Source: Clostridium sp.
GTDB taxonomy: Bacteria; Bacteroidota; Bacteroidia; Bacteroidales; Bacteroidaceae
Direction: 5' to 3'
Length of the DNA: 64,000 bases
Assembly: GCA_023663705.1 (NCBI GenBank)
Contig: JAMPGY010000015.1
Location: 1-64,000, forward strand
Made by a program: the position numbers and the translations under genes
The notes under the pieces: model-generated
The model's input: only the letters and a program-made list of their open reading frames with translations
Told to the model about the DNA's origin: nothing
The model's database searches: none
Shown: piece by piece, positions 1 through 64,000 of the stretch
Layout of the letters: each line of letters starts with the position of its first letter
Numbering within the stretch: position 1 is the stretch's first letter

Positions 1-52
1 GGATGAAGGCTTCGCCGTAAGGGGTAACCTTTTCATCGCAGGGAGATTGCAA

Positions 53-66
53 CCCCCCCCCCCCCC
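53..66. repeat. C14 homopolymer tract at the window edge
   Basis: Fourteen consecutive C residues lie here. All three forward frames close soon after the window begins (stops at 4-6, 18-20 or 25-27, and 77-79), so whichever frame belongs to the preceding gene ends in or before this strip. In related genomes a HU-family DNA-binding gene commonly precedes the smalltalk/amidase pair, so this may be its 3' end, but too little is visible to say. If the frame closing at 77-79 is used, the tract encodes prolines and its length would set the C-terminus. Confidence 0.5.
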
Positions 67-174
67 GGCCCCTCCTTGAAAATGAGGGGATGCTACAGGC
101 GCTGTGTGTGTGCGGCTCCCCGCTCCTTACTCCTTCTTTCTCAAATATGTCTGACTTTTAAAAAATATCGCATT

Positions 175-288
175 ATGAAAATTTCCAAAGAAAACTGGCG
201 TGTCATCATCAACGCCATCTGCACCCTCATCACCACCATCGTGGGCGCACTGTCTGTAACCTCGTGCATGACGGGCGTGGGGTTCTGA
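175..288 (+). CDS. smalltalk family micro-protein (37 aa)
   Basis: A 37-residue protein beginning MKISKENWRVIINAICTL and ending just after a Thr-Ser-Cys-Met. It has one hydrophobic helix (about residues 9-27) after a short basic/aromatic N-terminus, the pattern of the Bacteroidales 'smalltalk' family. Such proteins typically sit immediately beside an N-acetylmuramoyl-L-alanine amidase, as here, where the amidase starts 56 nt downstream. The ATG at 175 is preferred to an in-frame TTG at 76, which would add an unrelated N-terminus. Function is unknown; a membrane-inserted or holin-like role has not been shown. The VTSC near the end resembles a lipobox but leaves only six residues after it, so lipidation is doubtful. 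Confidence 0.8.
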   Translation: MKISKENWRVIINAICTLITTIVGALSVTSCMTGVGF

Positions 289-344
289 CCCCGTCTTCCG
301 GCAGCCGATAGTGTATAACGTTTTTTCTAAAAAACCGAAAGCCA

Positions 345-860
345 ATGATAACCGAAACATTTCCCATTCTTGCCGGTGATGACGAGGTGATGAACGAGCG
401 TCTGCTCACCAAGGGTGTGGAGCAGGGACTGCTGATGAACGGTGCGGAGAGCGTCCGCTACCTGGTGGTTCACTGTTCCGCCACCCGCGCCGACCGCGAC
501 TACACGGTGGAACAGCTCCTGCGCGACCACCGTGCGCGTGGTTTCCGCACCGTGGGCTATCACTTCTACATCCGCCGCGACGGCACCGTCAGCCGGCATC
601 GCCGCCTGCTGGAGGTGGGTGCCCACTGCCGTCCCTACAACCGTTGCAGCATCGGCATCTGCTACGAGGGCGGACTTGACTCCTCGGGCCGTCCCGCCGA
701 CACGCGCACCGACCTTCAGCGTCTCCGCCTGCGCGACATCCTCATGCGGCTGCGCGCCCTCTTTCCCAATGCCATGATTTGCGGCCACCGCGACATGGCG
801 GGCGCCACGCCCAAGGCGTGTCCCTGCTTCGACGCGCACGAGGAGTATAAGTATCTCTGA
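345..860 (+). CDS. N-acetylmuramoyl-L-alanine amidase (Amidase_2/PGRP type)
   Basis: Predicted zinc amidase cutting the bond between N-acetylmuramic acid and L-Ala in peptidoglycan. Expected T7-lysozyme/PGRP landmarks are present: His43 in VVHCSA, the GYHFYIRRDGT strand (71-81), GAHCRPYN (92-99), GICYEGG, His148 in GHRD and Cys161 in KACPCF, giving a H-H-C zinc set. The first 30-odd residues do not match the family, whose members usually begin just before the VVHCSA strand, so Met31 (position 435) is a plausible true start. There is no signal peptide, as is usual for the phage-derived copies paired with smalltalk proteins, so release may depend on another protein or on lysis. Confidence 0.85.
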   Translation: MITETFPILAGDDEVMNERLLTKGVEQGLLMNGAESVRYLVVHCSATRADRDYTVEQLLRDHRARGFRTVGYHFYIRRDGTVSRHRRLLEVGAHCRPYNRCSIGICYEGGLDSSGRPADTRTDLQRLRLRDILMRLRALFPNAMICGHRDMAGATPKACPCFDAHEEYKYL

Positions 861-872
861 GTATCCGTTTTC

Positions 873-903
873 ATCTCTCCCCGGCTTCGGCTCGGGGAGA
901 GAT
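873..903. terminator. hairpin between convergent genes
   Basis: Arms ATCTCTCCCC (873-882) and GGGGAGAGAT (894-903) pair perfectly around an 11-nt loop. It lies between the amidase stop (860) and the HepT stop (912), so it can serve transcripts from either side. The T run is weak. Confidence 0.6.
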
Positions 904-911
904 TACCTTAT

Positions 912-1310
912 TCAGAGGCGTTCATTTTCAATATCAGTAAGAATTTTGTGAAGCCCTTTCAAAAGTTCGGGAAGATCCTCGCGTACAATATTGAAGATTT
1001 CTTCCGGATCGGTAGATGCATATTCATGGGATATAATATTCCTCAATCCGAATACACCGTGCCAAGGTATGTCGGGATAATCCACCGAAAGCCATTCCTT
1101 GTTGGTAATTTTATCTATCGTTTTCAATGTCTCGCCGATAGTCTGCAAGCACATACATGTAGAGTTGAACAGAATCATTTGGTTTGTGGTCATGAGAAAT
1201 TCATTGAAACTCTCCATGTGTGACGTGGTTTCAAGAATGAACCCGCCTTGCTTTATGGCATAGCGTAGCATTGATGAAATGCGCTGACTGTTATATGAAG
1301 ATAGCATCAT
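912..1310 (-). CDS. hepT: HepT-like HEPN toxin (DUF86)
   Basis: 132-residue, mostly helical protein with the HEPN RNase signature R90-NIIS-H95-E-Y97 (Rx4HxY) near the C-terminal third, as in the HepT/DUF86 family. Family toxins cleave RNA (or tRNA) and are neutralised by a partner nucleotidyltransferase that AMPylates the Tyr of this motif; that Tyr is present. It follows the nucleotidyltransferase gene with a 20-nt overlap (1291-1310), the standard MntA-HepT arrangement, implying translational coupling. A downstream Met (MLRYAI) could be a shorter start. Activity is inferred from family membership. Confidence 0.85.
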   Translation of the reverse strand: MMLSSYNSQRISSMLRYAIKQGGFILETTSHMESFNEFLMTTNQMILFNSTCMCLQTIGETLKTIDKITNKEWLSVDYPDIPWHGVFGLRNIISHEYASTDPEEIFNIVREDLPELLKGLHKILTDIENERL

Positions 1311-1590
1311 TCAGCAAGTTCTTTTTAAATTCGGGCTGCATCATCGCATCCATGGAAATCACATCAACTGATTTTTGAAACAGACGTTCCAGCTCTTCTT
1401 TTATCGCCATACGCTCAAAGAAGCTCTTCTTTTTCAGGCGTACGCAAACGTCAATGTCGCTGTCGGCGGTCTGTTCGCCACGAGCCACAGAGCCAAATAA
1501 CGCCATTTCCTGTATGCCATGGCGCGCACCGTTCTCCCTGAGGTAGTGGAGAAGCCTGTCCGTAATGCTTTGTGTGGTCTGTAGTTCCAT
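1291..1590 (-). CDS. mntA: MntA-like minimal nucleotidyltransferase antitoxin
   Basis: 99-residue minimal nucleotidyltransferase. The polymerase-beta-type active site is complete: Gly33-Ser34, ten residues, then Asp45-x-Asp47 (GSVARGEQTADSDIDV), with a third carboxylate at Asp76 (VDVIS). In MntA-HepT systems the protein transfers AMP to the HEPN toxin. First gene of a two-gene unit; its promoter lies in the 38-nt repeat at 1624-1661 shared with the next module. Low GC compared with the core genes further right, consistent with horizontal acquisition. Confidence 0.87.
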   Translation of the reverse strand: MELQTTQSITDRLLHYLRENGARHGIQEMALFGSVARGEQTADSDIDVCVRLKKKSFFERMAIKEELERLFQKSVDVISMDAMMQPEFKKNLLNDAIFI

Positions 1591-1623
1591 AATTGTTTTT
1601 GTTACTGCGTCTAAACTTTTATC

Positions 1624-1661
1624 TTCTGCAAAGTTACCGATTTTATCTTTTATAGCGGATA
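1624..1661. repeat. 38-nt direct repeat, copy 1 (promoter of mntA)
   Basis: Identical base for base to 2472-2509. Read on the minus strand it contains a Bacteroides -7 box TAACTTTGC (plus-strand 1628-1636) just upstream of mntA. Further shared blocks (gcgtctaaactttt, gtttttgtta) continue toward each start codon, so the whole leader, not only the -7 box, is duplicated. It overlaps the 3' end of the GNAT gene. Confidence 0.85.
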
Positions 1662-2255
1662 TTGTTTTTTCGTTAAAATCAGATCGTAATACATCAGACG
1701 GGTATGTAGCTTGCCCTCTATGTTTTCAAATCTGCGATAACGCTTTTCGCTGTCAATGTTATTGAATATGAAATGAAACCCATTCCGCTTGTAAAAACCG
1801 ATTGTACAGTCTGTATTGTAAGCATCTACAAGGATATATCGACAACCTGTCTTGTTCTTTGGCTCGATAAACCAGGCTTTTATAAAATCCATTAATTCAG
1901 AACCTATATGCAAGCCCTGATACTTTTGGCTTATGCCTAATCTTCCTAATAATATTGCAGGATAATTAATGTTTCGTTTTTCCTCATTCAGATAAGCCGC
2001 CATAGCCTTCTTTGCACCGCTACTCAACAAACGATTGTGAATACTTGCATTGCAAACGGTAAAAGCACCGACAATAGCATTGTCTTTATCATGAAAGAAA
2101 CAATATGACTTACCCATCAGTTCGTCTTCGTAGGGAATATAATCATTATGGAAAAAGCTGTCCAAGTCTTCATTTCCGCATGAAAACCCGGAGTACGCTT
2201 CCTGTATTCCCTGTCTGAGCGTCATAAAAGTACATTCTTGCAATAGAAAAGACAT
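1650..2255 (-). CDS. GNAT-family acetyltransferase, probable toxin of a TA module
   Basis: 201-residue GNAT fold. The acetyl-CoA motif A is visible as LGRLGISQKYQGLHIGSEL (about 103-121), with the usual basic/glycine loop and a C-terminal AYNTDCTIGFYKRNGF element. The size and the tight link to a 51-residue upstream protein (stop at 2258, this start at 2255) resemble TacT/AtaT-type toxins, which acetylate aminoacyl-tRNA. The first ten residues look dispensable and the Met at residue 11 is an alternative start. I cannot exclude a metabolic GNAT, but the small partner and the leader shared with MntA-HepT favour a toxin. Confidence 0.7.
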   Translation of the reverse strand: MSFLLQECTFMTLRQGIQEAYSGFSCGNEDLDSFFHNDYIPYEDELMGKSYCFFHDKDNAIVGAFTVCNASIHNRLLSSGAKKAMAAYLNEEKRNINYPAILLGRLGISQKYQGLHIGSELMDFIKAWFIEPKNKTGCRYILVDAYNTDCTIGFYKRNGFHFIFNNIDSEKRYRRFENIEGKLHTRLMYYDLILTKKQYPL

Positions 2256-2257
2256 AA

Positions 2258-2413
2258 CTACAATTTTGCTTTTTTCAATATTTCACGCATTGTAGCCACT
2301 GCTTCTGTCAGATCCACAGAACCTCGCCTGCTTTCATTCTCGTGCGCCATACGCACGAAATTCTCCGCTTCATCTCCCTCTAATACAGGTATGTTTGCTA
2401 TTGCCAATGCCAT
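2258..2413 (-). CDS. small antitoxin-like protein upstream of GNAT
   Basis: 51-residue acidic-to-basic protein (MALAIANIPVLEGDEAEN..., ending REILKKAKL) with predicted helices and no recognised DNA-binding motif. An in-frame TTG at 2479 would extend it, but that extension runs through the 38-nt repeat that is untranslated leader at mntA, so the ATG at 2411-2413 is preferred. Two nt separate its stop from the GNAT start. A role as antitoxin is inferred from order, size and spacing. Confidence 0.6.
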   Translation of the reverse strand: MALAIANIPVLEGDEAENFVRMAHENESRRGSVDLTEAVATMREILKKAKL

Positions 2414-2471
2414 ATTCGTTGTTGTTTTTGTTATTTCTGCGTCTAAACTTTTCTCTTCTATAACAGAATTT

Positions 2472-2509
2472 TTCTGCAAAGTTACCGATTTTATCTTTTA
2501 TAGCGGATA
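2472..2509. repeat. 38-nt direct repeat, copy 2 (promoter of the GNAT module)
   Basis: Exact copy of 1624-1661. The minus-strand -7 box TAACTTTGC lies at 2476-2484, about 65 nt before the preferred antitoxin start. It shows that two unrelated toxin-antitoxin-like modules share one regulatory leader. Confidence 0.85.
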
Positions 2510-2594
2510 AAAACTGTTAAATTATGTTGTGTGCGAGACGGAAATCCCTCAATAAGTGATTGTTTGGGTGGAAACCGTCCCTCAACGAGGGAAT

Positions 2595-3335
2595 TTAGTG
2601 TGCCTTTCTTTTGTCAAGCATCCCTTTCAATTTGCTTGTACTACGATTGCATGCGTATTGATACCTCAAAAGCAGGATAATCTTTTTTAGTGAGTTTAAT
2701 ACAAGCAGAAGTGCTGGAAAATATACGGTTAAAACCGCAAGAGACAACACTGCGTAATCAATGTGGGTAAAGAACGGATATACCCATCCAAAAGCTGTAA
2801 AAAGAACAGAAAAGATGCATATCAGGATGAACCAAATAACATTGGACATGATAATGTATCTTACCGTATCTTCCTCTTTGTTGTTTCTTAGTTGTAGCCA
2901 TGAGATAATGTTCATGACTAATACAACTTGTGCCAGAACCAGCAGAATATCTGTAATGAAACAGTCAAAGTCCCAATCGTACAATCCTCCTGACAGTAGA
3001 AAAATAAGGCTGTAAGTGCCGGAAAAGAGTCCGATACAGGGAAGTATGAAAAAATCCTGCTCTTTATTCTTTATCAGATTATCCAGAAGCCTGTAGTATT
3101 TGTGTGCTTTCTCTTTTTGACGGCGTATATCTTCAGGCATGGTTCTTCTTACCCGTCTAATTTCTTTTATAGAATCTTTCAGGCTGTATTTTGCCAGAGC
3201 ACCAAGATACAGATTAAACTCGTCGCACACTTCTTTGAAGGTGTTCTTTCCCCTTAAAAAGAACAGACTGAAATTGAACACCACTGCAATTTGAACAAAA
3301 GACAGCAGGTTTGCGAGGTTTAAATGTTGTTCCAT
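2595..3335 (-). CDS. membrane protein of unknown function, partner of the S24-like protein
   Basis: 246 residues with an N-terminal hydrophobic segment (about 8-28), a charged helical stretch (about 30-95, rich in Arg/Lys/Glu) and four further hydrophobic segments in the second half (about 97-117, 127-147, 165-187, 195-217), ending in a basic tail. I do not recognise a family. It begins 10 nt after the stop of the S24-like gene and must share its promoter. The architecture, long cytosolic helical hairpin plus membrane helices, would fit an effector or channel controlled by the upstream protein, but this is inference. Confidence 0.6.
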   Translation of the reverse strand: MEQHLNLANLLSFVQIAVVFNFSLFFLRGKNTFKEVCDEFNLYLGALAKYSLKDSIKEIRRVRRTMPEDIRRQKEKAHKYYRLLDNLIKNKEQDFFILPCIGLFSGTYSLIFLLSGGLYDWDFDCFITDILLVLAQVVLVMNIISWLQLRNNKEEDTVRYIIMSNVIWFILICIFSVLFTAFGWVYPFFTHIDYAVLSLAVLTVYFPALLLVLNSLKKIILLLRYQYACNRSTSKLKGMLDKRKAH

Positions 3336-3345
3336 TGCAGGAGTT

Positions 3346-4038
3346 CTACAGCTTGTTTACGTTCCAGCCGTTTTTTTGTTTGGAAAGCGCATATTCGGCT
3401 ACAGACGTTATCAGGGATATCGGATGAAAAGAATATCTCAACGCTCCATCCCGATAGGTAAGTGACAGCATCAGCTCCTCCTTTTTATAAAAGGACTTAA
3501 TGTCTTTGTACTTTTCTCTCAGACACTTCTCGTTGTCTGACAGTAAAACCGAGTCGTCTATCTGCTTCAGCTTGTCTATGAGTGTTTCCATGTCTGTATC
3601 CGGGGCAACTTTCATCAAAGCCTTTCTCAGTTTTTTCTGAAAACACAGCTCTTTCTTTTTGAACGCATAATACTGCGGATCTACGTTTATGACAATATAT
3701 TTGCCGTACCCTAAGTTTTCACGTTCGGTGTCGCATACAGGTTTGCACAGCAGCACATCACCGTTGTTGATGTCTTCGGGAGACATGGAGTATCCATCTA
3801 CCATCCAAGTCTCAAACTCATTGCAAGATATATCAAGTCCTTTGTATGACACGGTTTCGGGGAGCGTAAGTTCTTTCTCTTTCTTATGCTCCTCTTGTGT
3901 CGGGTCGCCGGCAGCCACGATGTTTCGGGCAAGAGTTTTTTTTCTGCCCTCTTCCTTTGCCCTTTTCAGTTGGTTATACATGCCAAAGGTGTATAGCTGC
4001 ATGAAAGCGCCGTGCATGCAATTTAATATATTTGCCAT
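3346..4038 (-). CDS. protein with S24/S26-like (LexA-type) Ser protease domain
   Basis: 230 residues. Residues 82-97 (GYSMSPEDINNGDVLL) match the LexA/UmuD/signal-peptidase-fold motif around the catalytic Ser (Ser84, followed by Met85). A downstream strand GKYIVINVD leads to a lysine cluster at 127-129 that could provide the dyad Lys. There is no recognisable HTH at the N-terminus; the first 45 residues are helical and basic, and the C-terminal third is unlike LexA. It may be an autocleaving regulator or only a fold relative. It heads a two-gene unit with a membrane protein and has its own -7 box. Confidence 0.6.
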   Translation of the reverse strand: MANILNCMHGAFMQLYTFGMYNQLKRAKEEGRKKTLARNIVAAGDPTQEEHKKEKELTLPETVSYKGLDISCNEFETWMVDGYSMSPEDINNGDVLLCKPVCDTERENLGYGKYIVINVDPQYYAFKKKELCFQKKLRKALMKVAPDTDMETLIDKLKQIDDSVLLSDNEKCLREKYKDIKSFYKKEELMLSLTYRDGALRYSFHPISLITSVAEYALSKQKNGWNVNKL

Positions 4039-4096
4039 ATCGTATGTTCTTGATCCGTAACAATGTAATTATGAATTACATATGTATAATTAGAGC

Positions 4097-4105
4097 GTAA
4101 AGGTA
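4097..4105 (-). promoter_or_regulatory. -7 promoter box of the S24-like gene
   Basis: Minus-strand TACCTTTAC, a near-consensus Bacteroides -7 element, 59 nt before the ATG at 4038. No clear TTTG -33 element is seen. Confidence 0.45.
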
Positions 4106-4179
4106 CGAAAAAAAATGAAAATCCGGCACCCTTTTGTGTTTTTTTATATAAAAGCAGCTGTTTTCGGTGCTAATTGTCA

Positions 4180-4731
4180 TTATCTCAACCGTTTATATAC
4201 TCCTTCCAATCCCAAGGCAAGCAACAGGTTCTTTCCCTTGCGCCTTATCCTTTTGGGCAGGTTGTGACACCACGAGCGGATGTCCATGTACAGGGCGAGG
4301 CGCTTATTGGCAACGGCCCGTCTGTACTCTTTGTAATCCGAGCATCCAAGCAAATGATACGTTTCCCTTTTCGTAAATGCACGGGCAAGCAAAGGTTGTT
4401 CAAACACCATCATATCTTTTCCGCTTGCATCCAGATCAGGGATCAACCGATGAGTATCACTGATGAATACAGCCCCAGAATCGCAATAGAACAAATATTC
4501 GCCGTCGTTAATCTCATCCATAGCTTTCATGATGAGATAGGGCTTCCAAAACCAAAGGCTATATCACCGTTTGATCTTGAAATGTTCCGGATATAGCTTT
4601 TTAAGTTCCATGATATCCTCTTCGTGAAACTCAATCACTCTATCAGCTTTTCCCTTATCGTAGACCGAACGAGTGTTCAGCTCCTGCTGTCAGGCATAAT
4701 TTGTGTCGGCAAAATTAATTACGCAGAGCAT
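4180..4731 (-). pseudogene. glycosyltransferase-like capsular gene broken by two in-frame TGA codons
   Basis: An ATG at 4729-4731, overlapping the stop of the preceding gene as TAATG, opens a 184-codon frame starting MLCVINFADTNYA. It is interrupted by TGA at 4690-4692 and TGA at 4564-4566 but is otherwise open to its terminal stop. The reading NTRSVYDKGK..., SLWFWKPYLIMKAMDEI and DGEYLFYCDSGA resembles a family of capsular nucleotide-sugar transferases (Trp-Lys-Pro motif, YLFYCDSG). After GCSDYKEYRRA the match fades, suggesting loss of the C-terminal part as well. The second TGA sits where Gly is expected (KRGYSLWFW), one base from GGA. Last gene of the polysaccharide operon. Confidence 0.75.
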
Positions 4732-5747
4732 TATTCTTTGATGAATTTCTCGCATGTTTGAATTAATTTTTTTGCTAACGGCTTCCAGTTGTCTTTGTTC
4801 TTTGGTTTGTTAGCAAGTGTGATTTTCTCTCCTTGCCATATCAGATTGTCTTTAGACCATGTTATAGTATTGAAAAGTTCCATCAGACCTCCAAAGCGTT
4901 CTGTTGACATTTTATCTGATTCCGCATCTAAAGTGTAAATGACAGGAGTTTCTAATCCCAGACAGGGCAAACCGCAATGAATACGTGAGGTTATTACCAA
5001 CTCGGCTTGAGCGTATTTTTGTATAAGTTTTTCTGCATACTCAAGGCGTTCATTATAAGATAATTTTGCAATGTCTTTATTGAATTGGTTTATATACTCG
5101 GCATTTATCAGTATTTCTTTGTCAAATACCTTGCTGTATTCACGGAAATATATTGAGTTATGTAGCAATGAACGAAAAGATGTATCTCTTTTCTTCCGTG
5201 CAATATGTTTTATAGCTTTATGATGTAGAAGTAGAGTGGAAATTGCTTTGCATATTAGTTTTGGACGTTTGGACAGGTCTTTTGTTGAGAATATGGGTTC
5301 TACAATATATACACCCTCACGTTTCCCGTCATATTTGTATTTGCGTCCTAAAGTCAGTGTCAGACAACCTGTAAAATAGGCATCCACTCCTTTTTCTTTC
5401 AATAATTCAACGGTGTGCATGTCCCTGCAACCAATAGGCTGATGCTTCTTGAAATATTCAACGCATTCTTTTCGTAACAATCCGGGTAATCCGTAACTGT
5501 TTATATGCATGGATACAAATAGAGGTGTAATGTTATTGGATGGAGGGAAATTTTCAGGATGGTCCATATACCAGCCATTCATAATCATTTTTACCTCATC
5601 ACCATTATATTTAGCCAATCCAAAATCCCTGTCAATCAGAATATCTATAGTGTCAAAATATTGGCGTGCCGCTTGGGCTTGAACAAAATCACCGATATTC
5701 ATCATGCCAGCTTCATTTGGGCTGACTACCATTAGGCCATTTTTCAT
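4731..5747 (-). CDS. polysaccharide pyruvyl transferase family protein
   Basis: 338 residues of the PF04230 fold: N-terminal NIGDFVQAQAARQYF (about 17-31), central GCRDMHTVELLKEKGVDA and C-terminal VITSRIHCGLPCLGLETPV, the sugar-nucleotide-like binding half found in this GT-B-like family. Members transfer pyruvate from PEP as a ketal onto glycan sugars, though many relatives in Bacteroidales glycan loci remain untested. Start overlaps the beta-propeller stop by 4 nt (ATGA), and its own stop overlaps the next start, so it is embedded in a tightly coupled operon. Confidence 0.82.
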   Translation of the reverse strand: MKNGLMVVSPNEAGMMNIGDFVQAQAARQYFDTIDILIDRDFGLAKYNGDEVKMIMNGWYMDHPENFPPSNNITPLFVSMHINSYGLPGLLRKECVEYFKKHQPIGCRDMHTVELLKEKGVDAYFTGCLTLTLGRKYKYDGKREGVYIVEPIFSTKDLSKRPKLICKAISTLLLHHKAIKHIARKKRDTSFRSLLHNSIYFREYSKVFDKEILINAEYINQFNKDIAKLSYNERLEYAEKLIQKYAQAELVITSRIHCGLPCLGLETPVIYTLDAESDKMSTERFGGLMELFNTITWSKDNLIWQGEKITLANKPKNKDNWKPLAKKLIQTCEKFIKE

Positions 5748-6778
5748 TGTTGCTTTAATTTATAAAGAAGTTTATTGAAATCTATAGAAGTTACATGTAA
5801 TTGTACCATACCTTTCTCTTTCATACGCATAGGATAGAATAAATAGAATATATCTTCAACGACAAGACCGGATACTTTATATGTATATGGAGTACGTTCT
5901 CTTCCGTGTTCGTGTAAGAGAGGAGTTTTGAAAAAAATGTAATGAAGACCATCTGTTGATTCTCCAAGAAGAATTTTGTCAGCACTTTCAGGAGTAACTA
6001 AACAATAGTATTTTTCTTTGTATGTGAAAATATCAATGTGCCAAAAGTCAAAGTTATTGGGGTAATTCTGGAATTTAACCCCCTCAAATTTAAATTCTTT
6101 AGTCCATTTGTCTATACCAAACGATGCAATATGTCTTGGTCCTTTCTTTTTATTAGGTATCGGTTGGTAGCTATTGGGCGTGAATACAGCAAGTAATTTA
6201 AGATTCTGTTTAATCTCTACCAAGACTTGAGATGCTAAATACATGTTGGTGTTGTCTATATTTTTGCATATTATTTGAGGGGAGGAAAATGTGTTACCAT
6301 CATAATAGCATCCCATAGTTACTTTATAGCCTTCATTTTCTGTCGTGTTAGGAGTGCCAGCCTCTTTCCATGTTATCAGAAGTTTATTATCGTCATAATA
6401 TAAATTGCAATCTGCATTATAACCTTCTTTATGTGGAGTTTGAACCAAGGCGACAAAATGCCATTTTACCGGTGGGGTCTTTTCGTTTCCTTCTCCATAA
6501 TATAATACGGGGTTCTCATAATGACTGTCAAAATTGGGATACGGTGTACAAACCATCCACCATTTATGGCCTGCAAACCCATTTGGTATGTATCTTACAC
6601 AGGGGTGTATTAACCAATCACCATATCCTTTTTCTATTTTTTTTAATGAAGCGGTATCTATTTGAAGTTTTATACCCTGACACATTGCAGTTTTAACGGG
6701 AAAATAGTGGTAATATATACATAGGTATGTATTCTTAATCAATTCCCATAATTTTTTTAATTTACGCTTTATGCTCAT
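5744..6778 (-). CDS. five-bladed beta-propeller protein, GH43-like fold
   Basis: 344 residues with repeating beta-strand patterns. A short basic, hydrophobic N-terminus is followed by IHPCVRYIPNGFAGHKWWMV and TPYPNFDSHYENPVL, the first-blade signature of a propeller family related to GH43/GH62 and found in polysaccharide loci and phage tails. Acidic residues could form a glycosidase-type centre, but I cannot place a complete catalytic triad with confidence. Function in the locus is unknown: glycan trimming, binding or transfer are all possible. Overlaps both neighbours by 4 nt. Confidence 0.6.
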   Translation of the reverse strand: MSIKRKLKKLWELIKNTYLCIYYHYFPVKTAMCQGIKLQIDTASLKKIEKGYGDWLIHPCVRYIPNGFAGHKWWMVCTPYPNFDSHYENPVLYYGEGNEKTPPVKWHFVALVQTPHKEGYNADCNLYYDDNKLLITWKEAGTPNTTENEGYKVTMGCYYDGNTFSSPQIICKNIDNTNMYLASQVLVEIKQNLKLLAVFTPNSYQPIPNKKKGPRHIASFGIDKWTKEFKFEGVKFQNYPNNFDFWHIDIFTYKEKYYCLVTPESADKILLGESTDGLHYIFFKTPLLHEHGRERTPYTYKVSGLVVEDIFYLFYPMRMKEKGMVQLHVTSIDFNKLLYKLKQQ

Positions 6779-7461
6779 ATTTTAATATATCCAAAATGCC
6801 AATCAGTTCCTGTCTTCATCACCTTAGCCGGATTGCCCGCCGCTATGCAGTGGGCGGGTATGTCCTTTGTGACGATGCTTCCCAGTCCGACGGTGGTGTG
6901 CTCGCCTATCGTGACGCCTTTCATCACGTTCACCCCCTTGCCCAGCCATACGTGGCGGCCGATGATGACAGGGCGTGACGGATTGAGCGGATTGCCATGC
7001 AGGTCTGTGATGAGATGGGTATCGGACGCCCATATCTCCACCTTGTCGGCAAACATACATTCCTCGCCTATTTCCACACGGTTGCCCTGTCCCATCAGGA
7101 TGATGCTCGTGCTCTCGTCAATCAGAGCGTCCTTCCCTACGGAAATCTTACAGCCGTTTCCCTTTACAAATGCGTTAATCATGGCCTTGCAGCCGTCGTA
7201 CACCACCTCGTTGTCGTTGCCCTCAATGCTGATTCCTCCGAAAAACATCTTAGCACCGTTGCGCACGATGACGCGGTTGTTCTTGCCAGTTATGTTGATG
7301 GAGGTGTGGGTGACTGTGCTGTTCTCCACCGTGACACGGTTGTTGTCCTGCGGAGTGCCCAGGTTGTAGGTAATCCACTTTACGTTGGCGTTGTTCAGAC
7401 AAAACTGCCGGCAGAACCGGCTTCTGACGGTGTCTATGATATAGCGGAAATGTTTTTTCAT
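6775..7461 (-). CDS. left-handed beta-helix (hexapeptide) acyltransferase
   Basis: 228 residues dominated by hexapeptide turns (for example NNRVIVRNGAKMFFGGISIEG and the C-terminal IIGRHVWLGKGVNVMKGVTI). GAGSIV-like turn VGLGSIVTKDIPAHCIAAGNPAKV is the typical end of WbbJ/CysE-type O-acetyltransferases, with the catalytic His likely in SDTHLI. Predicted to acetylate a glycan sugar using acetyl-CoA. Visibly more GC-rich than the adjacent pyruvyl-transferase and propeller genes, a sign of patchwork assembly. Coupled to both neighbours by 4-nt overlaps. Confidence 0.85.
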   Translation of the reverse strand: MKKHFRYIIDTVRSRFCRQFCLNNANVKWITYNLGTPQDNNRVTVENSTVTHTSINITGKNNRVIVRNGAKMFFGGISIEGNDNEVVYDGCKAMINAFVKGNGCKISVGKDALIDESTSIILMGQGNRVEIGEECMFADKVEIWASDTHLITDLHGNPLNPSRPVIIGRHVWLGKGVNVMKGVTIGEHTTVGLGSIVTKDIPAHCIAAGNPAKVMKTGTDWHFGYIKI

Positions 7462-8354
7462 TTTATTTCTCTGAGTATTCCTAACTTCTCAAACAATCTG
7501 ACCCAACGGTTAATATTGAACCTTTTACGCCATAGCCCGGCACTATTATAGGCATTAAGATAGTGGAAATAGGGAGCGTATAGTTCACGCATCTTTTCTT
7601 CACCATAGCAAGTTATGCCATCGGATATGATGCTTGCAAGGAAGACACATTCCCAGTAGGATTTGCCTTCAAATTGCAGACAGGACACAAAATCACGCTC
7701 AAAACAGGCTTTACGGCTCAGACTTGCTCCAGCGCAATTATAGGCGAATACAAAATCCGGGGTATATGCTATAGGTTCATCTCTTAAGATATTGCATAGC
7801 GATTCTGCATCTTCATAACGGCTAAGGTCTGTGCGGTTAGGGTATTTTAAAAGAATCTCCCGTTTGACAAGCATGCTGCCTGTGCGCGGATTATAATTGT
7901 CTTTTACCCATTCTTCAAAGTTGTCTTTAATGATACCCTTTCTCAGAGAAGAAAAATGCCTGCGAAATTCTCCTCTTACATAGCTGCATGTGCGCCCGCA
8001 GGATATGTTCGTATTGTATTTTGTCAAAGTCCCGATAAGCCGCTCAATTGCTTTCGGAAGGAGTAAATCATCGGCATCAAGAAATATAATGTATTCTCCT
8101 TGTGCCTGTTCTACGCCAAGATTACGTGCCGAGCTGACCCCTCCGTTCTCTTTTTGTATCAATCGGAATCGTTGGTTGGCAAGAAAGGGCTTGACAAACT
8201 CTACACTGTCATCTGTTGATCCGTCGTTTACAATCAGGCATTCCCAATTCTGATAAGTCTGTTGTGATACAGATTTCAGCGTTCCGGTTATGGCTTCTCT
8301 CTTGTTGTATAGTGGTATGACGATGGATATTAATGAATTGTCAGGAACTGTCAT
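7458..8354 (-). CDS. glycosyltransferase family 2
   Basis: 298 residues. GT-A fold landmarks: ISIVIPLYNKREAITGTLKSV (9-29), Asp44 in VNDGSTDDS, NGGVSSARNLG (70-80) and the metal-binding FLDADD (91-96). The C-terminal half carries hydrophobic stretches typical of membrane-associated GT2 enzymes. It is the only clearly intact glycosyltransferase in this locus. Substrate unknown. Confidence 0.9.
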   Translation of the reverse strand: MTVPDNSLISIVIPLYNKREAITGTLKSVSQQTYQNWECLIVNDGSTDDSVEFVKPFLANQRFRLIQKENGGVSSARNLGVEQAQGEYIIFLDADDLLLPKAIERLIGTLTKYNTNISCGRTCSYVRGEFRRHFSSLRKGIIKDNFEEWVKDNYNPRTGSMLVKREILLKYPNRTDLSRYEDAESLCNILRDEPIAYTPDFVFAYNCAGASLSRKACFERDFVSCLQFEGKSYWECVFLASIISDGITCYGEEKMRELYAPYFHYLNAYNSAGLWRKRFNINRWVRLFEKLGILREIK

Positions 8355-8378
8355 GTCTTATATAGCGTAATCAGTTAA

Positions 8379-9476
8379 TTATATGGACTCTAATATTCTC
8401 ATAGATTTTTTCCGGTAGTCTTGAAGCAGAGTGTTTATTCGGTTCCAGTTGATGGGTGTTTTCATTTTTTTTGTAATCTCTTCTTTGTTGTTTATATCTG
8501 TTACACGGTCGTGCAAGTCAAAACGCGATAGAATGGTATCGAAGCGTGTTGTACCTCTGAGTTCATTGAGAAAGACAACAAACGGTTTGTTGAATAGTAT
8601 GGAGAAAACTACTCCATGGAATGAATCCGTAACTACGTACTCCGCATCGATGAAACCCTGAATCCATGATTCTATGGATGCTAATTGCTTGCATTCCTCT
8701 TGTCCTTCCTCTTCCAATACAGAATATACGTTTTTATTTAAGTCGCTTGACAAATGCTGGATACAGTTCTTTTTGCTTTCTGTTGAATCCAGTATATAGC
8801 TGTAAATGCCTTTATGGGCAGAGTCCTTTTTCAATCCAAGATTTTGAATGTAATCTTCGCATGTCAAAAGCATTGTGGGATCTAAAACGCATGTGGCATC
8901 GCAATTTAAAAGTTCCTTGCAAATATCCACTCCAGATTCTTCCCGTACACTGATCGTGTCGAATAAAGATAATTGGTGAGTATAAGTTTTAATCTGTTGT
9001 GCTGTATATTGCAGTGTCTCTTTAGTCTGGCCGAATGAGGCAGCGTAAGCGATACGTTTGATATCGCATCCGTTGGCAAATATTAAAAAGGCTTTGTTTA
9101 AATCGTAATAGTTCTCACCACGCCATATCTGGTCGCTGCCTACAATAATAGTTCTTGGTCCTGTTAGTCTGAACTGCTTCGGAGAATCAAACTGTAGCAT
9201 GGGAGCCATTCTCTCTGTGCAAAACTTTTTAATAAGTCTTGCATTGTTTTTATTCAGAGTACTTTTGTTGATATTCCTTTTTCTACCAAGTAATTTGATT
9301 ATATATTGTTTGATATAGCTAAGATAACGTCTTATGTTACCACGATCGAAATATGGGCCAAATTCAATGAAACACACGTTATGACCAAGCTCTTGAAGTT
9401 TGGTCTGTAAAGCATAAGCCTGTAATATACCTCCATAATTGACATGGAAAGGGAGTGTTAAGATTCCGATTTTCAT
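8379..9476 (-). CDS. polysaccharide pyruvyl transferase family protein (second copy)
   Basis: 365 residues. N-terminal MKIGILTLPFHVNYGGILQA is the classic start of the WcaK/CsaB-like family; GSDQIWRGENYYDLNKAFL (about 113-131) and DSFHGVVFSILFNKPFVVFL (about 283-302) are the other two hallmark blocks. It is only distantly similar to the copy at 4731-5747, so they are not recent duplicates. Predicted to add pyruvate ketals or, in unproven relatives, to act as a glycosyltransferase. Followed 24 nt later by the GT2 gene. Confidence 0.87.
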   Translation of the reverse strand: MKIGILTLPFHVNYGGILQAYALQTKLQELGHNVCFIEFGPYFDRGNIRRYLSYIKQYIIKLLGRKRNINKSTLNKNNARLIKKFCTERMAPMLQFDSPKQFRLTGPRTIIVGSDQIWRGENYYDLNKAFLIFANGCDIKRIAYAASFGQTKETLQYTAQQIKTYTHQLSLFDTISVREESGVDICKELLNCDATCVLDPTMLLTCEDYIQNLGLKKDSAHKGIYSYILDSTESKKNCIQHLSSDLNKNVYSVLEEEGQEECKQLASIESWIQGFIDAEYVVTDSFHGVVFSILFNKPFVVFLNELRGTTRFDTILSRFDLHDRVTDINNKEEITKKMKTPINWNRINTLLQDYRKKSMRILESI

Positions 9477-9583
9477 GTATTAATACAAGTTGGTTATTCT
9501 TTCCTTATAAGAATTTTACTTGGAATTTTGTTGTAAAAACTTTAGCCATTTGAATGAACTTATTCTCATCCTTTTTTGTTTTT

Positions 9584-11347
9584 TTACTTCACAATTCTCT
9601 TTATCACTCCCTTAACCGGTTGTGGAATTTGCTCTTTTAGTTTTTGTTTCAATGTTTTGGCTTCGTGCTTTAAGTTGTTTATAATTCTTAGGGCATCGCT
9701 TTCGTCCTCGTTGGTGGTAAACACTTCAAAAAGCATCGGACGATCATGCACAGAAGCATCCAAGAAACGATCTATCATGCGAAGGTACTCTTCTTTGTCG
9801 TTAGCCGCAAAATACTCAAAACCTAAATCCTCTGCATAGTGGCGAATAAGGTCTTGCGACTTGTTACCGTAGTGTCCAGCTGCTGCCATATAGAGGTCTG
9901 CCGATTCACCGAAACGAGCGGCTGGATGATTGTAATTGCGAAATTCTGTTCCTTTCCCATTATTCACTAACAAAATACGGATGTTACTGTTAACATGACG
10001 GTTACCCAATGCATTTAAATCGTAGAAGAACGCAAGGTCGCCTGTAATGAGGTAATGAAGTCGGTCGGGACGAGCCAATGCTCCGCCTATCATAGACGAG
10101 GTACAACCATCAATGCCGAAACCTCCAGTGTTAGTGAACCCCTGACCTTGTACAGAAGCCGGTACTTCAAACAATGCCCAAGTGCGCATGGAGTTAAGAA
10201 TGCCAAGATGCAATACACTATTCTCAGGAAGTCGATGGGCGGTCTGCTGTGCCAACCACACGTTGGAGAAAGGTAATTCTGGAATGAGAGACAACAAGTT
10301 TTCGTTTTCTTCACGGAATTCATTCAGCCAAGTGTCACTTCCTGATTTTCTACTTCCTGATGAAGTAGCCATATCTGCATAACGAGCAAAAAACTCCTCT
10401 TCAGTCATTTCGAACACATTGGTAAGTTTACCAAATAGATCGCGAAGTTCGCCATCTTCATTCACGCGCCACACTTGCTGTGTATCTCCAGCACCGCCAT
10501 TTCCATAACCTGTAACTTCTCCAATGTGTATTAACAAGTCTGAGTGATAGGCTGGTTTACGATAATTCTCCTGTTGGTTAAGAAGAGTGTTACAAGCACG
10601 GTAAAGTCCGGTATAGTTACTTCCGTGTTCACAGAAAACCACAGCACCATAGGCTTCGCAAAAGCGATCAATCTGACATGTCTGCGAATCTGTCCATGGA
10701 ATATGGCTTCCGACAGCGATTGCCACACGTCCGCTCGGTATTTCGGGCCATTCATCTTTGGGCAGGTAACGATGTATGCAACGTGCTACGGGAAGCTCTT
10801 TTACCGAAAAGTCTGGATTATAATCGGTTGCAAGGTTAATGTGTACAGGTCCTCCACCGTGGTGGGTTAAAGCCAATACTGCGCGGTTGAGGCGAATAGT
10901 GGCATCCCACTCATCGTTTGAATCTCTAGGTACGGCTACATGCTCGCTATGTACACAAATGTCTTTCATCTGTATGCTACGATCCATCATTTGGGGTATC
11001 AAATGTCCGATACGATTCTCATTTTGCGTGGCGGTGACGGCCAAAATAGGCAATTTACGATAGTAAGCTTCTGTCAGTCCTGGTACATAGTTACGCGACG
11101 CAGTAGCCCCCGTACACGATAACACAACAGCTTCTCCCGATTCGGCAGTCATGCCGCAAGCTATATAAGCTGCCGAACGTTCGTCAGCTGCCGAATAAAC
11201 CTCAAACCAGGAATCGTTCTGTACACTGCCTACAAAAGAGACATTAGTTGTTCCCGGAGAAGCAATGATTTTTTTTATCCCGTGTTGTTTTAGCAAAGAA
11301 ATTAATATCTGTTGCCCACGTTCTACTGAATAATATTTTTGTTCCAT
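9584..11347 (-). CDS. ThDP-dependent enzyme, MenD/acetolactate-synthase-like, in glycan locus
   Basis: 587 residues from the ATG at 11345-11347; an upstream in-frame start would run into the SDR gene. The N-terminal Pyr domain has the catalytic Glu56 (AADERSAAYIACGMTAESG) and SCTGATASRNYVPGLTEA, resembling MenD. The C-terminal PP domain has GD...NN (GDLAFFYDLNAL, then VNNGKG). It is not the housekeeping menaquinone gene by context: it sits between an SDR and glycan genes. It could make or decarboxylate a 2-oxo-acid used as a non-sugar substituent or for chain extension. The C-terminus ends in a basic helix (KQKLKEQIPQPVKGV). Confidence 0.8.
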   Translation of the reverse strand: MEQKYYSVERGQQILISLLKQHGIKKIIASPGTTNVSFVGSVQNDSWFEVYSAADERSAAYIACGMTAESGEAVVLSCTGATASRNYVPGLTEAYYRKLPILAVTATQNENRIGHLIPQMMDRSIQMKDICVHSEHVAVPRDSNDEWDATIRLNRAVLALTHHGGGPVHINLATDYNPDFSVKELPVARCIHRYLPKDEWPEIPSGRVAIAVGSHIPWTDSQTCQIDRFCEAYGAVVFCEHGSNYTGLYRACNTLLNQQENYRKPAYHSDLLIHIGEVTGYGNGGAGDTQQVWRVNEDGELRDLFGKLTNVFEMTEEEFFARYADMATSSGSRKSGSDTWLNEFREENENLLSLIPELPFSNVWLAQQTAHRLPENSVLHLGILNSMRTWALFEVPASVQGQGFTNTGGFGIDGCTSSMIGGALARPDRLHYLITGDLAFFYDLNALGNRHVNSNIRILLVNNGKGTEFRNYNHPAARFGESADLYMAAAGHYGNKSQDLIRHYAEDLGFEYFAANDKEEYLRMIDRFLDASVHDRPMLFEVFTTNEDESDALRIINNLKHEAKTLKQKLKEQIPQPVKGVIKRIVK

Positions 11348-11366
11348 ATTGTTGTATAATCCTTTT

Positions 11367-12248
11367 TTAAAACCCGTAATGCATATCATCATAAGTAATA
11401 ATACCTGCCCCACCTGTCATATAAACAATACTTCCTATAATAGTCCGTCCCATCCCGGAAGTTAAAAAAACAGCCATATTGGCGATTTCGTCAGCTGTGG
11501 CATATCTACCTAAGGGACAAGTCGGATGTTGCAAGTTCATATTTCCTTCACTTTCATTTATGAGCATTGGGGTAGCCGTAGGTCCCGGAGCTAATCCGTT
11601 TACGATTATACCATGTGGTATCAAAGACTTTGCCATACCCGCTGTCAAGGCTTTTATAGCTTGTTTACTTAATGTATATGCAGAACTAGCAGGTCGCATA
11701 CTGGACGAGGATGCGATATTCAGAATGTTTCCTTGAATATTGTTGTCTTTCATACGTCTGGCCACCAATTGAGACAGGAAGAACACACCCTTTAAATTAG
11801 TATCCATAACCTTGTCAAACTCCTCTTCTGTAGCACAGCCAAACTCCCCCCCCAATATACCGGCGTTATTCACTAAAATATCCACATTACCATTCATAGA
11901 CTCAACGATGTGCTTAAGATGAGACTCAAAAGATGAGGTTTGAATATTATCCATCGTTTCAGAAAAAACACGACCCTCGTATTCCCCTTCTGAAGAAAGT
12001 TTTCCTACTATGCTTTTCAGTTTTTCTTCACTTCTTCCGGTGATACATACAGTAGCTCCAGCTCTAAGCATAGCTTGTGCCGTAGCCAATCCTATACCGC
12101 TGGTTCCCCCTGTAATAAGAGCCTTTCTACCAACAAGCAAATCGGACGGGGCTAACTGAACAATATTAGCCGTTACCTGTTTGGTTGGCTCAGGAATACA
12201 TGATAATAAAAAATGCAGTCCTTTTCTGACTATTTTCTGTATTGCCAT
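11367..12248 (-). CDS. short-chain dehydrogenase/reductase
   Basis: 293 residues. A 35-residue N-terminal extension precedes the classical SDR core: TGGTSGIG (46-53) for NAD(P), NNAG, a Ser in NIASSSSMRP and the YxxxK pair in SAYTLSKQAIKAL (near residue 190). The C-terminus (GSIVYMTGGAGIITYDD) is typical. It starts right after the flippase gene (1 nt between) and is followed by the ThDP enzyme, suggesting the two act in sequence: carboligation or decarboxylation, then keto reduction. Confidence 0.87.
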   Translation of the reverse strand: MAIQKIVRKGLHFLLSCIPEPTKQVTANIVQLAPSDLLVGRKALITGGTSGIGLATAQAMLRAGATVCITGRSEEKLKSIVGKLSSEGEYEGRVFSETMDNIQTSSFESHLKHIVESMNGNVDILVNNAGILGGEFGCATEEEFDKVMDTNLKGVFFLSQLVARRMKDNNIQGNILNIASSSSMRPASSAYTLSKQAIKALTAGMAKSLIPHGIIVNGLAPGPTATPMLINESEGNMNLQHPTCPLGRYATADEIANMAVFLTSGMGRTIIGSIVYMTGGAGIITYDDMHYGF

Positions 12249-12249
12249 A

Positions 12250-13788
12250 TTATTTTTTTTTAATTTTATTTTTAAATATCAAAACTCTTTCTTTCAAGAA
12301 TTCCCGTTCTCCGGATGTGAAGCCCCATTGATAGGAGCAAAAGATAGTCCAAAGTACGGCTATGGGAGAAACTACAAGGAAATGCCAAATACCATCCGGT
12401 ATCCACCATGCGATAAAGATAGGTATTGTAAAGGCTATCATAGATACCCATAAACAGGGAAGTATAGCCTCACGAAGAAAACGTGGCACGGGAAAGCGTA
12501 TCAGGCGGCGAAGGGTATAGAAACGTACAATATTCAATAGAAAATAGACAACAATGAAGATGACGTAGGGAGTCCACACCGGTGCACCGAGTTTAAAAGC
12601 TATCCATGACAATGGAAATACAAGGCATCCCCATGCCGTAACCTCTATCTGATAGCGGCGTATATCGCCTTGTGCCTGAATTAGTTTTAGCAAGGCATTT
12701 CCCGACTGTACTGCTAACGACTCGAACATCGTAAGTCGGAGGAAGATGCCGGCCAAGGGAGGCACTTCTACCAGCCACAATTGTAACAGTGTGTCGGCTT
12801 CAAGACAAACCGGGACTATAAATATGTACATCAATAACCAAGTGAATTTTGTGCCTCGAATCGTTAACTTTACTGTATAATCAAAATCCCCAGAAGCAAG
12901 AGATTTAGTAATTTGCGGGCTAAAAGCCGTGGTAAAGTCATTCACAAATTTCTGCACGGCACTATTTACTGTATTAGCCACACCGCGAGAGGCATTAAAA
13001 ACAACACCATAGAATACATTAACCAACATATTAACACCTTGTGTGTTGAATGACCACGCGCTATTGCCAAACAAACTCCAGCCTGCATAGCTTCCCATCT
13101 CTTTCAATAGCTTTGTATCAAACCCTTTGCGAAATCTTGCTTCCTTAAAATGTTTGTAACAGTAGAAACAATAGAACAATGTCATAAATATACTGGAAAC
13201 AGTAAGCAGTATGGAAAAAAGTATCAGACGATCGCCACCATAAGCTTGTATCGAAAAACAAAGAATGAGTTTCACCATGACATCCGCAATGCCCATATAA
13301 GCATAAACACTCATGTGTTCATAAGCAATAATTACAGAAGTGAAGGGAACTCCCACTAAACCTATGGCAGTACTCAGGACGGAACACTGCAACACCCAAT
13401 TCGCAGCTTTCATACGATCAATCGGGATATTTGCTTGTGCGTTGAGAAACCATACACCGACAATTTCAAGTACAACAATAGCTATAACCGCCATAATAAT
13501 CTGTATGTTTACCGATGTACTGAATACAGTCCTTTGCCTCTGTACATTTCCTTCTCCTATAGCATAGGTGATATATCGACTGATTGCCGCGGCCATAGAT
13601 CCAGTAATAATATACGACATGCTGGTGAGGCCGCCTACCACGTTGTTAATACCATAATTGTCTACACCCAATGCCTGTAACATAATGCGCCCAGTGTAAA
13701 GGCTTACGCACATTGTGATGAAAGTGCGCATGTAAAGCATGAGCGTGTTTTTGGCTATGTGCTTGTTGTTTTGTGACTGGTTGGACAT
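12250..13788 (-). CDS. Wzx-type polysaccharide flippase
   Basis: 512 residues with about twelve to fourteen hydrophobic segments of the MOP/MATE superfamily. The N-terminus (KNTLMLYMRTFITMCVSLYT, GRIMLQALGVDNYGINNVV) is highly characteristic of Bacteroidales O-antigen/capsule flippases. It moves lipid-linked repeat units across the inner membrane. No Wzy polymerase or initiating phosphoglycosyl transferase is visible nearby, so these must be supplied elsewhere or the product is not a Wzy-type polymer. Confidence 0.9.
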   Translation of the reverse strand: MSNQSQNNKHIAKNTLMLYMRTFITMCVSLYTGRIMLQALGVDNYGINNVVGGLTSMSYIITGSMAAAISRYITYAIGEGNVQRQRTVFSTSVNIQIIMAVIAIVVLEIVGVWFLNAQANIPIDRMKAANWVLQCSVLSTAIGLVGVPFTSVIIAYEHMSVYAYMGIADVMVKLILCFSIQAYGGDRLILFSILLTVSSIFMTLFYCFYCYKHFKEARFRKGFDTKLLKEMGSYAGWSLFGNSAWSFNTQGVNMLVNVFYGVVFNASRGVANTVNSAVQKFVNDFTTAFSPQITKSLASGDFDYTVKLTIRGTKFTWLLMYIFIVPVCLEADTLLQLWLVEVPPLAGIFLRLTMFESLAVQSGNALLKLIQAQGDIRRYQIEVTAWGCLVFPLSWIAFKLGAPVWTPYVIFIVVYFLLNIVRFYTLRRLIRFPVPRFLREAILPCLWVSMIAFTIPIFIAWWIPDGIWHFLVVSPIAVLWTIFCSYQWGFTSGEREFLKERVLIFKNKIKKK

Positions 13789-13862
13789 GGATTAGAATGA
13801 ATAGTGTGTTGAATTTACAGTTCCTGTTTCTATTCTCATATTTGTGTTTTTAGCATGAGAAC

Positions 13863-14966
13863 TCATGATCTTGGTTTCATTATGGTTGAGATCAGCTCTT
13901 CTTTACCGTTTTTTAATAATTCTTTGATTTCTTCGTTGTTTGCAATATCACTTGCCAAAGTTCCTATAATGGAAGTGGAAAAAGAGCTAACAATCTGTTG
14001 TACGATATTTGTGTTTATGTTATCAAATTCTCCATTTAATTCAATTCTAACGGCTTCAGAAACTTTCTTGCCCATTTTGCTCGGTAGATTGGAAACCTCA
14101 TAAGTAATAAATGCAAGCAATAAAGGAGCAATAATCCAAGCAATTGATATACCTCCTAAATGAGCACCGACCAATGTTATCGTCGCAGCAAGTATTTTAG
14201 CTACAACAATCTTTTTAACAGCCGTCATCATCATTGTTTTCATTGCTGTACTTGCCAAAACTTTGGCGATGACAGTTTTCATAGAAACTGCTAAACTTTT
14301 TGCCATGACCGCAACCATTGCCTTTGAAATGGGAAGTGCAGCAGCAAATGCTACAATATGACTTGTGGATGTAGTTATAATATGTCCACATGTATCAGTA
14401 ATATCTACATTAAGTGTTTTCTCTAAATGATGAATTATGGCAGATGTCATTTGAGATTTCACAGCAGATGGTAATGTACCATTAGAAATCTCAATCATCT
14501 GTTTGGATAATTGTTCTACAAATATGTGGTCTTTTAATAGCTGGTCAAGCAGTGATTTAGAGATACATTCTGTATTGTCTTTATAGAAAGATGAAAATTT
14601 ATTGGTTACAAGTTGTACAATGTCGTCTGTTAGTACGGAATCTACGGCATAACCATTATATTTCTTTTTTCTCAAAAAAGATATAAAACGTGGCGTATAG
14701 CCGCTCATAACTTCCGATGGATACCATGTAGAAGATATGTTACCATCCGTATTCCTCAAAACAATAGTTAAGCAATCCTGCCATGACCGGTTGGAAATAT
14801 GTGAATTAATTGCGGATTCCACCGAATCTAGAAATCCTTTCTTTTTATTTCCCAGCTTCTGAACAATTTCATTAATATTATTCATGTCCTTATATATATC
14901 GTAATTGATTGTGTTTATATAATTATCTGGTATTCTGTTGCTTATTATGTAATTTGTTCTAGTCAA
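13863..14966 (-). CDS. unknown protein with long hydrophobic helical region, paired with DUF2971
   Basis: 367 residues, family not recognised. An N-terminal soluble part (1-200) is followed by about ninety mostly hydrophobic residues (about 203-295) with interspersed Lys and repeating Ala/Met/Val-rich helices (for example MAKSLAVSMKTVIAKVLAS), then a soluble helical tail. The pattern recalls pore-forming or membrane-inserting effector domains rather than a transporter. The start overlaps the DUF2971 stop by 8 nt, so the two are translationally coupled. AT-rich compared with the flanking genes. Sits between the TPR-like gene and wzx in the same orientation. Confidence 0.6.
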   Translation of the reverse strand: MTRTNYIISNRIPDNYINTINYDIYKDMNNINEIVQKLGNKKKGFLDSVESAINSHISNRSWQDCLTIVLRNTDGNISSTWYPSEVMSGYTPRFISFLRKKKYNGYAVDSVLTDDIVQLVTNKFSSFYKDNTECISKSLLDQLLKDHIFVEQLSKQMIEISNGTLPSAVKSQMTSAIIHHLEKTLNVDITDTCGHIITTSTSHIVAFAAALPISKAMVAVMAKSLAVSMKTVIAKVLASTAMKTMMMTAVKKIVVAKILAATITLVGAHLGGISIAWIIAPLLLAFITYEVSNLPSKMGKKVSEAVRIELNGEFDNINTNIVQQIVSSFSTSIIGTLASDIANNEEIKELLKNGKEELISTIMKPRS

Positions 14967-15867
14967 AAATCAAACTGAATTTTTTTTCATCCAATCTGCT
15001 ATGATGTAATTTTATATTTTTATTCTTTGCGTCATTTGATACTATTTTTTGAATTTGTTTCTTTTGTTCCAAAGGTGTTTTACATCCAAGATATACATCA
15101 ACGATTGCATTTTCGCTCAATTTTATAACCGGATTGTCATTGTGGTCATACCATATAATATTTTGTTTTTTATTCTGCCCATCAAAGAAGTACCGATATT
15201 CCTGTTCATACTCCCAAATGTGATGTTTTTTAGTCAGGACATTCTTTATATCTGTCCAGATTCCCTTTTCTTCAACATCTTCAAAACCAGACTTTTGGTG
15301 AGAATAATTAATTTGTATAGGGGGGTCATCAACAAATGGTTGTGTGCTCATGTCAAATCCGAGAACAATTCCACGGTGTGAGTTGGCATAATGACTCCAC
15401 ATGAGAAAATTATTGTTGTTCTTAGAAAAGCAAGATGTATATGTATTAATCAACTTAATAAAAACGGCTTCTATGTATTGTGGCAATTCGGTTTCAGGTA
15501 TTGCGTTTTTTTTGTCATTAGTGAGGTTGTCCGACATATAACCACTCAGTATAGAAATAGAGGCTAATATACAGAGTGATAGTATTGGCATTGCTATTAA
15601 GCCTGCTGTCGTAGTAATGAGGGCTTTTGTAAACTTATCACCCCATTTCTCCTGTTTGGCCTTCTTGACAATATGTTCTGTTATCGTTTTTTTCAAATCT
15701 TCCGGGTTTGCATATTTTGCAACTGACGCAAGGTATTCATAATCAAGATTGGTTATCGGGCATTCATACGGATCGTTATAATGTGAAAAATGTCCTAATG
15801 GTAAGGAGTTGTTCCGCAGAATATACCGTGCTCTTTCAAATGACATGTATTGATACAAAGTATTCAT
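14959..15867 (-). CDS. DUF2971 family protein with membrane insertion
   Basis: 302 residues. DUF2971 hallmarks are clear: YQYMSFERARYILRNNSL at the N-terminus, the LMWSHYANSHRGIVLGFD block (about 160-177) and WEYEQEYRY (about 217-225). Between the first and second blocks is an inserted hydrophobic stretch (about 103-125) that would anchor the protein in the membrane, which is not part of the domain as I know it. The biochemical role of DUF2971 is unknown to me. It is the first gene of a coupled two-gene cassette. Confidence 0.72.
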   Translation of the reverse strand: MNTLYQYMSFERARYILRNNSLPLGHFSHYNDPYECPITNLDYEYLASVAKYANPEDLKKTITEHIVKKAKQEKWGDKFTKALITTTAGLIAMPILSLCILASISILSGYMSDNLTNDKKNAIPETELPQYIEAVFIKLINTYTSCFSKNNNNFLMWSHYANSHRGIVLGFDMSTQPFVDDPPIQINYSHQKSGFEDVEEKGIWTDIKNVLTKKHHIWEYEQEYRYFFDGQNKKQNIIWYDHNDNPVIKLSENAIVDVYLGCKTPLEQKKQIQKIVSNDAKNKNIKLHHSRLDEKKFSLIFD

Positions 15868-15906
15868 AATAATATTGATTGTTGGTATCCTGCAAAATGT
15901 TTATGC

Positions 15907-15944
15907 CCTTTAGAAAGCCTTTTGTTCTGGCTGCTTTCTAAAGG
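15907..15944. repeat. perfect 12-bp inverted repeat between operon genes
   Basis: CCTTTAGAAAGC (15907-15918) and GCTTTCTAAAGG (15933-15944) pair perfectly with a 14-nt loop. It lies between the TPR-like gene and the DUF2971 gene. There is no T run on the minus strand after it, so it is a weak terminator at best; a processing site or partial terminator bypassed by the UpxY antiterminator is possible. Confidence 0.6.
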
Positions 15945-16019
15945 AATGTCGTGAAAAACTTGTTTTAATCGTTTGTTGATGCTGATGCCGATGGCAGGCG
16001 GTGTCAGCTTTGGCGGGAT

Positions 16020-17867
16020 TTAATTGTTTTTTATAGATTGTTTATAGACATACGCCTTTATGTTGCTGTACATCTGCTGGATGACGGTATTGAAATAGCT
16101 GGTGTCTATACGGTAACTTTCAAACAGATGAAAATAGTATGTGCCTTTGCCGGTGTTGCCCGACAGAAGGTTGTAATGCGACAGGTAGAGGACATAGAAA
16201 TGCAGGGACTTGTTGAAGTAGTTGGGGGATATGATTTCCTCCATCTCTGATATGTGCCTTTCTGCCAACGGCTTGTAAAACTGTTCGTATTTGTTTTTAT
16301 AGCATTCCATTTCTGTGGAGGCGATGTTTCCGGGATTCGTGACGATCTGCTGGTGAACCGTCAGCACCTCGTCGCAATAGACATTGAGGAAGTGGAGGGT
16401 CTCTCTGACGGCTCCGTTGCGGCGGCACTCATTGATGATGGATTCTATGATTGCCAATTTTTCTTCAAACAGTTTTATGATGTGGTCTGTGCCGTCGTAT
16501 TTTATGCATGCGAAGTCAACCAGGTGCATGTAGAGTGTCTTTCGCTTGTAAAGCTGTTCGGGCGGGGTCCCGGCGATTTCTCTCCTTATTTCCGGCTCCC
16601 AGCGGATGATGGCGGCTTTAAACTCATTTATCAGGCGGTTATATTCGTCCTGATTTATGCTTAGGTTGTATACCGTATCAGCCTCACGCAGCAGCTTGGT
16701 GCATTCTGACATGAACGTTGCGGCCATTCGGGCGGAATGTGTGAGATAGCTTTGGCTGTTCTTGAAAATTTCACGGCTGAATTCTTTCCAACTGGTGTTG
16801 ATGTTGAACAGCGGATTGAGCATCGACAGGTTGATGTACATCCGCGATTCTTCATCATCCTCAATGGTTGATGCGGCGCGTTCGTATATCATGTTAAGCG
16901 CCTCGGCTTGCCCTTCCCTGTCGTTGTGTGCACGGTAGTGCTGGAAGAGCATGTCGGTGTAGTCGTAAAGTGAGGCGATGTTTGTGTATGTACGGTTTTT
17001 TATATCCTTGACAATCTGTCCTGCCTTGTCAGTCATGCCATTTTGGTCATAGTAGTAAAGCAAGTCGAATGTCAGGGTAGGGATGTTGCGGACGTTGTGG
17101 TTGAAATAGGCATCCTCGGCAAATGATATGCAGTTTTGATACATCAGCCGGTCGTTTTTCTCGTTGGCGGCACACAGCATGTTGAGATTGGCAAATATCT
17201 TGTCTTTGAACGAAATGGACGGGTGGGCGATGTATTGGGACAGTATATCACACATGTCGTTAATCCTCAGCTCGGCATTTGCCACAAGGGCTTTAAGGTG
17301 CAGAAGATGCGGATTGTCGCCGGTCTTTGATTCTAACGTATTGCTTTCTTCTTTTACCAGCTTGATTGCTCCCATTCGGAACATTTCCTCCAGAGTCAGG
17401 ATATAGTATCGGTCTGTCTCATGCTGAAAAAGTTCGTGGCGCTTTAATAGATGATAGAATCTGTACCAGGCGTCTTGTTTGTCCTTTTCTTTACAGAACT
17501 GCAGTTTCTGAAATTCGTATGCCAGTTTACCCGGAGTGGTCAGTATCCACGGGCTTTTTCCGTCGGCACTTGCAACGCGTTTTATTATTCTTTTCTCAAA
17601 CGGCAGTACAAAGAGCGTGGAACCAAGTACTGTGATTGTAACGAACGCGAATATCAGTGCAGCCCAGTGCAGATGACAGCTCCATAGAAGGAGAAATATC
17701 ACAACTGTGATAAGACCGGCAACTGCGCACCACCATACGCGTGTCGTTTTCAGATACCCGGTTATGGTGTTGCCGTAGCGTAGCGACAGCAGAGAGCCTA
17801 TAATCCCCAAGACAAATGTTATCAAGGCAGGGATTTTTAAGTATTCTGCAATAATCTCCTTTAGCAT
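16020..17867 (-). CDS. membrane-anchored helical-repeat (TPR-like) protein
   Basis: 615 residues. Three or four hydrophobic segments occupy the first 110 residues (about 12-32, 42-62, 66-90); the rest is a long all-helical cytoplasmic region with loosely repeating helix pairs (DYYYILTLEEM..., LHLKALVANAEL, ALNMIYERAAST), resembling degenerate TPRs. No enzymatic motif was found. It starts 45 nt after the UpxY stop, so it is probably the first structural gene of the antitermination-controlled operon. Role unknown; a scaffold or regulator of polysaccharide assembly is conceivable. Confidence 0.6.
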   Translation of the reverse strand: MLKEIIAEYLKIPALITFVLGIIGSLLSLRYGNTITGYLKTTRVWWCAVAGLITVVIFLLLWSCHLHWAALIFAFVTITVLGSTLFVLPFEKRIIKRVASADGKSPWILTTPGKLAYEFQKLQFCKEKDKQDAWYRFYHLLKRHELFQHETDRYYILTLEEMFRMGAIKLVKEESNTLESKTGDNPHLLHLKALVANAELRINDMCDILSQYIAHPSISFKDKIFANLNMLCAANEKNDRLMYQNCISFAEDAYFNHNVRNIPTLTFDLLYYYDQNGMTDKAGQIVKDIKNRTYTNIASLYDYTDMLFQHYRAHNDREGQAEALNMIYERAASTIEDDEESRMYINLSMLNPLFNINTSWKEFSREIFKNSQSYLTHSARMAATFMSECTKLLREADTVYNLSINQDEYNRLINEFKAAIIRWEPEIRREIAGTPPEQLYKRKTLYMHLVDFACIKYDGTDHIIKLFEEKLAIIESIINECRRNGAVRETLHFLNVYCDEVLTVHQQIVTNPGNIASTEMECYKNKYEQFYKPLAERHISEMEEIISPNYFNKSLHFYVLYLSHYNLLSGNTGKGTYYFHLFESYRIDTSYFNTVIQQMYSNIKAYVYKQSIKNN

Positions 17868-17912
17868 GCGGCTAAATTACAAATAAAATTGTGAAAGAGA
17901 ATTGCCTTACGG

Positions 17913-18566
17913 TCATTTCAATCTTTCTTTTATTTCTTCCGGCAGTGCGGCCTCTTCGATGTTCTCGAATTGTTCGCGCTGTATGTTGCCCACGGCCAGT
18001 GTCATGTTGCCCATCTGCATTACGAGTTTGCGGTCGCGGTCCATGCGGATGATGTAGCCTTCGCACCCTTTGAGCAAGCCGGAGGTGAAGCGCACGGGGA
18101 CGTGGCCTTGGGCGTAGTAATCCAACGGGTGACGAAGGATGCGCAGGCGGGTGGGGTCGTGTTCGGCTATGCGCATGAAGGGCTGCATGACAGCGTCGGG
18201 AATGACGGCGGTCTGACCGGTGGTGCAGTCGCGGGTGAGATGCAGGTCGGGGAAGAATTGTCTCAGATGGGTCTGGATGGCTCGCGGGGGACCCTGTATG
18301 AACACGAGGCCGCTGATGGTGGGCTTGCGGATTTCTCCGCACTCCTTGCGGGAACGGGCGTATTTATAGGTGGTCTCGTGGATGAAGCACCGGAAGTGGA
18401 GGTCGGTGCCGCGGAGCAGGGCAGGCACCTTGGTCCAATGCGTGAAAAGATAACACCAAGAGTCTGGCTCGGGGTACATTCCTCCCTTTGAACGGGTCGG
18501 GACGACCTGCCCAATCTGATGTGTGCCCCCGGCTATAGGAAGAGAATCGGAACTATCCAGTGTCAT
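17913..18566 (-). CDS. UpxY-type NusG-like transcription antiterminator
   Basis: 217 residues. After a 35-residue leader the NusG N-terminal domain appears (SWCYLFTHWTK, KECGEIRKPTISGLVFIQG), followed by a KOW-like domain (VRFTSGLLKGCEGYIIRMD). UpxY proteins are encoded first in Bacteroides capsule operons, bind the paused polymerase in the leader and prevent premature termination of their own locus. Position, orientation and the 180-nt leader fit. The usual second gene, an UpxZ inhibitor that silences other loci, is absent. Confidence 0.82.
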   Translation of the reverse strand: MTLDSSDSLPIAGGTHQIGQVVPTRSKGGMYPEPDSWCYLFTHWTKVPALLRGTDLHFRCFIHETTYKYARSRKECGEIRKPTISGLVFIQGPPRAIQTHLRQFFPDLHLTRDCTTGQTAVIPDAVMQPFMRIAEHDPTRLRILRHPLDYYAQGHVPVRFTSGLLKGCEGYIIRMDRDRKLVMQMGNMTLAVGNIQREQFENIEEAALPEEIKERLK

Positions 18567-18939
18567 CGTTTCCCCGCCTATTTTATGTGCTGGCGCTTGG
18601 CGGCCTCTGCCGTCGGTAATGCGCTTTTACGTAATAAAATAAGTTTCATAATTTATCGCGTTAAGCGTTTTTGCACAGCGAGGATCCTCTCGTTTTGCGA
18701 AGAGGGCCTCCCGCGATGTTGTCCGGTGCATATCATGCACGTTGCAAAGTTAATAGAAAATCTTGTTTCCGATGTGTTTTCAGAACGATTTTTTAAACAT
18801 CCGCATGTCGGTGGGGGTGATAGGCCTTGTGGTGAATGTGAAAAGGAATGGCGTGCGGTCAGCTTCTTGGCCATCTTTTCTTGTTTCTCGTTTTTTATGC
18901 TTATCTTTGCCTGCATGAATCATTGGAAACTAATTTGAG
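18567..18939. promoter_or_regulatory. divergent promoter region between the glycan locus and tsaB operon
   Basis: 373 nt without a gene. It holds outward-facing -7 boxes: minus-strand TAACTTTGC at 18744-18752 (giving upxY a leader of about 175 nt) and plus-strand TATCTTTGC at 18902-18910 (30 nt before tsaB). The upxY leader contains a small palindrome (GAGGATCCTC) and GC-rich complementary blocks around 18678-18718 that could be the pause or terminator acted on by UpxY. No pair of inverted repeats bracketing the promoter was found, so it does not look invertible. Confidence 0.6.
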
Positions 18940-19632
18940 ATGTCTTGTATCCTGCATATCGAAACGAGTACGAAGGTGTGTTCGGTGGCTGTCAGCGAAG
19001 ACGGGCAGACCGTGTTTGACAAGGTGGATTATGAGGGGCCTTCCCATGCTGTCTCGTTGGGCGTGTTTGTGGACGAGGCGCTGTCTTTTATCGACAATCA
19101 TGCTATCCCGCTTGATGCTGTGGCCGTGAGTTGCGGACCGGGTTCCTACACGGGGCTTCGCATCGGAGTGTCTATGGCCAAGGGGGTCTGTTACGGGCGG
19201 GGCGTACAACTTATATCGGTGCCCACGCTGAAATTGATGTGCGTGCCCTTGTTGCTCTATAGGGAGGATTTGCCCGATGACGCCCTGCTTGTGCCGATGA
19301 TTGACGCCCGCCGCATGGAAGTGTATGCGGCCGTATTCGATCGTGCGCTTAATGAGGTGCGTCCCACGTCGGCGGTTGTTGTGGACGGGACGAGCTATGC
19401 GGAATATCTGGAGCATCGTCCTGTTTATTTCTTTGGCGACGGAGCGGCCAAGTGCAAGGATTGTATCCGTCATCCGAACGCCTGTTTTGTGGACGGCATC
19501 GTGCCTTTGGCCAAGAATATGTTTCCGTTGGCCGAGCAGGTCGTGGCCCGTGAGGATTATGCGGACGTGGCTTATTTCGAACCTTTTTATCTGAAGGAGT
19601 TCGTGGCATCGACTCCGAAGAAATTATTATAA
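18940..19632 (+). CDS. tsaB: tRNA threonylcarbamoyladenosine biosynthesis protein TsaB
   Basis: 230 residues of the ASKHA-fold TsaB family: N-terminal ILHIETSTKVCSVAVS, conserved VSCGPGSYTGLRIGVSMAKG (about 65-84) and VPTLKLM. TsaB forms a complex with TsaD and TsaE that installs t6A37 in ANN-decoding tRNAs. The length is normal and no metal-binding HxxxH is present, distinguishing it from TsaD. First gene of the tsaB-DUF4290-murA-rimM-dxr-rseP operon; one nt separates it from the next gene. Confidence 0.95.
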   Translation: MSCILHIETSTKVCSVAVSEDGQTVFDKVDYEGPSHAVSLGVFVDEALSFIDNHAIPLDAVAVSCGPGSYTGLRIGVSMAKGVCYGRGVQLISVPTLKLMCVPLLLYREDLPDDALLVPMIDARRMEVYAAVFDRALNEVRPTSAVVVDGTSYAEYLEHRPVYFFGDGAAKCKDCIRHPNACFVDGIVPLAKNMFPLAEQVVAREDYADVAYFEPFYLKEFVASTPKKLL

Positions 19633-19633
19633 T

Positions 19634-20245
19634 ATGCAGTATAACACCCAACGCAAAAAGTTGCCTATGCCCGAGTATGGACGCGGCATACAGAATATGG
19701 TGGAGTATGCGCTCACCATAGAGAACAGAGAAGAACGTCAGCGGTGTGCCAACACGATCGTGGCCATCATGGGAAATATGTTTCCGCATCTGCGCGATGT
19801 GCCTGATTTCAAACATAAACTGTGGGATCATCTGGCCGTCATGTCGGACTATAAGCTGGACATTGATTATCCGTATGAGGTGGCCAGACAGCAGGAGGCG
19901 AACATGCGTCCGCGTCCGATGGATTATCCGATGCGTCGTATCCGTTACCGTCACTACGGCTATTTGTTGGAGATGTTCCTGAAAAAGATGAAGGATATGC
20001 CCGAGGGCGAGGAGCGTGAGGCTTTGACTCGCATGGTGGCTAATCAGATGAAGCGTAGTCTTTACAACTGGAATAAGGATGCGATGGAAGACGGAAAGGT
20101 GGCAGCTGACATAGCCGAGTATACCGGCGGTAGCGTGCGTCTGGATGTGGATCATTGTCCGTTGGCGCCGATGTCCGTCCGGACGATGGCGCAGCAAGGC
20201 GGTGCCCAGGGGCGTGGAGGGAGACGTGGTAAGAAAAGATCCTGA
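19634..20245 (+). CDS. DUF4290 family protein
   Basis: 203 residues. MQYNTQRKKLPMPEYGRGIQ and the ENREERQRCANTIVAIMGNM block are the hallmark of DUF4290, a Bacteroidota family of unknown function normally encoded just before murA, as here. Largely helical and charged, no signal peptide or membrane segment. The last 20 residues form a Gly/Arg/Lys-rich tail (GGRRGKKRS end) that could bind RNA or be disordered. Confidence 0.9.
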   Translation: MQYNTQRKKLPMPEYGRGIQNMVEYALTIENREERQRCANTIVAIMGNMFPHLRDVPDFKHKLWDHLAVMSDYKLDIDYPYEVARQQEANMRPRPMDYPMRRIRYRHYGYLLEMFLKKMKDMPEGEEREALTRMVANQMKRSLYNWNKDAMEDGKVAADIAEYTGGSVRLDVDHCPLAPMSVRTMAQQGGAQGRGGRRGKKRS

Positions 20246-20266
20246 TTTTCCTGACATACAGATTAT

Positions 20267-21577
20267 ATGAGTTCTTTTATCATTGAGGGGGGGCATCGGC
20301 TGAGCGGAGATATACGCCCGCAAGGCGCCAAGAACGAGGCGTTGCAGGTGCTGTGTGCCACATTGCTCACGTCCGATCCCGTGCGCATCAAGAATGTGCC
20401 GGACATAGCCGATGTGAATAATCAGATACAGTTGTTGAAAGATGTCGGAGTAAAGGTGTCCTGCAACGGGAGGGGGGACTTCACATTTCAGGCTGATCAT
20501 GTGAATATGGACTTTCTTGAGAGTCCGGAATATCTTCGGCGCTGTTCCAGTTTGCGGGGAAGCGTGATGTTTATCGGTCCGTTGGTGGCCCGTTTCGGAC
20601 GGGCCTTGATTGCCAAGCCGGGCGGTGACAAGATCGGGCGTCGCAGGCTGGACACCCATTTTCTGGGCATACAGAAATTGGGCGGTGAATTTTGCTGTGA
20701 CGAAGCCGGTGGTACCTATCATATACGGGCGGAACGCCTGCGGGGCGACTATATGTTGCTTGACGAGGCCTCGGTGACCGGAACGGCCAATATTATCATG
20801 GCGGCCGTGCTGGCCGAGGGGACCACCACGATATACAATGCGGCCTGCGAGCCTTACGTCCAGCAGTTGTGTCATTTGCTCAACAGGATGGGGGCGCGTA
20901 TCAGTGGCATCGCGTCCAATCTGCTCACCATCGTGGGAGTGGAACGCCTGCACGGGGCGGATCATACGATATTGCCCGACATGATCGAGGTGGGCAGTTT
21001 CATCGGTATGGCGGCCATGGTGGGCGACGGTATCCGTGTGAAAGGTGTCAGATACGACCAGTTGGGGATTATTCCCGACACGTTCCGTAGGTTGGGTGTG
21101 CGTGTGATTCGTGAGGAGGATGATATTTTCATTCCCCGGCAGGATCATTATGAGATCGAGTCTTTTATCGACGGATCGTTCATGACGTTGAGTGATGCTC
21201 CCTGGCCGGGACTGACGCCGGATTTGTTGAGTGTGTTGCTCGTGGTGGCCACGCAGGCCAAGGGTTCCGTGCTCATTCATCAGAAGATGTTCGAGAGCCG
21301 GTTGTTTTTCGTGGACAAACTGATTGATATGGGAGCGCAGATCATCCTGTGTGATCCGCATCGGGCCGTAGTGGTGGGGCACGACCATCAGATGAAACTG
21401 AGAGGAGGCAGTATGACCTCGCCTGACATACGCGCGGGCATTGCCCTGCTGATTGCGGCCATGAGTGCGGAGGGAACCAGCCGGATCGCAAATATCCAAC
21501 AGATAGACCGAGGGTATGAGAACATAGAGATGCGTCTGAATGCCTTGGGAGCCAATATCAAACGAAGCGACGAATGA
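20267..21577 (+). CDS. murA: UDP-N-acetylglucosamine 1-carboxyvinyltransferase MurA, Asp-type
   Basis: 436 residues, full-length MurA. It transfers enolpyruvate from PEP to UDP-GlcNAc, the first committed step of peptidoglycan synthesis. Seen: Lys22-Asn23 of GAKNEAL, Arg97 in SSLRGS, and the active-site loop PGGDKIGRRRLDTH (118-131). At the position of E. coli Cys115 this enzyme has Asp121. An Asp here is known from Mycobacterium and Chlamydia and makes the enzyme insensitive to fosfomycin, which alkylates the Cys. Its stop overlaps the rimM start by 4 nt. Confidence 0.95.
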   Translation: MSSFIIEGGHRLSGDIRPQGAKNEALQVLCATLLTSDPVRIKNVPDIADVNNQIQLLKDVGVKVSCNGRGDFTFQADHVNMDFLESPEYLRRCSSLRGSVMFIGPLVARFGRALIAKPGGDKIGRRRLDTHFLGIQKLGGEFCCDEAGGTYHIRAERLRGDYMLLDEASVTGTANIIMAAVLAEGTTTIYNAACEPYVQQLCHLLNRMGARISGIASNLLTIVGVERLHGADHTILPDMIEVGSFIGMAAMVGDGIRVKGVRYDQLGIIPDTFRRLGVRVIREEDDIFIPRQDHYEIESFIDGSFMTLSDAPWPGLTPDLLSVLLVVATQAKGSVLIHQKMFESRLFFVDKLIDMGAQIILCDPHRAVVVGHDHQMKLRGGSMTSPDIRAGIALLIAAMSAEGTSRIANIQQIDRGYENIEMRLNALGANIKRSDE

Positions 21578-22113
21578 TTAAGGATTGTGACGTATATAAG
21601 ATAGGTGTGCTGACGAAAACGCACGGAGTGTCCGGTGAGTTGAACTTCATGTTCACGGACGATGTGTTCGACCGTGTGGATGCCGATTATGTCGTGTGCC
21701 GCATGGACGGTATTCTCGTACCGTTCTTTATGGAGGAATATCGTTTCCGCAGTCAGTCGGTTGCGTTACTGAAACTGGAAGGAATTGACACGGAGGAACA
21801 GGCTCGCCGTATGGTGGGTGTGGAGGTGTTCTTCCCCTTGGCGCTGGCGGACGAGCCGGAGGCGGATGAGTATACGTGGAGTTACTTTACAGGCTTCTCT
21901 GTGGCTGATGAGGAGCACGGGCTGTTGGGCGAAATCCGCGCTGTGGACGACGGCACGGCCAATGTGCTGTTCGAAATCGAATCGGCCGACGGACGGGAGA
22001 TTCTGTTGCCCGCTCACGAGGAGTTCATAACAGGGGTGGATCATGCGGAGCGGAAACTCACTGTGCGTGTGCCGGAAGGTCTGCTTTCGCTGGATGAAAT
22101 GACAGAAGAATGA
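21574..22113 (+). CDS. rimM: ribosome maturation factor RimM
   Basis: 179 residues with the two RimM barrels: N-terminal KIGVLTKTHGVSGELNFMFT (about 9-28) and the C-terminal PRC-barrel half from WSYFTGFSV, including LLPAHEEFI. RimM binds the 30S head through S19 and assists 16S rRNA maturation. The start overlaps the murA stop (ATGA-type coupling). Confidence 0.93.
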   Translation: MIKDCDVYKIGVLTKTHGVSGELNFMFTDDVFDRVDADYVVCRMDGILVPFFMEEYRFRSQSVALLKLEGIDTEEQARRMVGVEVFFPLALADEPEADEYTWSYFTGFSVADEEHGLLGEIRAVDDGTANVLFEIESADGREILLPAHEEFITGVDHAERKLTVRVPEGLLSLDEMTEE

Positions 22114-22126
22114 GATATACTATAAT

Positions 22127-23293
22127 ATGGAGAACAAGAAGAAACAGATAGCCATACTGGGTTCGACCGGTTCGATCGGCACGCAAGCCTTGCAGGTTAT
22201 TGCGGAGCATCCCGAGGCCTACGAGGCCCGTGTGCTGACCGCCGGTAGCCGGGCTGAACTGCTTGCCGAGCAGGCGAGACGTTTCATGCCCTCGTGTGTG
22301 GTGATTGCCAACGAAGATAAATACGACTATCTGCGCGATGCCTTGTCCGACCTGCCTATTAAGGTATATGCCGGTGCCGAGGCTTTGTGTCAGGTGGTAT
22401 GTGAGGAGAGTGTGGACATGGTGCTCACAGCCATGGTGGGCTTTGCCGGCCTGGCTCCTACGGTGAGTGCCATTCGTGCAGGCAAGGCTATTGCGCTGGC
22501 CAACAAGGAGACCCTTGTGGTGGCCGGTGAGTTGATCAACCGTCTTGCCGCCGAGTATCGGGTGCCGGTGTTGCCTGTCGATTCCGAACATTCGGCCATC
22601 TTCCAGAGTATTGTGGGAGAACCGAGTCCCATTGAGGAAATTATACTGACGGCTTCGGGCGGTCCGTTTCGCACGTTCACCCGCGGTCAACTGGCCATGG
22701 TGACCAAGGAGCAGGCGCTCAGGCATCCCAACTGGAGCATGGGGGCCAAGATTACCATCGACTCCGCTTCGATGATGAACAAGGGGTTTGAGGTGATCGA
22801 GGCCAAGTGGCTCTTCGGTGTCTCGCCGGAACAAATCCGTGTGGTGGTGCATCCGCAGTCGGTGGTGCATAGTGCCGTGCAGTTTGAAGACGGGGCCGTG
22901 AAGGCTCAACTGGGGGTCCCCGACATGCGCGTCCCCATCCAGTATGCCTTCTCCTATCCTTATCGGTTGAAGAGTGGTTTCGATCGTCTCGACCTGACGC
23001 GTCTGGGCACGTTGACTTTTGAGGAACCTGACACGGAACGTTTCCGCAACCTTGCGTTGGCCTACGAGTCGCTTCATCGGGGAGGTAATATGCCCTGTAT
23101 TCTTAATGCGGCCAACGAGGTGGTCAACAGGGCATTTCTGGAAGACCGTATAGGTTTCCTCCAGATGAGTGATGTGATAGAACGGACAATGGCACGTGCT
23201 TCGTTCCTGGCTGTTCCTGCACTTGAAGATTATCTCCGCACGGACGCGGAAGCACGCCGTATTGCAGCCGAACTGGTGGGGGCACAGAACTGA
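22127..23293 (+). CDS. dxr: 1-deoxy-D-xylulose 5-phosphate reductoisomerase
   Basis: 388 residues. NADPH loop GSTGSIG (12-18), LANKETLVVAGELI, the metal-binding VDSEHSAIFQ (about 151-160, Asp and Glu ligands), TASGGPFR and HPNWSMGAKITIDSASMMNKG are all intact. It converts DXP to MEP, committing carbon to the non-mevalonate isoprenoid pathway. Unlike MurA here, this enzyme should be a target of fosmidomycin. Thirteen nt after rimM, 50 nt before rseP. Confidence 0.96.
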   Translation: MENKKKQIAILGSTGSIGTQALQVIAEHPEAYEARVLTAGSRAELLAEQARRFMPSCVVIANEDKYDYLRDALSDLPIKVYAGAEALCQVVCEESVDMVLTAMVGFAGLAPTVSAIRAGKAIALANKETLVVAGELINRLAAEYRVPVLPVDSEHSAIFQSIVGEPSPIEEIILTASGGPFRTFTRGQLAMVTKEQALRHPNWSMGAKITIDSASMMNKGFEVIEAKWLFGVSPEQIRVVVHPQSVVHSAVQFEDGAVKAQLGVPDMRVPIQYAFSYPYRLKSGFDRLDLTRLGTLTFEEPDTERFRNLALAYESLHRGGNMPCILNAANEVVNRAFLEDRIGFLQMSDVIERTMARASFLAVPALEDYLRTDAEARRIAAELVGAQN

Positions 23294-23343
23294 TGGACGG
23301 GTGCTATACCTTGATTATATATTAAGTAACTAATATTGATTCG

Positions 23344-24744
23344 ATGGATATATTCTTAATTAAAGCTTTTCAACTGATACTCTCTCTCTCCATTTTGGTG
23401 GTGCTGCACGAGGGCGGTCATTTCCTCTTTTCCAAACTCTTCAAAGTGAGGGTGGAGAAGTTCTACTTGTTCTTTGATCCTTGGTTCCACCTGTTCAGTA
23501 CCAAAGACAAATGGTTCACCCGTCTGTTTCCCCGTTTCCGCGACAAGGAGACGGAATACGGTATCGGATGGCTACCTTTCGGCGGTTACGTGAAGATTGC
23601 AGGGATGATAGACGAGAGCATGGACACCGAGCAACTCAGGAAGCCGGCCCAGAAGTGGGAGTTCCGTTCCAAACCGGCTTGGCAGCGTCTGTTCATTATG
23701 ATAGGCGGTGTGCTGGTCAATTTCCTTCTGGCATTGGTTATTTATTCGGCTGTACTCTTCACATGGGGAGAACAGTACATACCGATGAAACGTATGTATA
23801 TGGGTTTCAATTTCAACCAGGAAGCTCAGGCTATAGGGTTTCGCGACGGTGACGTGCTGATTTCGGCAGATGGAGTGCCTTTCCAGCAGTTTGACGGAAA
23901 TGTGTATCGCACGCTGTCCGAGGCAAACACTGTGACAGTGAAGCGTAACAGACGTTATGTGAATATCAACATGCCGGAAGAGATGGATATGTTGCAGATG
24001 ATTCGTCAGTATCCTGCTTTTCTGGTTCCCCGTGTACCCTCAGTTGTGGATTCTGTGCTGGTGGGCACACCTGCTTATGAGGCCGGTCTGCGATCGGGAT
24101 GCAAGATCAATGCTATTGATGGCCAACCGATATATTATTGGAGTGATTTCGACAATCTGATGTCGCGCAAGGCAGATATGTTGTCTGCCGGTTGCAGTCA
24201 CGCGGACAGCGTGCGTCTGCGCACCATGACAGTTGCCTATACGGCTCAGTCTCATCTTCAGCCCGATACGGTGGAAGTGCAGCTTACGGAGGATTACCGG
24301 TTGGGGATTGTAAAGCGTTCGTTGCTTCATTACTACAAACCTATTCAGGTGGAGTACGGTTTGCTGGAGAGCATCCCCGCCGGCGTGAGCCATGGAGTGG
24401 CGGTGTTGAGCGGTTATGTGAGTGATTTGAAATACCTCTTCACCTCTGACGGAGTGAAGAGTGTGGGTAGTTTCGGTACTATAGGAAGCATCTTTCCGGC
24501 TACATGGAATTGGCAGGCTTTCTGGGAGATAACGGCATTCCTCAGCATTATGCTTGCTTTCATGAACATTTTGCCCATACCGGCTTTGGATGGTGGGCAT
24601 GTGCTGTTCTTGTTGGCAGAGATTATCATGCGCCGTCCGCCCAGTGACAAGTTTTTGGAGCGTGCCCAGATGGTGGGTATGGTGTTGCTGATTTCGCTGA
24701 TGCTCCTGGCTTGTTATAACGATATCGTACGTTTTTTGTTTTAA
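23344..24744 (+). CDS. rseP: RseP-type site-2 intramembrane zinc protease
   Basis: 466 residues. First membrane helix carries the zinc motif HEGGH (22-26); the third zinc ligand is in NILPIPALDGGH (about 407-418) inside a C-terminal membrane helix. Between them are PDZ-like periplasmic segments (GFRDGDVLISADG, GLRSGCKINAIDGQPI). Site-2 proteases cut anti-sigma factors already shortened by a site-1 protease. The window also encodes two sigma/anti-sigma pairs and a PrsW candidate site-1 protease, making this a plausible partner. Last gene of the operon, followed by a hairpin. Confidence 0.95.
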   Translation: MDIFLIKAFQLILSLSILVVLHEGGHFLFSKLFKVRVEKFYLFFDPWFHLFSTKDKWFTRLFPRFRDKETEYGIGWLPFGGYVKIAGMIDESMDTEQLRKPAQKWEFRSKPAWQRLFIMIGGVLVNFLLALVIYSAVLFTWGEQYIPMKRMYMGFNFNQEAQAIGFRDGDVLISADGVPFQQFDGNVYRTLSEANTVTVKRNRRYVNINMPEEMDMLQMIRQYPAFLVPRVPSVVDSVLVGTPAYEAGLRSGCKINAIDGQPIYYWSDFDNLMSRKADMLSAGCSHADSVRLRTMTVAYTAQSHLQPDTVEVQLTEDYRLGIVKRSLLHYYKPIQVEYGLLESIPAGVSHGVAVLSGYVSDLKYLFTSDGVKSVGSFGTIGSIFPATWNWQAFWEITAFLSIMLAFMNILPIPALDGGHVLFLLAEIIMRRPPSDKFLERAQMVGMVLLISLMLLACYNDIVRFLF

Positions 24745-24762
24745 AGTGTACTTTTTACATCC

Positions 24763-24808
24763 GATTGCGGGTTATTACTTGATTTATATCAAGAAATAGT
24801 CCGCAATC
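24763..24808. terminator. hairpin after rseP
   Basis: GATTGCGG (24763-24770) pairs with CCGCAATC (24801-24808), and inner CTTGAT/ATCAAG continues the stem; then a T-rich stretch (CATTTTTATTTG) follows. It fits a plus-strand terminator 18 nt after the rseP stop. Confidence 0.7.
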
Positions 24809-25095
24809 GACATTTTTATTTGTTTCAGACTTGCATCTGTTTCCCGAATATTTTTATTTTGTGGCATGATAATAGATGAGCCAATGTCCGGGAGGATATA
24901 GCTTGGAACTCTCGCGACAAAACGATATACAGGTAGTTTGTTTTAGGTAAAAGTTTGTAGTAATGGATGCTTACGCAGCAGTGGATCTGCGTGTTTCATG
25001 GGGTAGTGACAGGCGGAAGATAGCCTTGTTGCTTTTTGTTGATAAGAAGGGGAGATACTTTGAAACGCAGCGGTAAGCACGGAAAACATCGCAAG
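24809..25095. other. gene-free strip between rseP and purL
   Basis: About 290 nt with no convincing coding frame. A plus-strand TATTTTG box near 24853 and GC-rich stems downstream leave room for a small RNA, but nothing recognisable as a known RNA family or riboswitch was seen. Confidence 0.4.
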
Positions 25096-25130
25096 AACAG
25101 CCCCGTCCGGACGTTCCGGGCGGGGCTGTT
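25096..25130. terminator. GC-rich hairpin downstream of purL
   Basis: AACAGCCCCG (25096-25105) pairs perfectly with CGGGGCTGTT (25121-25130); the inner bases extend the stem partly. It is the distal of two tandem hairpins following purL on the minus strand. Confidence 0.55.
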
Positions 25131-25146
25131 GGTTGGTAAAAACAAT

Positions 25147-25181
25147 CACGGAGGTTTCCGGTTGTTCGGGAAACCTCCGTG
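25147..25181 (-). terminator. purL terminator
   Basis: CACGGAGGTTTCC (25147-25159) and GGAAACCTCCGTG (25169-25181) form a perfect 13-bp stem 27 nt after the purL stop; on the minus strand it is followed by ATTGTTTTTA. A good intrinsic terminator. Confidence 0.8.
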
Positions 25182-25208
25182 AGGATTATGCAAGGATTTA
25201 TGCAATAC

Positions 25209-28200
25209 TTATTTGCCGGTCTTCATGTTTTCCACCCATCGGCGTGCATTGACAAAGGCCTCCATCCAGGGCGTGATTTCGTCCTTGCGGCGATCGGCCG
25301 GATACCAGGCGTTCTGCCAGGGGAAGATGGCACGTTCCAGGTGAGGCATCATGGCCAGATGACGTCCGTCGGCACTGCAGATGCCGGCCACGCTGTAGTC
25401 GGATCCATTCGGATTGGCGGGATATTCGTCATAGCTGTATTTGGCAATCACGTTGTATTTGTCCTCAGGGTAGGGCAGAGAGAATTTGCCTTCGCCATGA
25501 GCAACCCAAATTCCAAGCTTGCATCCGCTCAGTGAACCGAACATCACACTGCGGTTCATTGGTATGGTGAGACCCACGTAGGATGACTCAAACTTGTGGG
25601 AGTCGTTGTGTAGCATATGGGCTTTCTGTTCGAAGTCCGGATTAATGAGATTCAGTTCCACCATCAGCTGACATCCGTTGCAGATGCCCAGCGAGAGTGT
25701 GTCTTTGCGGGCATAGAAGTTGTCAAGGGCAGCCTTGGCCTTCGGGTTGTAGAGGAACGCGCCAGCCCAACCTTTTGCCGAACCGAGCACATCGCTATTG
25801 GAGAATCCGCCGCAGAATACAATCATATTGATGTCTTCCAGTGTCTCCCGTCCGCTGATGAGGTCGGTCATCATCACGTCTTTCACGTCGAAGCCGGCCA
25901 GATAGAGCGAATAGGCCATCTCACGTTCGCCGTTGGTACCCTTCTCGCGGATGATGGCAGCTTTAATGCCGGAGGGTGTGCGGCGATCCGGATCCAACCC
26001 GTATTGAGCGAGCGTGCCGGTAAAGTCTGCGTTGAACACGGCTTCCAGCGGTTGCATCTTGTAGTTCTCGAAGCGTGCCTTGGCGCATCCGTTCATGCTC
26101 TGTTTGCGGTCGAGCAGGTAGGAGGTGCTGTACCAGACGTCACGCAGGTAGTCGATGCCGAACTGATAGTCTGCGCCGTCCTTGCTGACCAGGATGTGAC
26201 GTTCCTCACAGGGAGTGCCCAGCTTGATGTATCCTACACCGGCTTCTTCCATCATCTTCTTGAACTCGCTCTTGTGTTTGTCATCGATTTGCACCACCAC
26301 GCCGGGGTTTTCGGCAAAGAGGATCTTCACGATGTCGGTTTGTCCGAAACCGTCGAGATTGATTTCCATACCTCCATCCGTGTTGGCAAAACACATTTCC
26401 AGCAGAGCTGTGATGAGACCACCGGCCGATATGTCGTGACCGGCCAGGATGATTTTCCCATTCACCATTTCCTGAATCGTGTTGAAGGCATCGCGGAAGT
26501 ATTCCGGATTCTTACACGTGGGTACGTCCGAACCGATTTTGTTCAGCGACTGTGCAAAAGCGGAACCGCCCAGGCGCAATTCATCGAAACTGAAATCGAT
26601 GTGGTAGAATGTGGACTTCTGCCGGTTGACCATTACGGGCGAAACCACTTTCTTAACGTCGCTCACCTCGCCTCCGGCACTCACGATGACTGTTCCCGGA
26701 GAGATAATTTTCTCTCCGTCGGGATACTTCTGACTCATGGATAGCGAATCCTTTCCGGTGGGCACATTGATTTCCAATGCACAGCAGAAATCGGACAGAG
26801 CCTGCACGCCCTGATAGAGACGGGCGTCCTCTCCCTCCTGCGAGCGGCAGGGCCACATCCAGTTGGCCGACAGCGACACGCTGTCCAGTCCCTCGGTGAG
26901 TGGAGCCCACACGATGTTGGTCAACGATTCGGCCACAGAGAGCACCGAGCCGGCTGCAGGGTTGGCCAGGCCGGCTTGTGGCGCGTGTCCGATGGCAGTG
27001 GCTATACCGGCCTTTCCACGATAGTCCAGAGCCACCACGCCGCAGTCGCTGAGCGGGAGCTGTATCTCGCCCTGACATTGCTGTCGGGCCACCTTGCCCG
27101 TCACGGAGCGGTCCACCTTGTTGGTGAGCCAGTCTTTACAGGCCACAGCTTCCAGCTGAAGCACACGCTCTATGTATTCGTTGAGCTGCGTGGTGTCGTA
27201 GCTTACATTTTCGTAGGTGCGCACCACGGTCTTGTCTTTCATATATGTTTTGGGGCTGTGGCCGAACATCTGAGCCACATCCAGGTCGAACGGACGCACA
27301 CCGTCACCCTGCCGGAAAGCAAAGTGGGCGTCTCCTGTCGTCTCGCCCACCACATACATCGGGGCGCGTTCGCGTTCGGCAATCTTGCGTACGTGCTCAA
27401 TATGTTCCTCCTGTATGAGCAAGCCCATACGCTCCTGCGATTCGTTGGCTATGATTTCCTTCGACGACAAGGTTTGGTCGCCCACAGGCAGTTTGGTCAT
27501 ATCAATGAGACCACCGCACTCCTCCACCAACTCCGACAGACAGTTGACATGTCCTGCTGATCCATGGTCGTGGATAGACACTACGGGGTTGACATCCTCT
27601 TCACACAACGCACGCACCAGATTGTTGGCACGCTTCTGCATCTCCGGATTGGCACGTTGCACGGCATTCAGTTCGATGCCGGACGAATAACGTCCCGTGT
27701 CCACCGATGACACTGATCCTCCGCCCAGTCCGATGCGGTAGTTGTCTCCGCCGACGACCACTACTTTGTTGCCTTTCTGTGGCACGCCCTTCAGGCAGTC
27801 GCGTTTGGTGCCGTAGCCCACACCGCCGGCCAGCATGATTACTTTGTCGTAGCCATAGCGTTCTCCGTTCTCCTGATGCTCAAAGGTAAGCACGGATCCG
27901 GTGATCAGCGGTTGACCGAATTTGTTGCCGAAGTCCGATGCACCGTTGGAGGCTTTGATCAGGATCTGTTCGGGTGTTTGGTAGAGCCATTGGCGCACGG
28001 GCAGTATGTTTTCCCAGTCGCGCCCCTCGTCGGTGCGGGGATAGGAGGTCATATACACGGCTGTTCCGGCGATGGGCCAACTACCCACACCGCCTCCCAT
28101 ACGGTCGCGTATTTCGCCTCCCGTACCGGTGGATGCTCCGTTGAACGGTTCCACTGTGGTGGGGAAATTATGTGTTTCGGCCTTGATGGAGATCACCGAT

Positions 28201-28919
28201 TCGATGTCTTTGATGACAAAGTAGTCGGACGTAGAGTGGTCTTTCGGGGCGAATTGTTCCACTACGGGACCTTCGGCAAAGGCAACATTGTCTTTGTAGG
28301 CGGAGATGATCTTATGTGGATTTTCCTGTGTGGTCTTTTTAATCATCTGGAACAAGGAGGAGTCCATTTCCTTCCCGTCGATGATGAATGTGCCGCCGAA
28401 TATTTTGTGGCGGCAGTGTTCTGAGTTGATCTGGGCAAAGCCGAACACTTCCGAATCGGTGAGCTTGCGCCCCAACTGATCTTCCACCTGGTGGAGATAT
28501 TCGATTTCCTCAGGCGAGAGGGCAAGCCCTTCCTGTTCGTTATATTCTTCCAGATTTTCGATATATTGGATCTGTGCGGGCTGCAGGTTCACGGTGAAGA
28601 TTTCCTGATCCAGCCCTTTGTATAGGCGTTGTAGCATGGGGTCGTATTCAGCTCCCTCGTTTTCCACGGGGAAATACTCCTCGATACGACAAATGCCGCT
28701 AAGACTCATGTTTTGCGTGATCTCAACGGCATTTGTGCTCCAGGGGGTAATCATTTCCCGGCGGGGGCCGACAAAGCAACCGGACAGACTGCTTTCGTCC
28801 GCTACTGTGGCCTCACCATAGAGCCAGCACAATTTTTCGATCTCTTCATGGTCCAGCACATGGTCGGCTTGTGTGGCGATGACACTTTGAACTGGCGTTC
28901 TAAAAAAGAAAATAGACAT
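25209..28919 (-). CDS. purL: phosphoribosylformylglycinamidine synthase (single-chain PurL)
   Basis: 1236 residues from ATG 28917-28919 (MSIFFFRTPVQSVIATQ), the start expected for the Bacteroidales enzyme; the frame is open 64 codons further up but crosses the promoter. It makes FGAM from FGAR, glutamine and ATP in purine synthesis. The large single-chain form has a FGAM synthase core (HCRHKIFGG, KAETHNFPTTVEPFNGA) and a C-terminal glutamine amidotransferase with its Cys near residue 1080 (SLGICNGCQLM) and the His in the ARHLAMMPHLERAIF-like tail (DGRHLAMMPHLER). A -7 box lies 42 nt upstream. Confidence 0.97.
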   Translation of the reverse strand: MSIFFFRTPVQSVIATQADHVLDHEEIEKLCWLYGEATVADESSLSGCFVGPRREMITPWSTNAVEITQNMSLSGICRIEEYFPVENEGAEYDPMLQRLYKGLDQEIFTVNLQPAQIQYIENLEEYNEQEGLALSPEEIEYLHQVEDQLGRKLTDSEVFGFAQINSEHCRHKIFGGTFIIDGKEMDSSLFQMIKKTTQENPHKIISAYKDNVAFAEGPVVEQFAPKDHSTSDYFVIKDIESVISIKAETHNFPTTVEPFNGASTGTGGEIRDRMGGGVGSWPIAGTAVYMTSYPRTDEGRDWENILPVRQWLYQTPEQILIKASNGASDFGNKFGQPLITGSVLTFEHQENGERYGYDKVIMLAGGVGYGTKRDCLKGVPQKGNKVVVVGGDNYRIGLGGGSVSSVDTGRYSSGIELNAVQRANPEMQKRANNLVRALCEEDVNPVVSIHDHGSAGHVNCLSELVEECGGLIDMTKLPVGDQTLSSKEIIANESQERMGLLIQEEHIEHVRKIAERERAPMYVVGETTGDAHFAFRQGDGVRPFDLDVAQMFGHSPKTYMKDKTVVRTYENVSYDTTQLNEYIERVLQLEAVACKDWLTNKVDRSVTGKVARQQCQGEIQLPLSDCGVVALDYRGKAGIATAIGHAPQAGLANPAAGSVLSVAESLTNIVWAPLTEGLDSVSLSANWMWPCRSQEGEDARLYQGVQALSDFCCALEINVPTGKDSLSMSQKYPDGEKIISPGTVIVSAGGEVSDVKKVVSPVMVNRQKSTFYHIDFSFDELRLGGSAFAQSLNKIGSDVPTCKNPEYFRDAFNTIQEMVNGKIILAGHDISAGGLITALLEMCFANTDGGMEINLDGFGQTDIVKILFAENPGVVVQIDDKHKSEFKKMMEEAGVGYIKLGTPCEERHILVSKDGADYQFGIDYLRDVWYSTSYLLDRKQSMNGCAKARFENYKMQPLEAVFNADFTGTLAQYGLDPDRRTPSGIKAAIIREKGTNGEREMAYSLYLAGFDVKDVMMTDLISGRETLEDINMIVFCGGFSNSDVLGSAKGWAGAFLYNPKAKAALDNFYARKDTLSLGICNGCQLMVELNLINPDFEQKAHMLHNDSHKFESSYVGLTIPMNRSVMFGSLSGCKLGIWVAHGEGKFSLPYPEDKYNVIAKYSYDEYPANPNGSDYSVAGICSADGRHLAMMPHLERAIFPWQNAWYPADRRKDEITPWMEAFVNARRWVENMKTGK

Positions 28920-28960
28920 AAACTTAAGTAAACGTGATGTTAATACTTTGACTTTGACAA

Positions 28961-28968
28961 CAAAGGTA
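28961..28968 (-). promoter_or_regulatory. -7 box of purL
   Basis: Minus-strand TACCTTTG, consensus Bacteroides -7, about 42 nt before the preferred purL ATG. It supports the start at 28919 over the longer frame. Confidence 0.6.
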
Positions 28969-29316
28969 AGCAATCTACGGCGAAATACAGATAAAATACC
29001 GGCGAAAAATAGAAAAAGTTTAAGTAAAGTTTGCGAATTGAGTCCGCAGGATATAAAATATACGCTGAATCTATTGTTAAGCAAATTTATATATGTACCT
29101 TTGTGTTGCATTTTAGTTAAACTTTCCGTATAGATAAGAATCTTTCTTAAAACTATATTTACTCAATTTGGTTAGTATTGAATAGGGTATAGCAGAACAT
29201 GAAAGAGGATGATGTACATGGTTGGTATCGTTGAAAGACGGAGCTGCGGGAATACAGTACGACAGGACTAAGTAAAATGAATTTTATGAATAACGTTATA
29301 GATTAAGTAATTTAAG
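28969..29316 (+). promoter_or_regulatory. intergenic region with promoter of the lipoprotein/DUF5723 pair
   Basis: About 350 nt without a gene. Plus-strand TACCTTTG at 29096-29103 with a TTG about 22 nt upstream (near 29073) is a good promoter; it would give the next gene a 5' leader of about 205 nt, longer than usual here. No known riboswitch was recognised in the leader. Confidence 0.5.
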
Positions 29317-31167
29317 ATGAAGGCAAGATTAGAAACAATGCGGTGGGCATGTATGTGTCTGCTGGTCACCGGGACGATGGTATCTTGTGTGGACGATGAG
29401 TATGACCTGTCGAAGGACATAGACATGACCGTAACCGTGGGTGGATCCAATCTGGTGATTCCCGCCAGCAGTACGGAACCGATCACATTGAAAAAGATTT
29501 TTGATTTGGACGAGAATGATGATCAGGCATTGAAGACAGCTAAAGCAGGCAATAGCCTCGGATTGAATGAAGGAGACTATTATCTTTACGAGGAAAGCGG
29601 TGAGGACGGTACGCGTTCGACCATCGATGTAGATCGGGTGACCGTGGATTTTGATGAGATGGTGGCTGACGAGATGCGTCTGGAGTTTCCCAAGGTGTTT
29701 GCCAATGGATTGGAATCTGTGGATCAGGTTATCAATCTGTCCACGAGATTCAATCTGAACCAGGACGAGGTGACCGGACAATTGCGCGAGCTGGATTGGC
29801 TGCGTGTGGATGCTCCGGTGGAATTGACTCTGCAGTTCAATCCTCAGGGATCCAATGTGAGCCGGTTGAGTGTGAAGGAAGGGTTCAGAATCACGTTCCC
29901 GAGTTATGTGACACTGGAGACAGAGGCGCGCGGATGGCGTATTGATGAGCAGCATCCCAATGTGGTGGTAGCTACGGAGGATATCCTTTGCAACCGTAAT
30001 GGCGGAGCCTATCTGGAGGTACAAATCACCAAGATGGATTTCATGCATCCTGATTATCCGGCGGAACAACGGTTGCATCCGGGAGTTCCGGTTGCCGGCA
30101 CCGACACCTATGAGGACGGATATATTCACATGGTGATGCAGTTGTATTCGGATGGGTATATGTCGTTGTCCAAGTCGGACTTCCCCGCCAGCGAGGAATT
30201 GGTGAAAGTGGATATGCAAGTGGTTGCACACATGGGCGAGGTGGAAGTTGTGTCGGTTGTCGGTATCGTCGATCCGGATTTTCATGTGACCGTAGAGCCT
30301 GTGGACTTTATTGATGTGCCCGATTTTCTGGATGATCCCGAGACCAATATCGATTTGGCCGATCCGCGTATATTCCTGACAATAACCAACGAGTCGCCGA
30401 TTGGCATGAATGTGCATGCGGTGTTGAAACCTTTGGATGAGGATGGCCGTGTGATGACCGACATACACGGGAATTCGGCGGAAGTGCGTATCTCGGCTTC
30501 CGATAACGACCGGAATGCCCTTGTCGTAAGGCAAGGAACGACCCGTTTCGAATTGTCGGTCACTGGCACGCAGACAGATCCCGGTGCCACACCCGTCAAG
30601 GTGGAGAATCTCAGCAAACTGATTGCTCGTGTGCCGGCCCGCATCGCAGTGGAAGAAGTGAAGCCCAATGCTTTGCAGGAGATGTTCGAACTTTATCTGA
30701 ACCGTAAGTACAGAGTGAATACGGATTATGAAATCATGGCACCGATAGCTTTCGGGCGCGACCTGAATTTTGTGTACCGCGATACGCTCGACGGATGGCA
30801 GGAAGATCTGGAGGATTTCGAACTCTCGCAGGTGGAAGTGGAGCTGACAGCTCACAATCAGATCCCCATGCAGATGGAATTGGAGGCTGTGGCTCTGGAT
30901 GCGGAAGGCAATCCCTTGTCTGACGTGACGGTGACAACGACGGGAAACATTCCTGCCAGTGACGGAGTGACGGTTGAAACGGGTACGCTCAAACTTTCGA
31001 TAGATGCTTCCCATGGAACCATCAGGAACCTGGATGGTCTGCAACTGCTGGTGAGAGGTGTCTCTACCGAGCAGTCGGCCGGGAAGAGGTTGAACGATAG
31101 GCAGACGTTGCAGTTCACCGGAGTGAAACTACATATCAAGGACGGCATTACATTGGATTTGAACTAA
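29317..31167 (+). CDS. putative lipoprotein with beta-rich repeats, partner of DUF5723
   Basis: 616 residues. Signal peptide with lipobox VTGTMVSC and lipidated Cys24, then an acidic stretch (VDDEYDLSKDID). The remainder is beta-rich and reads as several immunoglobulin-like or YdgA-like segments (PIGMNVHAVLKPLDEDG, QIPMQMELEAVALDAEGNPL). No catalytic motif was found. Presumably exported and anchored to the outer membrane. It precedes an outer-membrane-type DUF5723 protein by some 20-50 nt, so the two probably form one envelope complex. Function unknown. Confidence 0.7.
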   Translation: MKARLETMRWACMCLLVTGTMVSCVDDEYDLSKDIDMTVTVGGSNLVIPASSTEPITLKKIFDLDENDDQALKTAKAGNSLGLNEGDYYLYEESGEDGTRSTIDVDRVTVDFDEMVADEMRLEFPKVFANGLESVDQVINLSTRFNLNQDEVTGQLRELDWLRVDAPVELTLQFNPQGSNVSRLSVKEGFRITFPSYVTLETEARGWRIDEQHPNVVVATEDILCNRNGGAYLEVQITKMDFMHPDYPAEQRLHPGVPVAGTDTYEDGYIHMVMQLYSDGYMSLSKSDFPASEELVKVDMQVVAHMGEVEVVSVVGIVDPDFHVTVEPVDFIDVPDFLDDPETNIDLADPRIFLTITNESPIGMNVHAVLKPLDEDGRVMTDIHGNSAEVRISASDNDRNALVVRQGTTRFELSVTGTQTDPGATPVKVENLSKLIARVPARIAVEEVKPNALQEMFELYLNRKYRVNTDYEIMAPIAFGRDLNFVYRDTLDGWQEDLEDFELSQVEVELTAHNQIPMQMELEAVALDAEGNPLSDVTVTTTGNIPASDGVTVETGTLKLSIDASHGTIRNLDGLQLLVRGVSTEQSAGKRLNDRQTLQFTGVKLHIKDGITLDLN

Positions 31168-31214
31168 AAACGGCGATGGCGTAATTATTGATATTAATCA
31201 TGAATATATTAGAT

Positions 31215-32651
31215 ATGAAACGTATAACATCCTATATTTGGGGCGCGGCTCTGAGCGCCACAGCCCTGGTGCCTGTTGCGGCACAGAACGCACTCCGTTC
31301 GTCTTATTTTTTGGAGGGTAGCTATTACCGTCATCAACTGAACCCTGCATTTGCTCCCGAACGCAATTATTTCAGTTTTCCGGTTTTGGGAAATATGAAT
31401 GTTGGTCTGCAGGGAACGGTGGGAGTGTCTGATTTCATCCACCGCACTCCTGACGGACAACTGACCACATTCATGAACAAGAGTGTGGATGCCGGTGATT
31501 TCCTGGATGGATTGAAAGAGCGCAACCGCATCAATGCGCTGTTGGATCTGACCATCTTCTCGGCCGGATTCCGTGCTTTCGGTGGCTACAACACGGTTGA
31601 TCTGGGTTTCCGTTCGGCCACTCGTCTCAATCTGCCGAAGGATTTGTTTGCCTTTATGAAGGAAGGTATGTCTTCGGCCAACACCGTGTATGAGTTTGAC
31701 AATCTGGCTATGAGCACCACCAACTATGTGGAACTGGCTTTGGGCCATTCTCATCGTATCAACGAAGACTGGACGGTGGGCGGTAAGTTGAAATTGCTGT
31801 TCGGTTTAGCCAAAGCGGACATGAAGATCAATCGCATGAAAATGGTGCTCTCGGAGGATAAGTGGAGTATCGAGGGAGATGGAGAGATGAACGCGGCTAT
31901 ATGCGGACTGTCGATTCCCAGCAAGTCGGAAGCGGGTACTTCCTACGATACACCGGATGAGGCGGATGAGATTGATTGGGACAACATTGAATTCGATACA
32001 CCCGGATTGGGCGGTTTCGGACTGGCTTTGGATTTGGGAGCCACCTGGAAGGTGCGTGATGACTTGGAGGTGTCTGCCGCCATTCTTGATTTCGGTTTCA
32101 TGAATTGGAAAAACAATATACGTGCCCGTATGGGAATGGAACCTTGGAGTTTCGATGGATTCCACGACATTGCCGTAAATCCGGATGAAGGAGATACAGG
32201 CCGGGATTTGGAGGATCAGTTGGAGGACTTGGGAGACGACCTGGAGAATTGTATGAACTTCCGCAAGGACGGTCAGGGAGGCAGTCGTTCAGCCATGTTG
32301 GGGGCCACGCTCAATCTGGGCGCTCTCTACACGTTGCCCTACTACGACAGGCTGAAGTTCGGTTTCCTCTCTTCCACTCGTATCAATGGTCCCTATTCGT
32401 GGTCGGAAGGTCGTTTCTCGGCCAACATCGCACCGGTGAAATGTTTCGATGCCAGCATCAACTATGCCGTATCTTCGTTCGGTTCTTCATTGGGATGGTT
32501 GCTCAACGTGCATACGCGCGGTTTCAACTTCTTCATCGGATCCGATCATCAGTTCTTCAAGGTGACGCCTCAGTTCATTCCCGTTCACCACTTGAACACC
32601 AATTTCAGCATGGGCATCAATTTTCCCTTAGGAGCCCGTAAGGCTCTGTAG
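31215..32651 (+). CDS. DUF5723 family outer-membrane protein
   Basis: About 479 residues from MKRITSYIWGAALSATALVPVAAQ, a clean signal peptide; in-frame starts at 31200 (ATG) and 31188 (TTG) add only a few residues. The mature part opens with LRSSYFLEGSYYRHQLNPAF and continues with alternating strands (GFGLALDLGATWKV, YYDRLKFGFLSSTRI), ending in a Leu-rich last strand, as expected for a barrel. DUF5723 is a Bacteroidota family of unknown role. A strong terminator follows. Confidence 0.8.
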   Translation: MKRITSYIWGAALSATALVPVAAQNALRSSYFLEGSYYRHQLNPAFAPERNYFSFPVLGNMNVGLQGTVGVSDFIHRTPDGQLTTFMNKSVDAGDFLDGLKERNRINALLDLTIFSAGFRAFGGYNTVDLGFRSATRLNLPKDLFAFMKEGMSSANTVYEFDNLAMSTTNYVELALGHSHRINEDWTVGGKLKLLFGLAKADMKINRMKMVLSEDKWSIEGDGEMNAAICGLSIPSKSEAGTSYDTPDEADEIDWDNIEFDTPGLGGFGLALDLGATWKVRDDLEVSAAILDFGFMNWKNNIRARMGMEPWSFDGFHDIAVNPDEGDTGRDLEDQLEDLGDDLENCMNFRKDGQGGSRSAMLGATLNLGALYTLPYYDRLKFGFLSSTRINGPYSWSEGRFSANIAPVKCFDASINYAVSSFGSSLGWLLNVHTRGFNFFIGSDHQFFKVTPQFIPVHHLNTNFSMGINFPLGARKAL

Positions 32652-32664
32652 GGAAAGGGCATAA

Positions 32665-32697
32665 GTCGGAGGATTTTGTTTCCTCCGGCTTTTTTTA
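32665..32697 (+). terminator. terminator after DUF5723 gene
   Basis: GTCGGAGGA (32665-32673) pairs with TCCTCCGGC (32681-32689, one G-T pair) and is followed by a run of T residues. Confidence 0.8.
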
Positions 32698-32783
32698 ATG
32701 TCCACAGTCGGATCGAGTCAATTCCCGGTGGAATTCCGCATGATTTGCAATGAATTGCCGGATGGCGATAAACATACAGCATA

Positions 32784-33467
32784 ATGAATAAAGTTAAGGA
32801 TGTGGTATCTTACTATGATACCATTGCGGCTGAATACGATGACAGTCGTTTTGGCAATAGTTACGGCCGCTTTATAGATGCCGAGGAGAGACGTGTTTTG
32901 GATGGGATCATCGGAGAGAGGCAGGGCAGACAGATCTTGGAGATAGCATGTGGTACGGGGCGTCTGACCGGCTATGCCACCCACGCACTGGATGCCAGTC
33001 GGGAGATGATGTCCTTTGCGCGCAGAAAACATCCTGACGTGCATTTTGTCTGGGCATCGGCAACGGACACAGGCTTTCCGGAGGAAACATTTGACACGGT
33101 ATACGCTTTTCACCTGCTCATGCATCTGGACATGGAGACTATACGGCAGCTTACAGACGAGGTCTGCCGTATACTGAAGCCTGGAGGATGTTTCATTGCA
33201 GACATCCCGTCGGCAAAGCGTAGGCGGCTGACAGGACACAGGCAGGCATCGTGGCACGGTGCTACAGCATTGACCGTGGAGGATGTGCAGGAGATGGTCT
33301 CGGAACGGTTTATGCTTCGTCGCAGTTTTGGCATCATGATGTTGCCGGTTCATCGGCTGCCCCGGTCGGTTCGTCGCGTTCTGCTTCGTCTTGACTATGC
33401 TTTGGCCAATGGATGGTTCAAGCATTATAGTTCATACATCGTGTGTGAACTGATGAAGAATAAATAG
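32784..33467 (+). CDS. class I SAM-dependent methyltransferase
   Basis: 227 residues. Motif I ILEIACGTGRLTGYA (51-65) binds SAM; LDASREMMSFARRKHPD and the post-motif FDTVYAFHLLMHL and ILKPGG blocks follow in order. It resembles UbiE/Methyltransf_11 proteins; the substrate is not evident. Ten nt before the VanW gene, so probably co-transcribed. Confidence 0.85.
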   Translation: MNKVKDVVSYYDTIAAEYDDSRFGNSYGRFIDAEERRVLDGIIGERQGRQILEIACGTGRLTGYATHALDASREMMSFARRKHPDVHFVWASATDTGFPEETFDTVYAFHLLMHLDMETIRQLTDEVCRILKPGGCFIADIPSAKRRRLTGHRQASWHGATALTVEDVQEMVSERFMLRRSFGIMMLPVHRLPRSVRRVLLRLDYALANGWFKHYSSYIVCELMKNK

Positions 33468-33477
33468 ACTCGTCTGT

Positions 33478-34308
33478 ATGAAGAGAAAGAAACTGTTCTG
33501 CGAACTTTGTCCGGCGGCATACCTCATCTCCCGATGGAAAGAGATCGGAAAGCGGCATATCCGAAACGGGCTGAGCGGAGAACTTTATTCCGACTTCCGT
33601 CTGCATGAAAGACTTCCTGTGGTCGTTTTCGCTCACAGGAACCATCTCATCAAACGTGGAAAGGACATAGATCCGCAGTTGCAATTGAACAAGGCGCATA
33701 ACATCAGGTTGGCGTGCAGCAGGCTCAACGGTCTTGTCGTCCGTCCCGGAGAATCCTTTTCCTTTTGGAGATATGTGGGCAGAACCTCGCGTGCCAATGG
33801 CTTCAGGGAGGGGCGTGTCATAGTGAACGGCCGCCTTGTATCCGGTGTCGGGGGAGGGCTTTGCAATCTGGCCAACACCATCCATTTGCTTGTCATGCAC
33901 AGCCCGATGACGATCACCGAACTGCACCATCATTCAGATGCTCTGGCACCAGATCCGGAGGGACGACGGATACCCTACAGCGCAGGAACATCAGTCAATT
34001 ACAATTATATAGATTTTCGTTTTCGCAACGACACGGATCGGCCGGTGCAACTCTGCACATGGTGTGAAGAAGATCTTCTGTGTGCGGAACTGCGCACTAC
34101 GGAGGAATATTCCCATACCTATGCCATAGTGGAGGAAGGTCATCACTTCCACCGGGAGGCCGATGGTGAGATTTATCGTATATCCAAGATATACCGCGAC
34201 ACATTCTGCCGCGAGACGGGTGAGCGGACGGATCGGGAGTTGAAATGGGACAACCGTTCGAGGGTTATGTTCGACCATAGTCTGATACCTCCGGAACTTA
34301 TTCGTTGA
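33478..34308 (+). CDS. VanW family protein
   Basis: 276 residues. The VanW core is clear: NLRLACSRLNG-like stretch, RPGESFSFWRYVGRTS (about 90-105), GVGGGLCNLANTIHLL (about 122-137) and the later NYNYIDFRFRN strand. The family takes its name from vancomycin-resistance clusters but is widespread without them, with no established activity. There are no other van genes nearby, so this is not evidence of glycopeptide resistance. No signal peptide. Confidence 0.85.
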   Translation: MKRKKLFCELCPAAYLISRWKEIGKRHIRNGLSGELYSDFRLHERLPVVVFAHRNHLIKRGKDIDPQLQLNKAHNIRLACSRLNGLVVRPGESFSFWRYVGRTSRANGFREGRVIVNGRLVSGVGGGLCNLANTIHLLVMHSPMTITELHHHSDALAPDPEGRRIPYSAGTSVNYNYIDFRFRNDTDRPVQLCTWCEEDLLCAELRTTEEYSHTYAIVEEGHHFHREADGEIYRISKIYRDTFCRETGERTDRELKWDNRSRVMFDHSLIPPELIR

Positions 34309-34341
34309 GCCCCCTTTCCCGGAAATGGCGTAAGGTATAGA

Positions 34342-34374
34342 CCGGTGGCAGTCGTGTGGGAGGACTGCCACCGG
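34342..34374. terminator. terminator between convergent genes
   Basis: CCGGTGGCAGTC (34342-34353) pairs perfectly with GACTGCCACCGG (34363-34374), followed on the plus strand by CTTGTCTTT. Serves the methyltransferase/VanW unit and probably the opposing anti-sigma transcript. Confidence 0.8.
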
Positions 34375-34407
34375 CTTGTCTTTATGTGACGGACATGGCA
34401 TTGGTTT

Positions 34408-35652
34408 CTACAGTCCTCCGTCCAGCATCCAGATGCCCTGGTTGTTGTCTCGTCTTAGGGCGATGTGTCTTTCGCGGGTATTCCCGTCGGGATGTGTCAG
34501 ACGGAAGAAGACGTACACGCCGGGGTAGTTAGGTAGGGATCTCGGTTGGCTGAACGATGAGACAGTGCAACCGTCGAACGTGTTCATGATCCGGTCGAGA
34601 TTGGGCCGGTAGAAGTATAGGGCTTCGGCGGCCTGTTCGGGCTGGTGGTGAATCAGTGCGTTCAGTATGCGTTCGGCCGCCTGTGTGGCGGTTTCTTTCT
34701 GCAGTGCGCGGGCGCGCTTCTTGTCCACAGAGGGTCCTTCGGCTTCCAGTCGTGCGACCACTTGTCGGGGAACATGCAGGATGTCCTCCTTGGTCAGGGC
34801 CACATTGTAGCGGCATTCCGTACTGCGCAGTACGAGCATCATCTTGCCCTTGTGCTCTTTCCACACCCGCATACTCAGCAGCAGGTTGGTTGTGCGGGAG
34901 AAAACGTTCTCGATGCGGTGACGCACATCTTTTCCTTTCAGATCCCTGATGATGCCTTCGGAGGTTATGATGACAGTGGAGTCTGTTTCTTCCATGCTTG
35001 TCTGTTTGTTGTCGGAATGTTCGATAAATACTGTTTGCCGATTAAACAGGTTGTCGGGGTGTAGCCATCCGTCCAGAAAGCCCACATTCTTGTTGCTACT
35101 CACAGTGAGACTGTTGTCCATCCATAGGAATTGTTTGTTCCCGTCGAATAAGGCCGTGCGTCCGCTCTCTTTCTCCATGCGCCAGAACAAGGAGTCGTCC
35201 TGATGCATGACGCTCAGACGCATCCTCATGAACGGCATTGTGGCATCCAGGGTACCGAATCCTTCGTAGGGCGAACTGCGGATGTCAAAGTCCACCACGT
35301 AGTTGCCCACGTTGGATAGCTGACGGGCGGCGTTCGAGAGGAATTCGTTTCGGGTTGTCTCCGCATAGGTGGATGTGGAGAATAGGTTACTTAGCCCGGT
35401 CATCACTCCGCACAGGAAGACGAACAAGACTGCGGCGGCCGACGTGAGACGACGGAGGACGGGGGAGTGTCGCACCTTGTTCCGCAGGGGAAATGAAATT
35501 TGCATGCGTTCGGCAGTGGCAAGCATTTCACGGGCATACCGCTCGCACTCCGGGCAGTGTTTCATGTGTTCTCGACATTCGGGAGAGAACCGGACATCCT
35601 GTCCGGTGCCAAACTCATCGATAATGGCGTTTTTGAATTCTTCACAGGTCAT
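34408..35652 (-). CDS. zinc-type anti-sigma factor with periplasmic LolA/MucB-like domain
   Basis: 414 residues. The N-terminal cytoplasmic part carries a ZAS motif His29-x3-Cys33-x2-Cys36. One membrane helix (about 70-90) is followed by a large beta-rich outer part (NYVVDFDIRSSPYEGFGTLDA...) resembling LolA/MucB or DUF2092 domains, which sense lipids or lipoproteins in other systems. It follows the ECF sigma gene by 38 nt and presumably holds that sigma at the membrane until a signal is received. Confidence 0.78.
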   Translation of the reverse strand: MTCEEFKNAIIDEFGTGQDVRFSPECREHMKHCPECERYAREMLATAERMQISFPLRNKVRHSPVLRRLTSAAAVLFVFLCGVMTGLSNLFSTSTYAETTRNEFLSNAARQLSNVGNYVVDFDIRSSPYEGFGTLDATMPFMRMRLSVMHQDDSLFWRMEKESGRTALFDGNKQFLWMDNSLTVSSNKNVGFLDGWLHPDNLFNRQTVFIEHSDNKQTSMEETDSTVIITSEGIIRDLKGKDVRHRIENVFSRTTNLLLSMRVWKEHKGKMMLVLRSTECRYNVALTKEDILHVPRQVVARLEAEGPSVDKKRARALQKETATQAAERILNALIHHQPEQAAEALYFYRPNLDRIMNTFDGCTVSSFSQPRSLPNYPGVYVFFRLTHPDGNTRERHIALRRDNNQGIWMLDGGL

Positions 35653-35690
35653 GATAATACATATATTTAAGGTGAGTGAATAAATATCGG

Positions 35691-36206
35691 TTAGACGGAT
35701 GTTTTGCGGAACATGTTGTTTCTTAGTTTCTCCATGCCATATCGGAAGCGTGATTTCACCGTGGGTAGCGGTGTGTGGAGCAGTGTGCTGATTTCTGAAA
35801 AACTTTTCTCTCCATAAAAACGCAGGCGGATGACTTCGGCCTGTTCCGGTGGCAGAGTGGACAATAGGTGCTGTATGTACAACAGTTCCTGTTCACGGTC
35901 GGGTGGAGTTTCGTCGCAGAGATGTATCCACTGTTCGGCCGGTTGCGTGTGGGGCGGATACCGGCGCAGTCGATCGGTGCATAGATTGTGTAGGCTTCGG
36001 TACAGGTAGCCCACGATGTTTTTCGGTTGTTCTCCGGAAGAGCGGTTGTGAAGTTGTATGAACAGGTCCTGTACGGCATCCTCCGCATCTTCCCGGTTGC
36101 CCAGCATACTACAGGCGTAGCGCAATAGTTTTGTATGTTCCCGGACGATTACTTTCGAAAGTCGGAGTTCGTTTGTTTTTCTTCGTATTAGCGAGAATAT
36201 AGTCAT
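35691..36206 (-). CDS. ECF-type RNA polymerase sigma factor
   Basis: 171 residues. Region 2: HTKLLRYACSMLGNREDAEDAVQDLFIQLH with the typical DAEDAVQD core recognition helix. Region 4: LPPEQAEVIRLRFYGEKSFSEISTLL followed by the HTH helix TVKSRFRYGMEKLR. It directs polymerase to its own regulon; the adjacent zinc-type protein is its probable anti-sigma factor. An earlier Met (residue 1) versus later starts cannot be decided. Confidence 0.9.
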   Translation of the reverse strand: MTIFSLIRRKTNELRLSKVIVREHTKLLRYACSMLGNREDAEDAVQDLFIQLHNRSSGEQPKNIVGYLYRSLHNLCTDRLRRYPPHTQPAEQWIHLCDETPPDREQELLYIQHLLSTLPPEQAEVIRLRFYGEKSFSEISTLLHTPLPTVKSRFRYGMEKLRNNMFRKTSV

Positions 36207-36302
36207 GGTGTCGCTGATGTTTTTAGAGTACTTTCATGGATAAGACGGGAAATCGGCCGGAAAGATTTAAAATAACCGTTTTTTTCATTCTTCGTACACG
36301 CA

Positions 36303-36351
36303 TAAAAACAAAAAGGAGAATGTGCCTGTGATAGCAGAGACACATTCTCCT
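36303..36351 (-). terminator. nifJ terminator
   Basis: AGGAGAATGTG (36314-36324) pairs perfectly with CACATTCTCCT (36341-36351); on the minus strand the stem is followed by TTTTTGTTTTTATG. Strong intrinsic terminator 27 nt after the nifJ stop. Confidence 0.87.
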
Positions 36352-36378
36352 GAATTTAATATAAAGGTCGGACGGCGA

Positions 36379-39300
36379 TTACTCGCTCCAGTCCATCTTG
36401 GTCATGCGCACGTAGCTCTGATAACGCTTCTTGGCCATGTCCTCGCAAGCTTTGAACAGGTCGGCAGCCTCGGTGGGATACTGCTTCATGACGGATGCAA
36501 AGCGTACTTCGCCCTTCAGATAATCCTGGAAGCCTTCCCAGTTGGGCTCCTTGGAGTCGAGACTGAACGGGTTCTTGCCTTCTTCCTCCAGTGCGGGGTT
36601 GAAGCGCCACAGGTGCCAGTAACCGCAGGCAACGGCTGCGCTTTCCTCGGCCTGGCTCTTGCCCATGCCCTTCTTCAGGCCATGGTTGATACAGGGAGCG
36701 TAGGCGATGATGATGGACGGTCCGGGATAAGCCTCGGCCTCGCGGATGGCCTTGAGGCACTGTGCCTGGTCGGCGCCCATGGCAATCTGTGCCACGTAGA
36801 CGTAACCGTAGGTGGTGGCGATCATACCCAGATCTTTCTTGCGTACGCGCTTACCCGAAGCGGCGAACTTGGCGATGGCGCCAAGCGGTGTGGCCTTTGA
36901 AGACTGGCCGCCGGTGTTGGAGTAAACCTCCGTGTCAAGCACGAGGATGTTCACGTCCTCACCGGAAGCGATCACGTGGTCGAGACCGCCGTAGCCGATA
37001 TCGTAGGACGCACCGTCGCCACCGATAATCCACTGCGAACGCTTTACGAGGTAGTGAGCCAGTTCCTTCAGCTTGGCACATGTGGGGCAGCCCTTCTCAG
37101 CGCAAGCCTCAATCATCGGTACCAACTTGGCTGCTGCAGCCTTGCTGGCATCGGCGTCGTTCTTGCCGTCGATCCATTCCTGAGCGGCAGTTTTGAATTC
37201 GGCGGGAGTCTCCTCGGATGCGATAACATCGTTGAGCAGAGCCTCGATGCGTGTGCGCATTTTCTTGTTGGCCAGAACCATACCCAGACCGAACTCGCAG
37301 AAGTCCTCAAACAGGGAGTTTGCCCATGCGGGACCCTGACCCTTCTCGTTGGTCGTGTAGGGGGTAGAGGGAATGGAACCGGAGTAGATGGAAGAACAGC
37401 CGGTGGCGTTGGCGATAATCTCGCGGTCGCCGAACAGCTGGCTGATCAGCTTCACATACGGAGTCTCGCCGCAACCGGAGCATGCACCGGAGAACTCGAA
37501 CAGCGGAGTGGCGAACTGAGAGTTCTTCACGTTGCTCTTGATGTCCACTAAGTCCTGCTTACTCTTTACGTTCTTCGTGCAGTAGTCCCAGTTGGCAGCC
37601 TCGGGCAGTTCGCCTTCCAGCGGCACCATGGTGAGAGCCTTGCCCAGCTTCGGGTTGCCCGGACAAACATCGGCACAGTTGCCGCAGCCCAAGCAGTCCA
37701 TCACGCTCACCTGGATGCGGAAGTTCATGCCCTTCATGGCGGCCGGAGCCTTCATCTCGATGGCCGGAGCGCTGAAGCCCTTCATTTCTTCGGCGTCGAG
37801 CACGAACGGACGGATGGCAGCGTGGGGACAAACGTAGGCACACTTGTTACACTGGATACAGTTGTCGGGGTTCCACGTGGGAACGAACGGAGCCACACCG
37901 CGCTTCTCGTAGGCGGCGCAACCTTGCGGCCATGTGCCGTCTTCGATACCTTTGAACGCGGAAACTTTCAGCAGGTTGCCGTCCTGGGCGTTGATGGGGC
38001 GAACCACTTCATTGATGAAGGCGGGGTCGTTGTTCTCCTGGGGCGCGTCTGCCTCGAGAGAAGCCCATGCCGCATCAACGGTCAGTTCCTGATATTCACC
38101 GCCGCGATCCACGGCAGCATAGTTCTTGTCTACCACGTCCTGACCCTTCTTGCCGTAGGATTTCACGATAAACTTCTTCATCTGCTCTACAGCCAGTTCT
38201 ACGGGGATAACGCCTGTGATGCGGAAGAAGGCCGACTGCAGGATGGTATTGGTGCGGTTGCCCAGTCCTATTTCCTGTGCGATCTTGGTGGCGTTGATAT
38301 AGTAAACCTTGATGTTGTTCTTAGCGAAGTAAGCCTTCACCTTGTTGGGCAGGTTCTTGGCAAGTTCCTCACCTTCCCAGATGGTGTTGAGCAGGAAGGT
38401 TCCGTTCTTCTTCAAGCCACGTGTCACATCATACATGTGCAGGTAGGCCTGAACGTGGCAAGCCACGAAGTTGGGAGTGTTCACCAAATAGGTAGAGCGG
38501 ATGGGGCTGTCGCCGAAACGCAAGTGAGAGCAGGTGAATCCGCCCGACTTTTTGGAGTCGTAGGAGAAGTAGGCCTGGCAGTGCTTGTTGGTGTTGTCAC
38601 CGATGATCTTCACGGAGTTCTTGTTGGCTCCCACAGTACCGTCGGCTCCCAGACCGTAGAATTTGGCTTCGAACATGCCTTCGCCGCCCACTGAGATCTC
38701 TTCCTTCTTGGGCAGTGAAGTGAAGGTCACATCGTCTTCGATGCCCAGTGTGAACTGGTTTTTGGGTTCGGCCATGGCCAGGTTTTCATACACGGCCAGG
38801 ATTTGAGCCGGCGTAGTGTCGTTTGAACCTAATCCGTAGCGTCCACCCACGATGACGGGAGCATTCTCCTTATTGTAGAAGCACTCCTTCACATCGAGAT
38901 ATAACGGTTCACCGTTGGCGCCCGGTTCTTTCGTGCGGTCGAGCACGGCAATCTTCTTGGCTGTGGCCGGAACGGCTGCCAGGAAATGCTTGGCCGAGAA
39001 CGGACGGTAGAGGTGTACGGCCACCAGACCCACCTTCTCACCCTGTGCGGTGAGGTGGTCGATAGTCTCGCGGATGGCTTCCGTCACAGAGCCCATGGCG
39101 ATGATGACGCGGTCGGCATCTTCGGCGCCGTAGTAAGAGAACAAACCGTATTTGCGGCCTGTGATTTCAGATATTTTCTCCATGTATTCCTCCACCACAG
39201 CCGGAACAGCCTCGTAGTAGCTGTTGCAGGATTCGCGGTGAGTGAAGAATGTGTCGGGATTTTCGGCCATACCGCGTGCCACCGGATGTTCGGGGCTGAG

Positions 39301-39927
39301 GGCACGGCTGCGGAATTCCTTCAGAGCTTCCTGGTCTACCAGCGGAGCCAGGTCGTCGTTCTCCAACATTTCAATCTTCTGGATTTCATGAGAGGTGCGG
39401 AATCCGTCGAAAAAGTTCAGGAAGGGCACGCGGCTCTTGATGGTGGACAGGTGGGCCACACCGGCCAGATCCATTACTTCCTGCACGGAGCCTTCGGCCA
39501 ACATGGCGAAGCCCGTCTGACGGCAAGACATCACGTCCTGATGGTCGCCGAAGATACACAAAGAATGGGAAGCCAATGTGCGGGCCGATACGTGGAACAC
39601 GCACGGGAGCAGTTCGCCGGCAATCTTGTACATGTTGGGGATCATCAGCAGCAAGCCCTGTGATGCGGTGTAGGTGGTCGTCAGCGCACCGGCCTGCAAC
39701 GAACCGTGCACGGCACCGGCGGCACCGCCTTCTGACTGCATTTCCTGTACCAGCACGGTCTCGCCGAAGATGTTCTTACGACCCTGTGCGGCCCATTCGT
39801 CCACATACTCCGCCATGGTGGAGGAGGGGGTGATGGGGTAGATGGCAGCCACTTCGGAGAACATATACGAGATATGTGCTGCGGCCTGGTTACCATCACA
39901 CGTGATAAATTTTTTTTCTTTTGCCAT
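36379..39927 (-). CDS. nifJ: pyruvate:ferredoxin (flavodoxin) oxidoreductase, single-chain
   Basis: 1182 residues, full-length PFOR. It converts pyruvate and CoA to acetyl-CoA, CO2 and reduced ferredoxin, the central anaerobic pyruvate step. Seen: N-terminal domain (YPITPSSTMAEYVDEWAA), two 4Fe-4S motifs NCIQCNKCAYVCP and DCLGCGNCADVCP, the proximal-cluster cysteines (SGACSGCGETPY) and the C-terminal ThDP block GDGASYDIGYGGLDH. This enzyme activates metronidazole in anaerobes. Monocistronic by spacing and terminator. Confidence 0.97.
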   Translation of the reverse strand: MAKEKKFITCDGNQAAAHISYMFSEVAAIYPITPSSTMAEYVDEWAAQGRKNIFGETVLVQEMQSEGGAAGAVHGSLQAGALTTTYTASQGLLLMIPNMYKIAGELLPCVFHVSARTLASHSLCIFGDHQDVMSCRQTGFAMLAEGSVQEVMDLAGVAHLSTIKSRVPFLNFFDGFRTSHEIQKIEMLENDDLAPLVDQEALKEFRSRALSPEHPVARGMAENPDTFFTHRESCNSYYEAVPAVVEEYMEKISEITGRKYGLFSYYGAEDADRVIIAMGSVTEAIRETIDHLTAQGEKVGLVAVHLYRPFSAKHFLAAVPATAKKIAVLDRTKEPGANGEPLYLDVKECFYNKENAPVIVGGRYGLGSNDTTPAQILAVYENLAMAEPKNQFTLGIEDDVTFTSLPKKEEISVGGEGMFEAKFYGLGADGTVGANKNSVKIIGDNTNKHCQAYFSYDSKKSGGFTCSHLRFGDSPIRSTYLVNTPNFVACHVQAYLHMYDVTRGLKKNGTFLLNTIWEGEELAKNLPNKVKAYFAKNNIKVYYINATKIAQEIGLGNRTNTILQSAFFRITGVIPVELAVEQMKKFIVKSYGKKGQDVVDKNYAAVDRGGEYQELTVDAAWASLEADAPQENNDPAFINEVVRPINAQDGNLLKVSAFKGIEDGTWPQGCAAYEKRGVAPFVPTWNPDNCIQCNKCAYVCPHAAIRPFVLDAEEMKGFSAPAIEMKAPAAMKGMNFRIQVSVMDCLGCGNCADVCPGNPKLGKALTMVPLEGELPEAANWDYCTKNVKSKQDLVDIKSNVKNSQFATPLFEFSGACSGCGETPYVKLISQLFGDREIIANATGCSSIYSGSIPSTPYTTNEKGQGPAWANSLFEDFCEFGLGMVLANKKMRTRIEALLNDVIASEETPAEFKTAAQEWIDGKNDADASKAAAAKLVPMIEACAEKGCPTCAKLKELAHYLVKRSQWIIGGDGASYDIGYGGLDHVIASGEDVNILVLDTEVYSNTGGQSSKATPLGAIAKFAASGKRVRKKDLGMIATTYGYVYVAQIAMGADQAQCLKAIREAEAYPGPSIIIAYAPCINHGLKKGMGKSQAEESAAVACGYWHLWRFNPALEEEGKNPFSLDSKEPNWEGFQDYLKGEVRFASVMKQYPTEAADLFKACEDMAKKRYQSYVRMTKMDWSE

Positions 39928-39968
39928 AATAAATGATAAATATTACGATAATAAACCAATATGTTTGT

Positions 39969-41147
39969 TTAATAGAGGAAGCCGAACAGCCAGAGCGGTA
40001 TCTGGTTGTCCCGTCCTTTTTCTATGTTGTGTCGTGCGTAGATGGTTTCTGCATTTCTTTTCTTCACCTCGTCGGGGCTGATGCGGAACTTGCGGTTGCC
40101 GTCGATGATGAAGGAACATCCCTTGTCCCCACGGTTCACTTTGTGGTCTTTCCAGAGGGCGTTCTGGAAGAATGTTTCCAGTATGTCCTGCGGTTCCAGC
40201 CGGTTGGGGTAGATGGCATACATCAGGTTGGTGTTGTGCATCATGACTTTGGCCGGTTTCTTGGGAAAGGCCTCTCCCACGGGGTAAATCATATTGATGA
40301 GGCGGGCGTCCTCCAGATATTTCAGATAGTTCATCACGGTGGCCCGCGAGGTCTGTATCTCGGTAGCCAGTTGGCTCACGTTGGGCGCGCCGGGGCGTTC
40401 GATGGCCAGCAGGTAGAGTAGCTTCTTCAGACGGGCCAGATATTTCAGTTCAATCTGCTTGATGAGCAGAATGTCCACTTCAAGCATCATGTTCATGGTC
40501 TTCAGCAGATTCTCCGAGAAATTGCGCTTCTCCAGAAAGAACGGGTAAAAGCCATGGTGGATATAGTGCTGTATGTGCTCCATCGGACTCACCTTGGGCA
40601 GGATGGAACGCACGATTTGTTCGTGATTGTCCAGTATTTCCTCCAGCGTATAGGCCGGGAAGTTATTGCCGGTCTGCAGGTTCAGGTATTCACGGAAGGA
40701 GAATCCCCGCAGGTTGTACGACTTGACGAGACCGTTCAGTTCGGGGTTTTCCTCTTTCAGTCGCATGACCGATGAGCCGGTGAAAACTATTTTCAGGTCG
40801 GGATAGAGGTCGTGGCATTTGCGCAGTTCCGAACTCCAGTCCGGTTGTTTGAACACCTGGTCAATAAGTAGCACTTTGCCGCCCGATGCTTGGAACTCAC
40901 CGGCAAACTCGGCTATGCCCTTTCCCTGAAAATAGAAATTATTCATGTTGATGTACAGACACTTCCGATCCGATACGCCAAAGTGCTCCTTGGCGTATTG
41001 CAACAGGAATGTGGTCTTGCCCACGCCCCGTGTGCCTTTGATTCCGATAAGCCTGTCATTCCAGTCGATTTCATCCATAAGCGCCCTTCTTACGGGCGAT
41101 TGGGTGTGCTCCACCAGGTAGGCATGTGTTCTGAAAAATGCTTCCAT
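39969..41147 (-). CDS. ATPase of the DUF4143 type with atypical Walker B
   Basis: 392 residues from ATG 41145-41147; an upstream in-frame start would run into the promoter. P-loop GTRGVGKTTFLLQ (about 37-49), then LLIDQVFKQPDW where relatives have a DE pair in Walker B: the catalytic Glu is Gln here. FTGSSVMRL (sensor) and a winged-helix-like C-terminal part (ATEIQTSRATVMNYLKYLED) follow. Such Bacteroidales ATPases are usually solitary and of unknown function. It has its own -7 box 22 nt upstream. The E-to-Q change could slow ATP hydrolysis and favour a bound, switched-on state. Confidence 0.78.
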   Translation of the reverse strand: MEAFFRTHAYLVEHTQSPVRRALMDEIDWNDRLIGIKGTRGVGKTTFLLQYAKEHFGVSDRKCLYINMNNFYFQGKGIAEFAGEFQASGGKVLLIDQVFKQPDWSSELRKCHDLYPDLKIVFTGSSVMRLKEENPELNGLVKSYNLRGFSFREYLNLQTGNNFPAYTLEEILDNHEQIVRSILPKVSPMEHIQHYIHHGFYPFFLEKRNFSENLLKTMNMMLEVDILLIKQIELKYLARLKKLLYLLAIERPGAPNVSQLATEIQTSRATVMNYLKYLEDARLINMIYPVGEAFPKKPAKVMMHNTNLMYAIYPNRLEPQDILETFFQNALWKDHKVNRGDKGCSFIIDGNRKFRISPDEVKKRNAETIYARHNIEKGRDNQIPLWLFGFLY

Positions 41148-41168
41148 CTTTCGGTTGTCTATACGTGT

Positions 41169-41177
41169 GCAAAGATA
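41169..41177 (-). promoter_or_regulatory. -7 box of the DUF4143-type ATPase
   Basis: Minus-strand TATCTTTGC, perfect consensus, 22 nt before the ATG at 41147, implying a very short 5' leader. Confidence 0.6.
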
Positions 41178-41284
41178 ATGGAAATGCTTTGGTTTGCAAA
41201 GTAGAGTTGGCAAAAAATAGCTAAAATAAGGCTAATTAATCTCCTGCATAACGGAAGTCTTATGGACTGACAGACGTTTTTTTG

Positions 41285-41293
41285 TACTTTTGC
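41285..41293 (+). promoter_or_regulatory. -7 box immediately before a start codon
   Basis: Plus-strand TACTTTTGC ends only 3 nt before the ATG at 41297. With the usual distance from this box to the transcription start the mRNA would be leaderless or begin within a few nt of the ATG. Confidence 0.5.
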
Positions 41294-41296
41294 TTT

Positions 41297-42502
41297 ATGA
41301 ATCTGTATCTTTTCAATCCGGAGAACGACTTGGCGCTGGCCAACAACGATCCGCATTTCATACCTCCCCGTTCGGCGCGTCGGATGGCAGCCGACTTGTG
41401 TATGCTTCCGGTCTGGTGGATGAATGACAGGGACGTTTTGCCCGGAGACGTGGCGGATCGGGACGCGGCTGTGCGACTGTGGACGGAGTCGCAGGGGCAG
41501 TGCGCCCGTCCGCGGTGGATGGATACAATGCTTGCGGAGCGGACGGTCAAGGTGTGTCCATGGGGGTGGAGTCCTTTGCTGCTCACCCGCTTGCGCAGTC
41601 TCGGGTTGTCCGGAGATGTACTTCCTTCCGCACAATGGATGGCGGTCTACCGGCAATCGGCCGGTCGACAGTTGGCATCCTTGTGGCTCAATGCATTTCG
41701 GGCGGCGTGTGGTGGAGATGAGGCTTTTGCTTCGGCGGGTTTTTGCGGTGAATCCGTGGTTTGTACCGACGAGGCCGGCATCATCCGTAGCCTGTCCCTA
41801 TGGCCGGACACGATGCTCAAGGCGCCCTGGTCCGGCAGTGGCAAAGGGCTGCGCCTGGGGCGTGGCGGTTATGTGGCTCCCTTGACCGGCTGGTGCCGGC
41901 GTCTGCTGTCCACGCAAGGTGCCGTCATGGTGGAACCATTGTATGACAAGGTGGTCGACTTTGGGATGGAGTTTCGTTGCGACGGACGGGGGACAGTGTG
42001 CTACGAAGGCTTGTCGTTGTTTCACACCAACGGCCAGGGGGCTTATGCGGGAAACCGCCTGGCAGCGGAACGTGTGTTGATGAGTGAACTCACCCGCTAT
42101 GTCTCGTCCGAAACCCTTCTTCGGGCACGTGACTATCTGCTGGCCTGTCTGCGGCGGGATATCGCTCCCTTTTATGAAGGTTATTGCGGTGTGGACCTGA
42201 TGATTTGCAGACAGGACGGACGGCCTGTGGTTCACCCCTGTGTGGAGCTCAATCTGCGCATGACTATGGGCATGGTGTCCGTTCTGCTTTCGCGTCGGAT
42301 GGCGGAAGGGAGCGAAGGAATCTACAAGGTAGCTTACACTCCGGATGCTGATGCACTGCAGCAATGGCACACCCGCAGGCTGGCGGAGATGCCCCGTTGC
42401 TGCGGGGCAGGGCGGATCGTGTCCGGTTATTGGCCGCTCACTCCGGTCGTGCCCGGTACGGCCTATCACGCTTATATGGAGATCACTCCCCGTTCTATTT
42501 GA
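41297..42502 (+). CDS. conserved Bacteroidales protein of unknown function
   Basis: 401 residues starting MNLYLFNPENDLALANNDP, a start I recognise from conserved, uncharacterised Bacteroidales proteins; an earlier frame start at 41282 lies within the promoter. Features: PPRSARRMAADLCMLPVWW, a central KAPWSGSGKGLRLG stretch and an acidic EGYCGVDLMI strand with VELNLRMTMG, an order reminiscent of ATP-grasp enzymes (Lys in KAPWS, Glu/Asn metal ligands in ELN). An ATP-grasp ligase is a reasonable guess. The 3' end overlaps the convergent GHL10 gene by 8 nt. Confidence 0.7.
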   Translation: MNLYLFNPENDLALANNDPHFIPPRSARRMAADLCMLPVWWMNDRDVLPGDVADRDAAVRLWTESQGQCARPRWMDTMLAERTVKVCPWGWSPLLLTRLRSLGLSGDVLPSAQWMAVYRQSAGRQLASLWLNAFRAACGGDEAFASAGFCGESVVCTDEAGIIRSLSLWPDTMLKAPWSGSGKGLRLGRGGYVAPLTGWCRRLLSTQGAVMVEPLYDKVVDFGMEFRCDGRGTVCYEGLSLFHTNGQGAYAGNRLAAERVLMSELTRYVSSETLLRARDYLLACLRRDIAPFYEGYCGVDLMICRQDGRPVVHPCVELNLRMTMGMVSVLLSRRMAEGSEGIYKVAYTPDADALQQWHTRRLAEMPRCCGAGRIVSGYWPLTPVVPGTAYHAYMEITPRSI

Positions 42503-44210
42503 AGAAACTGCCGATGCGGCGGGAGATGCCTTTGGCTTCGAGCGTGCGCACCTCATAATAGCCGGCCTGCATGCCGCTGATGTCGATGGAAGCCGTGTAG
42601 GGCTGTGTGTGCAGAATGCGTCCTTGCCCGTCGGTGATCATTACGAATTCGGCCTCTCCGTCCGGCAGATTCAGCGTGCGTGCGTCGTGGTTCAGTCGGC
42701 ACGTGTTAGTCGGCGTGCAGGTTGGAACGGGCTGGTTGGCGGCTGGGCTTTCGTTGCCGAATCGGTCCATGGCTGTCACAGCAAAGTGAATGCCGTAGAG
42801 CATGGCATAGCGGGCGTTGTAGGCATAGCGATTGGCCCGTAGTCTGGAGGCAATCAGATTTTCAGGACGGGAGGTGTCCACCGGATAGGTGTGCGAGGCG
42901 TACACGTTGTAGAGCACGTCCGTGCCGCAGATATTGTCCGTGGATGTTTCCCAACTGAGTGTGCCCCGACATCCCGATACGGTGACAGTCAGACTTTCGG
43001 GGCGGGTGGGGGCGATACTGTCCAGCCAGGTGCAGGGCGGGGTGAGTGCGGGATGGGTGTAGAACAAGTCTCCCAGATAGTCATACAGTCCCTTCACGTT
43101 GTCGGTCAGGAAGCGCGAGCGGAAGTAAGCCTGTCCGCCCATGCCGATGGTGCGCGTGAAGTGTAGTTCCCGTTCGATGTCTTCCAACGGCCAGTTCTGT
43201 TCGCGCGGGTGTAGGAAATAGATGCCCAGACCGGGACAAACAGGGCGTCCGTTGCTGTTGTCCTGCCAGTTGTCGGCAAAGGGGAAAAAGTTGTCGCCCC
43301 TGAAATACATCATCGGGAACAGCATGTCGTGTATGCCCTCGCGGCACCATCCCTGCGCATCCTGAAACACAGCCTGACGGGCGTTCCATCCCCGTGAGGG
43401 ATAGCGGCTCAGGTCGTCAAACTTGCCCACGGGCGAACTGCTCACCTTTACCCAGGGTTTGACGGCTTTCACCGTCTCATATATCTTGCGTACGCAGCGG
43501 GTGATGTTCTCCCGTCGCCAGCTGCTTTTGTCCTTGCCTTTGCCGTATTTGCGGTAGGTGGTATTGTCGGCAAAGCGGTTGGCTCCTTCGGGATAACGTA
43601 TGTAGTCGAAATGTATGCCGTCTATGTCATACTTTTCTGTCACTTCCCGGCAGATTGAGGCCAGATAGTCGGCTGTGGCGGGTATGCCCGGATCGAGATA
43701 CCACATGTCGTTGTGTTTCCTGCACAGCGAGGGGTGCTTCTTCACCACCGACCGGCTGCCCATGCTCCTGACGGCGGTTGTCTTCATGCAGGGGATGGTC
43801 ACCATCCACGCATGCAGCTCCATACCGCGCTTGTGACACTCCTCAATGGCAAAAGCCAGCGGGTCGTAACCGGGACTCTTGTCCGGTGTGCCCGTGAGGC
43901 ACCCGTCCCACGGTTCTATGTCCGAAGGGTAGATGACCGAGCCGCGTATGCGGGTCTGCAACAGCACAGTGTTGATGCGGATGGCCTGCAGGCGGTCGAG
44001 CGTGCGGCACAGTTCCTCCTGCTGTTTTCTCCGTCCTTCTTCTGTGGTTGCCTTTGTCGTCGGCCAGTCCAGTCCGCTCAGTGTGGTGAGCCACACGGCC
44101 CGCACTTCGTGTTTCGGAGAGGATGTCTGGCTGTGGAGTGAAAGAGGAATGCTCCACAGGACAGCCAGTAGGATTGACATATATATATAATAAGGTGTAT
44201 GACGGTTCAT
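42495..44210 (-). CDS. GHL10 family (DUF187) glycoside hydrolase-like protein
   Basis: 571 residues from ATG 44208-44210. Signal peptide MNRHTPYYIYMSILLAVLWS... ending near Gln, then EVRAVWLTTLSGLDWP, INTVLLQTRIRGSVIYPSDIEPW, CHKRGMELHAWM and YDIDGIHFDYIRYP: the GHL10 TIM-barrel, related to alpha-amylase-like folds and thought to act on envelope glycans. A fibronectin-like C-terminal region (SIAPTRPESLTVTV) precedes a final beta segment resembling a sorting tail (YYEVRTLEAKGISRRIGSFFK end). Probably exported to the outer surface. Confidence 0.87.
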   Translation of the reverse strand: MNRHTPYYIYMSILLAVLWSIPLSLHSQTSSPKHEVRAVWLTTLSGLDWPTTKATTEEGRRKQQEELCRTLDRLQAIRINTVLLQTRIRGSVIYPSDIEPWDGCLTGTPDKSPGYDPLAFAIEECHKRGMELHAWMVTIPCMKTTAVRSMGSRSVVKKHPSLCRKHNDMWYLDPGIPATADYLASICREVTEKYDIDGIHFDYIRYPEGANRFADNTTYRKYGKGKDKSSWRRENITRCVRKIYETVKAVKPWVKVSSSPVGKFDDLSRYPSRGWNARQAVFQDAQGWCREGIHDMLFPMMYFRGDNFFPFADNWQDNSNGRPVCPGLGIYFLHPREQNWPLEDIERELHFTRTIGMGGQAYFRSRFLTDNVKGLYDYLGDLFYTHPALTPPCTWLDSIAPTRPESLTVTVSGCRGTLSWETSTDNICGTDVLYNVYASHTYPVDTSRPENLIASRLRANRYAYNARYAMLYGIHFAVTAMDRFGNESPAANQPVPTCTPTNTCRLNHDARTLNLPDGEAEFVMITDGQGRILHTQPYTASIDISGMQAGYYEVRTLEAKGISRRIGSFFK

Positions 44211-44239
44211 TTTTTGTCTGTTTATCCGAAGTGAAAGCA

Positions 44240-44247
44240 CAAAGTTA
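44240..44247 (-). promoter_or_regulatory. -7 box of GHL10 gene
   Basis: Minus-strand TAACTTTG, about 30 nt before the preferred ATG at 44210. Confidence 0.55.
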
Positions 44248-44310
44248 GAATAATTCACTGGTTTTAGGAAAGTTTTCGTGTGAAATGGTCGTGGATAATC
44301 TGTAATTTGT

Positions 44311-44318
44311 TACTTTTG
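44311..44318 (+). promoter_or_regulatory. -7 box of cstA-like gene
   Basis: Plus-strand TACTTTTG, 24 nt before the ATG at 44342. Confidence 0.5.
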
Positions 44319-44341
44319 TGTAATTATAATACAGACGTGGA

Positions 44342-45796
44342 ATGGTAACATTTTGTGTGGCGCTTGTAGCACTGGTAGTGGGATACCTCCTCTATGGTGC
44401 TTTTGTGGAAAGGGTGTTCGGGGCGGACGGTGCCCGTCAGACTCCCTGTTTCACCCGTCAGGATGGTGTGGACTATATACCCATGCCCACATGGAAAGTC
44501 TTTCTCATACAGTTTCTCAATATAGCCGGCACGGGACCTATTTTCGGTGCCATATTGGGTATACTCTACGGCCCGGCCGCCTATCTGTGGATTGTGCTGG
44601 GGTGCATTTTTGCCGGTGCTGTCCACGATTATCTCTCAGGCATGATCTCCATCCGCAAGGGGGGAGCCAGTCTGCCGGAGATCGTGGGCGATGAACTGGG
44701 TGCCGGGGTGCGCCAGTTGATGCGCGTGTTTTCGCTGATTCTGATGGTGCTGGTGGGCACGGTGTTTGTCAAGACACCGGCGGGACTGCTGGAGTCCATG
44801 ACGGCCGGTTGGGGGATGTTTGGAACGGCGGGTTTCTGGGCCATCATCATCTTTGTCTACTACATCTTGGCCACATTGCTCCCCATTGATGCTCTTATCG
44901 GCCGTATCTATCCTGTCTTCGGTCTGGCGCTACTCATCATGGCCGTAGGTGTGCTCTACGGCATATTCGCTCACGATGGCTGGATGCCCGGGTTGCCTGA
45001 AGCCTTCACCGGTCATCACCCCAATCCGGAACTGTCTGTTTTTCCCATGCTGTTCATCACTATCGCCTGTGGCGCCATCAGCGGTTTCCATGCCACACAG
45101 AGTCCCATGATGGCCCGTTGCATGAAGAACGAGCGGCTGGGGCGCCCCGTGTTCTACGGAGCAATGATTACCGAAGGCGTGGTGGCCTTGATATGGGCGG
45201 CTGCAGCCATTAAGTTTGCCGGCGGGTACGAACAGTTGGCTGCCACAATGGCTCCCGGCGGAAAGTCCAATCCCGCCATCATTGTCAACCTGATCTGCCG
45301 CAATTGGCTGGGTACGGTGGGTGCCGTGCTGGCCATACTCGGTGTGGTGGCTGCCCCGATTACTTCCGGTGATACGGCTTTCCGGTGCGCCCGTCTGATA
45401 ACCTCCGATTTTCTCCGCTACGGACAGCACACCATCGGGCGTCGCCTGCTGGTGTCGATCCCCATATTCGTGATAGCCGCCGTGCTGATAAACATCAACT
45501 TCGACGTGCTGTGGCGCTATTTCGCCTGGTTCAACCAGACGCTGTCCATCTTCACCCTGTGGGCGGTGACCGTGTGGCTGGCCCGTCGGCACAAGAATTT
45601 CTATGTGGCTTTGGTTCCGGCTCTGTTCATGACCTGCATCTGCACGTCGTACATTTTGGTGGCTCCGGAGGGGCTTCAGCTCTCCCGTGCTGCGGGTGGA
45701 ACGGGTGGACTTCTGGTGTCCGTGATCATGCTGGTGCTGTTTGTCCGTTGGTATCGTATGCTTAAAAACACTTCAAAATGGGACGTCGTAAGATAA
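44342..45796 (+). CDS. cstA: CstA/BtsT-type carbon starvation transporter
   Basis: 484 residues with about thirteen membrane segments. QFLNIAGTGPIFGAILGILYGP, HDYLSGMISIRKGGASLPEI and ISGFHATQSPMMARCMKNE are the signature blocks of the CstA family, whose characterised members import pyruvate or peptides. Shorter than E. coli CstA, similar to other Bacteroidota forms. Its last codons overlap a small two-helix protein by 19 nt, which may be an accessory subunit in the manner of YbdD/YjiX, though unrelated in sequence. Confidence 0.9.
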   Translation: MVTFCVALVALVVGYLLYGAFVERVFGADGARQTPCFTRQDGVDYIPMPTWKVFLIQFLNIAGTGPIFGAILGILYGPAAYLWIVLGCIFAGAVHDYLSGMISIRKGGASLPEIVGDELGAGVRQLMRVFSLILMVLVGTVFVKTPAGLLESMTAGWGMFGTAGFWAIIIFVYYILATLLPIDALIGRIYPVFGLALLIMAVGVLYGIFAHDGWMPGLPEAFTGHHPNPELSVFPMLFITIACGAISGFHATQSPMMARCMKNERLGRPVFYGAMITEGVVALIWAAAAIKFAGGYEQLAATMAPGGKSNPAIIVNLICRNWLGTVGAVLAILGVVAAPITSGDTAFRCARLITSDFLRYGQHTIGRRLLVSIPIFVIAAVLININFDVLWRYFAWFNQTLSIFTLWAVTVWLARRHKNFYVALVPALFMTCICTSYILVAPEGLQLSRAAGGTGGLLVSVIMLVLFVRWYRMLKNTSKWDVVR

Positions 45797-46020
45797 GAAA
45801 ATCCGTGTGGATGCCTTGGGCTCTTGCGGTCTATTCGGCAGGCATGTATGCGTGGTTCATTCCGCGCGGCAATGCCTCCCCTACGGAGATTGCAGTCACT
45901 GTGGGGCTGAATGCGGTGGTCATTGTGCTTTTGTGGTTGCTCTATCGCAAGAAAGAACAACTGGAAGCGCGCAGGGAGGACGGGCTGGACGAGCGCCGTG
46001 CCCGGGAGAACGGGAAATAG
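45778..46020 (+). CDS. small two-helix membrane protein overlapping cstA
   Basis: 80 residues: basic N-terminus, hydrophobic segments about 11-27 and 38-56, then a highly charged tail (RKKEQLEARREDGLDERRA). It starts inside the end of cstA (19-nt overlap, different frame), so it is translationally coupled to it. Not a known family to me. A partner or stabiliser of the transporter is inferred from overlap only. Confidence 0.65.
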   Translation: MGRRKIRKSVWMPWALAVYSAGMYAWFIPRGNASPTEIAVTVGLNAVVIVLLWLLYRKKEQLEARREDGLDERRARENGK

Positions 46021-46077
46021 AACGGAATGCGGGATGATCTTCCGCAACGAGTAATAAACAAAAAAACAGAAAGAACA

Positions 46078-46557
46078 ATGATGAAGAAATTGATGTTTAC
46101 TTTGCTGCTGATGGCAGTGACGTTGAGTGCAAACGCTCAGTTTGAGAAGAAAAAGACCTATGTGTCCACCTCTCTTTCCGGACTGAGTCTCTCGTATAGC
46201 GATAAGGAGAAGACCGTGTTCGGTCTGGAGGCTATGGGCGGTTATTTTATCGAAGACTCATGGATGTTGTATGGAAAACTCTCCTACGGACACACTAACC
46301 ATACCGATGACTTTTCCGCCGGAGTGGGAGGACGTTACTATTTCACACAGAACGGAATCTATCTGGGGGCCGGCCTGCAGTATGAGCATATGACCACCAA
46401 TATCAACAACGTGCAGTTGTGTCCTGAAGTGGGCTACGCTTTTTTCATCAATCACTTCCTCACGATAGAACCTGCCGTTTACTACAACATGAGTCTCAAT
46501 GACTTTGCTCATGGCAGCAAGGTGGGGTTGAAGATCGGACTGGGTTTCTACTTCTGA
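46078..46557 (+). CDS. small outer-membrane beta-barrel protein
   Basis: 159 residues from MMKKLMFTLLLMAVTLSANAQ (signal peptide cut after Ala-Gln). The mature part has about eight alternating strands (GLSLSYSDKEKTVFGLEAMGGYF, WMLYGKLSYGHTNH, GVGGRYYFTQNGIYLGAGLQY) and ends in Phe (KIGLGFYF), as OmpX/OmpA-type barrels do. Weak Asn/His loops. Function unknown. Confidence 0.8.
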   Translation: MMKKLMFTLLLMAVTLSANAQFEKKKTYVSTSLSGLSLSYSDKEKTVFGLEAMGGYFIEDSWMLYGKLSYGHTNHTDDFSAGVGGRYYFTQNGIYLGAGLQYEHMTTNINNVQLCPEVGYAFFINHFLTIEPAVYYNMSLNDFAHGSKVGLKIGLGFYF

Positions 46558-46594
46558 AGTCCTGTAAAGAACCCTAATCAAACCTAACATACGT

Positions 46595-48586
46595 ATGAAA
46601 ACAAATTTAAGTTCACAAATCACGCTGAACCGTGTGTCACCCCGCTACTACAAGCCCGCGGACGATATCGAGCGTTCGGTGCTGACCCGTCTGGAAAAGA
46701 TTCCGACGGACATATACGAGTCGCAGGAAGAAGGCTCGCGCAGGGTTGCCGACGAGATAGCCCGCACTATCGTGGAAAAGCAACAGAAGGGCGAGACCTG
46801 CGTGCTGGCTTTGGCCGGCGGTAATTCACCAATGGATCTTTTAGCCTGCTTGATCGGTAAGCACGATCGGGGCGAACTCAGTTTTAAGAACGTGGTGGTG
46901 TTTGTCGTGTATGAATACTATCCCTTGGAGCCGGAAGCCGCATACAGCAACTACCAGACCTTGCACGAGTACTTCCTGAGCCGGGTGGACATTGCTCCCG
47001 AAAATATCCACACCCCCGACAGCACCATCGCACAGACGCAGGTGATGGGATTCTGCAATGCCTACGAGCAGCAGATAGCCGACTGCGGGGGCATAGACAT
47101 AGCGCTGCTCGGCGTTGGCCAGATGGGCAACATCGCTTTCAACCAGGCCGGATCTCCGTTCAATTCCCGCACCCGCCTGGTGCTGCTCGAGAACACCTCG
47201 CGCAATGATGCCGCCAAGGTGTTCGGTGGCATGGAAAACGTGCCTCCCTGTTCCATCACCATGGGAGTGGGCACTCTGCTTGCCGCACGCTGCATCTATC
47301 TCTTTGCTTGGGGCGAGGAGAAGGCCGAAGTGGTGAAACAGGCCGTGGAAGGCAATCCCACCGACACACTGTCGGCCTCCTTCCTGCAGTTGCACAACAA
47401 TGCCCGTGTGGTGACCGATCTGGGAGCGGCCGGCCATTTGACCCGCATTCAGCGTCCCTGGCTGGTGACCTCGTGCGAGTGGAACGACAAACTGATACGC
47501 AGCGCCATCGTCTGGTTGTGCGGACAGACCGGAAAACCCATTCTCAAGCTCACCAACAAGGACTACAACGAGAACGGACTGGGTGAGTTGCTTGCCCTTT
47601 ACGGGTCGGCCTACGACGTGAACATACGCATCTTCAACGATTTGCAGCACACCATCACCGGATGGCCCGGTGGAAAGCCCGATGCCGATGACACACATCG
47701 TCCCGAGCGCGCCAAGCCCTATCCCAAGCGGGTGGTTATCTTCTCGCCTCATCCCGATGATGATGTCATTTCCATGGGCGGAACGCTGCAGCGGCTGGTG
47801 AAGCAGAAACACGAGGTACATGTGGCCTACGAGACTTCCGGCAATATCGCCGTAGGCGATGAGGAGGTGATTCGTTTCCTCCATTTCATCAACGGCTTCA
47901 ACCAGTTGTTTGACGGAGGTTCCAACGCTGTCATCAACACCAAGTACGCCGAGATACGTAAATTCCTGGCCGAAAAGAAATCCAACGACATGGACACGCG
48001 CGATATACTGACCATCAAGGGACTCATCCGCCGTGGCGAGGCACGCACGGCCAGCACCTACAGCGGAATACCGCTCAATCGCGTGCACTTCCTCGACTTG
48101 CCGTTCTACGAGACCGGCAGGATTCAGAAGAATCCCCTCGGTGAGGCCGATGTGGAGATCGTGCGCAACCTCTTGCGTGAGGTGCGTCCGCATCAGATCT
48201 TTGTGGCCGGTGATCTGGCCGATCCGCATGGAACGCATCGCGTGTGTACCGACGCCGTGTTTGCCGCCATAGATCTGGAGAAAGAGGCCGGTGCCGAATG
48301 GATCAAGGAATGCCGCATCTGGATGTATCGCGGGGCATGGGCCGAATGGGAGATCGAAAATATAGAGATGGTTGTACCCATCAGTCCCGAAGAATTGCGG
48401 GCAAAGCGGAATGCCATCCTCAAACATCAGTCGCAAATGGAGAGCGCACCGTTCCTGGGCAATGACGAACGCTTGTTCTGGCAACGTTCCGAGGATCGTA
48501 ACCACGCTACTGCCGAATTGTACAAAAATCTTGGTTTGGCTGCCTATGAGGCCATGGAGGCCTTTGTGGAGTACATACCATTGTAA
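46595..48586 (+). CDS. NagB-like / PIG-L deacetylase fusion, NagB half without usual catalytic residues
   Basis: 663 residues. The N-terminal half (about 40-290) is a NagB/6-phosphogluconolactonase fold; the C-terminal half is a PIG-L/LmbE deacetylase with PHPDD (385-389) and the second zinc motif HGTH (545-548). Compared with E. coli NagB, Asp72 is Tyr106 (VVYEYYPL), and in GQMGNIAFNQ Asp141, His143 and Glu148 are Met177, Asn179 and Gln184. The deaminase reaction is therefore unlikely, while the deacetylase half looks intact. Relatives are often annotated glucosamine-6-phosphate deaminase. It may deacetylate an amino sugar while the NagB half binds the sugar phosphate. Confidence 0.85.
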   Translation: MKTNLSSQITLNRVSPRYYKPADDIERSVLTRLEKIPTDIYESQEEGSRRVADEIARTIVEKQQKGETCVLALAGGNSPMDLLACLIGKHDRGELSFKNVVVFVVYEYYPLEPEAAYSNYQTLHEYFLSRVDIAPENIHTPDSTIAQTQVMGFCNAYEQQIADCGGIDIALLGVGQMGNIAFNQAGSPFNSRTRLVLLENTSRNDAAKVFGGMENVPPCSITMGVGTLLAARCIYLFAWGEEKAEVVKQAVEGNPTDTLSASFLQLHNNARVVTDLGAAGHLTRIQRPWLVTSCEWNDKLIRSAIVWLCGQTGKPILKLTNKDYNENGLGELLALYGSAYDVNIRIFNDLQHTITGWPGGKPDADDTHRPERAKPYPKRVVIFSPHPDDDVISMGGTLQRLVKQKHEVHVAYETSGNIAVGDEEVIRFLHFINGFNQLFDGGSNAVINTKYAEIRKFLAEKKSNDMDTRDILTIKGLIRRGEARTASTYSGIPLNRVHFLDLPFYETGRIQKNPLGEADVEIVRNLLREVRPHQIFVAGDLADPHGTHRVCTDAVFAAIDLEKEAGAEWIKECRIWMYRGAWAEWEIENIEMVVPISPEELRAKRNAILKHQSQMESAPFLGNDERLFWQRSEDRNHATAELYKNLGLAAYEAMEAFVEYIPL

Positions 48587-48646
48587 TAATAGATTATTGA
48601 CAGAAGCGTATTCACCTGTCCGCGAGGGATAGGATGTTTACACAGG

Positions 48647-48674
48647 ATCGCCTTGTCCGTGAGGACAGGGCGAT
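48647..48674 (+). terminator. hairpin after NagB/PIG-L gene
   Basis: ATCGCCTTGTCC (48647-48658) pairs with GGACAGGGCGAT (48663-48674) with one G-T pair; a short TTGTT follows. Probable terminator; the HAD gene starts about 100 nt later. Confidence 0.6.
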
Positions 48675-48777
48675 TTGTTGAAACGCAAGCAACCGGGTGA
48701 AGAACGTGCTGTGCTACGGGATGACTGGAGGGAGATTCCGGAATGGAGAAAAGAAACTGAAAAAATAACATAAGTAG

Positions 48778-49455
48778 ATGGACAATATGAACAAGATACA
48801 TAATCTGATATTTGATTTCGACGGAACACTGATGGACACGGCTCCGCTGATTCTGGCCACGATGCGGGAGACCATTGGCCGGATGGGGTTTCCGGTGCCT
48901 GATGAGGCTGCCTGCCGTGCCACGATCGGTCTGCGGCTGGAGGATATTCCCGCCCGTTTGTTGCCCGGCCGGCCGGAGTGTGGCGGGCGTTATGCCGCGC
49001 TCTACCGCGATGTCTTTTCCCGATTGCGCAGTGAGATCAGGCCGGTTTTGTTTCCCCGGGTGACGGAAACGCTCGACCGTTTGCAGCGGAAAGGTTTTGC
49101 CATGGCGGTGGCCAGCAGCCGGGGGCATGAATCGCTCGACGGACTTGTTGCGGACTACGGACTGGAGGGCTTTTTCTGTATGGTGATCGGTGGCGACGAT
49201 GTGAAGGAGGGGAAGCCTTCGCCCGAACCTGTGCTCCGTATCTGCGACAGGATGGGGTGGAAGCCGGCCGAAACACTTGTGGTGGGAGATGCTGACGTGG
49301 ATATACGGATGGGACGTGCGGCCGGCTGCACCACTTGCGGAGTCACTTATGGCAATGGGACGGTGGAGCAGTTGCGTGCGGCGGGAGCACATCACCTCCT
49401 GTCCGGAATAGAGGAATTGTGTGATGTGATGCGAAAGATGAACCTTAAGGCGTAA
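48778..49455 (+). CDS. HAD-family phosphatase (phosphoglycolate-phosphatase-like)
   Basis: 225 residues. HAD motif I DFDGT (13-17, nucleophile Asp13), motif II in VASSRGH, motif III Lys in EGKPSPEPVL and motif IV GDADVDI. The four-helix cap after motif I marks subclass I (GPH/PgmB-like). Substrate not predictable. Residue 4 (Met at 48787) is an alternative start. Confidence 0.88.
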   Translation: MDNMNKIHNLIFDFDGTLMDTAPLILATMRETIGRMGFPVPDEAACRATIGLRLEDIPARLLPGRPECGGRYAALYRDVFSRLRSEIRPVLFPRVTETLDRLQRKGFAMAVASSRGHESLDGLVADYGLEGFFCMVIGGDDVKEGKPSPEPVLRICDRMGWKPAETLVVGDADVDIRMGRAAGCTTCGVTYGNGTVEQLRAAGAHHLLSGIEELCDVMRKMNLKA

Positions 49456-49479
49456 ACCCGGTCTGTGGGCATTACGTGA

Positions 49480-49533
49480 CAATCCCCCTTGCAGTCAGTC
49501 GGCCGATAGGCCGATGGCATGCAAGGGGGATTG
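49480..49533. terminator. bidirectional terminator between HAD and DPP-IV genes
   Basis: CAATCCCCCTTGCA (49480-49493) and TGCAAGGGGGATTG (49520-49533) form a perfect 14-bp stem, extended by inner TCGGCC/GGCCGA. Lies between two converging stops. Confidence 0.82.
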
Positions 49534-49577
49534 GGGTCTCTGTACGTTTTATGCCGGCTGTGGCAGGTCGGCACGGG

Positions 49578-51779
49578 CTACTTCAGTTCCCGGTTGAAGA
49601 AGTCGGCCATGCTGGTGAACAGGTGGATGCGGGTGTTGCCGCCGTAGATGCTGTGATTGCGGTTGGCATAGGGCAACATCATGAAGTATTTGTCAGCCTG
49701 TACCAAGGCATCGGCATATTCCATCACATTGCGGAAATGCACATTGTCATCGGCCGTGCCGTGGCAGATGAGCAGCTTGCCGTGGAGCTTCGGGGCGCGT
49801 GTGATGGGATTGCGGTCATAGCCCGAGGGATTCTCCTGCGGGGTGCGCATGAAACGCTCGGTGTATACCGTGTCGTAGAAGCGGAAGTTGGTGGGCGGTG
49901 CCACGGCTACGCCGGCGGCAAACACGGGGCGTCCCTCACTCATGCTCATCAGTGTGTTGAATCCGCCGAAACTCCAGCCCCAGATGCCGATGTGTTCCTT
50001 GTCCACATAAGGCAACGAACTCAGATAAATGGCTGTCTCCACCTGGTCTTTCGATTCCAGATCTCCCAGATTCAGATAGGTACACTTCTCGAAAGCAGCG
50101 CCGCGGCCGCCTGTGCCTCGTCCGTCCACACACACCATCACGAAGTCCTGCTGCGCCATGTATTGCTCGAAGAGCGTGCCTGTCATCTGACCGGTGTACC
50201 ACGAGTCGAGCACCTGCTGCGAACCGGGACCGCTGTATTGGAACAGGATGACGGGATACTTGCGCGAGGCATCGAAGTGGGGCGGCTTCACCATATATCC
50301 GTTCAGTTCCACGCCTTCGCCGGTCTTGAACGTGAAAAATTCGCGTTTGCCCAGTTTCACTTCGGCCAACCGTTCCTTCAGTGCACTATTGTTCACGAGC
50401 ACTTTAAGTGTTTTGCCCCGGTTGTCGCACAGCGAGGTGACGGGTGGCGTGTCGATGTTGGAATATACATTCATGTAGTATTTCAGGTTCTTGCTGAAGA
50501 TGGCCTGATTGGTTCCGCTTTCAGCCGATAGTTTCACGGTTTTGCCCTTGGCGTCGGTCTTGTAGACGGCCCGGCGCATCGGACTCTCGGCGGTGGAGGC
50601 GTAATAGCAGTCTCCGGTCTTCTCGTCGTAGCCGTAGAAGTCCGTCACGACGAAATTGCCTTTTGTGAGCTGGCGCACCAATGTGCCGTTCAGGTTGTAG
50701 AGATAGAGGTGGTTGTAGCCGTCCCGTTCGCTGGCCAGGATGAAATACTTACCGTAGAAAGGAGTCTGCTCATAGGCCCGCTCGGTGATGTACTTGTCCA
50801 CATTGTCGCGCACAATCAGTTTGCATTCAGTGGAGCGCGGGTTGGCCATAAAAATCTCCAGTTTGTCCTGATGGCGGTTGAGCGTGTAGACGGCCAGTTT
50901 GTCGGCCTCGTCGGTGAACTTGATGCGGGGGATGTAGCCGTCGGCATCCATGGGCAACTTGATCTGGCGCGTGACACGGCTCTTGATGTCGAACGTGTGG
51001 AGCGTGACGCTGGAGTTGTCCACTCCGGCCATGGGGTACTTGTATTCATAGCGCCCGGGATATTCGGCATACTCGCTGCGCGTGGGGTTGCTGCTCTTGT
51101 AGAGCGGGAAGGAGAAGAGGGGCACACGGCTCTCGTCGTAGCGCACCCAGGCAATCATGGTGTTGTCGGCATTGAAGTCGAACACGCGGTCGTTGCTGAA
51201 CTCCTCCTCGTTCACCCAGTCGGGTATACCGTTGATCACCTCGTTGAATTTTCCGTCCTTGGTGATCTGGCTCTCGCTGTTGTTGAAGAGTAGCTTCACC
51301 AGAAACAGGTTGTTGTTCCTCACGAAGGCCACCATATTGCCGTCGCGTGAGAACAACGGAACCTGTTGCGGACCGTTGGCCGACAGCGGTGCCAAAGTCT
51401 TGTTGCGCACATTGTAAATATAGTAGACGGCGGTGAACGAATGGCGATAGATGGATGCTGTCTCCGTCTGTATCAGGATGTTGCTCTCATCGGGTGACAT
51501 GATGTAGCCGTCGATGCGGTTCAGTTTGATGTTTTTTGCCGTAGCCACGTCAAACAGCACACCGGTCTGTTCTCCGTTGCGGAATGAACGGGAGATGATT
51601 TGTGTGCGGTCGGGACTCAATTGCGAATAATGCTCTCCGTCGTTCATGGGATTTACCCCGCTGATGCGCTCGGCGTAATAGCGGCCGTTGCACAGGTCTC
51701 TCAGGTTTAATGTCGTGGCGGCCTGCATAGGCAGGAGGGTCAGCAGTCCGAGTAGCCACAGGCTGATTTTCTTTTTCAT
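49578..51779 (-). CDS. dipeptidyl peptidase IV-like S9 peptidase
   Basis: 733 residues from ATG 51777-51779 (MKKKISLWLLGLLTLLPMQA, signal peptide). N-terminal DPP-IV beta-propeller (NGRYYAERISGVNPMNDGEHY) and C-terminal alpha/beta-hydrolase with the triad Ser in GWSFGGF (about 600), Asp in GTADDNVHF (about 676) and His in NRNHSIYGG (about 708). Removes Xaa-Pro dipeptides in periplasm or at the surface. Has its own -7 box at 51827-51834. Confidence 0.93.
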   Translation of the reverse strand: MKKKISLWLLGLLTLLPMQAATTLNLRDLCNGRYYAERISGVNPMNDGEHYSQLSPDRTQIISRSFRNGEQTGVLFDVATAKNIKLNRIDGYIMSPDESNILIQTETASIYRHSFTAVYYIYNVRNKTLAPLSANGPQQVPLFSRDGNMVAFVRNNNLFLVKLLFNNSESQITKDGKFNEVINGIPDWVNEEEFSNDRVFDFNADNTMIAWVRYDESRVPLFSFPLYKSSNPTRSEYAEYPGRYEYKYPMAGVDNSSVTLHTFDIKSRVTRQIKLPMDADGYIPRIKFTDEADKLAVYTLNRHQDKLEIFMANPRSTECKLIVRDNVDKYITERAYEQTPFYGKYFILASERDGYNHLYLYNLNGTLVRQLTKGNFVVTDFYGYDEKTGDCYYASTAESPMRRAVYKTDAKGKTVKLSAESGTNQAIFSKNLKYYMNVYSNIDTPPVTSLCDNRGKTLKVLVNNSALKERLAEVKLGKREFFTFKTGEGVELNGYMVKPPHFDASRKYPVILFQYSGPGSQQVLDSWYTGQMTGTLFEQYMAQQDFVMVCVDGRGTGGRGAAFEKCTYLNLGDLESKDQVETAIYLSSLPYVDKEHIGIWGWSFGGFNTLMSMSEGRPVFAAGVAVAPPTNFRFYDTVYTERFMRTPQENPSGYDRNPITRAPKLHGKLLICHGTADDNVHFRNVMEYADALVQADKYFMMLPYANRNHSIYGGNTRIHLFTSMADFFNRELK

Positions 51780-51826
51780 ATATCTTCTTGGTTTAATGTT
51801 TTTCATTCCTGGACAGAACATATGGA

Positions 51827-51834
51827 CAAAGATA
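51827..51834 (-). promoter_or_regulatory. -7 box of the DPP-IV-like gene
   Basis: Minus-strand TATCTTTG, 48 nt before the ATG at 51779. Confidence 0.6.
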
Positions 51835-51900
51835 ATGCAAATTGAGAGCAAAACCATCAAGCTTGCTTGAATGTTTTGCCGAAATACAGCTTATCTTGCC

Positions 51901-51926
51901 CAAAGATAGTTTTTTTTCTATCTTTG
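51901..51926. promoter_or_regulatory. palindromic back-to-back -7 boxes upstream of radical SAM gene
   Basis: CAAAGATAG (51901-51909) and CTATCTTTG (51918-51926) are perfect mirror copies around eight T. The right copy is the promoter of the radical SAM gene (ATG 51950); the left reads outward on the minus strand. Either a bidirectional promoter or a hairpin at the start of the transcript. Confidence 0.55.
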
Positions 51927-51949
51927 TCCACCTATATCAATGAAAAAGA

Positions 51950-52876
51950 ATGGTACCTCAGGCGCTTTATTACGATTTGGGAACTTATCTGCGCAGTGTA
52001 TTTCCCTGCAAGGTGCAGAAAATATCGCTCAATGCCGGTTTCACCTGTCCCAACCGCGACGGAACCAAGGGATGGGGAGGGTGTACGTACTGCAATAACC
52101 AAACGTTCAATCCCGATTATTGCCGCACGGAGAAGAGTGTGACGCAACAGTTGGAGGAGGGAAAGGCGTTTTTCCGGCGCAAGTATCCGGACATGAAGTA
52201 TCTGGCTTACTTTCAGGCCTACACCAACACGTATGGCGAGACCGACAGACTCATGCGCATGTATGAGGAGGCGCTGGTCGTGGAGGACGTGGTGGGGCTG
52301 GTGATCGGCACGCGTCCCGACTGCATGCCCGACTGCTTGCTCGACCGCCTGGCCGAACTGAACAACCGCACGTTTCTGTTGGTGGAATACGGGATAGAGA
52401 GCACGGACGACCATACGTTGAGGCGTATCAACCGCGGGCATACGTATGCCGAGGCTGTGGAGGCTGTGCAACGCACCGCCGCACGGGGTATCCGCACGGG
52501 GGCACATGTTATTCTCGGATTGCCGAGCGAGAGCCGGGAGGGATTGCTCCGGTCTCCCCGCCTGCTGTCGGGATTGCCGCTCACCACACTCAAACTGCAT
52601 CAGTTGCAACTCATCCGCGGTACGCGTATGGCACACGAATACGAACAATGCCCGGCATCGTTTCATCTCTATACCGCCGACGAATACATCGAGCTGGTGA
52701 TAGACTACGTGGAGCGTTTGCGTCCGGATCTGGTGCTGGAACGTTTCGTGTCGCAGTCTCCCCGCGAACTGCTCATCGCGCCCGACTGGGGGTTGAAAAA
52801 TTATGAGTTCACCGAGCGTGTGAAGCGTCGCATGAGGGAGCGTGGAGCCTGGCAGGGACGGTTGGCGGAAAAGTGA
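51950..52876 (+). CDS. TIGR01212 family radical SAM protein (YhcC-like)
   Basis: 308 residues. CPNRDGTKGWGGCTYC holds Cys33, Cys45 and Cys48 in the Cx11Cx2C spacing of the TIGR01212 subgroup. LNAGFTCPNRDG, FLLVEYGIESTDD and ARGIRTGAHVILGLP complete the TIM-barrel. Members are related to Elp3-type proteins without its acetyltransferase half; the substrate is unknown, possibly tRNA. Confidence 0.9.
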   Translation: MVPQALYYDLGTYLRSVFPCKVQKISLNAGFTCPNRDGTKGWGGCTYCNNQTFNPDYCRTEKSVTQQLEEGKAFFRRKYPDMKYLAYFQAYTNTYGETDRLMRMYEEALVVEDVVGLVIGTRPDCMPDCLLDRLAELNNRTFLLVEYGIESTDDHTLRRINRGHTYAEAVEAVQRTAARGIRTGAHVILGLPSESREGLLRSPRLLSGLPLTTLKLHQLQLIRGTRMAHEYEQCPASFHLYTADEYIELVIDYVERLRPDLVLERFVSQSPRELLIAPDWGLKNYEFTERVKRRMRERGAWQGRLAEK

Positions 52877-52919
52877 GGAAAGAGATGCCCCATTTTATAT
52901 ACTATTAAGGAAAAAAGGC

Positions 52920-52927
52920 TATCTTTG
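52920..52927 (+). promoter_or_regulatory. -7 box of GH105-DUF4861 gene
   Basis: Plus-strand TATCTTTG, 45 nt before the ATG at 52972. Confidence 0.6.
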
Positions 52928-52971
52928 TTCCCGACAGATTTTTACAGAAAAACAAACTTAAAATAAACACG

Positions 52972-55287
52972 ATGAAAAAACAAACGAAAAAAGTAGGGTG
53001 GATGTTGGTTGCGCTCCTCTGCGCTGCCTTCGGTAGTCCTACCCGTGTGCAGGCCGAAAGCCGATCCGGCGATGTGCTGAAGCTGATTGAGAAAGTAAAC
53101 GACACGTATCAGGCCGACCATTCCCCAAAGGTGTGGGCCTTCTGGGATCATGCCGCTTATTATACCGGCAACATGGAGGCCTACAAACTGACGGGAAAGC
53201 CCGCTTATTACGACTACAGCAACCGCTGGTGCGAGCACAACCGCTGGCGTGGAGCCAACAGTGACGACAAGCGCAACTGGCGCTGGAGAACATACGGTGA
53301 GGGGCAGGACTTTGTGCTGTTCGGCGACTGGCAGATCTGCTTCCAGACCTACATCGACATGTATCAGCTCTGTCCGGCCGACCATAAGGTGGCTCGTGCT
53401 CGGGAGGTGATGAGCTACATGTGCCATAGCGGCGAGACAAAGTATTGGTGGTGGAGCGATGCCCTCTACATGGTGATGCCGGTCATGACCAAGATGTATC
53501 GTCTCACGGGCGACAAGATGTATCTCGACCGCCTGTATGAGAATTTTCTGTGGAGCGACAGTCTGATGTTCGACACCGAGGCGCAACTCTACTATCGTGA
53601 TGCCAAATATATCTATCCCAAGGTGAAGACAGCTGTCGGGGGCAAGAGTTTCTGGGCTCGTGGCGACGGATGGGTGCTGGCCGGACTGGCCAAGGTGCTG
53701 GCCGATATGCCCGAGGACTACGCCCACCGCGACTTCTTCGTGAAGCGTTTCCGTCAGTTGGCCGAAGGGGTGGCCCGTTGTCAGCAGGAGGGCGGATACT
53801 GGAGCCGCAGCATGCTGTGCGAAGCGGATGCGCCCGGTCCCGAAACCAGCGGTACCGGATTCTTCGCCTACGGATTGATGTGGGGCGTGAACCACGGTCT
53901 GCTCGACAAGGCCGCTTATGCCCCTGTGATTGAAAAAGCCTGGAACTACCTCGAGAATACCGCCCTGCAGGCCGACGGCACAATCGGTTTCGTACAGCCC
54001 ATCGGCGAGAAGCCCGACCCCACACGCCATGTGGATGCCCGTTCGCAGGCTCCCTTCGGAACCGGAGCATGGCTGCTGGCTGCCTGTGAGCGTGTGCGCT
54101 ACTTGGATGCGTCCACTGCGCGTGGTGAACAGAGTGTGACGGTGGAGATAAGCAACCCGGGCAAGGAGATGATCAACCGCGTGGTGGAGCTGGATGCTGC
54201 TGCCGTGTGTGAGAAGGTGGGCGTGTGTGGCGGCCGTCAGCTGGTGGTGCTTGATGCCGACCGCAACGAACAGCCTTATCAGCTCACCCACGACGGCAAA
54301 CTGCTGGTTCAGGTCTTCGTCCGTCCCGCCACAACGGTTACTCTCAAGGTTTGCAAGGGCACTCCTGCCGTACACCGTTTCGGAGCCTACGGTCGTGTGT
54401 GGCCCAACCGCGAGGACGATCTGGCCTGGGAGAACGACCGCAACGGATGGCGTGCCTACGGTCCCGCCATTCAGAAGAGTGGTCAGCACATTTATGGGTT
54501 CGACGTGTTCTGCAAGAACAGTCCCGAACCCGTATTGGAGACACTCTACAACAGCGAACTGACCTCTTATGGTCTGCAGGACCGTCTGCGCAAGGCCGGA
54601 CGCGGCAACGAGTGTGATGCCCTGCACCGCACGCTCACCTACCACCGCGACCATGGTCGCGGCATGGATGCCTACACCGTAGGACCCACACTGGGAGCCG
54701 GTGTGCCGGCTCTGATGGATGGCGGCGACTTCCTCTATCCCCGTTGCTACGAAAAAGCCGAGATACTGGACAACGGTCCGCTGCGTTTCACCGTTCGTCT
54801 GACGTTTGCTCCTGTATCGGTGGGCGATGACACGGTGACGGAGACCCGCCTCGTCACTCTCGACCGTGGCACATACTTCAACCGGTGTGAGGTCAGCTAC
54901 GAGGGTCTGTCTGCCCCCCGCAAGGTGGCGGCCGGCATCGTGGTGCACAAGAGTGCCCCGTCGGCCTACGTAATGGACAAGAAAACCGGCTACGTGGCCT
55001 ATGCCGACGTGATGGATCACCCCGAGGTGATGAACGGCGAGCTATATGTTGGTTGTCTGTTCCCCAATGGCGTGAAGACGGTGAAATACCTCCCGATGAA
55101 GGAAGAGAAAGCCGGTGGCATCGGTCACGTTATCGGTCAGACCGACTATAAGCCCGGCACGCCCTTCGTCTACTATTTCGGTTCTGCCTGGAGCAAATAC
55201 GACATGCCCGCGATGACCGACTGGCAGAGCACGCTGAAGCGCGCTGTAGTCCAGTTGAAGACTCCCTTGCGGGTGACGGTGAAATAA
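52972..55287 (+). CDS. GH105 unsaturated glucuronyl/galacturonyl hydrolase fused to DUF4861
   Basis: 771 residues. Signal peptide to about Ala28. The first half is an alpha/alpha6 barrel of the GH88/GH105 type (WAFWDHAAYYTGNMEAY, YWWWSDALYMVMPVM with the catalytic Asp, FWARGDGWVLAGL, SGTGFFAYGLMWGVNHG). The second half (about 385-771) is DUF4861 (VWPNREDDLAWENDRNGWRAYG, GRGMDAYTVGPTLG). Such fusions degrade pectin or ulvan-like oligosaccharides released by lyases. No lyase or SusCD pair is seen upstream, so it is not in a canonical PUL here. Confidence 0.9.
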   Translation: MKKQTKKVGWMLVALLCAAFGSPTRVQAESRSGDVLKLIEKVNDTYQADHSPKVWAFWDHAAYYTGNMEAYKLTGKPAYYDYSNRWCEHNRWRGANSDDKRNWRWRTYGEGQDFVLFGDWQICFQTYIDMYQLCPADHKVARAREVMSYMCHSGETKYWWWSDALYMVMPVMTKMYRLTGDKMYLDRLYENFLWSDSLMFDTEAQLYYRDAKYIYPKVKTAVGGKSFWARGDGWVLAGLAKVLADMPEDYAHRDFFVKRFRQLAEGVARCQQEGGYWSRSMLCEADAPGPETSGTGFFAYGLMWGVNHGLLDKAAYAPVIEKAWNYLENTALQADGTIGFVQPIGEKPDPTRHVDARSQAPFGTGAWLLAACERVRYLDASTARGEQSVTVEISNPGKEMINRVVELDAAAVCEKVGVCGGRQLVVLDADRNEQPYQLTHDGKLLVQVFVRPATTVTLKVCKGTPAVHRFGAYGRVWPNREDDLAWENDRNGWRAYGPAIQKSGQHIYGFDVFCKNSPEPVLETLYNSELTSYGLQDRLRKAGRGNECDALHRTLTYHRDHGRGMDAYTVGPTLGAGVPALMDGGDFLYPRCYEKAEILDNGPLRFTVRLTFAPVSVGDDTVTETRLVTLDRGTYFNRCEVSYEGLSAPRKVAAGIVVHKSAPSAYVMDKKTGYVAYADVMDHPEVMNGELYVGCLFPNGVKTVKYLPMKEEKAGGIGHVIGQTDYKPGTPFVYYFGSAWSKYDMPAMTDWQSTLKRAVVQLKTPLRVTVK

Positions 55288-55768
55288 AGAGGGGACTTGC
55301 TCTGAAAAAGAAATGGAGGGTGTCCCGGATTAAACAGTGATATTTTAAGTATATCAATAATTAACAATTTGCATCAAGTGCGAAATTTGCGACGAATAAA
55401 TAAGCCACATAACAGCCGGAATGAAATGTGATTTTAGGTTGTCTTATGTTAGCCGATAGCGAAGCTTTGTTACTCGGAATTTTCAATCTCATACCTTCAA
55501 AAAAAGAAAAAAATGAGGCTTGATGCAGTTCCTGTTCCTTTGTAACGTTTTCAATTCACTCTGCAAAGGTGGCAATAATTATTGAGACTACATGTACACA
55601 TGCACACAGGTCTATATATAGGTCTGTGTGTACGTGTATATATAGTACACGACCTCTGCCACCCCCAAAGCCATTCAACGTTCCGGCTCTTTTCTTACCG
55701 GAAAGACTCCGTCGTTCTTACAGCCTCCACACCTTTCAACACTTTCGACAGCGAAAAAGATGCGATGT
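55288..55768. other. gene-poor strip after the GH105 gene
   Basis: 480 nt without a convincing gene. It contains an imperfect hairpin (55595-55609 with 55624-55638; TACACATGCACACAG against CTGTGTGTACGTGTA) around an AT-rich TATATATA, and a small CAATAATTATTG palindrome near 55573. Low-complexity alternating purine-pyrimidine DNA; no RNA family recognised. Confidence 0.45.
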
Positions 55769-55848
55769 GCATTTTATCGGAGTTCAAAAAGCTAAATATT
55801 GCATTTTATCGGAGTTTGAATGGTTTGTTTTTGCATTTTATCGGAGTT
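55769..55848. repeat. three 16-nt direct repeats at an exact 32-nt period
   Basis: GCATTTTATCGGAGTT occurs at 55769, 55801 and 55833, each followed by 16 nt of unrelated AT-rich sequence. The third copy overlaps where a -33 element would sit relative to a TATCTTTAC -7 box at 55854-55862. Looks like an operator array rather than a CRISPR. The array sits immediately upstream of a truncated ATPase start. Confidence 0.85.
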
Positions 55849-55880
55849 TATTTTATCTTTACACTCTAAATAAGTATGTT

Positions 55881-55979
55881 ATGGAATCAAACGAAATATA
55901 CAAGGTGATACTTGACCAACGGGAGGAGCTGCCCTTCTTGGTGGAGGACTTTAGATTGCAAACGTTAATAAACTTGTGA
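55881..55979 (+). pseudogene. truncated N-terminus of an AAA ATPase-like protein
   Basis: A 32-residue frame (MESNEIYKVILDQREELP...TLINL) whose first 20 residues look like the start of Bacteroidales solitary ATPases, before the P-loop, and then ends. It has its own -7 box and repeat array, so it is a real promoter with an amputated gene rather than random sequence. A second TTACTTTTGC box follows at about 55998 with nothing readable after it, suggesting deletion or rearrangement. Confidence 0.5.
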
Positions 55980-56052
55980 GATTCAGAGAAATTTATTACT
56001 TTTGCACTTGAACCATAGCGGTTGCTCATGCAGAGGCCTGTCCCTTCCAATT

Positions 56053-56424
56053 TCAAAAGACATCCTGATACCTAAAGTTTATTTCTCCATCGTTATTCAC
56101 GGTACATTGAAGCTGGTCGGGCGTGTTAACTAATTCATCAATATATTGTTTTACTGCAGTGTTCCCAATAATAACATCTTCATCAGTAAGATTGAGTGAG
56201 ATGTCTTGTATTTGTTTGCGATCGCTCTGTGCTTCTCCGCCACCGCTGACATAATGTAAAAAATGATAGACTTTCTCTTCCGGCACTTCATCTTTGATTA
56301 TATAGCTGACGGAAATATGGCTGGAAATACCGAATGAGTCGAAGTGAAGTCGTTTGCTCCAATATCTGTTGCGCGGTGTGCTGCTGTTTTCCGTATTGTC
56401 ATTATTCGTTTCATTTTTCCCCAT
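56053..56424 (-). CDS. hypothetical protein, unrecognised
   Basis: 123 residues. An Asn/Thr-rich N-terminus (about 1-20) is followed by a compact alternating strand/helix region (HFDSFGISSHISVSYIIKDEV, QDISLNLTDEDVIIGNTAV) and ends in YQDVF. No signal peptide, membrane segment or motif. It stands alone: the nearest genes are 70 nt away (truncated ATPase, opposite strand) and 350 nt away. Flanked by repeat structures on both sides. Coding is plausible but not certain. Confidence 0.5.
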   Translation of the reverse strand: MGKNETNNDNTENSSTPRNRYWSKRLHFDSFGISSHISVSYIIKDEVPEEKVYHFLHYVSGGGEAQSDRKQIQDISLNLTDEDVIIGNTAVKQYIDELVNTPDQLQCTVNNDGEINFRYQDVF

Positions 56425-56442
56425 TCAGATATTTATGGCATT

Positions 56443-56577
56443 CTGCCGTACGCATACTGAAGCCCCTTATTTACGTATACTGAAGCCTCTTATTTACGTC
56501 TGTTGAAGCTCCTTATTTACGTGTACTGAAGCTCTTTGATTACGTCTGCTGAAGTACCTCATGTATGCGTACGGCAG
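56443..56577. repeat. five 23-nt tandem units enclosed by a 13-nt perfect inverted repeat
   Basis: CTGCCGTACGCAT (56443-56455) and ATGCGTACGGCAG (56565-56577) are perfect inverted copies. Between them, starting at 56456, 56479, 56502, 56525 and 56548, are five units of exactly 23 nt with the shared core CTGAAG...CTTATTTACGT; the fifth runs into the right inverted repeat. The repeat length is not a multiple of three, so this is not a coding repeat. It resembles an iteron array or a miniature element. Confidence 0.9.
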
Positions 56578-56728
56578 ACCGGTAAGTTCGTGCCGCGCAT
56601 AGGCGGAAGTGGCTTGGAAGGAGAAACAGGCGACCCGGCAAGAAAAATAGGGAAATATAAAAAGGGGAAAACTTGCACGGTGTCGCCTGTGTAGACCTTC
56701 TGAACAAGTGTTCTATGTCCCTTAATGC

Positions 56729-56768
56729 AAAAAGAGGGAAGAAAGTAACCTTGTCATCCCTCTTTTTT
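56729..56768 (-). terminator. terminator of the DUF6057-to-anti-sigma operon
   Basis: AAAAAGAGGGA (56729-56739) pairs with TCCCTCTTTTT (56757-56767), 12 nt after the anti-sigma stop on the minus strand. Minus-strand U tract present; T run on the plus strand too, so it may be bidirectional. Confidence 0.8.
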
Positions 56769-56779
56769 TCTGAAAAAAA

Positions 56780-57508
56780 TCATTTCCACTTCCGGTAGAG
56801 CGAATCTGCCTGACCTTTGTAGATGCCTTCCGTCCGGCGTATCTGGTCGAGGCATTCCAACGCTTCCTTTTTCCGGCCGAGTCCGCCCAGGGCGTGTGCC
56901 TTGAGCCACAGCAGTTCCTCGCTGTCTTTTTTCCGGCTGGCTCCTTGTGCCTGCATCCGGACGGGACGGGTGTCGGGCTGCTGGGGGATGGACTGGTTGC
57001 AGGGGGGGATGCGCTCTTCCTGCTCAATCAGTTTCAGCGCTTGTTTGTATTGTTTTTTGTGAATGAGTTCCGCGATGTTGGCGATGGCTTTCCTGCCTCG
57101 GTAGTTCTCGTAGTGGCTCAGGTTTATCATATTGGCCATGGGTAGTTTGCGTGCCATGGGCATGAACAGAAAGATGCCGACGGCAAGCATGGCGGCGAAG
57201 CCGATGAGGCCGATGATGCGTGGCAGCAGCTTGTGTGTTGTTCTTCGGGTTTGCCCTGGGGGGATGCACTGTCCGGTAGAAACGGTGCCTGTTGCTACGG
57301 TTGTCTGCCGCATATCTCTATCCCATTTCTTCATGAGCCTGAGTTTCTCCTCCCGGCTGGTCAGCGCAGTTCTCACCATGCGGGTAAACTCCAGCTGTTC
57401 TTTCAGTCCGGCATCCTTCTGTACCTGTCGTTCAAAGTCATTTCGCTCTTCCGCGTTCATTTCATCGCGCAGGAAGCGGTCTATTCTATCTTGCAGTTGT
57501 TCGTTCAT
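56780..57508 (-). CDS. anti-sigma-factor-like single-pass membrane protein with TPR-like tail
   Basis: 242 residues. Residues 1-65 (MNEQLQDRIDRFLRDEMNAEERNDFE) match the cytoplasmic start of Bacteroidota anti-sigma-like proteins; one membrane helix spans about 97-118; the periplasmic part carries helical TPR-like repeats (LIHKKQYKQALKLIEQEE and LWLKAHALGGLGRKKEALECL) separated by a Pro/Gln-rich linker. It follows the sigma gene by 12 nt and ends the operon. The PrsW gene two positions upstream suggests that this protein is its substrate. Confidence 0.72.
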   Translation of the reverse strand: MNEQLQDRIDRFLRDEMNAEERNDFERQVQKDAGLKEQLEFTRMVRTALTSREEKLRLMKKWDRDMRQTTVATGTVSTGQCIPPGQTRRTTHKLLPRIIGLIGFAAMLAVGIFLFMPMARKLPMANMINLSHYENYRGRKAIANIAELIHKKQYKQALKLIEQEERIPPCNQSIPQQPDTRPVRMQAQGASRKKDSEELLWLKAHALGGLGRKKEALECLDQIRRTEGIYKGQADSLYRKWK

Positions 57509-57520
57509 AGTGGGATGTGT

Positions 57521-58177
57521 TTATTCTTCCTTGCGTAGGTTATAGAGTGTGGTCACCGAGGTCTTCAACAGGTTCAGACAACGGTTTTTATTGGACTTCA
57601 GCGCGTCCTTGCTTTTGTATGTAGGGAGTTCGGAGAGCATGATGTCCAGTCGCTTGTTTTCGTAGTAAAACTTGGTCAGTATCTGCCGGCATCTTTCCTG
57701 CATTACGGCCACGCAGTCCGATATGGTTTCCAGCATGTCCGGTTCGGTATCTTCGTTCGTCCATACCTGAGGGCCGGTTGCCTCCGGATGTTCCGTGCCG
57801 TTATCTGTGGGGCAATCGTTCAGTCCGGGTTCCCGTTTGGTGGTGCGCACCCATTCTCTGTATTTCAGTTTGCCTATGCCCATCATGTAGGTGAGCAGCG
57901 AACCTTGGAAGGGTTTGTCATCGCGCCCGATCAGTATGCCGTCCCTTACGCGGATTCGACCTCGTTCGATGTTCTCCCACAGCGTGATATAAGTGTTGTG
58001 GAAGATATCTTGTTTGTCGTGGTCGGAAGCAAAGAACACACCTCGGTAGTGTGTGTCGAAATAGGTCTTGCAATAGATGTAGAAATCCCGTTGCACGATG
58101 GGATTCCGCCGTGCCACTCCCTCCACATAGGCCGTATCGGAATACGAAGCCGGGCGCAGTTTGATTGTTTGAGCCAT
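57521..58177 (-). CDS. ECF-like sigma-70 family protein
   Basis: 218 residues. Region 2 is visible at about 30-75 (QRDFYIYCKTYFDTHYRG, DKQDIFHNTYITLWENIERG); a spacer with acidic linker follows; region 4 (CRQILTKFYYENKRLDIMLSEL, YKSKDALKSNKNRCL) is about 155-205. It belongs to the divergent Bacteroidales ECF group. Sits directly between PrsW (21 nt upstream) and its probable anti-sigma (12 nt downstream). Confidence 0.78.
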   Translation of the reverse strand: MAQTIKLRPASYSDTAYVEGVARRNPIVQRDFYIYCKTYFDTHYRGVFFASDHDKQDIFHNTYITLWENIERGRIRVRDGILIGRDDKPFQGSLLTYMMGIGKLKYREWVRTTKREPGLNDCPTDNGTEHPEATGPQVWTNEDTEPDMLETISDCVAVMQERCRQILTKFYYENKRLDIMLSELPTYKSKDALKSNKNRCLNLLKTSVTTLYNLRKEE

Positions 58178-58198
58178 AATACAGGGTGGATAAATCGT

Positions 58199-58954
58199 TT
58201 ATCGTGAATCAACCGGCGACTCCGTCTCCGTGTGCAGGACGCCGTCGCCGTCCATCCGTTGCTTGTCCATGTTGAGCAGCGTGTGGATGCGCCGGCGGCC
58301 GTACTTCCAGTTGTAACGACACACGAGCAGGAAGAGGACAAAGGCGGGTAGCGCCCATCCGGGAGAGACGTTCATGGAAAACAGACCGAAGTCGAAGGCA
58401 CCGTGCAGGAGGATGGGGACAAGGAGTGCCAGCGTGAGGTTGTGCGCCTTGTGGGCGGGATTGCCGAACACGGCCAGCGAATAGTAGAACCCCGTGAATA
58501 CGTTGAAGAAGAAGTGGCCCGGCACACTGAGCAATGCCCGTGTGAGGGCGATGGAGGCCAGGTTGTCGATGTTGCCCAGCATGTAGAGCACATTCTCCAC
58601 TCCGGCAAATCCCATGCTCACGCAGCAGGCATAGACGACGCCGTCCATATGCTCGTCGAAAAACGGGTTGCGGCGTACGAGCAACCAGAAGAAGAGCAGT
58701 TTCATGCACTCCTCCGGTATGGAGGCCACCACAAAAGCGTTGTAGGCACTGTTCAGCAGAGTGCTGTTCTCCGGCTGAGGCAACAACATCTCGATGACTA
58801 TGGCGGCGACGGCAGACAGCATACCGTAGCGGAAAGCCTTGAAAATCCATTGCCAGGGCTCGCGTTGGTATTTGTCTCTCCAGTAGATGAATGCCACGAG
58901 AAGCACGGCGGGCAGCATGCCGATGAGGATGGCGGGAAGGATGTAGTCGTCCAT
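58199..58954 (-). CDS. prsW: PrsW family intramembrane metalloprotease
   Basis: 251 residues with about seven membrane helices. PrsW motifs are all present: E81-E82-x-x-K85 (PEECMK), FAGVEN with Glu120, His147 in GHFFFN and H184-GAFD188. In Bacillus subtilis PrsW makes the first cut in the anti-sigma factor RsiW. Here it lies in one operon with a sigma factor and a single-pass membrane protein, so the same job is likely. A C-terminal charged tail follows the last helix. Confidence 0.87.
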   Translation of the reverse strand: MDDYILPAILIGMLPAVLLVAFIYWRDKYQREPWQWIFKAFRYGMLSAVAAIVIEMLLPQPENSTLLNSAYNAFVVASIPEECMKLLFFWLLVRRNPFFDEHMDGVVYACCVSMGFAGVENVLYMLGNIDNLASIALTRALLSVPGHFFFNVFTGFYYSLAVFGNPAHKAHNLTLALLVPILLHGAFDFGLFSMNVSPGWALPAFVLFLLVCRYNWKYGRRRIHTLLNMDKQRMDGDGVLHTETESPVDSR

Positions 58955-58996
58955 AGGGCTTGTGAGAATGCGGTTTCCTGTTTTTGTGAATGGAGA

Positions 58997-60496
58997 TTAT
59001 TGCCTGGCGCTACGGTAACCGGCCCGGCGTGCCGGCCGGCCGATGACGGAGGCCAGCTCCTGTGGCGACAGGGTGACGGATCCGGTCATGAACTCGGGTA
59101 TGTTGTAGCTGCGCAGGAACTGACGGTGGTAGACGGGATTGTCCTGCGGAAGTTCAAACGGTTTGCGTCCGCGTCCATCCTTGTCTATATAGGCGATGAA
59201 GGGGCGGGTGTAGTTGCCGTCGTTCCGCCGGCTGCTGAACACCACCCATCGGCCGTTGGTGCTCCACGAATGGTAGCTCTCCACGTCGGGTGAGTTGATT
59301 TCCGTCATCGGCCGTGCCTCGCCCGATTGCAGATCCATCATCCACAGGTCGGCGTCCTTGTGCCAGATGTGGAACACGCCGTAGGCTCCCCGGGTGAACA
59401 TCAGGAAGCGTCCGTCGGGAGATATGCGCGGCAGGGTGGCACTTTGTCCGGCCGATGCGGCATCATAGACCAATTCCTCGGGGCCGAATGTGCGGGTCGT
59501 GGCATCGAACGTGCGGCTGTAGAGGTTGTACTTTATCTGCTGATAGTTGATCATCAGTTCGTAGTCGGGATGTTCGGGGTGCTCGATGTGTACGCGTGCC
59601 GAACAATAATACAGGCGTTTGCCGTCGGGGCTCCAGGTGGGGAAGCACTCCATGGCATCGGGTTCGGAGGATACGGTGCTCACTTCGTTGCGTTCCACGT
59701 CGTAGAGGATGAGATCGCTCTTGGAGTCCTGCACCTCCACCTTCTGCGGATCGCGTGTGTGGAAAGCCTGGCCCGTGATGTTGGTGGAGTAGGCGATGAG
59801 GGGCAGGGTGGGGTGCCAGGCCGGATACACGCCGGCCGACAGGGTGGAGTCTGTCTTCAGATCAATCTTCTCCACTTTACCGTCTCGGGCGATGACGGTT
59901 CCGCCCAGATAGCTGCGCACGTGGAACTGCATCCGTTGAGGGTTTCCGCCTTGATAAGCGTGGCAGTTGATACATTGACCGTCCTGTTCGTTGGTGTGTT
60001 GCATGTTGGAGTAGATCACCTTCTCCGTATAGTCGGTGAGACAGCGCTGGTTGATGGTCAGATCTTCGTAGGTGACGTAGGACGGGGCGATGAGGCGGTA
60101 GGACAGATAGGGGTCTATCTCCTCCCCGGCCACCTGCAGGGTGAAGGGATTGTCGTGCATCCATCGGCCTTCTTTCTCGTAGTAGATATCCACGGTGACC
60201 GTTTTGCCGCGTGCGGCAGTCATCAGCCGTTTCCAGTCGGATGCGGAGGGGCATACGTCTGCTCCGCCCACCACCAGTTCCTCGCCTTCGCAGGCAAAAC
60301 GGGTGACAAATTGTCCGGCCGCCTGTTCGATGCGGAAATGCAACGGGGCGATGTTGGGTGGAATGGTCACATCGGTATATTCGGGATAGATGTGTGCCTG
60401 TCGCTGTGTGTCGGTGTAGTCGCCGGGGACATTGGGGCGGCAGGCTACGAGCGTCAGGATGGCATAGCAGAGTGTGTATAGGATGGATTTTCTCAT
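58997..60496 (-). CDS. TolB-like beta-propeller lipoprotein with a CxxCH motif
   Basis: 499 residues. Lipobox LVAC with Cys19, a beta-sandwich-like first part, then C175-INC-H179-A, a c-type haem attachment motif, followed by PD40/TolB propeller blades (HPTLPLIAYSTN, FPTWSPDGKRLYYCSA, LPRISPDGRFLMFTR, YHSWSTNGRWVVFSS). It could sense or carry electrons at the outer membrane, with the propeller binding a ligand or partner. Starts 4 nt after the DUF6057 stop, so is coupled to it; 42 nt before PrsW. Confidence 0.82.
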   Translation of the reverse strand: MRKSILYTLCYAILTLVACRPNVPGDYTDTQRQAHIYPEYTDVTIPPNIAPLHFRIEQAAGQFVTRFACEGEELVVGGADVCPSASDWKRLMTAARGKTVTVDIYYEKEGRWMHDNPFTLQVAGEEIDPYLSYRLIAPSYVTYEDLTINQRCLTDYTEKVIYSNMQHTNEQDGQCINCHAYQGGNPQRMQFHVRSYLGGTVIARDGKVEKIDLKTDSTLSAGVYPAWHPTLPLIAYSTNITGQAFHTRDPQKVEVQDSKSDLILYDVERNEVSTVSSEPDAMECFPTWSPDGKRLYYCSARVHIEHPEHPDYELMINYQQIKYNLYSRTFDATTRTFGPEELVYDAASAGQSATLPRISPDGRFLMFTRGAYGVFHIWHKDADLWMMDLQSGEARPMTEINSPDVESYHSWSTNGRWVVFSSRRNDGNYTRPFIAYIDKDGRGRKPFELPQDNPVYHRQFLRSYNIPEFMTGSVTLSPQELASVIGRPARRAGYRSARQ

Positions 60497-60500
60497 GAGC

Positions 60501-62366
60501 TTAATACGTTTTTACGTTTCTGACGAGGAAGTAGTAATAATAAAAGGTGTGGCCAAACTGCGGATAAAGCACTTGGGCCAGCTGGTCTTCCGACATTCCG
60601 GCGCATTGGCGCGTGCGCTCCATCATCTGTTCATAGTTGCGGACCACCTCCTCATCGAAGGGCATCTGACTGATGTCCACCTTGTTCTCCAGATGGCCAT
60701 AGAGGTAGGCCGCCTCTTGGAAGTGGGTGGGCATGTGGGCGTCGTTTTTGTGTTGTTCGGCATAGCGGAAGAAATGCTCCCAGAACAGGTCGATGTTTTT
60801 CAGTACGAGAGCCGATAAAACCGATTGTTCCTCAAACAGAGGTTCGTCCCTGAAGCTCTTGGCAAAACTGTTCATCAGATACAGTTCCATGACGGAGTTG
60901 TCGCTGTCCAGATTGTTGTTGAAGCACATCAGTCGGACGATGGGACCCAGTTCGGCATCCTTGGCCATGCGTTCCGGATGATGGAGGAATGTGCGGTAGT
61001 GCGCGGCCCATTCCTTGTGAAAAAGAGTCTGTCCGAGCAGGTCCAGATACTTGCGGGCAACCTCCCACTCGTGGTTGAGCAACGAGGTCTTGGCCATGAA
61101 CTTGATGGCTTCCACGTTCCATCCCATCTCCACGCAGTCCTCCATGCACCAGCGGTAGCAGAAGTTGGCTTTGCCGTAGTGGAAATAGATCTGTTTGGCG
61201 TTCACCTGAGTCTGTTTCACCGTGAACGGAGCATCGGGAATACAGCTCCCGTCGCGGAAGCGGAACATCTCGTCGCCGGCCCGTCCCAAACGGAAGAGCG
61301 CGAGGTTTTTGTTCATCACCTGCGGGCGTGTGGGTGTTTCGTTGCAGTGGCGTGCGATGTCCACCACTTGTTCCCAATCCAGTTCCTCTGTGGCGCGATA
61401 CATGCGCAGTTCACGGCCGAAGTTGGCATTGTTGTAGCGAAAGTGAAGCACGAAGGCCCCCAGCACGCCTAACACGACCATTTGCAACACAACGAGTTGC
61501 CACTTGCGCAACAGCGGCCTGGCATCATAGACAGTCAGGCAGAGCAGGGGAGAAAGGGCAAGGAGCATGTAGGGGATGCGGTAGTGGTAGAATGTCTCTG
61601 TGCCCACGCTGAAGCAGGGCAGGGCGGCCCGATAGATATAGTCGATGCCCGTCTGGTCGTAGAAGCGGTAGGCCACGAGCGGTACGGCCACTGTGAGCAG
61701 TGCGCCGGCCAGGAGCGTGACCAGCCGCCCGAACCGCCTGTCGGCGGGCAGGCGCAGGGAGAGCAACATCATGCAGGCCGTCCCCACAAACGAGTAGGCG
61801 CCCAGCAGCGGGTAGCCCGTGCAGGCCCACACGGTCAGCCAGGACAGGCGAAGGCCGTGGCGGGACGGCAGGGCGCGGTAGACCCATGCCCCCAGCAAGG
61901 CAAGCAGGAAGCCCAGCGTGGGCACGAATAGATGACCCGGCAACTTGCAATAGAACAAGAAGTAGCCCGTCTCGAGAATAGCGCTCAGCAGGGCGCACGG
62001 TGCAACGAGCAGGAGCACCGACCAGCGCCGGGGCGTGCGGAACACCCGGGCGGACACCAGCATGATAGCAGCCCAAAGAAGCAAAAGCACAGACACTCCG
62101 AGCCCTGGATAGTAGAACAATTGGGTGAGAAAACAGGCTGCCCACGATAGAGTGCCGCCAGGATAGACGGCTAATGTGTCGTAGTAGAGCCGCGTGGGCA
62201 GGAACAGGTTTTGTTCCTGTGCCCGATGGAGAAAGTCGCTGCCGTAGCCGGACAGCAACAGCCATCCGCCGGCCGTTGCCATCAGCAGGATGATAACGAT
62301 GGGGAGAAGCTTTACAAGGTGTATGGGGAACTTTCCCGAAGGATTGTCTTTCTTTAGTTTATTCAT
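60501..62366 (-). CDS. DUF6057 family membrane protein
   Basis: 621 residues from ATG 62364-62366; the frame is open further upstream but crosses a -7 box at 62408-62416. The first half has about ten membrane helices (VKLLPIVIILLMATAGGWLLL onward); the second half is a long periplasmic or cytosolic helical domain (TEELDWEQVVDIARHCNETP, KYLDLLGQTLFHKEWAAHYR) resembling TPRs. First gene of the operon that ends in the sigma/anti-sigma pair. Function unknown. Confidence 0.75.
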   Translation of the reverse strand: MNKLKKDNPSGKFPIHLVKLLPIVIILLMATAGGWLLLSGYGSDFLHRAQEQNLFLPTRLYYDTLAVYPGGTLSWAACFLTQLFYYPGLGVSVLLLLWAAIMLVSARVFRTPRRWSVLLLVAPCALLSAILETGYFLFYCKLPGHLFVPTLGFLLALLGAWVYRALPSRHGLRLSWLTVWACTGYPLLGAYSFVGTACMMLLSLRLPADRRFGRLVTLLAGALLTVAVPLVAYRFYDQTGIDYIYRAALPCFSVGTETFYHYRIPYMLLALSPLLCLTVYDARPLLRKWQLVVLQMVVLGVLGAFVLHFRYNNANFGRELRMYRATEELDWEQVVDIARHCNETPTRPQVMNKNLALFRLGRAGDEMFRFRDGSCIPDAPFTVKQTQVNAKQIYFHYGKANFCYRWCMEDCVEMGWNVEAIKFMAKTSLLNHEWEVARKYLDLLGQTLFHKEWAAHYRTFLHHPERMAKDAELGPIVRLMCFNNNLDSDNSVMELYLMNSFAKSFRDEPLFEEQSVLSALVLKNIDLFWEHFFRYAEQHKNDAHMPTHFQEAAYLYGHLENKVDISQMPFDEEVVRNYEQMMERTRQCAGMSEDQLAQVLYPQFGHTFYYYYFLVRNVKTY

Positions 62367-62407
62367 ACTTTGCAAGATTTCGTGCAATAACAACTTGTGT
62401 TTGCCTT

Positions 62408-62416
62408 GCAAAATTA
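62408..62416 (-). promoter_or_regulatory. -7 box of the DUF6057 operon
   Basis: Minus-strand TAATTTTGC, 42 nt before the preferred ATG at 62366. Confidence 0.5.
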
Positions 62417-62488
62417 CAAAATCTATACAGATTAAACTTTTTTTAGGCCAAAAACTTTCTTCACAGGGGGATAATGCAGTAAAAATAT

Positions 62489-62497
62489 TATCTTTGC
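62489..62497 (+). promoter_or_regulatory. -7 box of the beta-galactosidase gene
   Basis: Plus-strand TATCTTTGC, perfect consensus, about 105 nt before the first ATG at 62602. Confidence 0.6.
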
Positions 62498-62574
62498 AGG
62501 GCAGTCGGGAACACACGCTGCCGTGTAGAAAGCACGAAGCAAAACACAAAGAGGACAAACTATTATTTTATTAA

Positions 62575-64000
<1,426 letters not shown>

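Follow-up and report, generated by a model that had tools for sequence, protein, structure and literature searches.

A PrsW, ECF sigma and one-helix protein gene triad in Paraprevotella as a candidate protease-controlled sigma switch with an apparently exchangeable protease gene

The window analysed here is a stretch of 64,000 nucleotides (positions 1 to 64,000 of contig JAMPGY010000015.1, assembly GCA_023663705.1) in which five genes lie together on the minus strand, from 60501-62366 down to 56780-57508. It comes from a gut member of the Bacteroidales, whose genus we take to be Paraprevotella. In gene order they encode a DUF6057 membrane protein (60501-62366; PF19529, 303.9 bits), a PD40-propeller lipoprotein with a CINCH motif at residues 175-179 (58997-60496), a PrsW-type intramembrane protease of 251 aa (58199-58954), a divergent extracytoplasmic function (ECF) sigma factor of 218 aa (57521-58177) and a likely anti-sigma factor with one transmembrane (TM) helix (56780-57508). 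The intergenic gaps are 4, 42, 21 and 12 nt, and a terminator-like hairpin on the same strand closes the series at about 56729-56767 (-19 kcal/mol, z -3.37), although it is absent from the output of a simple terminator scan. In these respects the layout agrees with a first-pass annotation made from the DNA alone. Gene calls come from a simple in-house caller and some starts are unsure. Downstream of the hairpin lies a 123-aa gene without a Pfam match (56053-56424, minus strand).

About 42 nt upstream of the DUF6057 gene stands TAATTTTG (62409-62416, minus strand), a housekeeping-type box; no TTTG was found at the usual spacing before it, and promoters of the sigma-70 type were no more frequent in the region than expected (4 found, 3.8 expected). 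None of the five genes matched a PADLOC model, and a defence system was rejected as an explanation of the locus. Elsewhere in the window an RseP-like site-2 protease is encoded, as the first-pass annotation had stated (23344-24744, plus strand; PF02163, 165 bits, together with a PDZ domain). The window also holds a second ECF sigma gene (35691-36107, minus strand; Sigma70_r4 48.1 bits, r2 31.9 bits), which is followed within 34408-36107 by a 414-aa gene that has no Pfam match and an N-terminal end resembling a zinc anti-sigma factor by eye.

The protease is a clear member of PF13367, with a score of 124.9 bits where the cut-off is 23.5, and it carries the Glu81/Glu82 pair that had been read from its translation; its 144.3 bits fall below the 225-bit cut-off of the NCBI equivalog model NF033739. 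The residues E81, E82, H147 and H184 are kept here and are invariant in all 25 sigma-linked PrsW proteins compared. The Glu-Glu and His residues are presumably catalytic.

The product of the neighbouring sigma-like gene matched no Pfam sigma model, so that sigma-70 regions are not called above cut-off by sequence models, and among NCBIfam models the best match was weak and under cut-off (TIGR02989, E 2.3e-4). Its relatives match weakly as well: in an alignment of 13 members including the window protein, 8 match Sigma70_r4_2 and 6 match Sigma70_r2 at E up to 0.1. The AlphaFold model resembles two-domain ECF sigmas, in which a linker connects the folds of regions 2 and 4, and the alignment profile reaches SigW among solved structures (E 0.015). 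On this modelling, the product of 57521-58177 is a divergent ECF sigma factor.

A gene for a one-TM protein directly behind a sigma gene is the usual layout of membrane anti-sigma factors, and the last gene of the window locus has both the single helix and the adjacency. Its product comprises a helical N-terminal part (residues 3-72), a TM helix at about 97-119 and a TPR-like C-terminal tail, for which TPR rows were returned (VIA); the structural model has a pLDDT of 78 and is low around the TM helix. The protein has no Pfam anti-sigma match, and the alignment profile of the family, run against solved structures, returned TPR parts of SRP72 (E 5e-4) with no anti-sigma factor among the matches listed. 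Among 83 rows, made up of the window and the best 80 of 84 named loci, 76 have a one-TM protein encoded directly after the sigma gene. Of the 25 PrsW-linked loci, 22 have a called TM gene in this place; in L188 it could be read in raw frames, and in L240 and L250 it was not called.

The DUF6057 gene and the lipoprotein gene behave as a pair of their own. In the 30 best-scoring lipoprotein loci of a longer list, viewed with 1.5 kb flanks and including the window, DUF6057 lies directly upstream of the lipoprotein in 29 and a CxxCH motif is present in 29, the odd locus in each case being a split gene call. Downstream of the lipoprotein, the same loci hold an S9 peptidase in 12 cases, another gene in 16, the end of the locus in one and PrsW in one, the window; the same-genus relatives among them (L059-L062, L067 and L068) have the S9 peptidase in 6 of 6. 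Among 151 genomes of the family, matches at E up to 1e-3 numbered 110 for DUF6057 and 110 for the lipoprotein, 36 for PrsW, 19 for the sigma factor and 6 for the TM protein. Because the pair and the S9 gene occur in relatives together with neither PrsW nor the sigma and TM genes, as in L181 and L182 over the 15 kb viewed, the pair is an older and separate module, and the triad of PrsW, sigma and TM genes occupies the place that the S9 gene has in relatives. The S9 gene of L182 is of the DPP IV type (Pfam, 167 and 148 bits), and both loci have a GH2-like neighbour that resembles the window's by eye.

Apart from the window, the complete five-gene order was seen in L183 alone, from another Paraprevotella genome (L183 and L279, G291:C42, are counted as one record); it is not kept across Bacteroidales. 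L183 has gaps of 2, 43, 25 and 12 nt, and its five proteins are 58-77 percent identical to those of the window, from which it follows that the arrangement has persisted in both species. Conversely, triads occur in relatives without DUF6057 beside them. Counting the window, 25 sigma genes are linked to PrsW, and no DUF6057-lipoprotein pair was seen alongside 23 of them, some of these loci ending near the triad. A TAnnTTTG box precedes DUF6057 in L183 and likewise in L181 and L182, which have no sigma gene. The triad would have come to lie next to the older module in Paraprevotella. We also considered the lipoprotein as a haem sensor for the sigma factor, as the CxxCH motif is conserved and the genome has a cytochrome c assembly gene (116 bits), but both go with the DUF6057 pair and the candidate was rejected. 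No paper on DUF6057 was found in the open-access literature searched.

What recurs is the triad, and within it the protease gene varies. A pattern-based scan of named Bacteroidales genomes with the sigma alignment gave 84 confirmed loci, the best 80 of which contain 82 sigma genes. The gene directly upstream on the same strand is caspase-like in 38 cases, prsW in 24 and of another kind in 13; in 5 cases the upstream gene lies on the opposite strand, and 2 sigma genes stand at a contig end. The linkage of PrsW to a divergent ECF sigma factor and its one-TM partner, noticed first in the window, is therefore a repeated one; PrsW is nonetheless missing from most related sigma loci, and because a caspase-like protease so often fills its slot, the logic of protease, sigma and inhibitor appears to be kept. 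The two proteases were found together within six genes in none of 63 loci, a count in which the window row is unlabelled, the window's own neighbours including no caspase. The His and Cys motifs looked for are present in most of the caspase-like slot genes (35 of 38), and 29 of 38 have a hydrophobic N-terminal end, as would be expected of exported enzymes. The caspase of L127 scores 63.9 bits against PF00656 and matches PADLOC model PDLC02987, with a TPR-CHAT protein encoded further downstream. Of 18 genomes within the genus, five carry the sigma gene, two beside prsW and three beside a caspase-like gene. A caspase partner hidden elsewhere in the genome was sought and rejected: the one C14 gene found (G000:C4) is accompanied by no sigma gene within the 3.7 kb inspected, and G291 has no such gene. 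In the large clade described below, L242 included, a frequent downstream neighbour of the triad is a gene of about 900 aa that looks glycosidase-like by eye.

On a tree of 81 sigma factors, which left out two second copies (L213 and L248), the PrsW label needs three changes, all three forced by starred branches, against a mean of 21.6 for shuffled labels. A single clade of PrsW-linked sigmas was rejected (AU p 9.8e-7 with 25 rows, 3.8e-9 without L188). These sigmas fall into a 22-locus clade drawn mostly from rumen and hindgut genomes, the pair formed by the window and L183, and L188 on a long branch. The window and L183 sigmas group with that of L184 (Candidatus Paraprevotella stercoravium; support 100/96), which is linked to a caspase. 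Since the PrsW-linked sigmas do not form one clade and the window sigma is placed with this caspase-linked one from the same genus, the protease slot appears, on these sequences, to have switched between a caspase-like enzyme and PrsW; the three changes may represent one gain and two losses. The upstream protease gene would then be exchangeable, with the caspase-like enzyme in the largest share of relatives and PrsW in two or three lineages. On the PrsW tree the sigma-linked proteins lie in three places and starred branches force one change, so that this tree alone may be compatible with one origin.

Most PrsW proteins of the family have no such sigma neighbour, and PrsW therefore has other contexts. 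Of 37 PrsW places in the 151 genomes, the sigma gene is a direct neighbour in two, the window and G227:C10; 33 of the others were viewed and 2 lay outside the view, and the gene caller missed PrsW in L151. Genes resembling RyR-domain proteins adjoin PrsW in L150, L152, L155, L166 and L188, as identified by Pfam in L155 and L188 and by eye in the rest. At L155 (3805-5482) and L166 (5445-6927), one of them from the same genus, a sigma-like gene (by eye) is followed by the RyR-domain protein and then by PrsW; this protein has an N-terminal end that looks anti-sigma-like by eye and a weakly C39-like middle. In L188 the RyR gene, which the in-house caller had mislabelled as PrsW, lies directly upstream of PrsW.

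The one-TM proteins differ with the protease beside them. When proteins longer than 300 aa or without a clear TM helix are excluded, the tail after the helix has a median of 43.5 aa in PrsW-linked proteins (n=22) versus 123 aa in caspase-linked ones (n=36), and many PrsW-linked proteins measure only 106-137 aa in all. The window and L183 proteins keep long tails of 126 and 139 aa, from which we infer a more recent change to PrsW in this pair. In 20 PrsW-linked proteins (excluding those over 300 aa, under 80 aa or without a clear TM helix, as well as the window, L183 and L188) conservation is 0.65 in the TM helix and 0.62 just before it versus 0.19 in the tail, with 0.65 for the sigma factor. 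Conservation of the helix is suggestive of a role for PrsW and is no proof of one, because one caspase-linked class shows the same (0.53 for both TM helix and sigma); the other class does not. A motif before the TM helix was tried as a shared signature and rejected: its strict form occurs in 24 of 36 caspase-linked, 2 of 22 PrsW-linked and 7 of 18 other TM proteins, and a looser form in 0 of 20 where 2.2 were expected.

Our preferred reading, to which we assign a probability of about 0.68, is that the PrsW, sigma and one-TM genes of the window form a protease-controlled sigma switch in which cleavage by PrsW and then by a site-2 protease releases the ECF sigma. The first-pass annotation had gone further and joined all five genes into one system, in which DUF6057 and the haem-type lipoprotein sense the signal and set off PrsW. 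The common strand, the similar gaps in the window and L183 and the identity of their proteins speak for such a unit. The genes, gaps and terminator are real, yet the pair stands without sigma genes elsewhere, most PrsW-linked sigma genes stand without the pair, and the box before DUF6057 is shared with sigma-less loci; we regard the pair as a quite unlikely sensing half of the switch.

PrsW may instead be a passenger that is co-expressed with the sigma pair but acts on other membrane proteins, the anti-sigma being controlled by another protease or by a ligand at its TPR-like tail. This agrees with the many PrsWs of the family in other contexts and with the length of the window tail, which resembles those of caspase-linked relatives. 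It fits poorly with the spread of PrsW-linked sigmas over more than one lineage and with the position of PrsW in the very slot that a caspase occupies in relatives, and we judge it unlikely. That the one-TM protein anchors the sigma at the membrane or activates it, rather than inhibiting it, would suit the missing anti-sigma family match and the small size of many PrsW-linked members; given its regular place directly behind the sigma gene, we find this very unlikely.

In the protease-controlled switch that we favour, the one-TM protein would bind the ECF sigma and hold it at the inner membrane. Envelope disturbance would lead PrsW to make a first cut at or near the TM helix of this putative anti-sigma, the general site-2 protease RseP, encoded elsewhere in the window, would be the candidate for the second, and the freed sigma would turn on its targets.

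A lead to such targets comes from the large PrsW clade. Of its 22 triads, 18 have TTACTTTG upstream of PrsW, versus none of 89 other upstream regions in the same loci, whereas TAnnTTTG boxes occur in 2 of the 22 and 49 of the 89; shared descent of the 22 triad upstreams may be the source of the element. It was not found in the window (55901-62700, minus strand) or, by eye, in two upstream stretches of L183. The pattern TTTG-N19..21-TTACTTTG has 32 sites (30 of them with loci) in seven genomes with the sigma gene versus 16 for the reversed pattern, and 21 versus 30 in seven same-genus genomes in which no sigma was found. PrsW lies beside the sigma gene in six of the seven genomes that have it, the seventh, G416, being outside the view. 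Sites precede secG in 6 of 7 sigma genomes versus 0 of 7 without, and a helix-turn-helix (HTH) gene in 5 of 7 versus 0 of 7; sites before adk-, acpP- and BlaI-like genes (named by eye) are present in both sets. The secG of L314 scores 66.8 bits against PF03840 and the HTH gene of L318 53.8 bits against PF01381. These two genes are possible further targets, as a lead only, and the sigma genomes may be just a clade.

A broader proposal can be put forward only tentatively, as somewhat doubtful. An exported caspase-like enzyme and PrsW would be equivalent in function, each making the first cut in a one-TM anti-sigma, and one would have replaced the other in different lineages; in the larger PrsW clade the anti-sigma would have lost its folded outer domain and kept the conserved TM helix, and the sigma would drive its own triad, secG and the HTH regulator through TTTG-N20-TTACTTTG.

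Among the systems closest to the window triad are Bacteroidales operons of a caspase (C14), sigma, TM and TPR/CHAT genes. Their gene order is the same and their sigma is homologous, with identities of up to 51 percent (L184); one class also has a homologue of the TM protein, at up to 39 percent identity. The window differs in having PrsW in the caspase's place and no TPR/CHAT gene after the triad. In Bacillus subtilis prsW lies apart from the sigma gene, whereas the window prsW is directly upstream of it. The window TM protein, moreover, lacks a zinc anti-sigma match, and the window PrsW scores under the NCBI equivalog cut-off. With the SigW-RsiW-PrsW-RasP cascade of B. subtilis, in which RsiW is described as cut by the site-1 protease PrsW and then by the site-2 protease RasP, the window shares an ECF sigma, a one-TM partner, PrsW and a site-2 protease (PMC10202637, PMC3498285). 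Proteases are likewise linked to ECF sigmas in ECF54, for which control by proteolysis has been predicted (PMC8999054), and in the type III-E Csx29/Csx30/CASP-sigma system, where a TPR-CHAT protease is reported to cut a sigma inhibitor (PMC10028731); those are not membrane PrsW systems, and the window triad has no adjoining CRISPR gene. Other neighbourhoods of caspases and ECF sigmas are on record (PMC8195603). In the titles and abstract openings of the open-access literature, most subscription papers being outside its scope, no PrsW-controlled sigma factor of Bacteroidota was found.

If the triad is read correctly, it would represent a new form of regulated intramembrane proteolysis, based on a sigma module that swaps its protease, and would bring a PrsW-controlled sigma factor to the Bacteroidota. 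The caspases of the Bacteroidales operons would then be site-1 proteases for gene switches, with PrsW as a functional substitute, and these bacterial caspases would gain a testable job.
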